This document shows, piece after piece, positions 1-46,215 of a stretch of DNA of 46,215 nucleotides (position 1 is the first letter of the stretch; every line of letters starts with the position of its first letter). The notes below the pieces were generated by a model. That model did not search any database and had not been told where the DNA came from. It worked only from the letters and a program-made list of their open reading frames with translations. Source of the stretch: a virus. The DNA is taken from positions 1 through 46,215 of the IMG/VR virus record IMGVR_UViG_3300042556_002013. The stretch is one strand, 5' to 3'. Made by a program: the position numbers and the translations under genes.

Positions 1-141
1 TTCGGGTATTTGGTAATTAACCCTCGGACCAAGGTTTTTTTGCATTTCCTTAGCCTCACGGGTCTGTTGAAGGCCCTTAACGCCTTGAAAAATTGCCGAC
101 CCGGCTGAAAGTCCTAATCCTATTGCCGCTAATGGAATCAT
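1..141 (-). CDS. Partial virion-protein gene (N-terminus only)
   Basis: An open frame reads from an ATG at 141 off the left edge without a stop, giving 47 codons. The N-terminus (MIPLAAIGLGLSAG...) is a short glycine/alanine-rich hydrophobic stretch followed by a charged, helix-prone segment (KGLQQTREAKEMQKN). It starts 11 nt downstream of the stop of the 1448-residue gene on the same strand, so it belongs to the late operon. Such N-termini are common on phage internal or tail-associated proteins, but the rest of the protein is missing and I assign no function. Confidence 0.7.
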   Translation of the reverse strand, partial: MIPLAAIGLGLSAGSAIFQGVKGLQQTREAKEMQKNLGPRVNYQIPE

Positions 142-152
142 AATTCGCAAAT

Positions 153-3100
153 TTAAGATAAAACACCCTTAATTGCAACAGAGAAAAGAATAGACGACTG
201 ATCCGCCAGTGACGGGTCAAAGTAAAGGTTGTGAGTCAAGGCATTTGCCCTCATGTCTTCACCGTTTAACATCGCTCTATCGCTGTTGTACCAAAATCCG
301 TTTATGCCAAAACTACTAGGCTCCTGATCAGCAAGCACGATTAATGTGTTGTCGTCCGGAATACTGTAAGTAGCTGATGAAACATCCCCTGAAAATATAG
401 TCCCGTCGTTTTGTATGATGGTTATATTTTGTGTAAACAAGTCCTGTTGGTCCCCAGGAACAACCCAGCCATTAACCGGGAAACCGTTTGGCGGATCGTA
501 ATTACTTGTTATTGTAGTACCCGTGTTAAAGAACCTTGGGTCATACAAATTCTTTCTGTAGTAAACACTGCCGTACCCCTCATAGGTATTTATAATGTTT
601 GATGGCATTAAGGTTTTCATGCCAAGCGGGTAACTTCTGTTTGGATCTGATGAAGCCTCAATAGAAAATATATTATCAGAAATAAGACTTATGTCCTGGT
701 ATCTCTTGACGGCTAATGGGTTTTCATTTGATACAAACGATACCTTTTGAATGAATGGCTGACCGTGGAAATCCCAGCTTCCGTATTGGTTGTGAAGGTA
801 CATTTGATTGTTCCTGTCCCATCCAACTAGGGTCTGACCAAGGTTGCAGAACTGCTGGAAGTTGTAATCGTATGTAGACCTCCAGCGCATATTCACGTAG
901 TCAAACACAACGTGGTCGTATGTGAACCCGCTAGTCGTGTAGTAGTATGCGGGTATTAAGTATTCAGAAGCCAATGGTCCTAGACCATTTATCTGAATAG
1001 CCGTGTTGTTGGTTGGTATTGAAAAGTTAGCCGAGGTAACAACGCCGGTATAAACGGCTCCGTTTTCATGAACCACAACTATTTCAAGACCGAATAGATA
1101 CTCAGCATCTACACCCTGAATCAACCAAACATCAGTATTAAGAGACGGTGGATTGAAGGCGCCGACCATAGTTCCCGTGTACTGGTCACCAAGTCTGAAC
1201 GCAAAGCCAACCTCCCCAACCGTTTCGTTCACGTAAGTTCTAACTACCGGTCTGTTTGTTGAATTGTACGAAGCGGCAAGTTCCTTGGTCTTTGTTCTGA
1301 ACTTGTAATCCTTTTCCGTGCCGGGGTCTATCTCACTCACAACTATTTGCCCGTTAGCACCGGAGTACACAAACACCCCGGCCTTGTTGTCAAAGTACAT
1401 CGTTGTACCGTCGGGCAGTATTGCGTTTGCCCCCGCGTCCGAACAACCAAACAATGTCTTGTAGTCGAACCAAGACGCAAAGGTTTTACTAGAAACACGA
1501 ACGGTTGAATCCGAGCCAACCTCATTGGGGTAGAATTGGATGTAAATAGAGTTCTCCTTCCTTGGCTGAAGACACTTGAGAGTTTTACCCTCACGTCCCG
1601 ACATATAAGTTCTAACAACAGGACCGAACAGTGCGTTCATGTCCTCGATGTTATCGTTCAACAAAGAGAAAGAAGACAAACCGTTTATCTGGGTTCCTAC
1701 GATAAATGAATCAGAGTGAATAGCCGTTGCCTGGCGGTGAGTCATCTTAGCATTAGGATCCTCAATCCTTGTTCTTCCGGTTTCGTGTATGTTGCTTGGC
1801 CAGTAGTCTGAGTAGTTTGGATCCTCAATAAAATAATAAGCCTGAGCCGATTCTGCGGCCATACCTGTCTGATAGTTTCTTTGCTTTACATACACATCCC
1901 CGTAGCCTAAAGCGAATGTGGCTGGGGTAGAAGAGATTAAATCATTAACTGCTTGATATTGGTTTGTTTCAGCAGCAAATGGGTCACTGTCTATTGTGAC
2001 GTAAGCCATGCTAGATGTGGCGGCAAATCCAAACGCAAGTCTAGTCTGATTTGAAGACTGCTGGTAGGAAGCTGAATTAACTACTGCGCTAACCGAGTTG
2101 GTGGTACCGTTTAAATTGTGTATTGTAACAGAATACGTATTTCCTTCTAGGAATGTATAATCCCCATTCATGTAGAAGAAATAAGGGCCATTACCTGTTA
2201 TATACACATAGTACAAAGGCGGCGCTCCGTGCGCTCTATCTTCCGTGTGTGGGTTTCTTATGTCTATGGCCTCGCTTACATCTTTCCAAGTAGATACAAA
2301 CAAGTTTCCTGTATCATCTACCGAAGGTGTTGGCGTGTATATTTCTATCAGTTGACCAAACAGCTGTCCGTCAACCGAGTCTAATCCAGCCTGCGTCTCT
2401 ATGAGGCTTGTGTCAAATATGTTTGTATAAACTATTTGGCGTTGCTGTTCACCTCCCACCGGATCATACCCGACAACATCTAGTTCAAGATACGGCAAGT
2501 AGGCAACCTGGTCGGCAGTTGTTGCCGGTCCGTCCAGTCTTCTTCTTATGAATCTTATCTTGTCTCCAATTTTAATCTCATGGGCTATTGACGCTCCAAT
2601 GTTCTGATTTACATAGTACTTATCTATGTTTATTATGTATCTGTTGTTGGTTACCGTGTCTAAATATATTGAAGAAACGTATCCGCTTCCACCAACATTA
2701 CCAATCAAACTAATGTCATTTGCGTTGGTTGTGTACTGACCAAAACTAGAAATTTCAGTTGCCGGCTTTGCTACTATCCAATACCTGTCAGCCCATACCG
2801 GAGGTATGTGGTCTATAGTAAATCTTGCATTTACCGTAAATGGATTGTCGGCATTGCTAAGTCCAGTCCTGTCCAAATCATAAAACCAGGGAACGAATAG
2901 ATTCATGGAATCTACCGTGTAAACAGTACCGTCCCTATACGCCCTGTCTCCATACACAATACCAAATTCATGGGTGGCTCCTACTTTCAGAGATGGAGCG
3001 GAAAGCGTTTGCCTGTATGATCTTACCCTTGGATTAAAAACCCCATCTGGATTAGGACCCGCCGTAAAAGTATACCTAACAGCATTACCTAATGCAACTG

Positions 3101-4499
3101 CCGATGACACAGGGGTGTAGCCCAATTGAGACATGAAAGAGTTACATATGATATTCATTATCGCTATGTTCCAATCCATTGGAGTAGCCCCCGCTGCTAA
3201 TGCCGCGTCAATATCTGCTTGAGTTATCTGATAAACAAATATACCAATTGAAGCGCTAGTTGGCGCTGGACCTTGAAGCACCAAACCGGCAGAAAACGGA
3301 AACACATCGTTTGCGTTAAAATCATCAGTGTCTGTTGTTATTGATGAAGACGCAAGGCTGTATGTAATATCAAGATCAATTGCTGCAAATGGGTTCCAGT
3401 TTATTTCGTTTAACTGATAGCCAACCCCAACGTCAAGGATAAAAGGCTCCTCTGTGGGTTTGTCGTACCCCTCCCTGAAGTTAGTGTACACTATCTGGCT
3501 CGTGGGAAGGTACTCTTGACAGCTTGCGGTTATCGGTAGTCGATCGTAGTTCTTAAATACGTCTACAGCCGGAGTCGTGGCAACCCCTCCGTAAAACGAA
3601 ACAGTCCAAATAGTATTGTTTGGTATTACGTCTTGGTCCTTGTCTAACTGAAGAAATACCCCAAACGGAGGCTCTGTTCCAAAATCTTCCTTGTCATATT
3701 GCTGTACAGCGATATTAAACTTTCTTATGATCTGGGGACCTGTCTCAAACTGTATGTTGATTCCGTTACTGTTGTTTGGATAAAGCCAATTGGTTCCAGG
3801 TATCAATTCAGACTGCTGAGGCAATTCTAAATTAGAATACATCGACCACACTCCAGCCTCCCCGTTCTCGTAAATAGGCTGAATAATAAACTTGAACAGC
3901 TTGTTGCGGAGTTTGTTATCTTGTCTTGTAGGATCTGTAAAATAGGCTACGCGAGGCGGGTCCATCGGCCACTTTATCGCATCAATTGTTTGAAGCGTAA
4001 TTCCTCCAGTATAAAAACCATCAAGAAACTTTTGTATGTTTATCTGGTATGGAGGATTGAATAAGCGCGTTCCATCGGCCTCATACATCTGATTATCCCA
4101 GCGCCCGTCAGTCCACTTCAAAATATCATCAATGACGTTTGCGTGATAGATAGGGAATTCTCGGCTGAAGTTAAGTGCAGTAGCGCCAAACAAAAGATTG
4201 TGAGACTGCGTATCAATGTAGTACAGCCATATCTCATGAAGTCCGGTGGCCTTAAAAACAAAGTAAACAATCGCGTTTTGCTTTTGCCAAATGGTCGCAC
4301 CCATTATCTGATCTTGAATCGAAATGAAGGGATTGGGAATTAATAATGTGCCATCGGAAGTTTCTACGGCATATGCGTTACCAGAATTATATCCAAGTCT
4401 ACAATACGAGAAATCTCTATAATCTCCCTTAGGCACACCCTGAGGTGTGTCGTCGGTGTTTATACCGCCGGTAAATGCTATGACTTCGTTAAACTCCAT
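153..4499 (-). CDS. Very large virion protein, probably tail hub / stabilisation type (1448 aa)
   Basis: This is the largest gene of the window. It begins MEFNEVIAFTGGINTDD and overlaps the stop of the upstream 243-residue gene by one base. The sequence is rich in Tyr, Asn, Thr and Gly and in predicted beta-strand, with repeated short patterns such as 'SANFSIPTNNTAIQI' (about residue 1165) and 'SATYSIPDDNTLIVL' (about residue 1380). These suggest internal duplicated beta modules. There is no signal peptide or membrane segment. The N-terminal 'GGINTDDTP..VPKGDYRDFSYCRLGYN' pattern resembles large podoviral proteins that assemble below the ring proteins and are described as tail stabilisation proteins in crAss-like phages. 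That comparison is from memory of the family and gene order, not a search. A structural role is likely; the exact role is uncertain. Confidence 0.8.
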   Translation of the reverse strand: MEFNEVIAFTGGINTDDTPQGVPKGDYRDFSYCRLGYNSGNAYAVETSDGTLLIPNPFISIQDQIMGATIWQKQNAIVYFVFKATGLHEIWLYYIDTQSHNLLFGATALNFSREFPIYHANVIDDILKWTDGRWDNQMYEADGTRLFNPPYQINIQKFLDGFYTGGITLQTIDAIKWPMDPPRVAYFTDPTRQDNKLRNKLFKFIIQPIYENGEAGVWSMYSNLELPQQSELIPGTNWLYPNNSNGINIQFETGPQIIRKFNIAVQQYDKEDFGTEPPFGVFLQLDKDQDVIPNNTIWTVSFYGGVATTPAVDVFKNYDRLPITASCQEYLPTSQIVYTNFREGYDKPTEEPFILDVGVGYQLNEINWNPFAAIDLDITYSLASSSITTDTDDFNANDVFPFSAGLVLQGPAPTSASIGIFVYQITQADIDAALAAGATPMDWNIAIMNIICNSFMSQLGYTPVSSAVALGNAVRYTFTAGPNPDGVFNPRVRSYRQTLSAPSLKVGATHEFGIVYGDRAYRDGTVYTVDSMNLFVPWFYDLDRTGLSNADNPFTVNARFTIDHIPPVWADRYWIVAKPATEISSFGQYTTNANDISLIGNVGGSGYVSSIYLDTVTNNRYIINIDKYYVNQNIGASIAHEIKIGDKIRFIRRRLDGPATTADQVAYLPYLELDVVGYDPVGGEQQRQIVYTNIFDTSLIETQAGLDSVDGQLFGQLIEIYTPTPSVDDTGNLFVSTWKDVSEAIDIRNPHTEDRAHGAPPLYYVYITGNGPYFFYMNGDYTFLEGNTYSVTIHNLNGTTNSVSAVVNSASYQQSSNQTRLAFGFAATSSMAYVTIDSDPFAAETNQYQAVNDLISSTPATFALGYGDVYVKQRNYQTGMAAESAQAYYFIEDPNYSDYWPSNIHETGRTRIEDPNAKMTHRQATAIHSDSFIVGTQINGLSSFSLLNDNIEDMNALFGPVVRTYMSGREGKTLKCLQPRKENSIYIQFYPNEVGSDSTVRVSSKTFASWFDYKTLFGCSDAGANAILPDGTTMYFDNKAGVFVYSGANGQIVVSEIDPGTEKDYKFRTKTKELAASYNSTNRPVVRTYVNETVGEVGFAFRLGDQYTGTMVGAFNPPSLNTDVWLIQGVDAEYLFGLEIVVVHENGAVYTGVVTSANFSIPTNNTAIQINGLGPLASEYLIPAYYYTTSGFTYDHVVFDYVNMRWRSTYDYNFQQFCNLGQTLVGWDRNNQMYLHNQYGSWDFHGQPFIQKVSFVSNENPLAVKRYQDISLISDNIFSIEASSDPNRSYPLGMKTLMPSNIINTYEGYGSVYYRKNLYDPRFFNTGTTITSNYDPPNGFPVNGWVVPGDQQDLFTQNITIIQNDGTIFSGDVSSATYSIPDDNTLIVLADQEPSSFGINGFWYNSDRAMLNGEDMRANALTHNLYFDPSLADQSSILFSVAIKGVLS

Positions 4500-5230
4500 T
4501 ATCCTAAATTAAATTCTGATGCCTGTGCAAGTGCGTCAATCATTTCACTCAATCGTGGGGCCTTAATCAAAAGGTTTGCGCTCCATTGAGCTGCCTCGTA
4601 TTGCATCTGCAATTCTTTGTACTTGGCCTTGTCCTCGCTGCCTCCTTTGTGAAAACAGTATTCGCTCATCAAATACAAACGAAACGGCTCGGCATACCCT
4701 GTATCAATCAAGGTGTTTTCATTTACCTCCGAACCATTTGAGAAATACTCTATAATCAATTGACCGTCGGGTATGTTTTGGTCAAATATAATATTGTTAC
4801 CATCTATGCGGTAGTAGTTCACGTTACGTCCGCCGCCTAGCGTGTAGTTAGGTTGGTTGTAAAAGTATCCAAAGTAACCCGTTGGGAAAAACCCATTCAA
4901 TACCACGTCATCATTCTGATCGCTTTCGCATTGAAAAAACTCTTCTGGGTAAGTCAGTGAGGTGTCTGGTGTCAAAGTCCAAATGCGACGACCTGATTTC
5001 AATCCTACCTTGGAAATCCTCATGCAGTCGCCTGGCATCGTGAATACCCGCGCACCCGTATCTATCTTGGCGTATATTGTCTTAAGGCTCACATTCCCAT
5101 CGAGTGGAGCCTTCTCGCTCAAGTAATCAATAGCCACCTGAGTCATCCACGTAAGCTCACGACCTGCTGGGTTCTTACCCAAGCGGTACAGTGCGGATGT
5201 GGCGATATATTTTATATTCTTAATGGTCAT
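4499..5230 (-). CDS. Connector/ring-like or tail-tubular-like protein (243 aa)
   Basis: The protein starts with a helical N-terminus (MTIKNIKYIATSALYRLGKNP) and continues with a beta-rich middle containing 'MPGDCMRISKVGL' and 'YYRIDGNNIIFDQNIPDGQLIIEYF'. The ending 'EPFRLYLMSEYCFHKG' plus 'KYKELQMQYEAAQW' is helical again. This helix-beta-helix plan, the length of about 240 residues and the position just upstream of the giant protein match podoviral tail-tubular or head-completion proteins (P22 gp4 / T7 gp11 type). It overlaps its upstream neighbour by four bases, which suggests translational coupling. The structural assignment is likely, the named subtype is inference. Confidence 0.7.
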   Translation of the reverse strand: MTIKNIKYIATSALYRLGKNPAGRELTWMTQVAIDYLSEKAPLDGNVSLKTIYAKIDTGARVFTMPGDCMRISKVGLKSGRRIWTLTPDTSLTYPEEFFQCESDQNDDVVLNGFFPTGYFGYFYNQPNYTLGGGRNVNYYRIDGNNIIFDQNIPDGQLIIEYFSNGSEVNENTLIDTGYAEPFRLYLMSEYCFHKGGSEDKAKYKELQMQYEAAQWSANLLIKAPRLSEMIDALAQASEFNLG

Positions 5231-5826
5231 GATCTAGCTGCGGTAGTTTGTGCGTCAATTGAATCATTGTTCAAGTCGTCTTGGAAACCTTGAGTTGCCA
5301 ATACCTGCATACACATTTGGAAAAGCATCATTTCACCCGCGCCTGTTTCATCGCTTGGAATGATAAGCACGTCATCATCCTCCATTTGGTACACGTTAGG
5401 AACCATAGTAACCGTTACATTACCCTCTGGCTTTTTGTTGAAACGCAGCTTGTCCCTGAAAAGGATGGCCGCTGAGTTGTTTCCCCCACGCAATACATTC
5501 AATGCGCTTGATTCCGCCTTGGTCTGAACTGAATATGAGTTAAACCCAGAAGACTCGTCCTCTACGGTAAAGATTGCCATAGTCCCCGCGATTGGCTGTG
5601 GACTGAGGGTTACATAGTAACCGTTGGCATCGTTGGCCGGAGTAAATACGTATGGAACCGCCATGTCGCTTGCCTCGTAAGGATCGCGTGATACAATGTC
5701 GGCAAGGGCTAAGTTGATTACACGAGAAATAATGGAACGAGGATACAGACGACGCAAATCTTCCGGGGTATCTCCCCCAGTCAACCTGTGCTGTATTAAT
5801 TCGATGACTTGACGTTTTGTGATCAT
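5227..5826 (-). CDS. Connector/ring-like protein (199 aa)
   Basis: The N-terminus (MITKRQVIELIQHRLTGGDTPEDLRRLYPRS) is helical and is followed by beta-rich sequence. The acidic stretch 'MEDDDVLIIPSDETGAGEMMLFQM' leads to a C-terminal helix. It overlaps both neighbours by ATGA junctions at 5823-5826 and 5227-5230. Together with the flanking 251- and 243-residue proteins it makes a trio of similar size between the capsid genes and the giant tail protein. That is the place where podoviruses keep ring or adaptor proteins joining portal and tail. No catalytic motif is visible. Confidence 0.65.
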   Translation of the reverse strand: MITKRQVIELIQHRLTGGDTPEDLRRLYPRSIISRVINLALADIVSRDPYEASDMAVPYVFTPANDANGYYVTLSPQPIAGTMAIFTVEDESSGFNSYSVQTKAESSALNVLRGGNNSAAILFRDKLRFNKKPEGNVTVTMVPNVYQMEDDDVLIIPSDETGAGEMMLFQMCMQVLATQGFQDDLNNDSIDAQTTAARS

Positions 5827-6578
5827 ACTTTACTTGGCATTTGAGTCTGAATGTTCCATTGGTTTTCGTTACCAATACCGATGTAAGTTTTAATCAAATC
5901 AGTTAGGTGGTCCACGCAGCTTTCGGGATATTCAAATTCAACGCTTGCACTTGGAGTGCCAATTGGAGCTGTAGTTGCATTCGTGTGAACAGTTCCCGGT
6001 GGTAAATATACAGGGATTCCGTTCTCAATTTGATAATCAAATACAGGCTGAATTGGCTCTCGTATGTAAGTAAAGGTTATCCGTGGCATGTACGGATAAA
6101 TGAAATACCTGTCATTTCGTGTAACAAGTATTGGATCGTTTTCTTCTGGGTTGTCTACCGGGCTTGTAATCGAGTTACGCATCTTGGCGTCGAACTCGTG
6201 CTGGCTCACAAACTCAATGCTCCGGTAGTTAGTGTCATACGAGCAGTTGTTGTTGAGCTGCTCAAGGAAATTTGCGGTTGCCTGATACCAAATGTCGGAA
6301 GGAATTTCTGCGTATCCCCCACGCTCTGGTCGCCCCTGCAATACAGGCGTAAACGACATTGCTGGGTACTGAGGTGAACCTAAGGTCTTGATAAATGTCT
6401 GAAGGTCGCTAGTAATCTCTCGGTCACGTTCAAAGTTGTCTACCAGGGTGTTAAGATAACGCTGGTTAACAATCTTAATCGCCCGATTGAAGTCATCGGG
6501 TGTGATGTAGCCACCCCTCAGGTCCTTTCCAGCCCTGAAGAGAAGCTCATCATATATTTGACCGAGGTTAGTAGTCAT
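5823..6578 (-). CDS. Head-tail adaptor/ring-like protein (251 aa)
   Basis: The first 50 residues (MTTNLGQIYDELLFRAGKDLRGGYITPDDFNRAIK...) form helices of the kind seen at the start of phage adaptor proteins. The rest is beta-rich with 'RYFIYPYMPRITFTYIREP', followed by a C-terminal helix 'ESCVDHLTDLIKTYIGIGNENQWNIQTQ'. That ending looks like the subunit-interacting tail of connector proteins. The ATG overlaps the stop of the 775-residue gene by one base. Function is inferred from order and secondary-structure pattern only. Confidence 0.65.
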   Translation of the reverse strand: MTTNLGQIYDELLFRAGKDLRGGYITPDDFNRAIKIVNQRYLNTLVDNFERDREITSDLQTFIKTLGSPQYPAMSFTPVLQGRPERGGYAEIPSDIWYQATANFLEQLNNNCSYDTNYRSIEFVSQHEFDAKMRNSITSPVDNPEENDPILVTRNDRYFIYPYMPRITFTYIREPIQPVFDYQIENGIPVYLPPGTVHTNATTAPIGTPSASVEFEYPESCVDHLTDLIKTYIGIGNENQWNIQTQMPSKV

Positions 6579-8905
6579 TATAAGTTAATCTCAATTTTAA
6601 TAAATGAACCCGCTGCAATTACTGCATCATCTAAAACTCCCGCTGTGTTATACGTCCTAACGGTTATCGTACTGGCAGTATCTACACTAGATGTCGCAAA
6701 CCCAGCTGTTTGTAATTGTACAAACACGGCTGTCTGGGTTATAAATACTGGGGCAGCAGCAGTTATTGTGTACACGCCAACTCCAGTATTACTTATTGAA
6801 ACACTCGATCCAGTTGTATTTCCAAATTCAGCTATTTGAATTGCCCCTCCAGAAAATCTCGTTCTACCAGTGTAAAATCGAGTGCCCATTTCAATTATAT
6901 TCCCAGAACTATCAACAGCTAAATTGTACCTAGCAACACCCGTGATTGTACCTCCGCCATACCCGTTAAGAGTTACAGAACTATTTGGGTTTAGTGTAAA
7001 ACCCGTGCTTTCTACTCCTGCGAGTTTTGTTGTAAACTTAATGTCAGAACTTTGAGCAGTAGCATCAACCCAAGTGCTTATGATTTTAGACGTAACACCA
7101 ACTGATCCACCAACATTTTCGGAAGCAAACCAAATTGAACTTCCAATTCCATTCGAAGCAGCTCCAGCAGTGTTTGTTGTTGTTAAAAGAGCATTTATAC
7201 CTACACCCGAAGAACCTCTATTTACGTCCAACAAAAGAGGAATGCCATCAGTCGCAATTACTTGCAATGTCCCATCATCACTTGTAATGATAAAGTCGTT
7301 TCCATTTACATCAATAGTAGTGTCGTCATCAAGAACACCTCCAAGACCAAGGTTATTACCATTTTTAGTTAACCCATTCTCTCCATCAAATATCGCTAAA
7401 GCATCTACCTGATCCAACTGAAGCTGAACATTAATTGCTGTTAAAAAGTTATGGCCTGTGTTATCAGCCGGAATATCAATTGCATCTGGAGTAACTCCAG
7501 GAGCATAATATTCTACCCAAACAGCATTTCCAGCCTCGTTATCAGTACAGCGATAGAGAATACCTGTGTTAAAGTCCTGCCATAGTGCGCCAATTTCAAC
7601 GCCCAATGTCTCATCCTCTTCATCAGCGGGAATACCATCAAACAGCCGAAATTGAAATGAAGCAATTAAACTTTCGATAACCGAAACCCCAGAGTTGTTC
7701 GATACCCAGTAATAAGTCTCATCATCACAACAAGCGCATTCGCATCCAGAAGCGTCAAGTTGAGCCTGAAGATGAGCAATTGCATCCCTGTATTTATCCA
7801 GTTCGCCACAAGACTTATAGTTCATTGCCTCAATGTAATACATTAAAACATTGTCTACAAATACTTGGTACTTAGAGATTCTGTTACGAACAAGTTCCGC
7901 TTGATGAGCAGCTCGAAGGTTCTCGATACAAGGAACAAGCCCGCAAAGGCTTCCCGCACAACTTACTTGAAACTCTTTAATGACTGATCTTGAGTAAAGA
8001 ACAATAAGACCACTTGTTTGAGTTTGTTGGATTTGTTGGGTCAACGAAACCGTATACGTACCTGTTGCAAGTGGGGTTTCCACGCCTGGAGCGCTAGGAT
8101 ATGGAAGTGAAGTAACTACCACATTCCCAGGGAACGTTGGACTAAGAGTAGCCCAAGATGGATAGTTGATTGTACAGTTCAAACTCGCCACCACTTCATT
8201 AGCAGCAAGAGGAGTCGTATTCGCAACAGCCCATGTTCCGCTGTCCCCTACTTCGCAATCATATATAAAACTAACATCTGCATTTACTTGAGTGCATCCT
8301 GCGTAAGAAAAGACCCTAGAAAATTGCACATTCGTTATATCAAACGCAAATCCCGTAAATAAAGGAGACGAAATAGGAGTAGATGTTACTATGTTTATGT
8401 TGGGATCCGTAAACTCAATGGACTCAATGATAACATCAAATTGAGCTGGCGCTCCTAAAACAAGATTTATGTCGTCACCGGGTTCCAAGAAATCAACAAG
8501 CCAAGGTGTGCTTCCGTCAACGACCATAACATTTGCCGTTGGAATGGTAACAATGCTAAGTGGAGTAGCCGAAGTGTTTAATCTAAGGCTGTACTGAAAA
8601 GTGTAAACACCATTTGCCACATTTCCATTAAGGTCAAGTGGCAAATCAAAAGTATAAGTAGGAACCCCATCATCGACAAAATTCCAGTTCTGAAGGTCGA
8701 TCATGGGAGTTCCAACAGTATTCAAATTGACGATAATATCGCCATTAAAAGTGACAACACCTAATCCTTTTGCCTCCGTAAGAAGAAGGTTAACTCCAAG
8801 ACCAGCATAGTCGGTCGAATCTACAATAATACCTCGCGGCTGTAACGCACCCGTAACTGGGTTGGTGTACGTTAAGTCAAACGAAAAGGATACGGTGCTA
8901 ATCAT
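6578..8905 (-). CDS. Fibre/appendage-like virion protein with a Cys cluster (775 aa)
   Basis: A long beta-rich, Thr/Asn/Gly-rich protein that reads like a phage appendage or decoration protein. The N-terminal 310 residues carry Ig-like beta segments. A helical linker (about residues 330-385, 'RNRISKYQVFVDNVLMYYIEAMNYKSCGELDKYRDAIAHLQ') follows, and then a tight CECACC cluster near residue 388, possibly a metal site or disulphide knot. The C-terminal third (IDIPADNTGHNFLTAINVQL..., 'GITGVARYNLAVDSSGNII'-like segments) resembles trimeric fibre shafts in Bacteroidota phages. It ends five bases before its upstream neighbour begins. A virion role is likely, receptor binding is possible, the exact place is unknown. 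Confidence 0.6.
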   Translation of the reverse strand: MISTVSFSFDLTYTNPVTGALQPRGIIVDSTDYAGLGVNLLLTEAKGLGVVTFNGDIIVNLNTVGTPMIDLQNWNFVDDGVPTYTFDLPLDLNGNVANGVYTFQYSLRLNTSATPLSIVTIPTANVMVVDGSTPWLVDFLEPGDDINLVLGAPAQFDVIIESIEFTDPNINIVTSTPISSPLFTGFAFDITNVQFSRVFSYAGCTQVNADVSFIYDCEVGDSGTWAVANTTPLAANEVVASLNCTINYPSWATLSPTFPGNVVVTSLPYPSAPGVETPLATGTYTVSLTQQIQQTQTSGLIVLYSRSVIKEFQVSCAGSLCGLVPCIENLRAAHQAELVRNRISKYQVFVDNVLMYYIEAMNYKSCGELDKYRDAIAHLQAQLDASGCECACCDDETYYWVSNNSGVSVIESLIASFQFRLFDGIPADEEDETLGVEIGALWQDFNTGILYRCTDNEAGNAVWVEYYAPGVTPDAIDIPADNTGHNFLTAINVQLQLDQVDALAIFDGENGLTKNGNNLGLGGVLDDDTTIDVNGNDFIITSDDGTLQVIATDGIPLLLDVNRGSSGVGINALLTTTNTAGAASNGIGSSIWFASENVGGSVGVTSKIISTWVDATAQSSDIKFTTKLAGVESTGFTLNPNSSVTLNGYGGGTITGVARYNLAVDSSGNIIEMGTRFYTGRTRFSGGAIQIAEFGNTTGSSVSISNTGVGVYTITAAAPVFITQTAVFVQLQTAGFATSSVDTASTITVRTYNTAGVLDDAVIAAGSFIKIEINL

Positions 8906-8909
8906 CTTT

Positions 8910-9839
8910 TTATAGTTTTCTTAATTTACCTAATAATTCTTCATTTACCTTGAGGTGGTCAATCAGAGCAAATGCAGCCTCGCTACCCGTCTGTGCTGAT
9001 TCAAAGAATGGTGATTTCAACCACTTTGTTCCATCGCCTCTACGGTCGCGAATATACCACATTCCGTCCTCATTTTTGATAAAATTCTCACTTATCAGTC
9101 GGTTAACTAATTCGTGGATAGACTCTCCCTCTGGAGCCTTTGCTTGTTGAGGTTTAGATGAACCGAGGATTTCGAACGCGTTCTTCCTGAAAGTTTCGCT
9201 TCCGCTTCTGATTGCGTCATGAAGCATTACGCGAGTTTCGTCTTCAGTGAACAAAGGCTTCATACCCAAGCCTTCTACGGCCTTTAGAATGGTATTGTAA
9301 TCAGTATCGAAATAAATGAGGTTCTCAAGATCGCGAGCAGCTCTTGCTGCGCCAATCTTAGTCTTAGCCTCAACATCCTTCTTCTCGTATTCGTATTTTA
9401 CACCATACGATTTTTGCAAAGACTTATTTCCGTCTACAACTGGGCAAATGTAGTGCACGTAGAAAAGAAGGTCTTTTTGATGTGGCTGAATTGTAAATCC
9501 ATCCCCTATTTGAATTCTTGAATTTTGATACCTAAAAGAACCACTAATATTACTTGGTGCTGAAGTGGTATACATTAAGGTGTATTCTGAATCCGTTTCC
9601 TGGTCGTAAAAATTACCCCTTGATTTAATTGATGTGGCTCCGGGGGTACTGATCATTAATATTGGTTCAGCATCTGTATTGTTTGTTGGAACCTTGTAAG
9701 TTTTCAATTTATGTTCATCTTTAACACGCAAAACGACTGGGCGTTTTTCAGTGAAAAAATACGGAAATTCATTTCTTAATTCCTGCTCTGCCCATTCCGG
9801 AACATCTACAGGAGAGTTGTTGCTTAGATCAAATAACAT
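8910..9839 (-). CDS. Structural/morphogenesis protein downstream of the capsid gene (309 aa)
   Basis: The protein begins MLFDLSNNSPVDVPEWAEQEL. It contains a beta-rich middle (residues about 60-150) and a charged helical C-terminal half with 'AAFALIDHLKVNEELLGKLRKL' at the end. No catalytic motif, signal peptide or membrane segment is visible. It lies between the major capsid gene and the fibre-like gene, but a hairpin terminator separates it from the capsid gene, so it should be expressed at a lower level than capsid. A head-associated role is a guess from position. Confidence 0.6.
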   Translation of the reverse strand: MLFDLSNNSPVDVPEWAEQELRNEFPYFFTEKRPVVLRVKDEHKLKTYKVPTNNTDAEPILMISTPGATSIKSRGNFYDQETDSEYTLMYTTSAPSNISGSFRYQNSRIQIGDGFTIQPHQKDLLFYVHYICPVVDGNKSLQKSYGVKYEYEKKDVEAKTKIGAARAARDLENLIYFDTDYNTILKAVEGLGMKPLFTEDETRVMLHDAIRSGSETFRKNAFEILGSSKPQQAKAPEGESIHELVNRLISENFIKNEDGMWYIRDRRGDGTKWLKSPFFESAQTGSEAAFALIDHLKVNEELLGKLRKL

Positions 9840-9861
9840 ATCGTTTTATTTTTTGTTTGTG

Positions 9862-9889
9862 AAAAATAGGGAGAGGTTTCCCCCTCCCC
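9862..9889 (-). terminator. Intrinsic terminator after the capsid gene
   Basis: Read on the minus strand, the 3' side of the capsid gene is followed by a G/C hairpin (arms 9882-9889 and 9869-9876 with one mismatch) and then a U-rich tract (9862-9868). A partial terminator directly after the major capsid gene is a common way to make that message most abundant. Confidence 0.6.
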
Positions 9890-9907
9890 ATTTTGAATTT
9901 ACTAAGA

Positions 9908-11368
9908 TTAGAAAGTGAACAGACCGTACTTGTTAGAGTTTACAAACTTGTAAGCTACTTCAGATACGATGTGAACACCAAGCTGCCAGATGTCGGTCTT
10001 GTTAGCTGCTGCACGACCACCTGTTTGCCACATGTTCATGAATGCACCTGGCTTGTGGCATACGCGGATGTACTTACCCATGTTACCCATACCGTCGTCA
10101 ACACCTCCATTGGTACTCAATGGAATGAAGAACGCGTAGTTTTTCCAAGCATTAACAGTTGCGTCAGCACCAACACCAAACATAGTTGGGTTGTCGAAGA
10201 TTCCCATACGAACAAATCCGAAGTTCTTGTTATTGAACACCAAATTGTTGAATGAGAAGGTCTTGCTCATCAAGTCAGCATAAGCACCCTCACCCCAGAA
10301 TGTCTTCTCCATCTGAATCTTATTAACACTTACGTTAAAGTTCAAAGGGTTAATGTTCGCGTTACCTGGTTGGTCAATTCCAAACAAGTTTTGTTCCATC
10401 AAAGCCTGCATATAACCACTAGCCCAAACCATGTAGTTCTTTACAGAACCATCCTGTGAGGTCAAAGCGGCTTCCATTGTGTAGAAATCACTAGCGTCAG
10501 GAGTACCTCCAGTTGGAACAACTGTAGTTAGACCACCACCGTTGCTACCGGACTGATTAGTACGGATTGCATTCTCCAAACCTTGAGTAGTCTGGAAAGA
10601 GGTAGAAGCAATGTTAGGGTTAGTAGTAGCAGCACCAGTAAAGAACGTGTTTACAAGAGCAACTTGGTGTTCACGCTGCAAGTAGATGATGTCGCGTGAG
10701 TTAGAGTATGGAGTCTGAACTCCGTTCTCCAACTGTGAGTACCAAAGTTGGTTATAAAGCGCCTCTGAACTAGAAGTGGTATCGTTACGGAAAGTCTGCA
10801 AGAAAGAAGTCTTAACCGTGTCGAATGTGAACTTAGAAGGATACGAGCCTCCGTTTTCAGGAGCCGAGTTACCAACGTAGTACATCAATCCGTTAGGAGC
10901 AGCTGAACCAGCTGTAACCAAAGGAACCATTGTAAGGATAAGGGCGGTAACGTCTTTAGCTGTAATCTGATACAACTCACCAGTGACTGCTGATTTCCAA
11001 ATGTCACCTACGTTAGGCCAAGAGTAAGCAACACCACCAACTGCTGGTATAGTCTGTGCACCACCACTCATAGTTACCGTGTATGGACCAGGAGCTGCGC
11101 CAGCACCAGTTACGGTAATTGGAGCCTCCATACGAGTCAATTCAAACCAACGAACACGTGGGTTCTTCGCGATTTCGCGGTTACCTACTGCGTTCATGAT
11201 TTGGTTCATCGCATCGAAATACTCATCACCAAAGGGAAGATATGCTACTGCATCGAAGTCTTCCATGATAGCATCCCAGTTATTCTGGATGCCACCGAAT
11301 GTCATGCCGCCATTATTCGCTGTGCCTATCGACAACGGATTAATAGTGGGACTCTGTACAAATGCCAT
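9908..11368 (-). CDS. Major capsid protein (486 aa)
   Basis: Size (486 residues), position directly after a scaffold-like gene and before the connector genes, and a beta-rich Asn/Gly/Thr-rich composition all fit a major head protein, most likely of HK97 fold. The N-terminus (MAFVQSPTINPLSIGTANN) is flexible. A helix-rich segment 'NNWDAIMEDFDAVAYLPFGDEYFDAMNQIMNAVG' follows, and a long middle with 'SREHQVALVNTFF'-like helices matches the spine-helix region. The downstream terminator at 9862-9889 fits a highly expressed gene. The specific fold is not demonstrable by eye, so the call rests on context and size. Confidence 0.8.
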   Translation of the reverse strand: MAFVQSPTINPLSIGTANNGGMTFGGIQNNWDAIMEDFDAVAYLPFGDEYFDAMNQIMNAVGNREIAKNPRVRWFELTRMEAPITVTGAGAAPGPYTVTMSGGAQTIPAVGGVAYSWPNVGDIWKSAVTGELYQITAKDVTALILTMVPLVTAGSAAPNGLMYYVGNSAPENGGSYPSKFTFDTVKTSFLQTFRNDTTSSSEALYNQLWYSQLENGVQTPYSNSRDIIYLQREHQVALVNTFFTGAATTNPNIASTSFQTTQGLENAIRTNQSGSNGGGLTTVVPTGGTPDASDFYTMEAALTSQDGSVKNYMVWASGYMQALMEQNLFGIDQPGNANINPLNFNVSVNKIQMEKTFWGEGAYADLMSKTFSFNNLVFNNKNFGFVRMGIFDNPTMFGVGADATVNAWKNYAFFIPLSTNGGVDDGMGNMGKYIRVCHKPGAFMNMWQTGGRAAANKTDIWQLGVHIVSEVAYKFVNSNKYGLFTF

Positions 11369-11393
11369 TGTATTAAATTTTTTTAATGGTTAA

Positions 11394-12455
11394 TTATGAT
11401 TTTAATGCCTGCGATGGGAAAGGAATTCCGCGCTCCATGAGATCTCTTTGAGCAGGGCTTAATCCCTTCGTATCAGCAGACGTTTTGCCTACACGGTTCG
11501 GCGTTTTAGCCTGACCATTGTAGACTTCTTTTACCACCTTTTTTTCGGTTTGAGCCATAAGTGACTTGGCTATTTGAACTCCTAGATCCCCAGACTGAAC
11601 CTTATGAATGAGGATTTGGTTCGTTAACCATTCACGTACCGCTTGTTTACCTTCCTTTGTGGTAGTATCAAAGGCTTGACCTAAATAACCTGCATACTGC
11701 GACTTCAAAATCGAATCGACCTCTTCGTTTGAAACTTGTAACGAAACTTCCGTATCGCCGAATTTGTAGGGGACCTCCTTTAGCTGCTTGGCGTAGGTCT
11801 CTGCCTCGGCAAGTGCTATAGACTGTCTTTCCGCAATCTGTCTTTCTGTTTGGCTCTTTAGCTCTTTTGCAAAGGTAAAGGGATTTTTAACTGTTTCGAC
11901 ATCTTTTTTAGTCTTTTCAATCATTTCAATCGCGTCGATTGCATCAGACTTTAAAAGAGCCGTAGCGTAATATTCGCCTTCACCTAAGTTATATTTTTCA
12001 CGAACGGCCTCCTCAATAGTTGACTGGCCAAGTCGCTTGAATTTATCTGGGTTCTTTAACGCCTCAGCAAGGACCAGTGCCTTGAGGGGGTCTTCCATCA
12101 AACTGTCCGGATTAGAAGAAACGATTTGATTGGCTATAGAAGAATTAATACCCTTCTTGCCAAAAGCAACCATTGTTCTTGCCTCTTCCACGCCACCAAA
12201 TGGGTCGTCGGCTTCTTGCAAGAGAGCAAGTCCGTCTTCAATTTCTTTTTGCTTTTGGCTTAACTCTTCTGCAAGACCCTTGTATGAACGCAGTTGTTCA
12301 TACTCACTTTTAAAAGAGTCTTCGTTTTCGTATCCATATGCAGCAAACCAAGGACTGTCCTGTGGCGCTACTTCTTCATTAACCTGTTCGGTTTCTTGAT
12401 TGGTTACTTGTTCGTTCACCAATTCTTCTTGATTGTTCAATTCGTTGTTTTCCAT
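11394..12455 (-). CDS. Scaffold-like / head morphogenesis protein (353 aa)
   Basis: A strongly acidic, Gln/Asn/Glu-rich N-terminus (MENNELNNQEELVNEQ...) precedes long amphipathic helices ('YKGLAEELSQKQKEIEDGLALLQE', 'IEMIEKTKKDVETVKN', 'SQTERQIAERQSIALAEAETYAKQLKE'). A basic tail (about residues 305-353, 'EKKVVKEVYNGQAKTPNRVGK') ends it. Such an acidic-helical protein with a basic C-terminus located between portal and capsid genes is the classic plan of a scaffolding protein, whose basic tail binds capsid subunits during assembly. It could also remain in the virion. No protease motif is visible. Confidence 0.7.
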   Translation of the reverse strand: MENNELNNQEELVNEQVTNQETEQVNEEVAPQDSPWFAAYGYENEDSFKSEYEQLRSYKGLAEELSQKQKEIEDGLALLQEADDPFGGVEEARTMVAFGKKGINSSIANQIVSSNPDSLMEDPLKALVLAEALKNPDKFKRLGQSTIEEAVREKYNLGEGEYYATALLKSDAIDAIEMIEKTKKDVETVKNPFTFAKELKSQTERQIAERQSIALAEAETYAKQLKEVPYKFGDTEVSLQVSNEEVDSILKSQYAGYLGQAFDTTTKEGKQAVREWLTNQILIHKVQSGDLGVQIAKSLMAQTEKKVVKEVYNGQAKTPNRVGKTSADTKGLSPAQRDLMERGIPFPSQALKS

Positions 12456-12460
12456 ATGTT

Positions 12461-14857
12461 TTATACTCTACCTGTTATTTCGTTTCCGTATTGTGCCTCA
12501 AGAGTTGCTTCAAGCTGTATTTGTTCTAGAATCTGTTTTCCTTTCAATAACTGAACTTGATAGTTTGCATCAGCCTTAATCCTAGCCATCTCCTGTTCCT
12601 TCATAAGTTCCATGTTGGCCATCTCACGCTGCTTCATGATTTCAATCTCAGCAAGTTGCATTGCAGTTTGACGCTTGGCTTCTTCAGCCATCATAGCAGA
12701 TTGCTGCTGTCCTTCAATGGTCTGCTGCATCATCATCTGAGCGTGTTGCTCCTCGCGTTGGCGAGCCTCCGTCTCTTCGGTAGCCATAAACCAAAGTGCC
12801 TCATCCACATCCCCATTCTTCAACAGTTGAGCTACACGCTCTACACTTGAAGGACTTAACAGAACGGCGCCGTCCTTGGTTGGCATCTGAGACATCTGCA
12901 TAGCACGTTGAAGAATGGCACTCTTTTCCTTCTCGTTTGGAAGAACCTTGCAGGTAATTGCTAGTTGATCTAATGACAAACCTTCGATGTCGTCCAAGGA
13001 GTTAATCATGGTTTCGCCAATAATACTTTCATAAAACTCGCGAATCTTGGGGTCGTATTCAATATCTATACGTGCCTGGTGAATTATTCTCTCACCAAGT
13101 TTCTGTTTAAACTGACGCTCCGACTCACGTAGTGGCCAGTTGGCGTGGTTACCAGCAATGTAATCGGCCTCCATTACACCAACCAATCGTTCTGCTGACT
13201 GATCAGGACTTGCAGCCATCGCATCCGGAATGCCCATCAAGTCCTTAATCATCATTTGAAGATTGGCAATTTGAGAAAGCCACTCCTGACCCTGTGGGCC
13301 AAGACCGTTATCCATTTCTGACAATGGCTGAGACACATACTTACCTGTTGCTGCGTTGAACTTAGTGGCAACAATCTGAATACCGTTTTGACGGTGGATG
13401 TGCATGAGGTCGAACAGGTCGTACTCTACACCTCCAATCTTGATGTTGGCGGCTTCACCAACGTCAATTCTATATCCCTTCGGTGCAGCAGCCCATACCG
13501 CTGCACGTAACTTCAATACCGCGAACATCAAGTCATCGAGCAATCCTTTCACGCTACGCGTAGGAGATTGGCCGTTGATGCGATGAATAACATACGAACT
13601 CATTGGAGACAGGCCCTTCTGCATTTGGTTGGGTTTCTTTTTCCAGTCGTAAATCTTATCTTGTCCAGTGCCGGAAATAATGTAAGCGCCCTCATACCAG
13701 TAGTTACAGCTAACCTCTTCGTATGTGTCGCTAGGGTTCTTTTTCTTCTCGTCTACCGGCTTGTTGTTACGGATATAACTTCCGTATCCCTGCTTATTTG
13801 TGCGCTCCACGTACTGCTTGTAGTCTGTGGACAGGTACTCAAACTTCAAGACGTATACCTTGAAGTCCATCCAAACCCAGCGGTTTGTGGTCGAGTCCTT
13901 GCGTTCAAACGCCCACTGTGGAATCGTAGATACACTTGTTTGGTAAGGAACATAAGACTTAGCCATGGCCTGTATTTGAGCCTCAGTAAAACCAGCATCA
14001 ATCAACTTGTCGTAAATAGACTGCACGGTCTCGGCCTCGATATGGCCAATTGCCACAGGCTCATCCTGGTTGTCCTCATTCCAAAGCATGACCATTCGAG
14101 CGGGGTCAATATATTGAAACTTAACCTGCCCAGTCATAGGGTCATTGTAAATCTTAGCTGCACGGAAGTGAAAGTCAATCGCGTCACGGTTAAACTCCAT
14201 GCGCTGACCAGCCCAATTTGAAGCTCTAAAACCAGACTCGGCTAATTTTTCCAAAGCAACCTCATACTTGCTCTTAAAAAAACCAAGACGATCCGCCATC
14301 TCTAGCATTGTCTCGTCTTTAGGAACGAAAGGTAACTTGAACTCCGGAAGACCTAACTGTCTTGCTAATGGATTCGTGTAATTCGCTTTAGCGTACAAAT
14401 CATATTTTTGACGCTTCTTTTTATTGATGATGTTTTTATCAAGAGAAACACAATCAAGTTTATAATCATTATCCGCAAGAATTGATAGAAGAACATTCGA
14501 TAATTTTCTCATGGGCGAGAAGATGTCATAGCTAACATTAGCCATTGCTTTCCTCTGCGCTTTACTTAAGCCCTTGTTTCCTGAATTTGACTCGTTCTGA
14601 TTTACCCCCTTTGATCCAATAGGGGATCCATTGGTAAACCAATTCTTGTACTTCTCCTGCGACTGATTACCAGCCCCGTAGTTTCTAACCTCCTGCATCT
14701 CAGGGATTTGCGTGTACGTGAAGTATGTACCACCAGAACAAAAACGAGTATAAAGCGCTCTCGCACAACGTAATCCAAACTCCGGCTTTAACTTATCAAC
14801 TTCAGGTATGTTGTCATTTGGAAACAACATACTACCAAGTATCTGTGGTAATATCAT
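12461..14857 (-). CDS. Portal protein (798 aa)
   Basis: It lies directly downstream of the terminase gene and upstream of scaffold and capsid, the usual portal slot, and the length of about 800 residues matches large podoviral portals. The core contains portal-like segments such as 'GIPDAMAASPDQSAERLVGVMEADYIAGNHANW' and a basic helix 'SERQFKQKLGERIIHQAR'. The last 110 residues are a long Gln/Met/Glu-rich coiled coil (EETEARQREEQHAQMMM ... QILEQIQLEATLEAQYG), comparable to the C-terminal barrel of P22-type portals that reaches into the head. The start is the ATG at 14857. Confidence 0.85.
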   Translation of the reverse strand: MILPQILGSMLFPNDNIPEVDKLKPEFGLRCARALYTRFCSGGTYFTYTQIPEMQEVRNYGAGNQSQEKYKNWFTNGSPIGSKGVNQNESNSGNKGLSKAQRKAMANVSYDIFSPMRKLSNVLLSILADNDYKLDCVSLDKNIINKKKRQKYDLYAKANYTNPLARQLGLPEFKLPFVPKDETMLEMADRLGFFKSKYEVALEKLAESGFRASNWAGQRMEFNRDAIDFHFRAAKIYNDPMTGQVKFQYIDPARMVMLWNEDNQDEPVAIGHIEAETVQSIYDKLIDAGFTEAQIQAMAKSYVPYQTSVSTIPQWAFERKDSTTNRWVWMDFKVYVLKFEYLSTDYKQYVERTNKQGYGSYIRNNKPVDEKKKNPSDTYEEVSCNYWYEGAYIISGTGQDKIYDWKKKPNQMQKGLSPMSSYVIHRINGQSPTRSVKGLLDDLMFAVLKLRAAVWAAAPKGYRIDVGEAANIKIGGVEYDLFDLMHIHRQNGIQIVATKFNAATGKYVSQPLSEMDNGLGPQGQEWLSQIANLQMMIKDLMGIPDAMAASPDQSAERLVGVMEADYIAGNHANWPLRESERQFKQKLGERIIHQARIDIEYDPKIREFYESIIGETMINSLDDIEGLSLDQLAITCKVLPNEKEKSAILQRAMQMSQMPTKDGAVLLSPSSVERVAQLLKNGDVDEALWFMATEETEARQREEQHAQMMMQQTIEGQQQSAMMAEEAKRQTAMQLAEIEIMKQREMANMELMKEQEMARIKADANYQVQLLKGKQILEQIQLEATLEAQYGNEITGRV

Positions 14858-14863
14858 ATCTTA

Positions 14864-14890
14864 CAAATTTAGTTTACCAGCACAAATGTA
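14864..14890 (-). promoter_or_regulatory. Two -7-like boxes upstream of the portal gene
   Basis: On the minus strand the gap between terminase and portal holds TACATTTG (14890-14883) and TAAATTTG (14871-14864), both matching the Bacteroidota -7 consensus TAnnTTTG. Neither has a TTG at the normal distance. This could be a weak internal promoter; A/T-richness alone could also produce these matches. Confidence 0.25.
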
Positions 14891-14920
14891 GTAAATTTTT
14901 TATTAAATAGCTGAAAACAA

Positions 14921-17383
14921 TCATTCTACATCAAACATTGCAAAGCCCCCCTTTATCTCTATTGGCTGATATACCTCCTTGTAAAGGTCTGGCATTCTGC
15001 TTTTTATAGCCCTCATGCACCACCCTGTAGCGGCACACAAGTCATGGTTTGTCAAGTCATCTAATCCCCTCATCTGACTCCACTCCTCAATTATCTCCCA
15101 TATTTTTACGTACCTAACATTATTGTTAAAGAACGTCATAATATCTCCAGCCATTTCGTTTTTCTCTGCCTCACCCGCCCAGACTCCTGGCCTTGCGTCC
15201 TGCTTTCCATCAGACCCCAAATCTTTTAAAAGGTAACCATCAAAACCATTATCCCTAAAATATTCTACAAGGGCCTCCCCATCGGGCCACTCTGGGTAAA
15301 CGTAGGCCCCAAGGAATACAGCTGCCTTCAACCACTCCTCGTGGTACTCTGCCTTGTCTTCAGTCTGTCTGTTGTAAGTAAGAATCCAGTCATTGCTAAC
15401 CCATTCGCTTCTTGGTTTGTTGTCTGGATCTATCTGACTATCTCGTTTGTAGAAAACCGCCGCTGCCGCATTTGATTTCTTTTTACCTACCGTGTTTCTC
15501 TTGTGGAACTTTACCGGGTCACAGCAAAGAAAGTACTTGTTCATCACCGACGGATCGGGAGCATAAATAGGCCCACGCTCCTTTGGTGGTATATAACCCT
15601 CCTCCATTGTAACTACTGTTCTCCTATTTCTCTGATCTTGCGGAGGTAGATAACTCATGGTCCAGCTTCCCTTGGGGTCGTTCTCAACATATACGTCTCC
15701 TCCAAACTTATCGCCAGCCCATTTAAAATTAATCTTCGTCGTAATTGGTGTTCGTAGAAATTTAAGTTCCGATATGCGGTCACGCATTTTCTCGATGGGC
15801 ATACCCATGTCCTTAGGGATTACAGCAAATGCCTGCTTCCAGGTCATTGGGAAGTTCTGCTGCAACTTGATGAGCTTCTGCCACTCACGCTTGCGCTCGA
15901 AGTAATCCGCTTGGTTTAAAAGATACGACTTGGCCCCTTTAGTAATCCACTTGCCTTCATTGGACATTACAGGTTCTTTGGGGTCGTCAATAATGCTTGC
16001 CCCATACTCGTCAATGTAACCCTCAACGGCGTAGTAACCTGGAAGGAAAAAGTTTATGAGTCCTGATGGAGTTGTTCCGTTCTCGTTGCGATCGGAGAAG
16101 TGTGAGTCATTAGCGATGTCAAAGAACTGCGCTCCACCCCCTGTATCCATGTCACCTACAGTAGACGGCATGATGCAAAACCCACGAATATTTTCACCTC
16201 GCTCGATGGCGGGCTTCATCGTGTTATACCACCACGTCGGGATGTTTTGGTCAGCTGCCTTCGCGTCCGTCTTCTTCGCTGGCTCGTCACGGTATACAAA
16301 TGCGATTTCTGCCTCACCATCCGCCGCCTTTTCAGACGACGATAATGGCGTGATGAAGCACTCCATCTGTTCAGGAATAATCCCCGCCCTTGCAGCTGAT
16401 GCGATTGATCCTTCGTATTGAAAACGTAACCCCTCCTTGGCCTCAATCCTTCCCCGGTAGTGTGGTCGGAAGAAAAACGGAAGTTTACTTACGGGAGTTT
16501 GTATCTGCTTGATAAATATCTTATTAACCGCCTGGTCCTCATTCATTGCTTGAATGATAAAGGTCTGGTCAGGCATATTGAGTGTCCCCCATGTGCAGAA
16601 ACAACAAGCGATTGCAGTCTTGGCTATACGACGTCCCGATACAAAGTTGATTCCGTGTACTGTCCGTTTTCCCCTGCCTACGGTTACGTTTACGTTTGGC
16701 TCGACGTAATACTCAAACCCTTGCTCGTTCATATCGTCAACGACACTTTTTACTTCTTGGTTTGAATACTTAGTCTTTACAATGCCGTCTTCCCGATACA
16801 GGATCTTGTGTTTGTAGAACGCATCCTCTGTGGTGTACGCGTACATGAACAGATGGAACATCTTGCGTTGGTAGTCGCGGTAGTCTGGACGGTTGTTGTT
16901 CTTGCCAAAGTTCTTTACCGTCCAAAAGTTTAGGAAGAAGTAGTTGGCTCCGTTTAAGTATACAGGTTTCCCTTTAATGAAACACCAATAACCAACATAC
17001 CTACGTTTAATCTGAAGTTTGATCCACTCAATCTCCATAGCGTAGTACTTCTGATTGGACTCTATTTCCTCGTATATGTCCTCAAGTCTTACGTCGCCCA
17101 TCTCCTTGTACTTGGACTTATTGGCTATGTGTTTTTTATTGAACACAACCTCGTAGATGAGCTTTATCTTCTCTGGAACCTCTTGGTATGAAAATTTTTG
17201 TTCCCTTGGATCTAATCCATGTCCGTCCACATACGTAAGCGCCTCCTCCCTTGTTACCTCTCGCTTTAGATGGCGAGAATACCACTCTTCAAGACGAGGA
17301 AGTGGGATACGGATCGTATCCAACTCGTCGTCGTCCTCATGGAACGAAACATATTTGTCCTCCTCCTCGTATTCGTACTTCAT
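14921..17383 (-). CDS. terL: Large terminase subunit (820 aa)
   Basis: The DNA-packaging motor. An N-terminal extension of about 240 residues precedes the ATPase. Walker A is SGRRIAKT (about residues 249-256), a variant of the terminase GRRxGKT signature with Ala in place of the second Gly. Walker B is 'AFVYRDEP' (about residues 361-368) with the DE pair. The RNase H-like nuclease shows its acidic residues in 'FLCCDPVKF' (about 617), 'LLKDLGSDGK' (about 715) and 'LTNHDLCAATG' (about 780). The length is at the upper end of the family but matches large podoviral terminases. It lies between an unknown 217-residue gene and portal, with an 11-base gap upstream. Confidence 0.93.
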   Translation of the reverse strand: MKYEYEEEDKYVSFHEDDDELDTIRIPLPRLEEWYSRHLKREVTREEALTYVDGHGLDPREQKFSYQEVPEKIKLIYEVVFNKKHIANKSKYKEMGDVRLEDIYEEIESNQKYYAMEIEWIKLQIKRRYVGYWCFIKGKPVYLNGANYFFLNFWTVKNFGKNNNRPDYRDYQRKMFHLFMYAYTTEDAFYKHKILYREDGIVKTKYSNQEVKSVVDDMNEQGFEYYVEPNVNVTVGRGKRTVHGINFVSGRRIAKTAIACCFCTWGTLNMPDQTFIIQAMNEDQAVNKIFIKQIQTPVSKLPFFFRPHYRGRIEAKEGLRFQYEGSIASAARAGIIPEQMECFITPLSSSEKAADGEAEIAFVYRDEPAKKTDAKAADQNIPTWWYNTMKPAIERGENIRGFCIMPSTVGDMDTGGGAQFFDIANDSHFSDRNENGTTPSGLINFFLPGYYAVEGYIDEYGASIIDDPKEPVMSNEGKWITKGAKSYLLNQADYFERKREWQKLIKLQQNFPMTWKQAFAVIPKDMGMPIEKMRDRISELKFLRTPITTKINFKWAGDKFGGDVYVENDPKGSWTMSYLPPQDQRNRRTVVTMEEGYIPPKERGPIYAPDPSVMNKYFLCCDPVKFHKRNTVGKKKSNAAAAVFYKRDSQIDPDNKPRSEWVSNDWILTYNRQTEDKAEYHEEWLKAAVFLGAYVYPEWPDGEALVEYFRDNGFDGYLLKDLGSDGKQDARPGVWAGEAEKNEMAGDIMTFFNNNVRYVKIWEIIEEWSQMRGLDDLTNHDLCAATGWCMRAIKSRMPDLYKEVYQPIEIKGGFAMFDVE

Positions 17384-17394
17384 GGTATAATACT

Positions 17395-18048
17395 TTATGG
17401 TATAATCTCCGGGAATATTTCTTTCTTCTCACGCCATATTCTGGAGTAGTGTTCTGGCTGTATCCCTAAATTCTCTGCGCGAACTGAAAACGTGATTGCC
17501 TTTTGTAAAGTTATACTCACTTCATCATTCATGATTCGACTACGAGCATCTACAAGTGTTTGCCTCCAACTCTCAAGACCTGCCTGAAAATTCTTGTCAT
17601 CATTAGACCTGTCTACAGGCTGAGTCAAAAGCGCTCTTTGCAATGCCGATATCCGTATATCCGCTGTACTCATGATTGAGTAATCCTCCGAGCATTGCAG
17701 GCGTGTGAAGACGATGTAACGCTCCACCGCCCAGTCCACATTCATCATGCAGAGCTGGGCGTACCCGTTATCTGGATCCGTGTCATCAACCATGATGTTC
17801 AGTTTGTTCAAGGTATATCGTTTGCGCTGGTTGATGTCCGGATACGCATCTTTAACGGGAGTACCTGGAGCGAACATATATATGAGATAGCGTACAATCT
17901 TGTCAGCGCTAACCCCTTCGGGAAGGTCGTCAGACCTATCGAGAATATGGGCTTGGCTGGCCAGGTCCGAGAAGCGGTATGCTACCGACTCGTCATCCGG
18001 GATGCCTTCAATGTTGTACGATATTTTACTAAAATCTAATTTTATCAT
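17395..18048 (-). CDS. Unknown protein upstream of terminase (217 aa), possible small terminase
   Basis: A mixed alpha/beta protein (MIKLDFSKISYNIEGIPDDES...). A helical C-terminal part includes 'EVSITLQKAITFSVRAENLGIQPEHYSRIWREKKE'. It overlaps the upstream 267-residue gene by an ATGA junction and ends 11 bases before terL. Position makes it a candidate for the small terminase subunit, but no clear helix-turn-helix is visible. I do not recognise the family. Confidence 0.6.
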   Translation of the reverse strand: MIKLDFSKISYNIEGIPDDESVAYRFSDLASQAHILDRSDDLPEGVSADKIVRYLIYMFAPGTPVKDAYPDINQRKRYTLNKLNIMVDDTDPDNGYAQLCMMNVDWAVERYIVFTRLQCSEDYSIMSTADIRISALQRALLTQPVDRSNDDKNFQAGLESWRQTLVDARSRIMNDEVSITLQKAITFSVRAENLGIQPEHYSRIWREKKEIFPEIIP

Positions 18049-18848
18049 CTTTCGTATGCCATTATCACGCGTGGTTGAAAACGAACATATTCTGTGGTTT
18101 TAGCAAGCGTTGGATCAAGTTTGGTTGTGAATACGTTCCTTACACAAACAACGTCTCCTTTTTTTACATCAGTATTAGTCCAAATATCTGGGCTTGCGTA
18201 TCTTGGCGTTCTAGCGTTTGGCACAACAACTTCAACTCTATGAATATCATTGTCTACCATGTGTATTGAACCAATCTTTCTTTCGTTTCCAAGCAGCTTG
18301 CCTATAATGTAACCATTTAAGCTAATAATTTCATCTCCCCGTTTAGCTGCGTAAATTGATTTTTTAGAGATGTTCAAATAGACTTTTCCGTCAATTATAC
18401 AGCCACCCTCGCCTTCAGTAATCATTTCGCGAGTAAATGTTGCATCAAACCAAACATCATCCCCCTCAACGGCATCAAACTCACAGTCGTAATCCCATCC
18501 CTGGTAATTAAGGTCTTTTTCAGCAATCCTAATAATCTTACCCCTTCTTACTGCCTGCTTACCCTGTATATCCTCTTTATTTGGATCAGCCTCCCTATAT
18601 GCCTCATTAGACATTATTTCGTACTCCTTCATTAACTGTTTGTCCTTGTACTGAGACTTCTTTAACGCCTTAACAATACCAACCATTTCATCATCATCAA
18701 CATCTCTAATGTAATTTTTAACCTTGTTGACTATCTTCAGTTTTCCACCGTTAAAGTCAATTTCATCCTCGGTAAGTGAATGAAGCTGAATTATACACTC
18801 TCCATTTATGAGCCTCAGCTTCTCTAAATCAATCCCATTTAAGTTCAT
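18045..18848 (-). CDS. Protein with two possible GroES-like (co-chaperonin) folds (267 aa)
   Basis: Two halves each show the co-chaperonin layout. In the first, 'RGKIIRIAEK', 'VEGDDVWFDA' and 'IDGKVYLNISKKSIYAAK' correspond to the GroES pattern G-x-V-x-x-V, V-x-x-G-D-x-V-x-F and xx-G-x-x-Y-x-x-x-x-x-x-D-I-L-A. In the second, 'LNGYIIGKLL', 'VKKGDVVCVRN' and 'TEYVRFQPRVIMAYE' repeat it up to the C-terminus. An internal charged helical insert lies around residues 45-90. Phages do encode GroES substitutes for capsid folding (T4 gp31 type), and this gene is in the head operon, so the idea fits. It rests on pattern reading alone; an unrelated beta-barrel virion protein is the alternative. Confidence 0.5.
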   Translation of the reverse strand: MNLNGIDLEKLRLINGECIIQLHSLTEDEIDFNGGKLKIVNKVKNYIRDVDDDEMVGIVKALKKSQYKDKQLMKEYEIMSNEAYREADPNKEDIQGKQAVRRGKIIRIAEKDLNYQGWDYDCEFDAVEGDDVWFDATFTREMITEGEGGCIIDGKVYLNISKKSIYAAKRGDEIISLNGYIIGKLLGNERKIGSIHMVDNDIHRVEVVVPNARTPRYASPDIWTNTDVKKGDVVCVRNVFTTKLDPTLAKTTEYVRFQPRVIMAYER

Positions 18849-19102
18849 TTGTTCGCTAATTTTTGTTCGTAAATTTCAAGCACTTGTTTCTGTTTGTCAA
18901 AGTTCTTCTTGCCAATTGGAATCTTGTTCTTGAGTTTGTTCACGCACCGGCGCAGTGAGGAGTAACTCCCAAACACCATAACCGCATCCCAGTCGGACAT
19001 TAGACCTTCTACCTTTACCGGGTCCACCTGTTCTCTTCGAATGTAGTATTCGTATACCTCTATGATTTTTAGGTAGTTATTTTTTGTCTTTGTTCTGATC
19101 AT
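18845..19102 (-). CDS. Small basic protein of unknown function (85 aa)
   Basis: A Lys-rich helical protein (MIRTKTKNNYLKIIEVYEYYIRREQ ... KKNFDKQKQVLEIYEQKLANK) with an ATGA overlap to the next gene. The frame is open back to 19153, but the ATG at 19102 is preferred because it limits overlap with the upstream gene to 26 bases. No family recognised. It is transcribed as the third gene of the late operon. Confidence 0.6.
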   Translation of the reverse strand: MIRTKTKNNYLKIIEVYEYYIRREQVDPVKVEGLMSDWDAVMVFGSYSSLRRCVNKLKNKIPIGKKNFDKQKQVLEIYEQKLANK

Positions 19103-19379
19103 AATGCTCTTGCAATGTTTTAAAAAATGAGGACCTCTTGATTCGAGTCTCAACCTTTGTGTCTGAAATCTCTTTAAGGGTTTCAGCGTACCTCTTTATA
19201 GCCGTCTCAACCTGATCAAGATCTTCGGACGTTATTGCCGGATCACAATACAGCAATTTCCTGCGAGACTTGGTGGCCATAGGAGTAAAAATCCTCATAA
19301 CCTCATATATTTCAATCTTCTCCTCAATCATCGTATTGAGAATCAAGATTGCTCTGTTCCAGTTTTGTTGGTTATTCAT
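19077..19379 (-). CDS. Small helical protein of unknown function (100 aa)
   Basis: MNNQQNWNRAILILNTMIEEKIEIYEVMRIF continues into 'TKSRRKLLYCDPAITSEDLDQVETAIKRYAETLKEI'. It is almost wholly helical, with no signal or membrane segment. Second gene of the late operon; it overlaps its upstream gene by eight bases. Position at the head of the packaging cluster would fit a small DNA-binding packaging factor, but no motif proves this. Confidence 0.6.
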   Translation of the reverse strand: MNNQQNWNRAILILNTMIEEKIEIYEVMRIFTPMATKSRRKLLYCDPAITSEDLDQVETAIKRYAETLKEISDTKVETRIKRSSFFKTLQEHYDQNKDKK

Positions 19380-19587
19380 ATACCATAACTATGTATCGCT
19401 CGTGTACAGAGTACTCTGTAACATCTTGCAGTTCAACCTTGTCAACCTTTCCTACAATGCAAATTCGCTGTCCAACTTCAAAGTCACAGAAATTTCCAAC
19501 CTTAGTTATTACAGCGTCAATCTGTTTGTCGGTCCTGTTTTCTATTTCAATAAATACCCGGTGGTCGGGCGGAAATAAATTACTCAT
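19372..19587 (-). CDS. First gene of the late operon, small beta-rich protein (71 aa)
   Basis: MSNLFPPDHRVFIEIENRTDKQIDAVITKVGNFCDFEVGQRICIVGKVDKVEL... has the alternating hydrophobic pattern of a small beta-barrel (OB-like), ending with the tyrosine-rich YIVMVYE. The ATG begins only four bases after the -7 box of the promoter at 19592-19621, so the transcript probably has no 5' leader. Function unknown. Confidence 0.65.
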   Translation of the reverse strand: MSNLFPPDHRVFIEIENRTDKQIDAVITKVGNFCDFEVGQRICIVGKVDKVELQDVTEYSVHERYIVMVYE

Positions 19588-19591
19588 GCTG

Positions 19592-19621
19592 CAAATATAC
19601 AGAAAAACAACATAGTGTCAA
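19592..19621 (-). promoter_or_regulatory. Promoter of the late (virion) operon
   Basis: On the minus strand TTG (19621-19619), a 19-base spacer and TATATTTG (19599-19592) give a perfect Bacteroidota promoter. The ATG of the first gene follows after four bases (CAGC). Confidence 0.85.
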
Positions 19622-19629
19622 GTTCTTGC

Positions 19630-19659
19630 TTGAAAATAAGATTAAACAACGTAAATTTG
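19630..19659 (+). promoter_or_regulatory. Promoter of the early (replication) operon
   Basis: TTG (19630-19632), a 19-base spacer and TAAATTTG (19652-19659) match the Bacteroidota consensus. It is divergent from the late promoter; the two -33 boxes are only eight bases apart, so one bound regulator could affect both. The ATG of the next gene follows after four bases. Confidence 0.82.
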
Positions 19660-19663
19660 CGCT

Positions 19664-19855
19664 ATGTTTATCGTTTCTATCGCACTTACAATATTCTGTT
19701 TTGGGTTCATGATGAAAAACTCTATTTACGGCTGTGGCAAGCGAACCTACAAGACTCGTAAGGAGGCTCAGGAACATTGTGACTATGATCAGCAGGTTTA
19801 TATGTGCTGGGACTGTGAAACGTGGCACATAAAAAATAATGAAGAAAATCCTTGA
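19664..19855 (+). CDS. Micro-protein with membrane segment and Zn-ribbon-like motif (63 aa)
   Basis: The first 18 residues (MFIVSIALTIFCFGFMMK) form a membrane segment. They are followed by 'YGCGKRTYKTRKEAQEHC' and 'YMCWDCETWHI'. The pairs CGK...C and CWDC with a nearby His look like a small zinc-binding fold of the type often found in phage micro-proteins. It is the first early gene, four bases behind a -7 box, so a leaderless start is expected. Its last codons overlap the -33 box of the next promoter. Confidence 0.6.
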   Translation: MFIVSIALTIFCFGFMMKNSIYGCGKRTYKTRKEAQEHCDYDQQVYMCWDCETWHIKNNEENP

Positions 19856-19882
19856 CAACCTTGCGTGGTTGTTTTATGTTTG
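19852..19882 (+). promoter_or_regulatory. Promoter of the structured leader/sRNA
   Basis: TTG (19852-19854, overlapping the stop codon of the upstream gene), a 20-base spacer and TATGTTTG (19875-19882) fit the Bacteroidota promoter. Transcription should start near 19887-19889, just before the first hairpin. A small hairpin (ACAACC 19855-19860 with GGTTGT 19867-19872, then TTT) lies inside the spacer and could end the upstream transcript. Confidence 0.65.
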
Positions 19883-19887
19883 CTGAA

Positions 19888-19996
19888 ATATTCCGCCCCC
19901 GTTTGCTAAAGAACCACAGCAACCGGGGGTTGGAAGGTGGTTACAAATACTAACCAACTCAAAAGCTCGCAAAGTGGTTCTTGCGAGCTTTTTTTT
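19888..19996 (+). ncRNA. Structured sRNA / leader RNA with complementary loops, ending in a terminator
   Basis: The predicted transcript of about 108 nt folds into three hairpins. P1 pairs 19896-19907 with 19918-19929 (11 bp, one mismatch) and has a 10-nt loop. P2 pairs TGGTTA (19938-19943) with TAACCA (19951-19956). P3 is the 12-bp terminator 19961-19992. The P1 loop contains GAACCAC (19911-19917), which is the exact reverse complement of GTGGTTC (19974-19980) in the P3 loop; with two flanking bases the match is nine. A loop-loop contact or an antiterminator switch is therefore possible. No promoter is visible between the terminator and the initiator ATG at 20002, so readthrough may control the replication genes. 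Confidence 0.6.
19961..19996 (+). terminator. Strong intrinsic terminator in front of the replication initiator
   Basis: A perfect 12-bp stem (19961-19972 with 19981-19992), eight-base loop and a run of U to 19996. It ends six bases before the ATG at 20002, an unusual position for a terminator. Confidence 0.9.
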
Positions 19997-20001
19997 ATCT
20001 T

Positions 20002-20679
20002 ATGAATACAGGACAAATTGTTAAAGGGAAGCGCAAGCATGACTTTGCTATTATCCCGAACGAAATCTCGCAGTCTAAGGATTTGACAATGGAAGAGAAG
20101 GGTATGCTTTGCTTTCTTCTTTCCCTTCCGGAGAATTGGGTTCTTTACAAAAAGAATCTTTATAATCAGATGCCAGATGCAAAAAACGCAGTAGACAGGG
20201 TGTTTAAGTCCCTGCAAGAGAAGGGGTACATCTTGAGTTGCCGTCAAATAGATTCAAGCACCAACAGGATGGTGGGATGGAACCATATTGTATATGACGC
20301 CCCTCAGCTTTCCCGACATGCGGATTTCCCGATGTCGGGATTTCCCGATGTCGGGGATTTCCGTGAATCGGAAAACCTCGATATATATAAAGAAACAAAT
20401 ACAAACAAAGAAACAATAATATACAAATACGCATTTGAGGATTTTTGGCAAGCATACAACAAGAAGGTGGATAAGAAACAGACCTTAACTGCATGGAACA
20501 AACTCTCTGCTGAGGAACGCGTATTAGCGGTTGAAGGCATGGGTAACCATAAATCGGGTCGCGAAGCCAAGTATTGGAAGGACCCGGTAAGATATCTTCG
20601 CGACAGGAGATGGGAAGACGAAACACAAACAAAAACAATAAAACAAACACCTATTCAAGATGACAACAACACATGGTAA
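20002..20679 (+). CDS. Replication initiator-like protein with iterons in its gene (225 aa)
   Basis: The N-terminal 90 residues read as a winged helix: 'FAIIPNEISQSKDLTMEEKGMLCFLLSLPENW' followed by 'AVDRVFKSLQEKGYILSCRQ'. This is typical of phage replisome organisers and Rep proteins. A linker (residues about 100-140) is encoded by three tandem 16-17 bp repeats. The C-terminal part ('YAFEDFWQAYNKKVDKKQTLTAWNKL' ... 'YWKDPVRYLRDRRWED') matches the short domain found at the end of many DnaD/O-like initiators, thought to bind DNA or the helicase. The ATG at 20002 is chosen over an upstream in-frame codon because the latter lies in the terminator. It overlaps the primase-helicase gene by 20 bases. 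Confidence 0.75.
   Translation: MNTGQIVKGKRKHDFAIIPNEISQSKDLTMEEKGMLCFLLSLPENWVLYKKNLYNQMPDAKNAVDRVFKSLQEKGYILSCRQIDSSTNRMVGWNHIVYDAPQLSRHADFPMSGFPDVGDFRESENLDIYKETNTNKETIIYKYAFEDFWQAYNKKVDKKQTLTAWNKLSAEERVLAVEGMGNHKSGREAKYWKDPVRYLRDRRWEDETQTKTIKQTPIQDDNNTW
20314..20362 (+). repeat. Three tandem iteron-like repeats (candidate origin)
   Basis: Copies at 20314-20329, 20330-20345 and 20346-20362 share CGATGTCGGGATTTCC, the first with some changes and the third with one extra G. They are followed by about 65 bases of A/T-rich sequence (20374-20435), which could be the unwinding element. Iterons plus A/T-rich DNA inside the initiator gene is the plan of the lambda O origin. Confidence 0.6.
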
Positions 20680-22600
20680 GATTTCAATCTACAAAGACTT
20701 CAACGACCTGCAAGGACACCAAATTACTGTGCTGGGCGCACTTGAACGAATTCGGACTGGAAAGTCAAAGGACCTTGTACAAAAGGCGAGGGAAGCCAAG
20801 ACCAAGAAAGAGGCGGATGATTTAAAAAAGAAACTTCCAGCAGTTTGCTTCAGTGGGCTTTTTAACAAACGAAAGGACTCTGAGCTTGTCGAACACTCAG
20901 GATACATCGTGCTTGATTTCGATAATGTCCCAAATATCACCCAAAAGAGAAATGAATTGTGCGCTATAAGACACATTACCGCAGTTTGGATATCACCTTC
21001 GGGAAATGGTGTAAAGGCTTTGGTGCAAATTGAGTGGAAAACCAAACATAAAGAGCATTTTGATGCACTAATGGTGGAAATGCCCGACATCGACAAGACA
21101 GGACGTAATGTTTCCCGTTTATGCTTTGAGTCATACGATCCAGAATTGTACTATAATCCGAATGCAGAGGTCTACTCAAAGTTGCCTGTGAAAAAAGAAG
21201 ATAGAAGGTTGCCAAAGCAGACTGCTACAGAAACGATTAGCGATGACGACAAGATATTCCAAAACCTCTTGACGTGGATGACTTCCAAGGGTGACGCGTT
21301 CCGTGAGGGTGAGAGAAATCACTTTGTGTTCAAGTTAGCCGCAAGTTGTTGCCGGTTTGGTATGCTTGAGGAGACCTGCTATAGTTTGATGATGACATAC
21401 GTAGTTCCTGACGCTAGTTTCAGTCAGATGGAATGTCGTCAGGCTATCCGTAGCGCGTACCGGGCCAACATGAATCAATGGAATACAGCCGAGTTTACCA
21501 AGGACCAGTTGGTTAGTAAGACTAACCATGCGGAGATTAATATCGTAATCACCGCAGAAGATGCGGCGAATATTGCGGCGAATGATGTGATTTATGCAGA
21601 GGAAGTGATTGAGCAAGCCTCCGACATTTACTTACACGGATACAGAGCTGCTCAACCGTTAGGTGTTCCACTACTCGACAAACACTTCAAGCGAGTAAAG
21701 GGTGATTTAACAATTGTTTCCGGTATAGGAAACTATGGTAAGTCCTCATTCATGAAGTGGGAGATGGTATTTCGCATCGTGAAGTTCGGTGAGAAAGTTG
21801 CCATTTTTACTCCCGAAGAACTGCCAGCAGAGCAATTTTACCACGACCTGGTGGAGATTTACTTTGGAAAGGACTGCACACCCAACAACCCGAATCGTCC
21901 ATCCTACGATATGTACATGAAGGTGTACAAGATGATTGGCGAACACATCTTCATGGTGTACCCCAAGAGTGTAAGTCCTACTCCCGAATACGTCAAGGAG
22001 GTATTCCTTACTCTCATTGTCAAGCACGGTGTGGAACGAGTTGTCATCGACCCGTTCAATCAGATGGCCAACGACTACACAAAGGGTGGGGGTCGCAGCG
22101 ACAAGTACCTTGAGACGTTTCTGTCTGACTGCACACGATTTGCGCGAAAGAACAATGTGTACTTTGACATCGTGGTTCACCCACACAAAATGCGTAAGGG
22201 AGACGATGGTAACTACCCTTGTCCGGAGGTATTTGACCTTGCAGACGGTGCGATGTGGAACAACAAGGCCGACAACATCCTCATATATCACCGTCCGTTT
22301 GCTCAGACGGCCCCAGAAAGCCCGATCTGCGAGTTCCATAGTAAGAAGGTCCGCCGACAAAAGATCGTGGGTATAAAGGGCTTCTTTGAGTTTCAACTAC
22401 AAAGGAACACCCGAAGGTTTACGTTTGACGGAGTAGACTACCTGCAACAGGCAATAGACGGCAAGTACGTACAGGCTCAAATTGAAGAACCGAAGCCATC
22501 AGCGATTAAACCAAACAGGAATTGGAACGATTCAAGGGAGGCAAAGGAATGGAATGAGGACATTCAGCACCCGAACGGGTACGCGGAGGCTTGGGAATGA
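20660..22600 (+). CDS. VirE-type primase fused to DnaB/RecA-like helicase (646 aa)
   Basis: The N-terminal third matches the VirE-N/BT4734-like primase family: 'YIVLDFDNVPN' (D-x-D metal site near residue 90), 'AVWISPSGNGVKALVQI', and 'RLCFESYDPELYYNPNAEVY'. A helical PriCT-like region (residues about 190-275) follows. From residue 340 the protein is a RecA-fold ATPase with Walker A GIGNYGKSS (about 354-362), Walker B 'VVIDPFNQM' (about 460) and 'DIVVHPHKM' as in DnaB-family helicases. It would prime and unwind DNA at the fork. The start overlaps the initiator gene, so coupled translation is likely. The family is frequent in Bacteroidota and their phages. Confidence 0.88.
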   Translation: MTTTHGKISIYKDFNDLQGHQITVLGALERIRTGKSKDLVQKAREAKTKKEADDLKKKLPAVCFSGLFNKRKDSELVEHSGYIVLDFDNVPNITQKRNELCAIRHITAVWISPSGNGVKALVQIEWKTKHKEHFDALMVEMPDIDKTGRNVSRLCFESYDPELYYNPNAEVYSKLPVKKEDRRLPKQTATETISDDDKIFQNLLTWMTSKGDAFREGERNHFVFKLAASCCRFGMLEETCYSLMMTYVVPDASFSQMECRQAIRSAYRANMNQWNTAEFTKDQLVSKTNHAEINIVITAEDAANIAANDVIYAEEVIEQASDIYLHGYRAAQPLGVPLLDKHFKRVKGDLTIVSGIGNYGKSSFMKWEMVFRIVKFGEKVAIFTPEELPAEQFYHDLVEIYFGKDCTPNNPNRPSYDMYMKVYKMIGEHIFMVYPKSVSPTPEYVKEVFLTLIVKHGVERVVIDPFNQMANDYTKGGGRSDKYLETFLSDCTRFARKNNVYFDIVVHPHKMRKGDDGNYPCPEVFDLADGAMWNNKADNILIYHRPFAQTAPESPICEFHSKKVRRQKIVGIKGFFEFQLQRNTRRFTFDGVDYLQQAIDGKYVQAQIEEPKPSAIKPNRNWNDSREAKEWNEDIQHPNGYAEAWE

Positions 22601-22642
22601 CGGAAAAATGACATCTAGGGTATAAATTTAACAGTTTTTTTC

Positions 22643-22673
22643 TTGCACAAAAGAAACATATATGCTACATTTG
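22643..22673 (+). promoter_or_regulatory. Promoter of the SSB-like gene
   Basis: TTG (22643-22645), 20-base spacer, TACATTTG (22666-22673). An A/T-rich leader of 32 bases follows. It shows that an upstream in-frame ATG at 22643 cannot be the start of the next gene. Confidence 0.82.
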
Positions 22674-22705
22674 CGAAATATAACCAATTAATTAATCAAA
22701 AATCT

Positions 22706-23383
22706 ATGGGATTAAATCAAGGTGGTTCATCAAACCGTACTTACCTCAGCATATCTGGCGGTAAGATTGCCAAGCGTGTTCCTGAAGGCACGGCTGGCTC
22801 AATTAAGTGTAACAGTAAAGACGGAACCAAAGTTTGGTTTGAGGAGCGTTACGCGTCTCTTTCTGGTTACATCACAGACGTGTTCAAGCGCGTTTCAGAA
22901 CAAGGGTATGGCGATCAGCTGTGCGTTGTTTTGAAGGATGGAGACAGCGAGTATCAAATCCAAATGCCGTGGTCATCACGCTACTCGTCAGGGTTTTTCT
23001 TGTCAATGCCTAACATTGACGCCGGAAAGGAAATTACACTTACTCCGTGGTCCAAGGAAGTTGATGGAAAGACGCGCACAATGCTTTACCTGCGTCACGG
23101 GCAGGAGGATATCAAGTGGGGATGGACAAAGGACAACCCAGGCAACATGCCTGAGATGAAGCAGATCAAGGTAAAGGGTCAAATCGTGTGGGATGACTCA
23201 GAACGCCAAGAGTTCTTTGAGAAGCACCTCAACGACATCTTCATTCCTCAAATTAAAGCAGTAAGTTCCGTAAAAAAATTAGATTCTTATGCTGCCCCAA
23301 AACAGGGACACGTAGATGGAGTAGGCTCAGTGCTGTTAACTACAACGGCTGAGGATCCGGACGATGACGGATTGCCATTCTAA
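22706..23383 (+). CDS. Single-stranded DNA-binding protein-like (225 aa)
   Basis: A beta-rich protein (MGLNQGGSSNRTYLSISGGKIAKRV...) whose C-terminus ends EDPDDDGLPF. This acidic tail with a terminal Pro-Phe is the signature by which SSB proteins recruit replication partners. The N-terminal part lacks the usual bacterial SSB motifs, so it probably belongs to a phage-specific OB-fold group seen beside Bacteroidota phage replication genes. Its own promoter fits the need for many copies. The first ATG compatible with the promoter is at 22706. Confidence 0.75.
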   Translation: MGLNQGGSSNRTYLSISGGKIAKRVPEGTAGSIKCNSKDGTKVWFEERYASLSGYITDVFKRVSEQGYGDQLCVVLKDGDSEYQIQMPWSSRYSSGFFLSMPNIDAGKEITLTPWSKEVDGKTRTMLYLRHGQEDIKWGWTKDNPGNMPEMKQIKVKGQIVWDDSERQEFFEKHLNDIFIPQIKAVSSVKKLDSYAAPKQGHVDGVGSVLLTTTAEDPDDDGLPF

Positions 23384-23397
23384 TCTTAACCAAAGGT

Positions 23398-23427
23398 CGT
23401 GGCGGGTAATAAACGAAGCCCGCCACG
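23398..23427 (+). terminator. Hairpin after the SSB-like gene
   Basis: CGTGGCGGG (23398-23406) pairs perfectly with CCCGCCACG (23419-23427). Only a short T tract follows, so it is a weak terminator or an mRNA 3'-end stabiliser. Confidence 0.55.
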
Positions 23428-23446
23428 GCTTTAAACAAACGAACAA

Positions 23447-23932
23447 ATGAGATACACATTCAAAGACCTAGTAAACATGGTCCCGTCACCTCGTCGGGCT
23501 GAATTCACAAAAGTTTATGAGTACCTTCATAAAATAGAAGACCCTCAAGAAAACGAAATAATGAAAAAGGTAAGCAAGCACTTTGAGGTTCGTGCTTCCG
23601 ACATTAAAAGCCAGAAGCGTTTTGCCGATGTAGTTTTAGCCCGCCAGGTATACATGACCGCCGTAAAGGTTTGCTCAACTAAGAGCCTTGCGGAAGTTGC
23701 AAGAACGGTAAACAAAGACCACTCAACTGTATGTCACGCACTGAAAACAGTTAAAGGAGACTACGCATACAACGCAGTGCGCCGCAAAAAAATACGTCAC
23801 TTCATTGCTGACTTAGATCAAACTAAACAAGAACTTTTATTAGATTTTTTCGATGAACGGAACCCCGATATACTTGCCGCCTACACCGTCGACATTGACC
23901 GAGTTACAACACCTTCGGAATCTGAGGCATAA
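23447..23932 (+). CDS. DnaA domain IV-like DNA-binding protein (161 aa)
   Basis: The middle of the protein, 'ARQVYMTAVKVCSTKSLAEVARTVNKDHSTVCHALKTV', follows the C-terminal DnaA domain: a basic helix, then a helix-turn-helix ending in the D-H-S/T-T-V motif that contacts DnaA boxes. No AAA+ ATPase is attached. The protein could recognise the phage origin, compete with host DnaA, or act as a repressor. It sits directly behind the SSB-like gene. Confidence 0.75.
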   Translation: MRYTFKDLVNMVPSPRRAEFTKVYEYLHKIEDPQENEIMKKVSKHFEVRASDIKSQKRFADVVLARQVYMTAVKVCSTKSLAEVARTVNKDHSTVCHALKTVKGDYAYNAVRRKKIRHFIADLDQTKQELLLDFFDERNPDILAAYTVDIDRVTTPSESEA

Positions 23933-24125
23933 GCTCCTCACTGACGACATGGAATATCCAAAGGCTGGAACATATAAGCCAATGAGCAAATACAACCGAG
24001 AACAGAAGCTAATGCGTTTAATCAACGTAAGATTGTACGAGCTAACTGGAAATGATATGTACCTTTGGATCAGTGGACATTTTAATGAACTTAAAAAAAT
24101 AGAAGATGGGCAGAATAGAAATTAA
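23853..24125 (+). CDS. Small unknown protein overlapping the DnaA-like gene (90 aa)
   Basis: The frame begins with an ATG at 23853 inside the previous gene (80-base overlap); a second ATG at 23949 would give a 58-residue protein without overlap. The C-terminal part 'KYNREQKLMRLINVRLYELTGNDMYLWISGHFNELKKIE' is the clearly protein-like section. No family recognised; the start is uncertain. Confidence 0.5.
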   Translation: MNGTPIYLPPTPSTLTELQHLRNLRHKLLTDDMEYPKAGTYKPMSKYNREQKLMRLINVRLYELTGNDMYLWISGHFNELKKIEDGQNRN

Positions 24126-24384
24126 AGACGCAAAGCGCACAATTGATGGTAAAAAGGTTAATGCGTTTCGCGTTAGGACCATCGCAGAAAACAACGAGAC
24201 TCTTCAGACATCTGAAGTACTCAATACAATCGATAGCGTTAAGAAACACATCCGAGCAATGGCTATGGCATGGAATAGCGAAGGAGGTTGCGACGTTATT
24301 GATTGTACGTACAGAGGAAAGTTTGAGGGCAAAATAGTTAACCTTGACGAGTATGACAAATTAAAAATAGAAACCATCGACTGA
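24106..24384 (+). CDS. DUF1508/YegP-like small protein (92 aa)
   Basis: 'IDGKKVNAFRVRTIAENNETLQTSEVLNTIDSVKKHIRAMAMAW' follows the YegP/DUF1508 pattern, a short beta-alpha module with N-x-E-x-x-x-x-S-E and a trailing 'SVKK' helix. Its role is unknown even in the family. It overlaps the upstream gene by 20 bases and ends in a TGATG junction with the next. Confidence 0.55.
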   Translation: MGRIEIKDAKRTIDGKKVNAFRVRTIAENNETLQTSEVLNTIDSVKKHIRAMAMAWNSEGGCDVIDCTYRGKFEGKIVNLDEYDKLKIETID

Positions 24385-24527
24385 TGTCTGTTATCGAATC
24401 AATAATATACGAGAGATATTGTTGGGTCGAAAACGGCAACAAAAAAGTAATGTATATTTGTGTGCCGGCAACATTAGTCATTATGGGTAAAATTAACGAA
24501 AAAACACAATTCATATTTTGGAACTAA
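24384..24527 (+). CDS. Micro-protein of unknown function (47 aa)
   Basis: An ATG overlapping the upstream stop (TGATG at 24382-24386) opens a 47-codon frame, MSVIESIIYERYCWVENGNKK..., with hydrophobic 'VMYICVPATLVIMG' near the middle. A -7-like TATATTTG at 24453-24460 lies inside it without a good -33 box. Coupled start makes it plausible, but short length limits certainty. Confidence 0.4.
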   Translation: MSVIESIIYERYCWVENGNKKVMYICVPATLVIMGKINEKTQFIFWN

Positions 24528-24547
24528 AAAAATCATTCCCAGCCTAT

Positions 24548-24757
24548 ATGTTGGAGCTTCACAACATAACCCTCACAGCATTTTTGATAGCATTTAGCAT
24601 TGCTATAGGTGTATCAATATGGATGAAAGACTACGTAAGCGCATTGGCTTGCTTTCTTACCGTGGCTAGTATTCTATCGATTAAATACTACGCATGGAAA
24701 AAACAAAAGGTGACTCCTGAAAACAAGCAGAAAGTCATCGTAATCAAACGAAAATGA
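24548..24757 (+). CDS. Small membrane protein with two transmembrane segments (69 aa)
   Basis: From ATG 24548 the protein has two hydrophobic helices ('ITLTAFLIAFSIAIGVSIWM' and 'YVSALACFLTVASILSIKYYAW') and a basic cytoplasmic tail rich in Lys. A TTG at 24518 would add ten residues and overlap the previous gene. A tail-in hairpin of this kind could alter the host inner membrane (superinfection exclusion or holin-like), but nothing proves this. Confidence 0.5.
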   Translation: MLELHNITLTAFLIAFSIAIGVSIWMKDYVSALACFLTVASILSIKYYAWKKQKVTPENKQKVIVIKRK

Positions 24758-24840
24758 ACAACTTAAAAAGTTTGTTGATACATTTGCTGATGTTGCGTGT
24801 TTTCGCGCAAGTTCAGTTTGTTTTATTCATTTCGTTTGTG

Positions 24841-24872
24841 AAAACCGTCTCCTAATCGAGGCGGTTTTTGCT
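24841..24872 (+). terminator. Intrinsic terminator overlapping the next promoter
   Basis: An 11-bp stem (24841-24851 with 24858-24868, one G-U pair) with a six-base loop and a T run. The -33 box of the following promoter uses the last bases of the T run. Confidence 0.8.
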
Positions 24873-24897
24873 TTTGTATTGATACTGAGTATATTTG
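24868..24897 (+). promoter_or_regulatory. Promoter of the metallophosphoesterase gene
   Basis: TTG (24868-24870), a 19-base spacer, TATATTTG (24890-24897); ATG at 24914 follows after 16 bases. Confidence 0.85.
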
Positions 24898-24913
24898 CAA
24901 ATAACTATTCTAA

Positions 24914-25933
24914 ATGAAAAACAACGTCCAAAATTACCTCAATGTTTTAAAAGACCCAAGCGATTTAAGTCAAAACAAAAGGCTTGAGTTAGAATACGAA
25001 AACGTAAAATCCGATATAAGCCTAGAGTCTTTCAAACGCGCATTCATGGCGTGGAAAAAAAACAACTCATCAAAGCATGTAAAGAAGGCTAAGGTCAATC
25101 CAAACAAGGTGGTGGGTGCGTTTGAGCAAATCATTAACGACTTAGTTCCCGATAACAACCCGCTAGGTCTTCCAGACTCAAAGGAAAAGCAATACAATCC
25201 ATATAAATTTCCGGTAAACCACAATGATATCCTTTTTCTTACCGACATTCACGTACCATATCACAACATTCCTGCGCTCACAACAGCGCTTAAATACGGA
25301 CTCGAAAACGAAGTCAACACCATCTACATCAACGGAGACCTCATCGATTTCTACGCCATTAGCCGTTTTCAAAAAGATCCTCGCAAGCGAGACCTGGCGT
25401 CGGAAATTTACATGGCGCGGGAATTCCTCTACACGCTGCGGAAACTGTTCCCTACACAAGCAATATACTTCAAAGCAGGAAACCACGACATCCGATGGGA
25501 CCACTATCTCATCAACAACGCCTCTGACCTAGTTGGAATCGAGGAGTTTTCGTTAGAATCCATCTTACACCTCAAGCAGCTCAACATCACGTTCATTCCA
25601 GACAAGCAGCTAGTGCGAATGGGTAAGCTAGTAGCACTACACGGACACGAGTTTGGATCAAGTATGTTCAGCCCGGTAAACATTGCCCGTGGACTCTACC
25701 TTCGCGCAAAGGACAACGCCATTTGCGGACACCACCACCAGACCTCGGAGCATACCGAACCCAACATCAACGGGAAGGTTACAACCTGCTGGTCGGTAGC
25801 CTGCCTGTGTGAACTTCATCCGGACTATATGCCGATTAACAAGTTTACTCACGGATTTGCACACGTGAAAGTATTTGATAATGAGGAGTTTGAGGTTACA
25901 AACTACCGTATCGTAAACGGCAAGATTAAATAA
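24914..25933 (+). CDS. Calcineurin-like metallophosphoesterase (339 aa)
   Basis: All five metal-binding motifs of the calcineurin-like phosphoesterases are present: DIH (111-113), GDLID (141-145), GNHD (189-192), GHE (244-246) and GHHH (272-275). The N-terminal 100 residues are a helical extension with a basic patch (SSKHVKKAKVNPNK). The enzyme could act on DNA ends, cyclic nucleotides or phosphoproteins; substrates differ widely in this family. It has its own promoter and terminator, so it forms a single-gene unit. Confidence 0.88.
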   Translation: MKNNVQNYLNVLKDPSDLSQNKRLELEYENVKSDISLESFKRAFMAWKKNNSSKHVKKAKVNPNKVVGAFEQIINDLVPDNNPLGLPDSKEKQYNPYKFPVNHNDILFLTDIHVPYHNIPALTTALKYGLENEVNTIYINGDLIDFYAISRFQKDPRKRDLASEIYMAREFLYTLRKLFPTQAIYFKAGNHDIRWDHYLINNASDLVGIEEFSLESILHLKQLNITFIPDKQLVRMGKLVALHGHEFGSSMFSPVNIARGLYLRAKDNAICGHHHQTSEHTEPNINGKVTTCWSVACLCELHPDYMPINKFTHGFAHVKVFDNEEFEVTNYRIVNGKIK

Positions 25934-25962
25934 CGGGCGGTAACATTTTCTGCCTGTTTTTT
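25932..25962 (+). terminator. Intrinsic terminator after the phosphoesterase gene
   Basis: AACGGGC (25932-25938, overlapping the stop codon) pairs with GCCTGTT (25952-25958) including one G-U, followed by six T. Confidence 0.65.
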
Positions 25963-25999
25963 GTTACGGGGGTCTAAGAATTTTTCCTTATTTTGCTGT

Positions 26000-26242
26000 A
26001 TGGAAAACTTGATCGTAAAAGAAAGAAGGTTGGGAAAGGAAAAGGCTCGCGGCCTTTACCATGAACATGGTTTAATCGAAATTGATCCAAGGCTTCCCGC
26101 AAAAGAATATCTAGAAGTTTTAATACACGAGTTTTTACATCACGAATTCAAGCATTGGGAGGAGGAGTATGTTAAAGACTACGGGATAAAAATATCGGAA
26201 TTCTTGTGGTCTCTAGGCTACAGAAAAGTAAATTTGGAATGA
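26000..26242 (+). CDS. Small zinc metallopeptidase-like protein (80 aa)
   Basis: 'VLIHEFLHHEFKHWEEE' contains the HExxH zinc motif followed by a second His and an acidic cluster. At 80 residues it is a minimal version, resembling the short phage proteins related to SprT or ImmA-type peptidases. ATG 26000 is used because the frame upstream falls in the terminator region. Confidence 0.6.
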   Translation: MENLIVKERRLGKEKARGLYHEHGLIEIDPRLPAKEYLEVLIHEFLHHEFKHWEEEYVKDYGIKISEFLWSLGYRKVNLE

Positions 26243-26243
26243 T

Positions 26244-26498
26244 ATGATGAGAGTCTTGCTTCCTATAGTGGTTGATACCGACGAAAAAAGAATTGCGGAT
26301 TTGGTTGGTGCGACTCCCGACAAGTACGAGTGTGAGCCAGCCATCTTCTACAAGATAGACAATGTACGTCCTTATCAGAACTATAAAAACCTCTGCATGA
26401 TAAGTTCCGGTGGCGACGACTTTATCGTTGGCCTTTCTATGGAGCAGGTGGACGAAATCATTATGAGCGACGTCAGCTTTATGTTTAGCGCAAATTAA
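26244..26498 (+). CDS. Unknown small protein (84 aa)
   Basis: MMRVLLPIVVDTDEKRIADLVGATPDKYECEPAIFYKIDNVRPY... is an alpha/beta protein. A second ATG three bases later is equally possible. It starts two bases after the previous stop. No family recognised. Confidence 0.5.
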   Translation: MMRVLLPIVVDTDEKRIADLVGATPDKYECEPAIFYKIDNVRPYQNYKNLCMISSGGDDFIVGLSMEQVDEIIMSDVSFMFSAN

Positions 26499-26509
26499 TG
26501 TTAATTTGC

Positions 26510-26539
26510 TTGACTTATTCCACGCGTGTATTATATTTG
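26510..26539 (+). promoter_or_regulatory. Promoter of the overlapping-gene cluster
   Basis: TTG (26510-26512), a 19-base spacer and TATATTTG (26532-26539), with ATG 17 bases downstream. Confidence 0.85.
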
Positions 26540-26556
26540 CCACATAAATAAACGAA

Positions 26557-27030
26557 ATGAACGATCTAGAAAGAAAAAAACGACTGATTGTGACGGCCTT
26601 GGGCGCACAACAAATCTACGCGCAGTGTCACGACGAATGCGTTGACTTAAAATTCTTCAAGCATGACCTGAAGATGCACTCCAAAAACCTTATCACCAAG
26701 CTAGAGCGTGAGCTTATGCCCATCTTTGGTATACTTGGCAACGTAGAGGGTGGAGACGCATACTTAAATGCTATCGAATCTATGGAAATCACGCTTCAAA
26801 ACCTTGCAACCCTTCCTGTAGAGTATTGGGCGCTAGTAAATCAAGGAATTTCGGACATAAAACGACAAATAGATGAAAAAAACCAAGCAAGCGTTGAAGG
26901 AACACCTGATGCAGAAGCTAACGGAGTGGAGGCCACAGATGGATCAGGAGATCATCAGGATAGTAGTGAACGTCAACCTGAACAAGTTGAAGTCAATGAG
27001 GATGGAGGACATAGAGAGCCTATTCATTAA
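26557..27030 (+). CDS. Helical protein with acidic disordered tail (157 aa)
   Basis: Residues 1-110 are helical (MNDLERKKRLIVTALGAQQIYAQ..., 'LITKLERELMPIFGILGNVEGGDAYLNAIESMEIT'). The last 45 residues are rich in Glu, Asp, Gln and Gly and look disordered. That tail is encoded in the region shared with the next gene in another frame, so its composition may be a by-product of overlap. Function unknown. Confidence 0.6.
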   Translation: MNDLERKKRLIVTALGAQQIYAQCHDECVDLKFFKHDLKMHSKNLITKLERELMPIFGILGNVEGGDAYLNAIESMEITLQNLATLPVEYWALVNQGISDIKRQIDEKNQASVEGTPDAEANGVEATDGSGDHQDSSERQPEQVEVNEDGGHREPIH

Positions 27031-27130
27031 GTGTAAAAATGATCTTTCCCCCTTCACCAATCCCAGTTACGACTCCCCTTGGAGACGGATACATCCTCTA
27101 CATAACTCCGGGGGGGATGCTGGAGAATGA
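26873..27130 (+). CDS. Small helical protein in an overlapping frame (85 aa)
   Basis: The frame starts at ATG 26873 inside the previous gene and overlaps it by 158 bases. The first 57 residues (MKKTKQALKEHLMQKLTEWRPQMDQEIIRIVVNVN...) show regular amphipathic helices and look more protein-like than the competing tail of the upstream gene. The end overlaps the next gene too. If real, this is true dual coding. Confidence 0.45.
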   Translation: MKKTKQALKEHLMQKLTEWRPQMDQEIIRIVVNVNLNKLKSMRMEDIESLFIKCKNDLSPFTNPSYDSPWRRIHPLHNSGGDAGE

Positions 27131-27230
27131 TGAGATAACGGTCGTGCTGTCAAACGGCGGCGAAATCAGGCACTTTACAAGCGATCAGGTGCGTGTGTGG
27201 AAAAACTCAACCTACGGAATACATGAATAA
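27039..27230 (+). CDS. Small beta-rich protein (63 aa)
   Basis: 'LGDGYILYITPGGMLENDEITVVLSNGGEIRHFTSDQVRVWKN' shows a compact beta-sheet pattern typical of small phage proteins. It overlaps the previous frame by 92 bases and the next gene by eight. Function unknown. Confidence 0.5.
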   Translation: MIFPPSPIPVTTPLGDGYILYITPGGMLENDEITVVLSNGGEIRHFTSDQVRVWKNSTYGIHE

Positions 27231-27411
27231 TTACGTGATAACGATATGGGACGGCGACAAGATCGTCCACAACGCAAAGTCAAGGGCTAAAAGTCCAGAG
27301 TCGGCTAAGACCAAGGTTTTGAACGACTGCTACAAGCTCGATAAAATGATGGGAACTGAACATAAATGGTTAAGCTACAGATGGGACATACAAGCGACAA
27401 TAAGCCGATAA
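27223..27411 (+). CDS. Unknown small protein (62 aa)
   Basis: MNNYVITIWDGDKIVHNAKSRAKSPESAKTKVL is a beta-hairpin plus helix. ATG 27223 overlaps the upstream stop by eight bases and is preferred to an ATG at 27193 deep inside the previous gene. No family recognised. Confidence 0.5.
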   Translation: MNNYVITIWDGDKIVHNAKSRAKSPESAKTKVLNDCYKLDKMMGTEHKWLSYRWDIQATISR

Positions 27412-27593
27412 AATATGCATCGGACATACTTAACGAAGTGGTTATGGACATGATTATGCGTGAAAAGAAGGGTTTTTCTGAGTATAATCACACAATGGAC
27501 CGCACGGACCTGACTAAGGAGCAGTGGATCCAACACGCATACGAGGAGGCGCTTGATCTGGCGTTGTATCTCAAGAAGATTATGAAGGTTTAG
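27366..27593 (+). CDS. Short MazG-like protein with EEALDLALYLKK motif (75 aa)
   Basis: The C-terminal 'WIQHAYEEALDLALYLKKIM' matches a motif common to short phage proteins sometimes grouped with MazG-like nucleotide pyrophosphohydrolases, where the E-E-x-x-D residues bind metal. The protein lacks the other half of a full MazG active site. ATG at 27366 or 27381 are both possible starts. Confidence 0.5.
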   Translation: MVKLQMGHTSDNKPIKYASDILNEVVMDMIMREKKGFSEYNHTMDRTDLTKEQWIQHAYEEALDLALYLKKIMKV

Positions 27594-27621
27594 TCACAAA
27601 TATTTGAAAAATTGTGACAAT

Positions 27622-27746
27622 AGTCAGGTGGCGGAATGGTAGACGCTAATATGGTATGTAACTGGATACGAATATACTTTGCCATATTAATACAATCCAG
27701 CAGATAGTATCTGAAGTATATGCAGGTTCGAATCCTGTCCTGACTA
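27622..27746 (+). ncRNA. tRNA-like element D (class II-like, abnormal anticodon domain)
   Basis: Acceptor AGTCAGG (27622-27628) pairs with CCTGACT (27739-27745), followed by discriminator A. The D arm (GCG 27631-27633 with CGC 27644-27646, loop with GG) and T arm (27722-27738, loop TTCGAAT) are normal. The 75 nt between D and T arms do not form a standard anticodon arm. Instead TAATATGG (27647-27654) pairs with CCATATTA (27682-27689), and CTGGAT in its loop (27662-27667) is the exact complement of ATCCAG (27695-27700), a possible pseudoknot. A 7-bp inverted repeat (GTCACAA 27593-27599 with TTGTGAC 27612-27618) lies just upstream. It ends 16 bases before the next gene. An intron-bearing tRNA-Leu is the alternative. 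Confidence 0.6.
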
Positions 27747-27762
27747 CAAAAAAAATAAAAAA

Positions 27763-28020
27763 ATGAGACAAACAGGTAGAACATCGAGAATTGTCAACTT
27801 TGTAGTTGAACAATTATTTAGTGTCGGAAGATGCATCGCAGCCGACCACATAGTTTTTGAATATGACAAAACAACACAAACACATATTAAGTATTTCATA
27901 GAAAGAGTTGAACGTAGAATCTCCATTGATTCGCATGGCGGAATGAAAGTTAATTCAGAAATAATAAAAGTTAATGATGTATACATGGTTGACTTTAAAC
28001 TATCACCTATTGAATCTTAA
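27763..28020 (+). CDS. Unknown small protein behind tRNA-like element D (85 aa)
   Basis: MRQTGRTSRIVNFVVEQLFSVGRCIAADH has a basic N-terminus, then alpha/beta sequence ('FEYDKTTQTHIKYFIERVERRISI'). This could be a fragment of a nucleotide-binding fold but no motif is convincing. It lies between two tRNA-like elements of similar sequence. Confidence 0.5.
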   Translation: MRQTGRTSRIVNFVVEQLFSVGRCIAADHIVFEYDKTTQTHIKYFIERVERRISIDSHGGMKVNSEIIKVNDVYMVDFKLSPIES

Positions 28021-28028
28021 AATATTAT

Positions 28029-28124
28029 AGTCAGGTGGCGGAATTGGTAGACGCTAAGCGTAGTAAGGGTGTAGAAACGACGTATAAATTTTCACCCATA
28101 CAGGTTCGAGTCCTGTCCTGGCTA
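28029..28124 (+). ncRNA. tRNA-like element E (related to D, no anticodon arm)
   Basis: AGTCAGG (28029-28035) pairs with CCTGGCT (28117-28123, one G-U), with discriminator A at 28124. The D arm (28038-28054) is almost identical to that of element D (GCGGAATTGGTAGACGC) and the T arm spans 28100-28116 (loop TTCGAGT). Between them, 45 nt contain only a GGGTG/CACCC stem (28067-28071 with 28093-28097) with a 21-nt loop. No 5-bp anticodon stem with seven-base loop can be drawn. The next ATG is nine bases downstream. Confidence 0.6.
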
Positions 28125-28132
28125 CAAAACAA

Positions 28133-28426
28133 ATGAATATGAAAAATAAAACAACCTACACAATCTTTGCCTATGCACCAGGCACGGAGGTTTATGCCAT
28201 CTCGATATGGCACGATCACGGAGATCCAACCGATCACCTAGCAATTTACAAAGCCCGTGTAGCTTCATGGCACTACGACACGGGAGATAAAGACGTCGTT
28301 TACTGGCTAGAAAGTATGGAAGGTAAGGAATGGGGAGACTCTGTTGAGGGCCAGTACGTGTCACAGTCATTTGACGATTTACTGTTTGACGTTAAAAAAC
28401 TTTGGAAGCATGAAGAAGAAATATAA
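28133..28426 (+). CDS. Unknown small protein behind tRNA-like element E (97 aa)
   Basis: MNMKNKTTYTIFAYAPGTEVYAISIWHDHGDPTDH... is a compact alpha/beta protein rich in Asp, His and Trp. A second ATG six bases later is possible. If RNase Z cuts after element E, the message would have a very short leader. Function unknown. Confidence 0.55.
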   Translation: MNMKNKTTYTIFAYAPGTEVYAISIWHDHGDPTDHLAIYKARVASWHYDTGDKDVVYWLESMEGKEWGDSVEGQYVSQSFDDLLFDVKKLWKHEEEI

Positions 28427-28526
28427 CTTCCGCAAGGACATCGAACACCTCATCCCGTATTTAGTCATGATCGCCGTTGGCGTGTTAACCTTTTATATCA
28501 TTCAAGTATGTGCAAATCTGATGTGA
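28410..28526 (+). CDS. Micro membrane protein 1 (38 aa)
   Basis: MKKKYNFRKDIEHLIPYLVMIAVGVLTFYIIQVC is a basic start followed by one membrane helix. The ATG is inside the end of the previous gene (17-base overlap). Part of a run of three single-helix micro-proteins. Confidence 0.45.
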   Translation: MKKKYNFRKDIEHLIPYLVMIAVGVLTFYIIQVCANLM

Positions 28527-28534
28527 GGCGCGGT

Positions 28535-28648
28535 ATGAGAAAGATCTGGTGGGAAATTAACAAGCCCCACTGGTACACCGTAGTCGTCTACTACTTAATT
28601 CTAACAATCCTTTATTTTATACTCGTATGGAAACTTACATTATCCTAG
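28535..28648 (+). CDS. Micro membrane protein 2 (37 aa)
   Basis: MRKIWWEINKPHWYTVVVYYLILTILYFILVW is a single membrane helix with Trp/Tyr at its edges. An in-frame ATG at 28508 would lengthen it by nine residues and overlap the previous gene. Confidence 0.42.
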   Translation: MRKIWWEINKPHWYTVVVYYLILTILYFILVWKLTLS

Positions 28649-28722
28649 GACTTGCAGCTCTTATCCTGTACGTGGGTGTTTACGCCTTAGTTCGTATAAT
28701 AGAAAAAACCGACCATCACTGA
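28627..28722 (+). CDS. Micro membrane protein 3 (31 aa)
   Basis: METYIILGLAALILYVGVYALVRIIEKTDHH has one membrane helix and a short charged tail. It overlaps the previous micro-gene by 22 bases in another frame and ends the early operon. Confidence 0.4.
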   Translation: METYIILGLAALILYVGVYALVRIIEKTDHH

Positions 28723-28731
28723 TCGGCTTTA
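28703..28731. terminator. Weak hairpin between convergent operons
   Basis: ACCGA and TCGGC-flanked arms with A and T runs on both sides could stop both the plus-strand genes ending at 28722 and the minus-strand genes ending at 28772. The stem is only 4-6 bp. The rest of 28732-28771 shows nothing. Confidence 0.3.
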
Positions 28732-28771
28732 ACCGTAAATATAACGGGCCGTCTACACAACCCGTGCATCC

Positions 28772-29035
28772 TTAGCAGTCCCACTTGCGGAGAGCCAACG
28801 CCTTCCTTGTGGGTTTGCCATTTGGTTTCTTCATAGGACCAGGCATACCACCCATTCTAGCACAGAAGGACTTCCTCCGAGCAGCGCTCTTGGGAGACTT
28901 CTTTGCTTGCTTGGCTGAAACTGGTGGCTTCAATGTACCTCCTGTTTCGCGCTTGTACGCGGCACGACCCTTGGCGTTCAATCCGCCTGCCGGGTTCTTG
29001 CCTTCCTTACGCTGCCATGCTGGTGACTTTGCCAT
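28772..29035 (-). CDS. Small basic conserved phage protein, DUF6321-like (87 aa)
   Basis: The sequence pattern 'MAKSPAWQRKEGKNPAGGLN', '...GRAAYKRETGG', 'KSFCARMGGMPGPM' and 'PTRKALALRKWDC' is one I know as a recurrent family in marine and freshwater phages; I believe it is labelled DUF6321, though the number is from memory. The conserved Cys residues and Arg/Lys-rich body suggest a nucleic-acid-binding or virion-internal role. Last gene of the basic-protein operon. Confidence 0.7.
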   Translation of the reverse strand: MAKSPAWQRKEGKNPAGGLNAKGRAAYKRETGGTLKPPVSAKQAKKSPKSAARRKSFCARMGGMPGPMKKPNGKPTRKALALRKWDC

Positions 29036-29364
29036 TACTTGTATTTTTTCATCATTTTCTTAGCAGCAAGGGCTGATCCAACTCCGGTTTTGGTGTACTT
29101 TATTGGGCCTCCACCTGTAGACTCGTCATAACCTCTAACTGATCTACCTTTTGGATTACCCAAAAGTCTACCTGTTTTAGTAATCTTCCCTTTTGATTTT
29201 TCTACATATCCTTTTTCTCCGTATTTACGGACTTCTTTAGATTTTACTACAGCGCCAGAACCAAGAGTTTTTTTAACCTTAGTTGTGGTCTTATTTTTAC
29301 CTTCGGTTATTTTAACCTTGGCATTATCTGTAGTGTAACTTGTCTTTTTCTTTGGAGGCATCAT
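29035..29364 (-). CDS. Small very basic protein (109 aa)
   Basis: MMPPKKKTSYTTDNAKVKITEGKNKTTTKVKKTLG is dominated by Lys, Thr and Gly, without hydrophobic core. It looks disordered and DNA- or RNA-binding. One-base overlap with the next gene. Confidence 0.6.
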   Translation of the reverse strand: MMPPKKKTSYTTDNAKVKITEGKNKTTTKVKKTLGSGAVVKSKEVRKYGEKGYVEKSKGKITKTGRLLGNPKGRSVRGYDESTGGGPIKYTKTGVGSALAAKKMMKKYK

Positions 29365-29382
29365 TGTATCTAGATATTAAAA

Positions 29383-29535
29383 TTATTTCTTTTTAGCTGT
29401 TTTCTTCGACTGTGCAAACGCTTTTGCCGTTGGCGCACCCTTGCTACCAACCTTTCTCATCTTCTCGCCTGATCCAGCAGCAATGCGCTTGCGCTTGGCG
29501 TGAATGTTTGCGTATAGTCCTGCCTTTGCTTTCAT
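29383..29535 (-). CDS. Micro-protein of the 'GLYANIHAKRKRI' family (50 aa)
   Basis: MKAKAGLYANIHAKRKRIAA followed by 'GSGEKMRKVGSKGAPTAKAF' and a Lys-rich end is a tiny protein pattern I have seen repeatedly in phage genomes from aquatic environments. Role unknown. It overlaps the next gene upstream by an ATGA junction, which supports the reading. Confidence 0.65.
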   Translation of the reverse strand: MKAKAGLYANIHAKRKRIAAGSGEKMRKVGSKGAPTAKAFAQSKKTAKKK

Positions 29536-29651
29536 CCTTGTCCTCTTGAAGGTTTTGTTTTCTTGTCCATGGGAGACTTGCGCTTACACGCCTTGCCGTC
29601 CTTTCGTTTACCAAAGGTAGTCTTTGATCCGCTTCCTATTCCTTTTGCCAT
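29532..29651 (-). CDS. Micro-protein, basic (39 aa)
   Basis: MAKGIGSGSKTTFGKRKDGK... ends 'KTKPSRGQG'. The 'GSKTTFGKR.GK' start and 'GQG' end recur in small phage proteins. Its ATG overlaps the previous stop (TAATG), and its stop overlaps the next ATG, so the three are translationally linked. Confidence 0.6.
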   Translation of the reverse strand: MAKGIGSGSKTTFGKRKDGKACKRKSPMDKKTKPSRGQG

Positions 29652-30199
29652 TACTTTTTACCTTTTCGCACCTCTTTTTTAAACGCAGCACGTTGAGAAA
29701 CAGGGTTACTCATAACGTACTTGCGTGTTTCTTCATCCTTCGGAGAATTGGCTTGAACTTGGTAAGCTCTGCCACCCTTTGTACGTCCCTTACCAGCAGG
29801 TATTCGAAGAGTCCTAGTGGTTGATTGGACATCAGCCTTGCGAGACATCATGCGCTTTTCAACCATCCTCTTTCCGCCATTTGATTTGGTTACAATCTTA
29901 CGACGGACCATAGATGGTGTTGAGGTTACCTTAACCTTCTTGTTCGAGGCGCTGTCGTAAGCAAATGTTTTTCTAGGATTAGACACGTCTTTTCTGACGT
30001 TCTTAGACCGTGTTGGTGTAGATCGGCTTTTCTCAGTCAAAAACGGTTCGTCAGACCCCTTACGATACTCCTTGAATGTCTTCTTGGTTACGCGAGGACC
30101 AACAACTTCCCTAGACTTATACTCCGTGCCAGAAGCAGTCGTACCGCTACTCTTTGTAACAGTACGGCCTAGTAGATTTTTTTTGACTTTCTGAGGCAT
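29651..30199 (-). CDS. Basic protein with KVKKNLLGRTV start (182 aa)
   Basis: Lys/Arg/Ser/Thr-rich throughout, with no hydrophobic core. The first 14 residues (MPQKVKKNLLGRTV) are nearly the same as those of the 130-residue protein at 30489-30881, so the two are paralogues or share a targeting peptide. The C-terminal 'NPVSQRAAFKKEVRKGKK' is strongly basic. A virion-internal DNA-binding role is possible. Confidence 0.65.
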   Translation of the reverse strand: MPQKVKKNLLGRTVTKSSGTTASGTEYKSREVVGPRVTKKTFKEYRKGSDEPFLTEKSRSTPTRSKNVRKDVSNPRKTFAYDSASNKKVKVTSTPSMVRRKIVTKSNGGKRMVEKRMMSRKADVQSTTRTLRIPAGKGRTKGGRAYQVQANSPKDEETRKYVMSNPVSQRAAFKKEVRKGKK

Positions 30200-30489
30200 T
30201 ACTTTTTCTTAGGTTTTGATTTCCCTGTTTGTCTTCCTGGAGTAATCATGTTTTCTATTCGCTGCTTCTTCTTCTGAAGCTGTCCAAGTTTACCCTGGGC
30301 AAGGCTTGATTCAGAAACACCAGAAATCTTACTAGCAGCCTTATTCAGGTACTCTTGCTTGTTTAAACCCTTCTGACTAGATTCCAACTTTGATATTCTT
30401 GTGTTTACCTTGTTGAGCTTAGACTGATTTCTCTCTTGTCGAGTTTTCAGTCTCAAAGGATTCTTTGGGCCGGCTGATGGTTTTTTCAT
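30199..30489 (-). CDS. Basic helical protein (96 aa)
   Basis: MKKPSAGPKNPLRLKTRQERNQSKLNKVNTRISKLESSQKG and 'LGQLQKKKQRIENMI' form two amphipathic helices flanked by basic tails, suggesting a small dimer. TAATG-type junctions on both sides. Confidence 0.6.
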   Translation of the reverse strand: MKKPSAGPKNPLRLKTRQERNQSKLNKVNTRISKLESSQKGLNKQEYLNKAASKISGVSESSLAQGKLGQLQKKKQRIENMITPGRQTGKSKPKKK

Positions 30490-30881
30490 TATTTATTTTT
30501 CTTTGTATAGTAACTGTATGTTTTAGCCTGTGATACACGACCAAGACCGGTAGTAACAAACTTCTCGCCCGGCTTCTTTACAGTAACCGAACGCTGCTTC
30601 TTCATGCCTGGCCCACTCACAGTACTCTTTGTAACCGTGGTCTTAGCCTTTGGATCAGAATAAGATTTTGTCTTCTTCTTGGTAGCCCCGCCACCCAAAT
30701 CTCCAGTCGATTTAGTCTTGATCGTGTTGCCCTTGATAGTGGTCTTGTTTCCACCAATCTTAGTCGTACTCCTCACTAGCTGGCGGTCACGTCCATACAC
30801 AGAACGGCTAACTGACCCATCCGCAGACGTGTTTTTTACAACCGTCCGTCCGAGCAAGTTCTTTTTTACTTTTTCTGGCAT
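30489..30881 (-). CDS. Basic protein, paralogue with KVKKNLLGRTV start (130 aa)
   Basis: Begins MPEKVKKNLLGRTVVK, matching the 182-residue protein, and then diverges into a Thr/Lys/Ser/Gly-rich low-complexity body ('TTKIGGNKTTIKGNTIKTK'). The two proteins share the start motif at the same distance from the Met, so gene duplication followed by divergence is the simplest explanation. Confidence 0.65.
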   Translation of the reverse strand: MPEKVKKNLLGRTVVKNTSADGSVSRSVYGRDRQLVRSTTKIGGNKTTIKGNTIKTKSTGDLGGGATKKKTKSYSDPKAKTTVTKSTVSGPGMKKQRSVTVKKPGEKFVTTGLGRVSQAKTYSYYTKKNK

Positions 30882-30897
30882 TTCTTTATTTTTTAAA

Positions 30898-31344
30898 TTA
30901 CTTTCTTCTCAAAAGTGACTTCTTCGACATACCCTGAACAGACTTTGGAACATTGTTGTCATTGTAATCCTGACGCGATGGACGCATCTCACTCGCCTTC
31001 TCCTTCTCCTTACGGGTCATCGGACGGGCAGGGGCGTTAGACTTAACCTCACCAATCTTCTTCTGCCACCTCTTCTCAGCACGACTACCCTTCTTCAACA
31101 CAACATTCTTCTCACCACCCGTGCCAGACGAAGTCTTTACAGTGTAACTCTTAGTTCCGGTATTCGACTTGCCACCGCCGGCATTATAGGCCGCAGTCTT
31201 ACTGCACGACCCCTGTATATCACATCGTTGATTTTTAGGTTTGTCGCCCTTGAAAAGATTTTTAATTCTTTTCCCAAGACCAGGACCAGGGGTGCTACCC
31301 ATCTGATTGGATGCATACTGCTGAGATGCAAGTTTCTTGTTCAT
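30898..31344 (-). CDS. First gene of the basic-protein operon (148 aa)
   Basis: MNKKLASQQYASNQMGSTPGP precedes a Lys/Gly/Ser-rich body with 'CDIQGSC' and a basic C-terminus ending KSLLRRK. The frame is open to 31377, but that part lies in the promoter (31359-31389), so ATG 31344 is the start; the leader would be about 10 bases. Confidence 0.65.
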   Translation of the reverse strand: MNKKLASQQYASNQMGSTPGPGLGKRIKNLFKGDKPKNQRCDIQGSCSKTAAYNAGGGKSNTGTKSYTVKTSSGTGGEKNVVLKKGSRAEKRWQKKIGEVKSNAPARPMTRKEKEKASEMRPSRQDYNDNNVPKSVQGMSKKSLLRRK

Positions 31345-31358
31345 AGCATTATTTTTTA

Positions 31359-31388
31359 CAAATATATGCAAGATCATCTATTATCCAA
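31359..31388 (-). promoter_or_regulatory. Promoter of the basic-protein operon
   Basis: On the minus strand TTTG (31389-31386), a 19-base spacer and TATATTTG (31366-31359). Confidence 0.85.
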
Positions 31389-31390
31389 AA

Positions 31391-31420
31391 AATTAGACAT
31401 TCCTAGACATTTTTAGACAT
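31391..31420. repeat. Three helically phased 10-bp repeats upstream of a promoter
   Basis: TAGACAT occurs at 31394-31400, 31404-31410 and 31414-31420, exactly ten bases apart, directly beyond the -33 box of the basic-protein promoter. Spacing by one helical turn suggests a protein bound on one face of the DNA. Confidence 0.6.
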
Positions 31421-31585
31421 TTTATTGACCAATTGTGGTTGGGGTCACCCCCCCTACCACCACCGCCACGGCCCCTTCCCGAAGTCGATTTGGCAACAGG
31501 GGTACCCTCCAATCGGCTGATTTACAGTCAGTTACACCTACTTAGCTATGTCGTTGATAGTCAGCAAGATAAAGTGGGGAGCAGG

Positions 31586-31606
31586 CCGTGGAACATCCGT
31601 GGAACA
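31586..31606. repeat. Tandem 10-bp direct repeat
   Basis: CCGTGGAACA at 31586-31595 and 31597-31606, period 11 bp. Confidence 0.5.
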
Positions 31607-31622
31607 ATGCGGGCTGTAGAGA

Positions 31623-31682
31623 TAGTGTACACCATACACTTACTACACGTGCTAGGACTTAGTGTACATCGCACACTTACTA
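31623..31682. repeat. Two 23-bp direct repeats, each partly palindromic
   Basis: Copies at 31623-31645 and 31660-31682 agree at 20 of 23 positions. Each contains arms AGTGT and ACACT around a short centre and ends CACTTACTA. The starts are 37 bases apart. They look like paired operators or iterons. Confidence 0.6.
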
Positions 31683-31932
31683 TGCCGATTACCCTGCACC
31701 CGATGACCATACAACACACCCAACACCCCGCACCCGATAGCCTGCCCGACAACCCGTAAACTTGTCTCCGCTCGGTGGAGAAAGTAGACTAACCCATTGA
31801 TAATCAACCTGTTTGCATAAAAGCACCAACGTGTTGTTTATCAGCACGTTAGATTCCGCTCAGCCATGCACACCACGCAGGCCAAATAACCCGCTCGACA
31901 CGGTCATGCAAGCCAATAGAAACCGCCTAGAA

Positions 31933-32360
31933 CCCGCGTCAATACTGTGATACAGGCAATGCTTGGAATTTCTGCTTCGGGCAACCCTAGATTGTGAGAG
32001 CCAATGTGCGAGCGTGTGCGAGTGCTTTTATTGCTCTTTGCCTATCTCTGTGCTGTTTGTGTGTTATCTAGTGGAATCTGTGGTGGGTTTGCCCGCGATT
32101 GGGCTGTCCTGTGCCTGTTGGCTTGCCTGTCTGCTTCCCTTTCCTGATTACTTGCTTTTTGTTTCTTGCTCTCTCCTGTAGACTATGTGAGAGCTACCAT
32201 ATTTTGACTATTTCCCGCCGGCCATATCGATCGATTTCCTCAGTATTGACGCGGCTTTCAGCACTATTGCTTACAAAGATAGTCAATGTTTATGCGGGTT
32301 CCAAGAAAAGCAAGAAAAAAATGAAAAAAAAATACGCTCTACAACCCGCGTCAATCCTAG
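31933..32360. repeat. Three dispersed copies of a CCGCGTCAAT motif
   Basis: Copies are at 31931-31947 (plus), 32241-32254 (inverted) and 32344-32356 (plus). The first and second share 14 identical bases (CCGCGTCAATACTG) in opposite orientation; the first and third share AACCCGCGTCAAT. They occur only in the gene-free stretch as far as I could see. Confidence 0.6.
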
Positions 32361-32480
32361 AAAAGTGAAAATAATTGAAAAAATATTTGCAATCTACTTT
32401 TGGCCGCTTGTGTCGCGGGTTTCAGAAGGTGTGATTTCTGAATGCCCTGTAAACACAGGTAGTTTAGAGCGTGTTTAAAA

Positions 32481-32514
32481 TTTGGATTAGAACTTAAAGA
32501 TTAACCTATATTTG
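32481..32514 (+). promoter_or_regulatory. Promoter of the large structured RNA
   Basis: TATATTTG at 32507-32514 is a perfect -7 box. The nearest upstream TTTG (32481-32484) leaves a 22-base spacer, slightly long. Confidence 0.55.
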
Positions 32515-32519
32515 CACCG

Positions 32520-32974
32520 TTCAACGGAACAACGGAGTGCTTCACATCACCCGAACTAGTAGTAACCCGTGAGGCTTACGAAACTTGAAGATAGATAGCA
32601 GTTCTGATTCCCTCTCTGCGACAATCAAAAGAGGGTGAGCGCGAAGGCGACGACGCGACGGGAGCAAGCCCGCAAATGGCCAACAACATTTGGCAACCTG
32701 TCAGTAACAAGGTTAGGAGTTACAGGTTAAACTTGCCTGAGCCGTGCAAATAGCACGGGAGTAACAAACGGAGTACCGCAATGGCCCGAAAAAAAGCGCA
32801 ACAGCGCAATATAAATCCCGCAGTAATGTGGGGAGCAGTTAACACTAACAACGTGACTGCTCGCAAAGGCAAACGAGCCGCAAATTTAACAACTATAGCA
32901 ACGACGCAAGGCGCGGCAATACTGGATAACTGAGGTTGCCAGTATCGCACGGGGTTCGAGTCCCCGCGTTGTTC
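32520..32974 (+). ncRNA. Large structured RNA (~450 nt) with tRNA-like 3' end
   Basis: The region has no convincing frame but many hairpins in order. Examples are CCCTCT/AGAGGG near 32612-32637, GCCAA/TTGGC near 32683, a nested AACCT..AGGTT / GTAAC..GTTAC structure near 32694-32728, CCGTGC/GCACGG near 32741-32758, GCGC/GCGC near 32797, and a long GAGCAGT..ACTGCTC hairpin near 32834-32863. It ends in a tRNA-like domain. An AACAACG at about 32528-32534 is the exact complement of the 3' acceptor strand CGTTGTT, so the ends of the whole RNA could pair as in tmRNA. No tag frame or Ala-type G-U pair is visible. Large phage RNAs such as GOLLD and ROOL also lie near tRNAs; membership needs a covariance search. 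Confidence 0.5.
32900..32974 (+). ncRNA. tRNA-like element C (3' domain of the large RNA)
   Basis: AACGACG (32900-32906) pairs with CGTTGTT (32967-32973, one G-U), discriminator C. The T arm (32950-32966) is perfect (CGGGG, loop TTCGAGT, CCCCG). Between them is a 7-bp hairpin ATACTGG/CCAGTAT (32919-32925 with 32939-32945) with a 13-nt loop instead of D and anticodon arms. The length (75 nt) is that of a tRNA. It ends 22 bases before the next ATG. Confidence 0.55.
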
Positions 32975-32996
32975 TAAATTTAATACATTCAGCATT

Positions 32997-33383
32997 ATGA
33001 GCAACACAACATTCAACATCGGGTTGAACAACAACCCTTACAACTACGAGAAAGTAGTTGAAATCGTTAACCGCGCATTCAAATGGTCTTGCCACAAGGT
33101 AGAGGTGCAATTGCGAGAGGGGCTGTATCATCCCAATGACGAGACGATAATCTTCGAGCCAACCGCCGTGGTTCGCGTATCACACTCTATGGAGTATCAA
33201 GATTCGATATGGGCGGAGTTGATTACGAAAGCACTTTGCCAAGTCTTCACACAAGAGTGCATTCCATACCGGCACATTGACGTGACCATAACCGAAGAAC
33301 TAGTCTACAACGACGACTTCAAAGGTGATAAATACACGTTTGACCCCGCGTTCTTCATCGATTTCGCGGACAAGGTAAACTGA
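32997..33383 (+). CDS. Unknown protein, first of the accessory operon (128 aa)
   Basis: MSNTTFNIGLNNNPYNYEKVVEIVNRAFKWSCHKVEVQLREGLYHP... is an alpha/beta protein with conserved-looking 'EPTAVVRVSHSM' and 'CIPYRHIDVTITEE'. It recalls the small proteins in phage accessory regions with a two-layer fold, but no motif is diagnostic. The gene begins just behind the large RNA and may be made from its processed transcript. Confidence 0.65.
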   Translation: MSNTTFNIGLNNNPYNYEKVVEIVNRAFKWSCHKVEVQLREGLYHPNDETIIFEPTAVVRVSHSMEYQDSIWAELITKALCQVFTQECIPYRHIDVTITEELVYNDDFKGDKYTFDPAFFIDFADKVN

Positions 33384-33386
33384 TGA

Positions 33387-33418
33387 GGCTTCAATAGCCG
33401 AAACTGCCTACGGGCAGT
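33387..33418 (+). terminator. Two small hairpins between genes
   Basis: GGCT/AGCC (33387-33399) and ACTGCC/GGCAGT (33403-33418, loop TACG) followed by CTTTA; at most a weak terminator. Confidence 0.35.
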
Positions 33419-33437
33419 CTTTACCAACAATAACAGT

Positions 33438-33656
33438 ATGAAATACGAAACACAATTAAGAAGCAGGATGACCCGCAACGCCTACTTTGGCAGGCAGTAT
33501 CACGACAACTACGAAAGCGCTTGGCAAGAGTTCACAAGCCTATGCGCTAGTCAGAACTACCCAATACCCGAACGGCCAATAGATGAGAGCGCCTGTTATT
33601 CGGGAGGCAATCGAGAGAATGTATTCAAAATAGAATTGAACGTAATATCACAATAA
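33438..33656 (+). CDS. Unknown small protein (72 aa)
   Basis: MKYETQLRSRMTRNAYFGRQYHDNYESAWQEF is Tyr-, Arg- and Asn-rich with one probable helix. Start follows an A/C-rich leader. No family recognised. Confidence 0.5.
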   Translation: MKYETQLRSRMTRNAYFGRQYHDNYESAWQEFTSLCASQNYPIPERPIDESACYSGGNRENVFKIELNVISQ

Positions 33657-33662
33657 CACACC

Positions 33663-33944
33663 ATGGAAACAACTGAAAGATTCGCACGCATATGCAGTGC
33701 AACCAACGAGGGTATGAATGAGGGCTTCCTCTTCGAAGAAAGCCTAATGTACTTCATTGAAAAGGACGACGCCGAACGCTATGCAATCGAGATTGGCTAT
33801 ACCGACCTCGACGAGGCATACGACGACGACGCCTACTGCTACACCGAATGGGACGCGGAGGACGAGGGCGAGTGGTATGAGAAGCACGACGGCCAATGGT
33901 ATGAATGCACAGAAGACAGCAAAGTATTAATCAATAACAACTAA
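33663..33944 (+). CDS. Extremely acidic small protein, possible DNA mimic (93 aa)
   Basis: Residues 45-80 are dominated by Asp and Glu with Tyr and Trp ('TDLDEAYDDDAYCYTEWDAEDEGEWYEK'-type segment). Basic residues are few. Phage proteins of this kind (Ocr, ArdA and other anti-restriction or anti-CRISPR DNA mimics) carry ordered acidic surfaces. No sequence relation to a known one is claimed; ordinary acidic proteins are also common. Confidence 0.6.
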   Translation: METTERFARICSATNEGMNEGFLFEESLMYFIEKDDAERYAIEIGYTDLDEAYDDDAYCYTEWDAEDEGEWYEKHDGQWYECTEDSKVLINNN

Positions 33945-33950
33945 GCAACA

Positions 33951-34094
33951 ATGACAACAGCAAAACTCACAGCGGAAGCCATCGATATGTTGGTAGGCCG
34001 CACCATCTACAGCGCAGGCGACAATTGGATTAAGCTAGACAACGGCCTAGTAATCTACCTTGACGAAAGCGAAATCGAACATCTCAATTCATAA
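33951..34094 (+). CDS. Micro-protein with LVGRTI motif (47 aa)
   Basis: MTTAKLTAEAIDMLVGRTIY continues 'SAGDNWIKLDNGLVIYLDESEIEHL'. The L-V-G-[RK]-T-I-x-S motif and the following beta pair recur in the 76-residue protein at 36676-36906, suggesting a shared fold. The gene ends six bases before RNA element A. Confidence 0.6.
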   Translation: MTTAKLTAEAIDMLVGRTIYSAGDNWIKLDNGLVIYLDESEIEHLNS

Positions 34095-34099
34095 CAACC

Positions 34100-34212
34100 A
34101 ACAGGACTTGGAGCAAGGCGGGTTCGATTCCCGCTCCTGTTCTCCTGCATCGCAGGGCTCGATAATGCAACAAAGGGAGGGGCGGCAACGGCTGACCTCC
34201 CTTTACCTACGA
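34100..34212 (+). ncRNA. tRNA-mimic RNA element A
   Basis: AACAGGA (34100-34106) pairs perfectly with TCCTGTT (34135-34141); the T arm GCGGG-TTCGATT-CCCGC (34118-34134) stacks on it. D and anticodon arms are replaced by an 11-nt mini-hairpin (CTTG-GAG-CAAG). Downstream follow a CCTGC/GCAGG hairpin and a 9-bp hairpin AAAGGGAGG/CCTCCCTTT (34172-34180 with 34196-34204) whose loop holds GCGGCAACGGC. The whole unit is repeated as element B. The acceptor-T minihelix is the known minimal substrate of RNase P. Confidence 0.6.
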
Positions 34213-34233
34213 AACAACTTAAATCTCAATACA

Positions 34234-34512
34234 ATGACAATTTCAGTAACGACAGGAGGCTACGGCTTCTCACACGATTGGACACTCAATGCCTACGGCA
34301 AAAACTTCTACCTAGGGCAGGACGTTAAGTTCTGCGCCCGTGTACTAGGGATGAACCCTAGAGACCTCATCAACGCGGCAGGCATACAGCATCCCTGCGA
34401 CCTTCGGGTAGAAAGCAATAGGAAGGCAATAGCCCGCACTATTTGCCGCGAGCTAGGTATTACCCGCTCCACCATCAAATCAATCGAACCTTGGGGCTTA
34501 TGCGCTCAATAA
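34234..34512 (+). CDS. Unknown protein behind element A (92 aa)
   Basis: MTISVTTGGYGFSHDWTLNAYGKNFYLGQDVKFCARVLGM... has a Gly/Tyr-rich beta start and a helical end 'RKAIARTICRELGITRSTIKSIE' that could be a helix-turn-helix. The frame runs open upstream through element A, but the RNA structure there makes ATG 34234 the more likely start. Confidence 0.6.
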   Translation: MTISVTTGGYGFSHDWTLNAYGKNFYLGQDVKFCARVLGMNPRDLINAAGIQHPCDLRVESNRKAIARTICRELGITRSTIKSIEPWGLCAQ

Positions 34513-34538
34513 TCAACAACAATAAATACAACAACGAA

Positions 34539-34769
34539 ATGAAAATTCTATTCTTCGCGGCAATGCTTGTCGCACACCAACACACCGCAGAAATGCGCTT
34601 CAAAGAAATGCAAGACGAGGGTACAGTAGTGTACGAGGGGGAAGACGACGACACCGGCAAGTCAATCTTCACCGTATACCTGTCCGATAAGACAATCGAG
34701 TATGCATACGAAGCAGAGGTTATTCAGTACATCAAAACAGGAACATTTCAATACAACGATTTCCAATGA
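34539..34769 (+). CDS. Small protein with possible signal peptide (76 aa)
   Basis: MKILFFAAMLVAHQHTAEMRFKEM has a short hydrophobic start that may be a weak signal or membrane anchor, followed by an acidic beta-rich body. The frame is open further upstream inside the previous gene; ATG 34539 is chosen because of its A/C-rich leader. Overlaps the next gene by four bases. Confidence 0.5.
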   Translation: MKILFFAAMLVAHQHTAEMRFKEMQDEGTVVYEGEDDDTGKSIFTVYLSDKTIEYAYEAEVIQYIKTGTFQYNDFQ

Positions 34770-34963
34770 CAACTACAACAGCCCAACAACTCAAGGCCAT
34801 GAGCGTTAACACGCTCGAAGAAAGGCTCGATGCCATGTGCGCCATCCTATGCAAACTGACAAACGATTACAAACACGCATTCGACCCTCAGGAGGAAATC
34901 TGCCTGATGGTGCATCAGGAAATCGACAACATCGTTTTAGAACTAGAATCACGCGAACAATAA
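34766..34963 (+). CDS. Small helical protein (65 aa)
   Basis: MTTTTAQQLKAMSVNTLEERLDAMCAILCKLTNDYKHAF... is almost all helix. ATGA junction with its upstream gene. No family recognised. Confidence 0.55.
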   Translation: MTTTTAQQLKAMSVNTLEERLDAMCAILCKLTNDYKHAFDPQEEICLMVHQEIDNIVLELESREQ

Positions 34964-34975
34964 ATAACAACTCCA

Positions 34976-35164
34976 ATGAAAAAGACAACTAGCATTCAGA
35001 CAACCATCGGATGGGTGGTTTACATCGCTCTTGTAGCGCTCCTAATTTCAATCTCATCTTGCTCTTCTACCCGCCGAGGGTCGAACTACCAAGACCACCT
35101 TCGCTCGACCCCGACTGAGAATTGGGTTCGCAAAGACAACGGTGGTTGTGGTTGGCATAACTAA
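34976..35164 (+). CDS. Small lipoprotein-like protein (62 aa)
   Basis: An N-terminal membrane helix ('TIGWVVYIALVALLISISSC') ends in a Cys resembling a lipobox, with Ser/Arg after it. The remaining 35 residues ('HLRSTPTENWVRKDNGGCGWHN') would be outside the inner membrane. Its stop codon is the first part of RNA element B. A surface role such as superinfection exclusion is possible. Confidence 0.55.
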   Translation: MKKTTSIQTTIGWVVYIALVALLISISSCSSTRRGSNYQDHLRSTPTENWVRKDNGGCGWHN

Positions 35165-35279
35165 CACGGATTGGAGCAAGCAGGGGTTCGATTCCCCTGC
35201 CGTGTTCTCTGCTCACGCAGGCTCGTAAATGCAACGAGGGGAGGGGAGCGGCAACGGCTCGCACCCTCCCTACTTACGA
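35163..35279 (+). ncRNA. tRNA-mimic RNA element B (copy of A)
   Basis: AACACGG (35163-35169) pairs perfectly with CCGTGTT (35200-35206). The T arm (35181-35199) has loop TTCGATT and the mini-hairpin TTG-GAG-CAA replaces the D and anticodon arms. A CTGC/GCAG hairpin, the shared words GCTCG..AATGCAAC and GCGGCAACGGCT, and a GGGAGGG/CCCTCCC stem follow in the same order as in A. Helices are kept although the bases of the acceptor stems differ, which argues for selection on structure. Confidence 0.6.
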
Positions 35280-35317
35280 TTTAGCATTTCTTAACAAGTG
35301 TAATTTAAACTTTAATA

Positions 35318-35325
35318 TACTTTTG
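35318..35325 (+). promoter_or_regulatory. Possible promoter (-7 box TACTTTTG)
   Basis: TACTTTTG matches TAnnTTTG, 22 bases before the ATG at 35348. No clear TTG at the normal distance. Confidence 0.4.
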
Positions 35326-35347
35326 TAACAGTTAAAACAACAGCAAC

Positions 35348-35602
35348 ATGACGCAAGAACAAATCAAACGCAGGCTCCTGTTCATCATCGATGACGCGAG
35401 TCGTTTACTTCACCACCTAGAGTCAGGCAAAGACATGAGCGAATTCACGGGCTTTGCTGACGATGGCTACACTCACCTATCCAATATCCAAATCGCATCC
35501 AACCTAGAGGACACGGAGTCTGACGCGTGGAAGGATGTACACTCCATGGATGCAGAAACCTTAGAACTTGTAACACTTAATTTTTCAAAAAACAAAATAT
35601 GA
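35348..35602 (+). CDS. Small helical protein (84 aa)
   Basis: MTQEQIKRRLLFIIDDASRLLHHLESGKDMSEFTG begins with a long amphipathic helix; the rest is mixed. Overlaps the next gene by an ATGA junction. No family recognised. Confidence 0.6.
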   Translation: MTQEQIKRRLLFIIDDASRLLHHLESGKDMSEFTGFADDGYTHLSNIQIASNLEDTESDAWKDVHSMDAETLELVTLNFSKNKI

Positions 35603-36078
35603 ACTTAGCACAATTCACAACGCAGATTGCTACCACGGGTGGAGCAACCTACAACATCACAACAGGCGACAGCCCAACATCAGGCTATGCCGCTTCAATG
35701 CAGGGACACGAGAAGGTCATCAACCTTCCTGACACATGGGATTCCATGTCGAGCAGCGACAGGGGTATGTACATCAAGCAGCACGTCCTTGACTTCATCG
35801 TGACCAACGGGACTCAGCTAGAGACTGCATGGGACTACATCGGAGCATGGACTCATGAAGGCAACATCTACCTCGATGTGACTCGCGTGTTCGATGAGCT
35901 GTACGATGCTGTCTTATTCGGCATCCTAAACAATCAGAAGGCCATCTATGATTTCGGCAGAGACGAGTCAATCGAACTTCCCGAAGGTCAGACACACGGA
36001 ACTATGACTCAGGCCATGGACTACGCTAAGATGACAGCGGCAACTATCTCACACAAAATTCTTACAACAAATGAATAA
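35599..36078 (+). CDS. Unknown protein (159 aa)
   Basis: An alpha/beta protein (MNLAQFTTQIATTGGATYNITTGDSPTSGYAASMQGHE...) with 'KQHVLDFIVTNGTQLETAWDYIGAWTHEGNIYLDVTRVF'. The pattern of an early Gly-rich beta region, 'G-N-I-Y-L-D-V-T' and a helical end is known to me from hypothetical phage proteins, without function. Overlaps the next gene by eight bases. Confidence 0.6.
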   Translation: MNLAQFTTQIATTGGATYNITTGDSPTSGYAASMQGHEKVINLPDTWDSMSSSDRGMYIKQHVLDFIVTNGTQLETAWDYIGAWTHEGNIYLDVTRVFDELYDAVLFGILNNQKAIYDFGRDESIELPEGQTHGTMTQAMDYAKMTAATISHKILTTNE

Positions 36079-36319
36079 CTCAAGCTACCACAACTCTAGC
36101 TTCGGCACGTTCGCCAAGCAAGTATCAAAGGATGCACCCCACTCGAAGATTACGCTTCGGGTGGAGGCCGACAACGATGACGGCTTCGTCAGCGTGTATG
36201 CATACGACCAATTCGGAGACTACCTCAATGCCTTTTCCTACATGGACAGGTTCGAGGTTGACGACGACATGAACCAAGCAATAGAAGACTATCAACTAGA
36301 CATTGAAACAACTAAATAA
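36071..36319 (+). CDS. Unknown small acidic protein (82 aa)
   Basis: Beta-rich middle ('SKITLRVEADNDDGFVSVYAYDQFGDYL') and acidic helical end. No motif recognised. Confidence 0.5.
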   Translation: MNNSSYHNSSFGTFAKQVSKDAPHSKITLRVEADNDDGFVSVYAYDQFGDYLNAFSYMDRFEVDDDMNQAIEDYQLDIETTK

Positions 36320-36333
36320 CACAACCAACAACT

Positions 36334-36663
36334 ATGGGATTCTATTCATTCATCACACAAGACACAGGGCGTAGCATATCGAATCGATACAGCCCGCGCA
36401 CACCATTCAAGGTTTATATGTACGACAACGTGGGCATGATGTATTCTGAACACGACTACGAAGGCTATGGCAACTTCGGTGCTGTAGACTACTTCGACCT
36501 CATGGCCTCCATGAACAGCCTGCCCGACCGATATGCGGCAATAGTTGCCTACACCGAGCAACGTGATGGCTTGCTATACCCAAATCTTGTCGAGTCGGCA
36601 GAATGGGAATGGCGCAACGAACGTCCTGAACGATGCACAGCACAAGGATACTTTTACGAATAA
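36334..36663 (+). CDS. Unknown protein (109 aa)
   Basis: MGFYSFITQDTGRSISNRYSPRTPFKVYMYDNVGMMYSEHDYEGYGNFG... is Tyr/Asp-rich. The segment F-x-V-x-M-x-D-x-x-G-x-x-x-x-E-x-x-Y-x-G-Y-G-x-F-G-x-x-D-Y belongs to a recognisable but uncharacterised phage/bacterial protein group. Function unknown. Confidence 0.6.
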   Translation: MGFYSFITQDTGRSISNRYSPRTPFKVYMYDNVGMMYSEHDYEGYGNFGAVDYFDLMASMNSLPDRYAAIVAYTEQRDGLLYPNLVESAEWEWRNERPERCTAQGYFYE

Positions 36664-36675
36664 ATCTATACACCA

Positions 36676-36906
36676 ATGGAAGAATTTATCAGCAACATAC
36701 AATCTAAGTTGGTCGGCAAGACCATTAAGTCAATTCGCTATATGAACGACAAAGAGATGGCCGCTTGGGGATGGAATAAGCGACCGCTAATACTCCTTCT
36801 GAGCGACAACACGTTCATTATCCCTCAGAAAGATGACGAGGGCAATGATGGGGGCGCAATCGCCTTAATCAAGGAGAAGAACTTCACACTAATACCAACC
36901 TTTTAA
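36676..36906 (+). CDS. Small protein with LVGKTI and DDEGNDGG motifs (76 aa)
   Basis: 'KLVGKTIKSIRYMNDKEMAAWGW', 'RPLILLLSDNTFIIPQKDDEGNDGGAI' follows a widespread family of uncharacterised small proteins in phages and bacteria (G-K-x-I, Trp, beta pair, D-x-E-G-N-x-x-G). It shares the first motif with the 47-residue protein at 33951-34094. Confidence 0.65.
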   Translation: MEEFISNIQSKLVGKTIKSIRYMNDKEMAAWGWNKRPLILLLSDNTFIIPQKDDEGNDGGAIALIKEKNFTLIPTF

Positions 36907-36917
36907 AACAACAACAA

Positions 36918-37106
36918 ATGAACGAAGACAACGTAATCAACTACGTCCAACAACAAATCATGGAAGAATGGCGAGTGGTCATGAAGTATGAAGACCAACT
37001 CAAAAAGCCAGAATGGGAGGGCGATGAGATAATCTCAGCCTACATCGCCAACGCCAAAGAACGCATCGAAATCTATACAATAATCCTTAACAAGTTTGAA
37101 CAATGA
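36918..37106 (+). CDS. Small helical protein (62 aa)
   Basis: MNEDNVINYVQQQIMEEWRVVMKYEDQLKKPEWEGDE... is a helical hairpin. ATGA overlap with the next gene. Function unknown. Confidence 0.55.
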   Translation: MNEDNVINYVQQQIMEEWRVVMKYEDQLKKPEWEGDEIISAYIANAKERIEIYTIILNKFEQ

Positions 37107-37462
37107 GCTACAACAACTATGACGATTGGAAACTATCCAACCCCGATGACGATGGTCATTACACAGAAGAATCTAACCGCATTGAAGAGACCGTATACTT
37201 CAAATACCTTGACGGTAGAAGGTGGTCGTTCGCAATGATAAACACGAGCGGTTACGATGTCCGAGTGCATAACTACTACAACATCCCGACTATCGACATC
37301 GACGAGATTGAGCCTACACAGTCAGACGTAAACGACGAGATACACAGGGTGAGAGAAAACTACAAAGAGTTCGCCTACATCGATCGCTCCGAGTACATGG
37401 ACAACTACAAAGTGGCTCGTGAATTCATGGATAAACTGATAGACGATGAAGCGAGTAATTGA
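37103..37462 (+). CDS. Acidic protein with DDWKLSNPDDD start (119 aa)
   Basis: MSYNNYDDWKLSNPDDD is a start found on many unrelated small phage proteins. The rest is acidic, beta-rich then helical ('DEIHRVRENYKEFAYIDRSEYMDNYKVAREFMDKL'). Function unknown. Confidence 0.55.
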   Translation: MSYNNYDDWKLSNPDDDGHYTEESNRIEETVYFKYLDGRRWSFAMINTSGYDVRVHNYYNIPTIDIDEIEPTQSDVNDEIHRVRENYKEFAYIDRSEYMDNYKVAREFMDKLIDDEASN

Positions 37463-37514
37463 TTATCTAGCATTCAACCTTGTGATGTGGCTACTCAAAG
37501 ACATAAGCAAATGA
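37446..37514 (+). CDS. Possible micro-protein (22 aa)
   Basis: MKRVIDYLAFNLVMWLLKDISK is a short amphipathic or membrane helix that overlaps both neighbours, the second by an ATGA junction. Coupling supports it; length does not. Confidence 0.3.
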   Translation: MKRVIDYLAFNLVMWLLKDISK

Positions 37515-37831
37515 TTCTAGACTACCGCACAGGCGACGACATTGTTGCCATTCGAGACCACTCACAGGGTGTGTTCCTCAAAGGTGATGTATTCACGGCT
37601 ATTGCAATGCAAAGGAATAGCTGTGGGTGCGTCATCCTTGTGGACATAGGTTTGAAATCTGACAGGAGATTCACGAAGTGTCCTGTATGCGATATGAACG
37701 ACGAGAAGACGGACAACATATGGTGGGTCGACGCCCGCTCATTCCGGAAACTGCTCTCCCGCTCAGAGGAGGCAGACCTCGCAGACGTACTCGCAGAAGT
37801 GTTTTCTGAAGAGCTAAATAGTCTTAATTAG
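37511..37831 (+). CDS. Small Zn-ribbon protein (106 aa)
   Basis: MILDYRTGDDIVAIRDHSQGVFLKGDVFTAIA is a beta-rich start. 'SCGCVILVDIG' and 'FTKCPVC' form two Cys pairs of a zinc ribbon, followed by 'WWVDARSFRKL'. This layout is frequent in small proteins of Bacteroidota phages. A GTG at 37487 is an alternative start. Function unknown. Confidence 0.6.
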   Translation: MILDYRTGDDIVAIRDHSQGVFLKGDVFTAIAMQRNSCGCVILVDIGLKSDRRFTKCPVCDMNDEKTDNIWWVDARSFRKLLSRSEEADLADVLAEVFSEELNSLN

Positions 37832-37842
37832 ATTAGGATTAG

Positions 37843-37871
37843 TTGAGAACGTAGAAGTTACACTATATTTG
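37843..37871 (+). promoter_or_regulatory. Promoter
   Basis: TTG (37843-37845), an 18-base spacer, TATATTTG (37864-37871); the ATG follows after eight bases. Confidence 0.75.
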
Positions 37872-37879
37872 CAATCTAA

Positions 37880-38092
37880 ATGACACGGCTATACAAAACC
37901 AAAGATGGCTATGAGATTGTCAAACATTCACGTGACGTTTATGCAATCATAGGCAAGAACGTGAAGTACATCGGCAAGGTCTCACCCAGCTACAAGTCGA
38001 GCGGGCGACTGCTCAAGAATATACCAAACGAAATCAAAACAATCTTTTTTAACATTCAACGCAATGACAACAACAACACCAATGAACATTAA
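37880..38092 (+). CDS. Small basic protein (70 aa)
   Basis: MTRLYKTKDGYEIVKHSRDVYAIIGKNVKYIGKVSPSYKS is basic and beta-rich. It ends in FFNIQRNDNNNTNEH, where FFNIQRND is encoded by a leader repeat that also lies in front of the second next gene. Confidence 0.55.
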   Translation: MTRLYKTKDGYEIVKHSRDVYAIIGKNVKYIGKVSPSYKSSGRLLKNIPNEIKTIFFNIQRNDNNNTNEH

Positions 38093-38318
38093 AGAAGTCT
38101 ACCAAGACTACGGCTTGTCAAGTGAAAATGAACTCTACCAATACATGGTAGAAAGTTATTTCAACGGCCAACTGAAACAGGCGAAGGACATAATGAAAGG
38201 CATTCGCTCTATCAAGCAGTACGAATACATCAAAACCTTTTCAAAAAACCTTGACCAATGGTTTGATGAAGAGACTGCTGAAATCATAAAAAAATTCTTT
38301 AACATTCAACGAAATGAC
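38048..38318 (+). repeat. Repeated translation leader (two copies)
   Basis: TTAACATTCAACGNAATGAC occurs at 38049-38068 and 38299-38318, each ending with the start codon of the next gene and lying inside the 3' end of the gene before, so both upstream proteins end in or contain FFNIQRND. Confidence 0.6.
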
Positions 38319-38321
38319 TGA
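38064..38321 (+). CDS. Small helical protein (85 aa)
   Basis: MTTTTPMNIKEVYQDYGLSSENELYQYMVESYFNGQLKQAKDIMKG is helical and ends KKFFNIQRND. A second ATG at 38082 is possible. Overlaps upstream and downstream genes through the leader repeat. Confidence 0.55.
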   Translation: MTTTTPMNIKEVYQDYGLSSENELYQYMVESYFNGQLKQAKDIMKGIRSIKQYEYIKTFSKNLDQWFDEETAEIIKKFFNIQRND

Positions 38322-38532
38322 AAGAACGTATTGGGTTATCTCGATTAATCCTGACCTTACCGGCAACATCGACACGTTTTATACATATCCTGACGCATGG
38401 AACTATTGGCGCAACATGAACCTGACGCCTAACGGGATGATGTATATGCTCATCGAGAATCCTGACGTGGCCGAGCAGTTCTGCAATGAACACAACCTAC
38501 AATTTATAAACCAAGTAACACAACAATCATGA
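38314..38532 (+). CDS. Unknown small protein (72 aa)
   Basis: MTERTYWVISINPDLTGNIDTFYTYPDAWNYWRNM has an alpha/beta pattern rich in Tyr, Trp and Asn. Overlaps the nuclease gene by four bases. No family recognised. Confidence 0.5.
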   Translation: MTERTYWVISINPDLTGNIDTFYTYPDAWNYWRNMNLTPNGMMYMLIENPDVAEQFCNEHNLQFINQVTQQS

Positions 38533-39524
38533 ATTGGAATCTCCAACAACTATGGAATGAATGCGTTTATTCCCAACAACGTGCGCTTGAGCCACGAGAC
38601 TACTGCTACGCATCAGAAATCGGACAGCCCCTTGTCGATCGATACCTCAAGATGAAGGCCGTTACACCGACCAATCCACCCAACATGAGAAGCCTTCGCA
38701 AGTTCGAGGCTGGCAACCTAGTGGAGTGGGTGGTACGATACGTCCTAGAACGCGCAGGATTGATTAATAACACTCAGGAGAGGGTAATGGTCGAGTACCC
38801 CAATATGCTTCGCGTATCGGGCCGCCTTGACTTCCTAGCGGGTGGCAAGATTGACATCGAACGTGCAAAGCAGGACATCACCTCATCGCACCTGCCGGAA
38901 TCTATCCAAGCATCCTCCCTGTACATCGCAGAGAAACTGCATGAGAAGTTCGGCGACAAGGAGCTAGAGACGAAAGTCTTAGAGATTAAGTCATGCTCAT
39001 CGTTTGTCATGGACATGATGGAGAAGACAGAGAAACCCATCAAGCACCACAGACTCCAACTCTTCCACTACATGAAGGGACTCGGACTCAATGGCGAACT
39101 CGTGTACATCTGCAAGGACGACCTCCGAATGATGTGCTTTCAATACGAGCCATCGGCAGAACTCGAACAGGAATACCTCGCAGACCTTGAGAAGATAACA
39201 CACCACTTCAACACGTCTACCCGTCCGCCACTTGAGAACCACATCGTGGTTGAGGACGGCAAGTTCAAGAAGAACTTCGGAATCGAGTACTCAAACTACC
39301 TCAAGTTCTTATACGACTTCGAAGAACCCCGTGACTACGCTGACTCAGTCAAGTCACAGGTTGCACGTTGGACTCGCGTGGTTGCACGTTATGCCAAGGG
39401 TGACAAGATAACCCCAAAGAACGAAGAGGTACGCGCAGAGATTGAGAATGCCGGCTATAACTTTGGTCAGATAGTAGAACAAGCCAAGAAGTTTGGCGTA
39501 ACAGAAGAAGAAGAAGAAATCTAA
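38529..39524 (+). CDS. PD-(D/E)XK nuclease, RecB/Cas4-like (331 aa)
   Basis: The active-site order is complete: a Glu-bearing helix ('LRKFEAGNLVEWVV'), 'VSGRLDFLAGG' (catalytic Asp, about residue 100), 'VLEIKSCSS' (E-x-K, about 151-153) and 'HRLQLFHYMKGLG' (the Q-x-x-x-Y RecB motif, about 176-181). No helicase part and no Cys cluster for an Fe-S site are apparent. Phage enzymes of this type act as exonucleases in recombination. The neighbours (NinB- and NinG-like genes) support that role. Confidence 0.8.
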   Translation: MNWNLQQLWNECVYSQQRALEPRDYCYASEIGQPLVDRYLKMKAVTPTNPPNMRSLRKFEAGNLVEWVVRYVLERAGLINNTQERVMVEYPNMLRVSGRLDFLAGGKIDIERAKQDITSSHLPESIQASSLYIAEKLHEKFGDKELETKVLEIKSCSSFVMDMMEKTEKPIKHHRLQLFHYMKGLGLNGELVYICKDDLRMMCFQYEPSAELEQEYLADLEKITHHFNTSTRPPLENHIVVEDGKFKKNFGIEYSNYLKFLYDFEEPRDYADSVKSQVARWTRVVARYAKGDKITPKNEEVRAEIENAGYNFGQIVEQAKKFGVTEEEEEI

Positions 39525-39536
39525 TAATCAAATCAA

Positions 39537-39755
39537 ATGAAAATACAAATCGAAACTAAGTTCTCCTTTGGAGACACAATCTTTTTCATCCAAGATGACA
39601 AGATTAAATTCGGGGTAATGTACAAGATGGACATAACCGTCGAAGAAAATGAACACAGGACGTATCTCTTTGCGCGAGACGAAGACGGAAACACATCGGT
39701 ATTACCGGAGAAAAGAGCGTTCATATCAAGAGAAAAACTAATCCAATCGCTATGA
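39537..39755 (+). CDS. Unknown small protein (72 aa)
   Basis: MKIQIETKFSFGDTIFFIQDDKIKFGVMYKMDITVEE... is a small beta-barrel pattern (SH3- or chromo-like). It overlaps the next gene by ATGA. Both start with MKIQ[IV]E, which may be chance. Confidence 0.55.
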   Translation: MKIQIETKFSFGDTIFFIQDDKIKFGVMYKMDITVEENEHRTYLFARDEDGNTSVLPEKRAFISREKLIQSL

Positions 39756-39982
39756 AAATACAAGTAGAAAGCGGATACCCCGCACCAACCCGATCGACTT
39801 CACGGGCCAAGTACCCATTCGCAACCATGGAGGTGGGCGATAGCTTCTTCATGAAGTCAGCATACCCTGAACATGAACGTGGCCGTGTATCGGCAGCGGC
39901 TTGCGCCTATGCCAAGAAGCACGGGGTCAAGTTCTCAACCAAGATATTTGATAACGGAGTTAGAACGTGGAGGATAAAATGA
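39752..39982 (+). CDS. Small protein of the 'MEVGDSFF..RVSAAA' family (76 aa)
   Basis: 'YPFATMEVGDSFFMKS' followed by 'RGRVSAAACAYAKKHGVKFSTKIFDNGVRTWRIK' is a widespread pattern in small phage proteins, where a beta-hairpin precedes a helix with a basic end. DNA binding is likely by analogy with its winged-helix-like layout. Function unknown. Confidence 0.65.
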   Translation: MKIQVESGYPAPTRSTSRAKYPFATMEVGDSFFMKSAYPEHERGRVSAAACAYAKKHGVKFSTKIFDNGVRTWRIK

Positions 39983-40413
39983 AACACAACGGAGTAATAA
40001 CACCACAGGGGGCATTACGAATCTACGACCGCCCCCTCTTCGAAGAACAGGTCCGATCCATGTCCCGTGACAAGGACTTGGCTGTGACCATCGAAGTTAA
40101 ACTGAAGAAACGATTCCGCTCAGACGTGCAGAACGCATACTACTGGGGCGTGGTGGTGGCAATGGTGTCGGACAGGCTCAGGGAACTTGGCCACGACATC
40201 GACCGTGACCTCACGCATGAATTTTTGAAGGGGCGTTTCTTGTATTCTGAATTGACTGACCCCAATACCGGTGAAGTCATGAAGATACCACGCAAAACAT
40301 CGGAACTTGCAACGGAGGAATTTATAGAGTACATGGAACACGTCAAGCAGTTTGCTGCCGAGACGTTGGATATTTATATTCCTGACCCAAATGAGCAACT
40401 CGAAATCATGTAA
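39979..40413 (+). CDS. ninB: NinB-like recombination protein (144 aa)
   Basis: 'KKRFRSDVQNAYYWGVVVAMVSDRLRELGHDIDRDLTHEFLKGRFL' follows the NinB/Orf family pattern (R-S-x-x-Q-N-x-Y-Y-W and a conserved H-x-x-L-K). Lambda Orf binds single-stranded DNA and assists RecA-type loading. A GTG at 39967 is an alternative start, but ATG 39979 makes an ATGA junction. Confidence 0.72.
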   Translation: MKHNGVITPQGALRIYDRPLFEEQVRSMSRDKDLAVTIEVKLKKRFRSDVQNAYYWGVVVAMVSDRLRELGHDIDRDLTHEFLKGRFLYSELTDPNTGEVMKIPRKTSELATEEFIEYMEHVKQFAAETLDIYIPDPNEQLEIM

Positions 40414-40415
40414 AT

Positions 40416-40423
40416 TATCTTTG
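40416..40423 (+). promoter_or_regulatory. Possible promoter (-7 box TATCTTTG)
   Basis: TATCTTTG lies four bases before ATG 40428. The -33 region has no clear TTG. Confidence 0.35.
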
Positions 40424-40427
40424 TAAA

Positions 40428-41300
40428 ATGAAGAAAGTAATTTGTTGGTGGAGCGGTGGTATAACATCTGCCGTAGCCTGTAAACTCGCAATAGATATGT
40501 TCGGTGCAGACAACTGCGAGGTAATAATGATTGATACAAAGAACGAGCATCCTGATACCTACCGCTTCAAGGACGACTGCGCGAGGTGGTACGGGTTGGA
40601 GATACAAACCATCACGGCAATCGGAAACAAGTACGAGAGCATACAGGACGTTTGGATGCAGCACAAGTCCCTGAACGTAGCCAGCGGGGCAATCTGCTCA
40701 ACCATGCTCAAGCGCAGGGTCAGGGAGAAGTTTCAGAAGGGGGTGGAGTACGACTATCAGGTATTCGGATTCGAGTTTGACAAGAAGGAATTCAATAGAG
40801 CAAACTCGCTCGTGATGAATCATCCCAAGGCCAAGCCGATATACCCGCTACTTATGTTCGGTTACGACAAAGACCATTGCATGAAGGTGGTTCAGGACGC
40901 AGGTATCGAGATACCGGTGATGTACAAGATGGGATTCAGGAATAACAACTGCTTCGGGACTGGCTGCGTACAAGGCGGCATAGGGTATTGGCAGAAGATG
41001 AAGCGGGACTTCCCTGACAAGTTCGACGAGATGGCAAGCATGGAGTGGAAGCTAAGTGAGATGAAGGGAGAGCCTGTGACCATGCTCAAGGATCAGGGCA
41101 AGGACGCCAAGTCATCAGGCAATGTGCTTGTGTTCCTCAAGAAACATCCGGACTATCCGCACCTGAAGTCTATTGACGAGATAGAGGGAAGGGAAGTGGA
41201 GCCATTGTTTGAGTGCAATGGATTCTGCGGCACAAATGATTTGAATGAAAGGAAGTCTACTGAGAACGAGATTAACTACGGTCTTTTTTCTGACCTCTAA
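40428..41300 (+). CDS. PP-loop ATPase / PAPS reductase-like enzyme (290 aa)
   Basis: The N-terminus MKKVICWWSGGITSAVACKLA contains the PP-loop SGGxTS that binds ATP pyrophosphate in PAPS reductases and related AMP-forming enzymes. Cys pairs occur in 'NNCFGTGCVQGG' and 'FECNGFCG' and could hold an Fe-S cluster or zinc. Phages use such enzymes in DNA or tRNA modification (for example DndC-like sulphur transfer). No partner genes of a Dnd system are in the window, so the substrate is open. Confidence 0.75.
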   Translation: MKKVICWWSGGITSAVACKLAIDMFGADNCEVIMIDTKNEHPDTYRFKDDCARWYGLEIQTITAIGNKYESIQDVWMQHKSLNVASGAICSTMLKRRVREKFQKGVEYDYQVFGFEFDKKEFNRANSLVMNHPKAKPIYPLLMFGYDKDHCMKVVQDAGIEIPVMYKMGFRNNNCFGTGCVQGGIGYWQKMKRDFPDKFDEMASMEWKLSEMKGEPVTMLKDQGKDAKSSGNVLVFLKKHPDYPHLKSIDEIEGREVEPLFECNGFCGTNDLNERKSTENEINYGLFSDL

Positions 41301-41498
41301 CCCTTGGCTCACTCAAAAGAAAAGACAGAGAAAAGAAACAAGTCAAGAAGAAACCTAAAGAGAAGAAAAGAAAAAGCCTCCCCCCGTGAAAAACAAACTA
41401 CCCCGCCCCACAAAGGGGCAGCTACCCGATCCAACATACTCGCGTATGAAGTTTGCCTCTTGCACCGACAGGGCTGATTCGGATGGTGGGGTTGGGGT

Positions 41499-41599
41499 AA
41501 AAAAAAGCCCTCGTCTGACGGTACGAGGGCATTTTGATGAGAGAATTAGATTTTCTCATTTCCCACATTGCACCGCCGTCAGACACTGCAATGTGAGAA
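41499..41599 (-). ncRNA. Structured sRNA with complementary loops, minus strand
   Basis: Read on the minus strand, a promoter (41605-41637) is followed by three hairpins: H1 CACATTGCA/TGCAATGTG (41595-41587 with 41572-41564, 14-nt loop), H2 9 bp (41559-41551 with 41545-41537) and H3, an 8-bp terminator GCCCTCGT/ACGAGGGC (41530-41523 with 41514-41507) with eight U (41506-41499). The H1 and H3 loops are complementary over seven bases (41576-41582 with 41515-41521), nine including edges. No frame fits in it. The rest of the 41301-41681 gap holds a purine-rich stretch and a GCCCC/GGGGC hairpin near 41407-41421. Confidence 0.65.
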
Positions 41600-41604
41600 C
41601 GCAA

Positions 41605-41637
41605 CAAATGTATGGCGACCGGAAGACGGAAGTCAAA
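41605..41637 (-). promoter_or_regulatory. Promoter of the minus-strand sRNA
   Basis: On the minus strand TTTG (41637-41634), a 21-base spacer and TACATTTG (41612-41605). Confidence 0.65.
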
Positions 41638-41645
41638 AAAAATAA

Positions 41646-41676
41646 TTGCATTAATAATACACACGAGTTATATTTG
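41646..41676 (+). promoter_or_regulatory. Promoter of the 41682 operon
   Basis: TTG (41646-41648), 20-base spacer, TATATTTG (41669-41676). The ATG follows after five bases. It is divergent from the sRNA promoter. Confidence 0.78.
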
Positions 41677-41681
41677 TAAAT

Positions 41682-41921
41682 ATGAAAAACAAAAAGGTAG
41701 ACTTTTACCAAGTTCCCAAGAACGAATGGCAGATGCCCATCGAGAAGGGATACAAGATGGCCTGTTGCGACTGCGGACTTGTCCACGTCATGGACTTCAT
41801 GGTCATTGATAACGACACGGAGAAGCCGATCAAGAACGGCAGGGCAATCATGAGAGCCAGACGGCACGAGACGCTGACCAAACAACTTAGAAAAGAAATG
41901 AAAAAAAAAGGTAACAAATGA
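41682..41921 (+). CDS. Small Cys-containing phage protein with CCDCGLVH motif (79 aa)
   Basis: 'WQMPIEKGYKMACCDCGLVHVMDFMVI' and the Arg-rich 'AIMRARRHETLTKQLRKEM' match a family of short proteins frequent in phages, in which C-x-x-C-G-L-x-H probably binds zinc. Function unknown. Overlaps the next gene by ATGA; the message is probably leaderless. Confidence 0.65.
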   Translation: MKNKKVDFYQVPKNEWQMPIEKGYKMACCDCGLVHVMDFMVIDNDTEKPIKNGRAIMRARRHETLTKQLRKEMKKKGNK

Positions 41922-42148
41922 AAAATGTACGCATAGTTAAACGAACAATGCCAGACGGAAGGGTCTACTACTTTTATCAAGTGGAGAAGAAATTTCTATG
42001 GAAGCGTTGGTGGGCTGACTACTACGACGGATGGTATACAAGAGACCTGTTCCATACATTAGAAGAAGCAGAAGAACACTTATGGTATGTACAAGAAATT
42101 AAACCGATTGACGAAATAATAGAAACAACACATGAAAGCAATACTTGA
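41918..42148 (+). CDS. Unknown small aromatic-rich protein (76 aa)
   Basis: MKNVRIVKRTMPDGRVYYFYQVEKKFLWKRWWADYYDGWY... is a beta-hairpin protein rich in Trp and Tyr, ending in an acidic helix. No family recognised. Confidence 0.55.
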   Translation: MKNVRIVKRTMPDGRVYYFYQVEKKFLWKRWWADYYDGWYTRDLFHTLEEAEEHLWYVQEIKPIDEIIETTHESNT

Positions 42149-42347
42149 ATTCAATCTTCCCGAAGATCAATCCGACTTCGACCTCGCAGTTAAAGCCGTT
42201 GATATGAGGATTGCCCTAGACGGCATCCGAGAATACCTCAGGGGAAAGGTAAAGTACGACACCCATGACGAGAAACAGTGGGAGGCGTATAACGAGGTAT
42301 ACGAACAATTCTACGAAATCATAAACAGTTACGACATCAAGCTATGA
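42132..42347 (+). CDS. Small protein of the 'ILEFNLPED' family (71 aa)
   Basis: MKAILEFNLPEDQSDFDLAVKAVDMRIALDGIREYLRGKVKY is a beta strand then helices; this start is a recurrent one in phage accessory regions. Role unknown. Overlaps both neighbours. Confidence 0.65.
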   Translation: MKAILEFNLPEDQSDFDLAVKAVDMRIALDGIREYLRGKVKYDTHDEKQWEAYNEVYEQFYEIINSYDIKL

Positions 42348-42802
42348 ACCCATTAATATGCACCATAATCGTGTGGGGTGGTATGCACTACGCCACGCCC
42401 AAGTGGATGGAGAAACAGATTCCCGATTGGATGTGGTCTGAGTACGAGATACTCATCGCACCCTACGGCACATCGCTTTCCGTCATCGACCCTACCATTG
42501 ACTACGAGACCACAGCCCTGATAGGATTCAGCGCCGGAGGGATAGACGTACTCAAGAACTACGACAGCCGATACGCCTTTATCGGACTGATAGACCCGTC
42601 AACGCGGCCATCGTTTCTCAACGGAACGTATGACAACGCGGCCATCGTTTACAACCCATCGGTGTGGGGAACTACCAACAAATCCCTTAGGCCAATGGCC
42701 GATCGTATCAAGGCGACCGGAGGCGACGCGGAAAGGGTTCAACTAAAGCATTCAGATATACCAAAATATTTTTTCAACAAACACTTCAAGCAACATGATT
42801 AA
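42344..42802 (+). CDS. Small alpha/beta hydrolase-like protein (152 aa)
   Basis: 'TALIGFSAGGIDVLKNY' is a clear nucleophile elbow (G-F-S-A-G, about residues 61-65) behind a hydrophobic strand. 'FIGLIDPSTRP' supplies a candidate acid and 'VQLKHSDIPKYFF' a candidate His near the end, in correct order. The protein is short for the fold (usual 220 or more) and has no signal peptide. It could be an esterase acting on host lipids or envelope during lysis, or a degenerate copy. Confidence 0.6.
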   Translation: MNPLICTIIVWGGMHYATPKWMEKQIPDWMWSEYEILIAPYGTSLSVIDPTIDYETTALIGFSAGGIDVLKNYDSRYAFIGLIDPSTRPSFLNGTYDNAAIVYNPSVWGTTNKSLRPMADRIKATGGDAERVQLKHSDIPKYFFNKHFKQHD

Positions 42803-43070
42803 AATTTCTGACAAGCCATCCAAGCGGGTGGAACACTTTACCGGAACAGTAACAATGGCATTTCCCGGAATCGAAAACAAAGTTTGGAACTTCATAGTCT
42901 TGCGTACAACGAATGGATCAACTACCTTTGCCGTACAAGCAGACCATGAACAATTCAACCAACACTTTGACGAACCAGGCGAGTCGGAATACTTCAAAGC
43001 AATGCTTGAAGAGACCGTCAAGGCGAACTTGGCTAAAGAACAGGCAGAGTGGAAGCCTGCCGATAAATAA
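42795..43070 (+). CDS. Unknown small protein (91 aa)
   Basis: Beta-rich start ('EHFTGTVTMAFPGIENKVWNFIVLRT') and charged helical end. It overlaps the hydrolase by eight bases. No family recognised. Confidence 0.55.
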   Translation: MIKISDKPSKRVEHFTGTVTMAFPGIENKVWNFIVLRTTNGSTTFAVQADHEQFNQHFDEPGESEYFKAMLEETVKANLAKEQAEWKPADK

Positions 43071-43078
43071 GATAGCGC

Positions 43079-43618
43079 ATGAAGGTGAGGAATAAAAAGT
43101 GCAGAATCTGTAGAAAGGAATTCATTCCAAAGTACAGTACCATGCAGGCAACGTGTGAGAACATCGAATGCATGATTGCATATTCCTCCAAGCAAAAAGA
43201 CAGAAAGGTTAAACGGGAACTGAAAGAGATTAAGGAACGTAACAAGTCCGTGTCTCAGTGGAGAAAAGAACTCCAGCAGGTGTTTAACCAATACATCAGG
43301 CTTCGAGACCAAGGGAAGGGGTGTGTGTCCTGCGGAAAGAAGCTACAGGGGAAGTACGACGCCGGCCACTACTTTAGTGTCGGCTCGTACCCCAACCTGA
43401 GGTTTAACGAATCGAACGTTCATGGACAGTGCGTGGAATGCAACCAGCACCGCCATGGTAACTTGATCGAGTATGGAATCAGGATTGAGAAGCGCATTGG
43501 CAAGAACGCACTACAGGAACTACACTCCCTGAGGAATGAACGCCTGAGCCTGCCGCTTGATAAGATAAAAGAGTTAATATACCACTACAAAGACAAAGTA
43601 AAAGAGCTAAAAAAATGA
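43079..43618 (+). CDS. ninG: NinG/Rap-like recombination endonuclease (179 aa)
   Basis: 'KKCRICRKEFIPKYSTMQATCENIEC' is an N-terminal zinc finger. 'SQWRKELQQVFNQYIRLRDQGKGCVSCGKKL', 'YDAGHYFSVGSYPNLRFNESNVHGQC' and 'CNQHRHGN' match NinG/Rap, the lambda Holliday-junction nuclease, including the His/Asn residues of its HNH-like site. The length of about 180 agrees with the family. Paired with the NinB-like gene 2.7 kb upstream. Confidence 0.85.
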   Translation: MKVRNKKCRICRKEFIPKYSTMQATCENIECMIAYSSKQKDRKVKRELKEIKERNKSVSQWRKELQQVFNQYIRLRDQGKGCVSCGKKLQGKYDAGHYFSVGSYPNLRFNESNVHGQCVECNQHRHGNLIEYGIRIEKRIGKNALQELHSLRNERLSLPLDKIKELIYHYKDKVKELKK

Positions 43619-43665
43619 TAGATCCACCAACTTGGGAAGACCTAGGTTACGCTAATTTTGAATAA
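43615..43665 (+). CDS. Possible micro-protein (16 aa)
   Basis: ATGA junction with NinG and one-base overlap with the following ATG frame a 16-codon peptide MIDPPTWEDLGYANFE. It may serve only to couple translation. Confidence 0.3.
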   Translation: MIDPPTWEDLGYANFE

Positions 43666-44063
43666 TGGACAAGACTAAGAATATCTATACCTTAATTATC
43701 CTTGCGCTGAGTGTCGTGATCTTGTTCGGAGTATTCTTTATGGTATTCCGGATGGGCATCCTTCACACCAGTTCAGAGAATGAAGCCGTGGCCATCGAAC
43801 GCCTACACGAAATCAACGAGAAGTACATCGCACAGATGGACTCCAACCTGCTTGTGGTCAACGCGACCAAGGCGGCCCTTGATTCCTTCATGGTGCAGGA
43901 CCAACAGCACTTTATGATGGAGCAGGAGCAAATAGAAAAAGCACAAAAAATTGTTTCACGAATACCCCACATGTCAGATGACTCGCTCAAAACTTTATAC
44001 GTTAGCTCTTGGAATTATCTTCTTAATGAGTATCGTAACGGACGTTTGCGCCCAGCCAAATAA
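43665..44063 (+). CDS. Inner-membrane spanin-like protein (132 aa)
   Basis: One N-terminal membrane helix ('YTLIILALSVVILFGVFFMVF') is followed by about 100 residues of mostly helical, periplasmic-type sequence ('ERLHEINEKYIAQMDSNLLVV...'). This is the plan of an i-spanin (Rz). The next gene starts inside its end in another frame and is also exported, as with Rz/Rz1. It could instead be an unrelated membrane-anchored coiled coil. Confidence 0.55.
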   Translation: MDKTKNIYTLIILALSVVILFGVFFMVFRMGILHTSSENEAVAIERLHEINEKYIAQMDSNLLVVNATKAALDSFMVQDQQHFMMEQEQIEKAQKIVSRIPHMSDDSLKTLYVSSWNYLLNEYRNGRLRPAK

Positions 44064-44394
44064 TACCCCACAGATTCCTAGGGAGGCTCAGGAGGTGATC
44101 TCTGCTGCCGCTGAGACCATTCGTCAGGACAAGATGACGATCGAGTCTCGTTCGCAGCGTATTCAACTCATGAGGGATCAAATTGAGGCGGCTCAGGTGG
44201 CCTTGGACTTGGCCATCAAGAACGGAGAACTGTGCGAGGAAATTCGTCAGAACCAACTGGCTGAGATTCGCTTTCTAAAGGAGCAGTACGTCTTTATGAA
44301 GGGTGAGATGAAGAAGGAAAGACGAAGAAAAATATTTTGGAAGTGTGCAACCATTGTTACTTCCGCAACCACATTGTACTTTTTTGTATTTTAG
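43978..44394 (+). CDS. Exported coiled-coil protein with C-terminal membrane helix, spanin partner candidate (138 aa)
   Basis: From ATG 43978 the protein has a signal peptide ('LYTLALGIIFLMSIVTDVCAQ'), a long coiled coil (residues about 30-115, 'TIRQDKMTIESRSQRIQLMRDQIEAAQVALDLAI') and a final hydrophobic helix after 'KKERRRKIFW'. It overlaps the preceding gene by 86 bases. A membrane span at each end of a coiled coil would allow it to bridge, as in u-spanins. Upstream ATG at 43951 is less likely. Confidence 0.5.
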   Translation: MTRSKLYTLALGIIFLMSIVTDVCAQPNNTPQIPREAQEVISAAAETIRQDKMTIESRSQRIQLMRDQIEAAQVALDLAIKNGELCEEIRQNQLAEIRFLKEQYVFMKGEMKKERRRKIFWKCATIVTSATTLYFFVF

Positions 44395-44429
44395 TGTGTA
44401 GTTATTGTTGTTATAGTTGTTTATTGTTG

Positions 44430-44466
44430 AAAGGCGGTGGCCAAACGTGGCTGCCGCTTTATTTTA
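44430..44466 (+). terminator. Intrinsic terminator after the spanin-like genes
   Basis: Arms 44430-44442 and 44449-44460 pair over 12 bp with one bulge and two G-U; loop AAACGT; T-rich tail to 44466. Confidence 0.7.
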
Positions 44467-44470
44467 TTAA

Positions 44471-44519
44471 GTAAATTAGCGTAAATTAGCGCACCCAAAT
44501 CAAATAAATAAATAAATAA
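44471..44519 (+). repeat. Tandem decamer and AAAT repeats in a leader
   Basis: GTAAATTAGC is present twice in tandem (44471-44490), followed by four AAAT units (44502-44519) up to the next start. No promoter box was found in this gap. Confidence 0.5.
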
Positions 44520-44523
44520 TCAA

Positions 44524-45585
44524 ATGTCAAACGTACAAAAAGCATTGGAAGTCCTTGAACTTCCGGAAGAACTTGCCCAGTATGACGGCCAAATCCAAAC
44601 CCGCACAGAGCGCAAGGCTTGGATCTATGAAACCACAGACATCTCATCGTCACCAACCCGCGTGTACTACACCGTTGGATACGACAACGAGAAGACAGAC
44701 CTGTTCGGACTGTACCCGTTGAACTACATCGCCAACGCAGTCCACAGTATGGGATTCGTGTACGAGGGTATCAACGAGGAAAACGTAGCAACACTTACCA
44801 AGCCCGGTCAGTTTGTGACAAGTCCCGATGGCGTCCACGCCGGTAAGCCCGTGTACTACGTGTGGACCCAGATGAAGGTAAGCGAAGGGGGAATCGACTT
44901 CCTTTACGAGCCGTATGAGACCGTGTGGAAGGGTGTTATCGACGACATGAAAGACCCGATGATGCGGGTTGGCTACAAGGCCCGTCTTGTGAAGAAGGGC
45001 GCAGATGGTAAGCCATTTGTGGCGTGGACATCTAAACACGCAATCACTCCAAAGCGCCGCATCCGTCGTGCAGAGTTCCTTCAGATGATTGGTATATCTA
45101 TGGAAGAGTTCATTGAGAAGACCCGCTTCACATTCAACCGAGTTGCCACAAACCCTGAGACCCATATCAATAACATTGCTATGGACATCGAGTACTTGAG
45201 CGACACACAAATCAAGAGCGTGTTCTACATCAACGGACAGGACGCACAGACATTCAACTACAAGACCCTGATTAACTCGTTTAATCAGACTTACGGCGGG
45301 TATGTTTGGCAGTACCGACTCCACAACGGGCCAAGCATTACTCCGGAGAATCCATACGGAAGCACACTGAACGTGGCCATCAACATCATGGCGGACTCCA
45401 CAATCAACGTACTTCCCGGAACAACCAACTCTTGGAACGCGACAACCCGCACGATCACGTACAATCCTGATCTACCATACGACGCACAGGTTCTTGCCTG
45501 CATGGAGTTCCTTCCTGCAAATGGAAAGAACGAGGCAACTGGACGCTGGTATCACTTGGAAAAGCAAGGAAACCTCTTGTGGTAA
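44524..45585 (+). CDS. Unknown protein, possibly structural (353 aa)
   Basis: MSNVQKALEVLELPEELAQYDGQIQTRTERKAWIYETTDISSSPTRVYYTVGY... is alpha/beta in the first 220 residues and beta-rich with Asn/Thr/Gly at the end ('STINVLPGTTNSWNATTRTITYN'). The C-terminal part looks like virion or fibre sequence, but the gene lies among accessory and lysis genes with terminators on both sides, so it is a single-gene unit. No family recognised. Confidence 0.6.
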   Translation: MSNVQKALEVLELPEELAQYDGQIQTRTERKAWIYETTDISSSPTRVYYTVGYDNEKTDLFGLYPLNYIANAVHSMGFVYEGINEENVATLTKPGQFVTSPDGVHAGKPVYYVWTQMKVSEGGIDFLYEPYETVWKGVIDDMKDPMMRVGYKARLVKKGADGKPFVAWTSKHAITPKRRIRRAEFLQMIGISMEEFIEKTRFTFNRVATNPETHINNIAMDIEYLSDTQIKSVFYINGQDAQTFNYKTLINSFNQTYGGYVWQYRLHNGPSITPENPYGSTLNVAINIMADSTINVLPGTTNSWNATTRTITYNPDLPYDAQVLACMEFLPANGKNEATGRWYHLEKQGNLLW

Positions 45586-45608
45586 AGATTATGATTTGGA
45601 TAACAATT

Positions 45609-45631
45609 ATGGGGTCATTGACCCCATTTTT
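45609..45631. terminator. Bidirectional terminator between convergent genes
   Basis: ATGGGGTC (45609-45616) pairs with GACCCCAT (45620-45627), three-base loop, T run on the plus side and A/T-rich on the other, between a plus gene ending at 45585 and a minus gene ending at 45634. Confidence 0.7.
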
Positions 45632-45633
45632 GT

Positions 45634-46215
45634 TTATCTAAACAATCGAAATTTTTTCCAACGAGTGATGTGGATGTTTTTAGATAGGGGCCGGATCTTG
45701 ACATACACCCCGTCACGAGAACGACTATCTCGATCCCCGCGCTCATTGGTGTTGCCCTCTATCGTCCTCACAGAGTGTTCGTTAATGCGGTCCACGATTC
45801 CCGTGTGGCCAATGGCCTTGTACCTTTTGGTATTCTTAAACTTATTGTAAGACAGGGTCATCACAAGGACATCGCGATTCCTGTATCTTTGATAGAATCT
45901 ACCGTTGGTATAGATTACATCCTCTTTATTGTAAGCGGTGGGAGACCATCCCGATATCTTGTTCTCAATACCGCACTCGTCAAGGATTGCGCGAACGAAG
46001 AACGCACACCACGCGTAGCCGGGCTTCCACCCAACGGCGGCCATCTTCTTTTGAAGGTCGATATCGGTAAAACCCTTGTTGTTACCCCCCTTCTCCTTTA
46101 CTCCCACGTAGGAAGCAGCGGTGGCGCGGACACAGTTGCCGTCATTACCAACCAAAGTATAAGAAGGAAGGATAAGAGCAATCCAAAATAAACACAGATG
46201 TATAATACGATTCTT
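45634..46215 (-). CDS. Secreted CHAP-domain endolysin (partial, start beyond right edge)
   Basis: The frame is open to the right edge; the ATG is outside the window. The first 20 visible residues (KNRIIHLCLFWIALILPSYT) are a signal peptide or anchor. The rest is a CHAP domain: 'GYAWCAFFVRAILDECG' with the catalytic Cys, 'AIGHTGIVDRI' with the catalytic His, and 'TIEGNTN' supplying the third residue. It would cut peptidoglycan in the periplasm, reached through the host secretion system rather than a holin pore. A spanin-like pair lies 1.6 kb away on the other strand. Confidence 0.82.
   Translation of the reverse strand, partial: KNRIIHLCLFWIALILPSYTLVGNDGNCVRATAASYVGVKEKGGNNKGFTDIDLQKKMAAVGWKPGYAWCAFFVRAILDECGIENKISGWSPTAYNKEDVIYTNGRFYQRYRNRDVLVMTLSYNKFKNTKRYKAIGHTGIVDRINEHSVRTIEGNTNERGDRDSRSRDGVYVKIRPLSKNIHITRWKKFRLFR

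Follow-up and report, generated by a model that had tools for sequence, protein, structure and literature searches.

Why should a phage RNA of about 100 nt carry, in the loop of its first hairpin, the complement of the loop of its own intrinsic terminator? The window, by which we mean the whole stretch of 46,215 nt analysed here, raises this question twice, once on the minus strand (RNA2) and once, at 19.9 kb, on the plus strand (RNA1); the features concerned are listed in Table 1. Judged by comparison with related phages, RNA2 is a small-RNA gene of an undescribed phage class in which the loop of a promoter-proximal hairpin is predicted to pair with the loop of an intrinsic terminator. We regard it as nearly certain that the RNA2 gene and its loop-loop contact are real.

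Table 1. Positions of the features discussed, counted from the first letter of the window
Feature	Position	Strand	Basis
RNA1 promoter	19852..19882	+	pattern match
RNA1, architecture of RNA2, leader of the replication-initiation gene	19887..19996	+	homologues; covariation in 23 sequences
RNA1 loop 1, AGAACCAC	19910..19917	+	covariation
RNA1 terminator-loop partner, GUGGUUCU	19974..19981	+	covariation
Replication-initiation (wHTH) gene	20002..20679	+	phrog_270, E 1.6e-18
Conserved noncoding element, ~190 bp, 3' of the RNA2 terminator in most relatives	41303..41497	.	sequence identity
RNA2, ~102 nt, start inferred from the -7 box	41499..41600	-	fold z and 21 distinct homologous sequences
RNA2 terminator U8 tract	41499..41506	-	sequence
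RNA2 terminator hairpin, 8 bp	41507..41530	-	fold; core stem 100% paired in alignment
RNA2 terminator-loop kissing sequence, CCGUCAGA	41514..41521	-	covaries with loop 1
RNA2 hairpin 2, small, variable	41537..41559	-	fold
RNA2 hairpin 1, with 8-nt loop	41560..41599	-	fold and alignment
RNA2 loop 1 kissing sequence, UCUGACGG	41576..41583	-	loop covariation
RNA2 promoter, Bacteroidota type	41605..41636	-	pattern match
-7 box TATATTTG in the divergent promoter serving the gene at 41682, marking the left edge of the shared cassette	41669..41676	+	sequence comparison

A sequence-only reading of this DNA had proposed a minus-strand Bacteroidota promoter followed by about 100 nt that fold into two 9-bp hairpins and an 8-bp terminator with eight U residues. 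The promoter (TTGAC-N19-TACATTTG), the length, and the terminator were found as proposed; the first hairpin proved to be longer (13 bp, a G.G mismatch, and 2 more bp), and the second has only ~6 bp and is weakly conserved, or misaligned, in the alignment. The pattern TTGAC-N17..21-TAnnTTTG has just 4 matches in the window against 0.14 expected, one of them being the RNA2 promoter and another the RNA1 promoter. The two further strong promoters of this type lie at 26510-26539 (+), where there is an ORF at 26557, and at 19592-19621 (-). Among RNA2 homologues the -33 and -7 boxes are kept in nearly all, with a variable spacer. The flavobacterial -7 box consensus TAnnTTTG occupies positions -12 to -5 (PMC9723704), which places the probable start of RNA2 at ~41600, the first base of hairpin 1, with the promoter immediately 5' of this hairpin. 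The RNA2 fold has a minimum free energy of -45.7 kcal/mol (z = -6.75), and no shuffled sequence was equally stable. In hairpin 1, 98.7% of the alignment cells are paired, with double changes at 4 pairs. Loop 1 and the terminator loop match perfectly over 8 bp, and the nine-base complementarity noted earlier is exact and contiguous (GUCUGACGG/CCGUCAGAC), eight bases lying within the loops and the ninth being a terminator stem base.

Relatives were located through neighboring proteins, RNA searches of their records, and short patterns in IMG/VR. RNA2 homologues were found on ~30 IMG/VR contigs and comprise 21 distinct sequences from the profile search plus divergent variants. Their loops occur in 13 versions, among them UCUGGUAG/CUACCAGA, UCUGGUAC/GUACCAGA, UCUGGCUGG/CCAGCCAGA, UUGGAGAG/CUCUCCAA, UGUAGAGAG/CUCUCUACA, and UCUGGCCGG/CCGGCCAGA. 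We looked for homologous regions with unpaired loops and found none: each version pairs over at least 7 nt with its own partner (13/13), versus only 15/156 swapped combinations. As the contact is a pseudoknot, beyond what covariance models hold, pair counts were used instead of such a model. In a 10-sequence alignment, 100% of the cells of the loop-loop helix are paired, slid registers reach 51% at most, and changes on both sides occur at 5/8 pairs. Double-change cells, whose counts are only partly corrected for the relatedness of the sequences, number 16 in this helix versus 5.0 expected (0/500 shuffles) and 24 versus 7.6 expected when the stems are included. Since all cells pair and compensatory double changes are found at five of the eight positions, the loop-loop contact is under selection and has been maintained through compensatory change. 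The loop versions show several pair types per position, with four at positions 6 and 7; this and the swap test over haplotypes are difficult to account for unless pairing is selected.

The 19.9-kb RNA had been thought to follow the same plan in unrelated sequence, and it does: sequence similarity between RNA1 and RNA2 is undetectable, the RNA2 profile gives no match to RNA1, and the RNA1 loops are complementary in their own way (AGAACCAC/GUGGUUCU). Its loop-loop helix has 95.7% paired cells and 22 double-change cells at three positions among 23 sequences. The U-tract of RNA1 is separated by 5 nt from the ATG of the replication-initiation gene, next after which comes a primase/helicase gene. 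Inside the replication-initiation gene, three 16-bp direct repeats (TTTCCCGA...) are followed by an AT-rich stretch (20309-20430), which together are likely a lambda-like origin.

The breadth of the class was assessed with a scanner that is blind to sequence and requires a terminator, an upstream hairpin, and at least 7 contiguous Watson-Crick pairs between their loops. In the records of 15 relatives and the window, 24/221 distinct terminators had such a match, compared with 1.6 when terminator loops were permuted; an earlier scan of all fetched loci under a slightly different rule gave 58/313 versus 3.8. Chance had been judged unlikely from the two RNAs of the window, and these counts agree. 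A TAnnTTTG box lies upstream in 22 of the 24 matches, and the two without it are probably chance. One kissing RNA was found 0-17 nt upstream of the initiator gene in 15/15 genomes or large parts scanned, a count that sets aside one partial piece (G028). The RNA2 family is also present in 8/15 genomes, in seven by the scanner and in G002 by homology, the latter member having a G-U pair. The genes downstream of initiator-linked members are replication-initiation or DnaD-like genes, the N-terminal types of the initiators number at least five, and the RNAs themselves include sequence-unrelated versions such as GGACUAGC/GCUAGUCC, GUACGAGC/GCUCGUAC, and AGUAAGGAAU/AUUCCUUACU. Behind the leader RNA, the N-terminal HTH types of the initiator gene are swappable (MNTGQIVK, MHNQYSIIP, MLMISCDNH, MKYINIDAEF, and MAQGNIRKK), and the C-terminal part is often similar among initiators that differ in this way.

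The location 0-17 nt before a replication-initiation gene applies to RNA1 and the other initiator-linked members and not to RNA2. Because no minus-strand gene follows RNA2 in the window, this location is a usual and not a defining trait of the class. A contact that is kept by matched changes and is found mostly before replication genes suggests that these are viral control RNAs of a class not yet described, so the suggestion of a common class whose terminator loop contacts the first hairpin was, if anything, too modest.

The class extends to cultured phages of Flavobacterium, Cellulophaga, and Tenacibaculum, in which the loop contact is found, in unrelated sequence, before replication genes. 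BLASTN of RNA1 or RNA2 against cultured phages gave zero matches, and these members were reached solely by way of the primase/helicase protein, in the intergenic region that precedes the operon encoding it. Leaders consisting of a TATATTTG-like box, a 5' hairpin, and a terminator precede the replication operon in the elemo phages, phi19:1/phi10:1, Nekkels_1, mumin/filifjonk/tooticki, phi18:3, and Tenacibaculum phage JQ. A 7-10-nt loop match is present in 8/9 cultured flavobacterial phage leaders (shuffle P, 0.0005-0.013 each), cases that are partly non-independent, as elemo A/F, mumin/filifjonk, and phi19:1/phi10:1 are related. In Maribacter phage Panino the terminator before the replication genes is present and the loop match is absent. 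The loops were first chosen by eye and minimum-energy folds computed afterwards; in most leaders these folds place the match inside or overlapping the apical loop of the terminator, and the predicted hairpin 1 has the expected form in JQ, phi19:1, and mumin but is not clean in elemoF and filifjonk. Two compensatory double changes distinguish mumin from filifjonk (GUGGAACG/CGUUCCAC versus GUGAGACG/CGUCUCAC). Several leader terminators from different genera (L190, L193, L196, L200, and L203) have a small internal loop of similar makeup (GGAT/TGAA or GGA/GAA) just below the kissing loop, possibly forming tandem G.A pairs. The cultured relatives of the window phage infect Flavobacteriia. Promoter type and relatives place the host of the window phage within the Bacteroidota; no carriers were found among GTDB genomes.

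RNA2 had also been described as stand-alone. This holds for the copy in the window, which has no gene downstream on the minus strand and whose divergent neighbor varies among relatives (at least 10 different ORFs), but not as a rule for the class: RNA1 precedes the initiator gene, and in L144/L160 an HTH gene starts immediately after the U-tract of an RNA2-family member. An association of RNA2 with one particular neighbor gene was considered and rejected, as the divergent neighbors change. Since the cassette that RNA2 makes up together with its two-way promoter has been placed beside many genes, RNA2 itself must be what is kept. Comparison of these contexts shows the window RNA2 to be a detached, free-standing version of the class. 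The divergent neighbor in L003 is a PAPS-reductase-like gene; the window carries a phage-borne PAPS-reductase-like gene at 40428-41300 (phrog_424, E 3.8e-46).

The ~190-bp element 3' of RNA2 is 96-99% identical among most RNA2 carriers, in which the flanks differ, and 85-90% identical in L138 and L142. It is G-rich on one strand, adjoins a polypurine tract, and usually lies beside the RNA2 cassette. A protein-coding role was rejected, no frame being kept open, and fold z scores of -0.29 and -0.39 lend no support to a structured RNA. In L152, L143, L158, L147, and L184-L188, the element is replaced after the RNA2 terminator by an unrelated conserved stretch (TACTACGGTCTTAAAAGTG...) that carries an inverted repeat, GAATGA/TTCATT.

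What would such a contact do? We propose that hairpin 1 captures the loop of the terminator as it emerges and that this capture would set the efficiency of termination in the leader. The majority of transcripts would stop as a stable RNA of ~100 nt, and a controlled minority would read through into the replication genes, the read-through product being the initiator mRNA. Because each RNA carries both loop partners, a finished RNA could pair in trans with a copy still being transcribed and so exert feedback on termination, much as P4 CI RNA acts on the P4 replication operon. The stand-alone copy in the window would yield only the ~102-nt RNA, which may act in trans on RNAs whose loops match its own or via a bound protein; with no gene to attenuate, attenuation in cis cannot be the whole function of RNA2. 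We assign this mechanism as a whole, comprising loop capture that sets termination, feedback in trans, and a stand-alone copy acting in trans, a probability of about 0.4. The spacing between hairpin 1 and the terminator, read from RNA2, RNA1, and the cultured-phage sequences, is ~14-35 nt, often with a small hairpin, and would permit an intramolecular contact; from sequence, a dimer is equally possible. Loop octamers are no more common elsewhere in their own phage genomes than are the octamers of other versions, and within the window the octamer occurs in RNA2 alone, so that no trans target inside the phage was found. This lack of enrichment favors self-recognition or a protein partner over other phage mRNAs. 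A wider generalization, which we hold to be doubtful, is that of a widespread class in which the terminator loop is the site recognized by its own 5' hairpin, the terminated product senses its own concentration via the loops of nascent copies and so adjusts replication-gene dosage, and stand-alone copies serve as modulators in trans or determine exclusion between related phages.

The contact could instead be purely architectural, closing the RNA into a compact, nuclease-resistant ring on which a phage or host protein is assembled, and would then play no part in termination. Its retention in stand-alone copies fits this reading, as do the conserved primary sequence of the hairpin 1 stem and the predicted strength of the kissing helices (-10.6 to -16.2 kcal/mol), but it leaves unexplained why nearly all other members directly precede replication-initiation genes, and we consider it somewhat unlikely. 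An attenuator acting only in cis would fit the observations that RNA1 and all initiator-linked members stop just before an ATG and that the RNA2 family, too, precedes an HTH gene in L144/L160. RNA2 of the window would then be a decaying leftover of gene loss; a leftover would be expected to lose its promoter, stems, and covarying loops, yet stand-alone copies retain them in many phages, and there is little probability in this account. Equally little attaches to an origin transcript that primes or activates replication near its own 3' end. RNA1 does lie ~310 nt upstream of the three 16-bp repeats and AT-rich stretch in the initiator gene, and the element 3' of the window RNA2 is G-rich and conserved as DNA, but a strong terminator ends the RNA before these elements, and in several phages the element is absent after an RNA2-family RNA.

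The rapid variation of the loops between phages, with 13 versions, is reminiscent of specificity determinants and would suit antisense seeds for host or phage mRNAs, masked by internal pairing until a target is met. This idea is improbable, given that seed matches are not enriched in the same phage genomes and that the octamer of the window is confined to RNA2. Loops of a DNA inverted repeat serving as a protein-binding site would covary identically without involvement of RNA pairing; here, however, the half-sites are ~60 bp apart, each sits in an RNA hairpin loop with covarying stems, and they nearly always lie between a promoter and a U-tract, which makes this explanation highly improbable. 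The same applies to the analogy with phi29 packaging RNA put forward in the sequence-only reading, according to which the loops would link individual RNA molecules to form a ring on the packaging motor. Complementary loops within one sequence are indeed a feature of pRNA, and intermolecular pairing is conceivable. However, the members that are not stand-alone adjoin replication-initiation genes and not terminase or other packaging genes, a phi29-type motor was not identified, and the hairpin-plus-terminator arrangement of RNA2 differs from the pRNA fold and has no Rfam match. The packaging idea was dropped on the basis of gene context.

To our knowledge, little has been established about RNA control in Bacteroidota phages, and the present findings add a previously unlisted, evolutionarily well-supported RNA class that, in many of them, lies where the replication operon begins. 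Class members are present in cultured phages and can thus be tested at once. Should termination be set by the loop contact, no more than two loops and a terminator would be needed for a simple cis/trans switch, which would also offer a candidate basis for exclusion specificity between phages.

No description of the class was found in the open literature searched. At gathering threshold, the Rfam 15 covariance models gave only tRNA in the window and only tRNAs in the cultured-phage leader regions. One tRNA match in the window spans 125 nt (27622-27746), possibly owing to an insertion in a tRNA-like gene, and ARAGORN places a tRNA-Leu at 28029-28125. The best subthreshold matches, Yfr10 for RNA2 (30.5 versus 43 bits) and Trp_leader for RNA1 (25 versus 41 bits), were rejected as terminator or hairpin similarity.

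Loop-loop antisense control is familiar from plasmid replication, where ColE1 RNAI/RNAII and CopA/CopT have fast-changing kissing loops beside replication genes. Those systems pair an RNA with its antisense, whereas in the present class both partners are on one strand of one RNA. The pRNA of phi29 likewise has two complementary loops in one phage RNA, but it differs in fold and gene context, and its contact involves no intrinsic terminator. Leader RNAs are already known to control phage genes through termination or read-through, P4 CI RNA and Gifsy-1 IsrK being two examples (PMC4825925). From a single promoter, the IsrK prophage leader produces a read-through mRNA as well as a short RNA that ends at a terminator, and the short RNA acts in trans on the mRNA (PMC4825925). 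The pairing of IsrK, however, is not between a loop and the terminator loop, and it controls anrP/antQ; with the Rfam isrK model, RNA1 reaches 15.7 bits, the threshold being 50. P4 CI RNA resembles the class in its small size, in its origin from an untranslated leader that belongs to a phage replication operon, in the complementary segments within the same transcript (seqA/seqC), and in that RNA-RNA pairing controls termination before the replication genes (PMC4825925). No sequence relation between the two was seen. P4 CI RNA is processed out of a longer transcript and has its pairing partners elsewhere, whereas the class RNA is bounded by a promoter and a terminator of its own and pairs two apical loops, of which one belongs to the terminator; outside targets comparable to seqA and seqC were not found for the class, its octamers not being enriched elsewhere. 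In their logic, P4 CI RNA and Gifsy-1 IsrK are nonetheless the closest known counterparts of RNA2 and RNA1, and we infer an autoregulatory terminator/leader function for the class.
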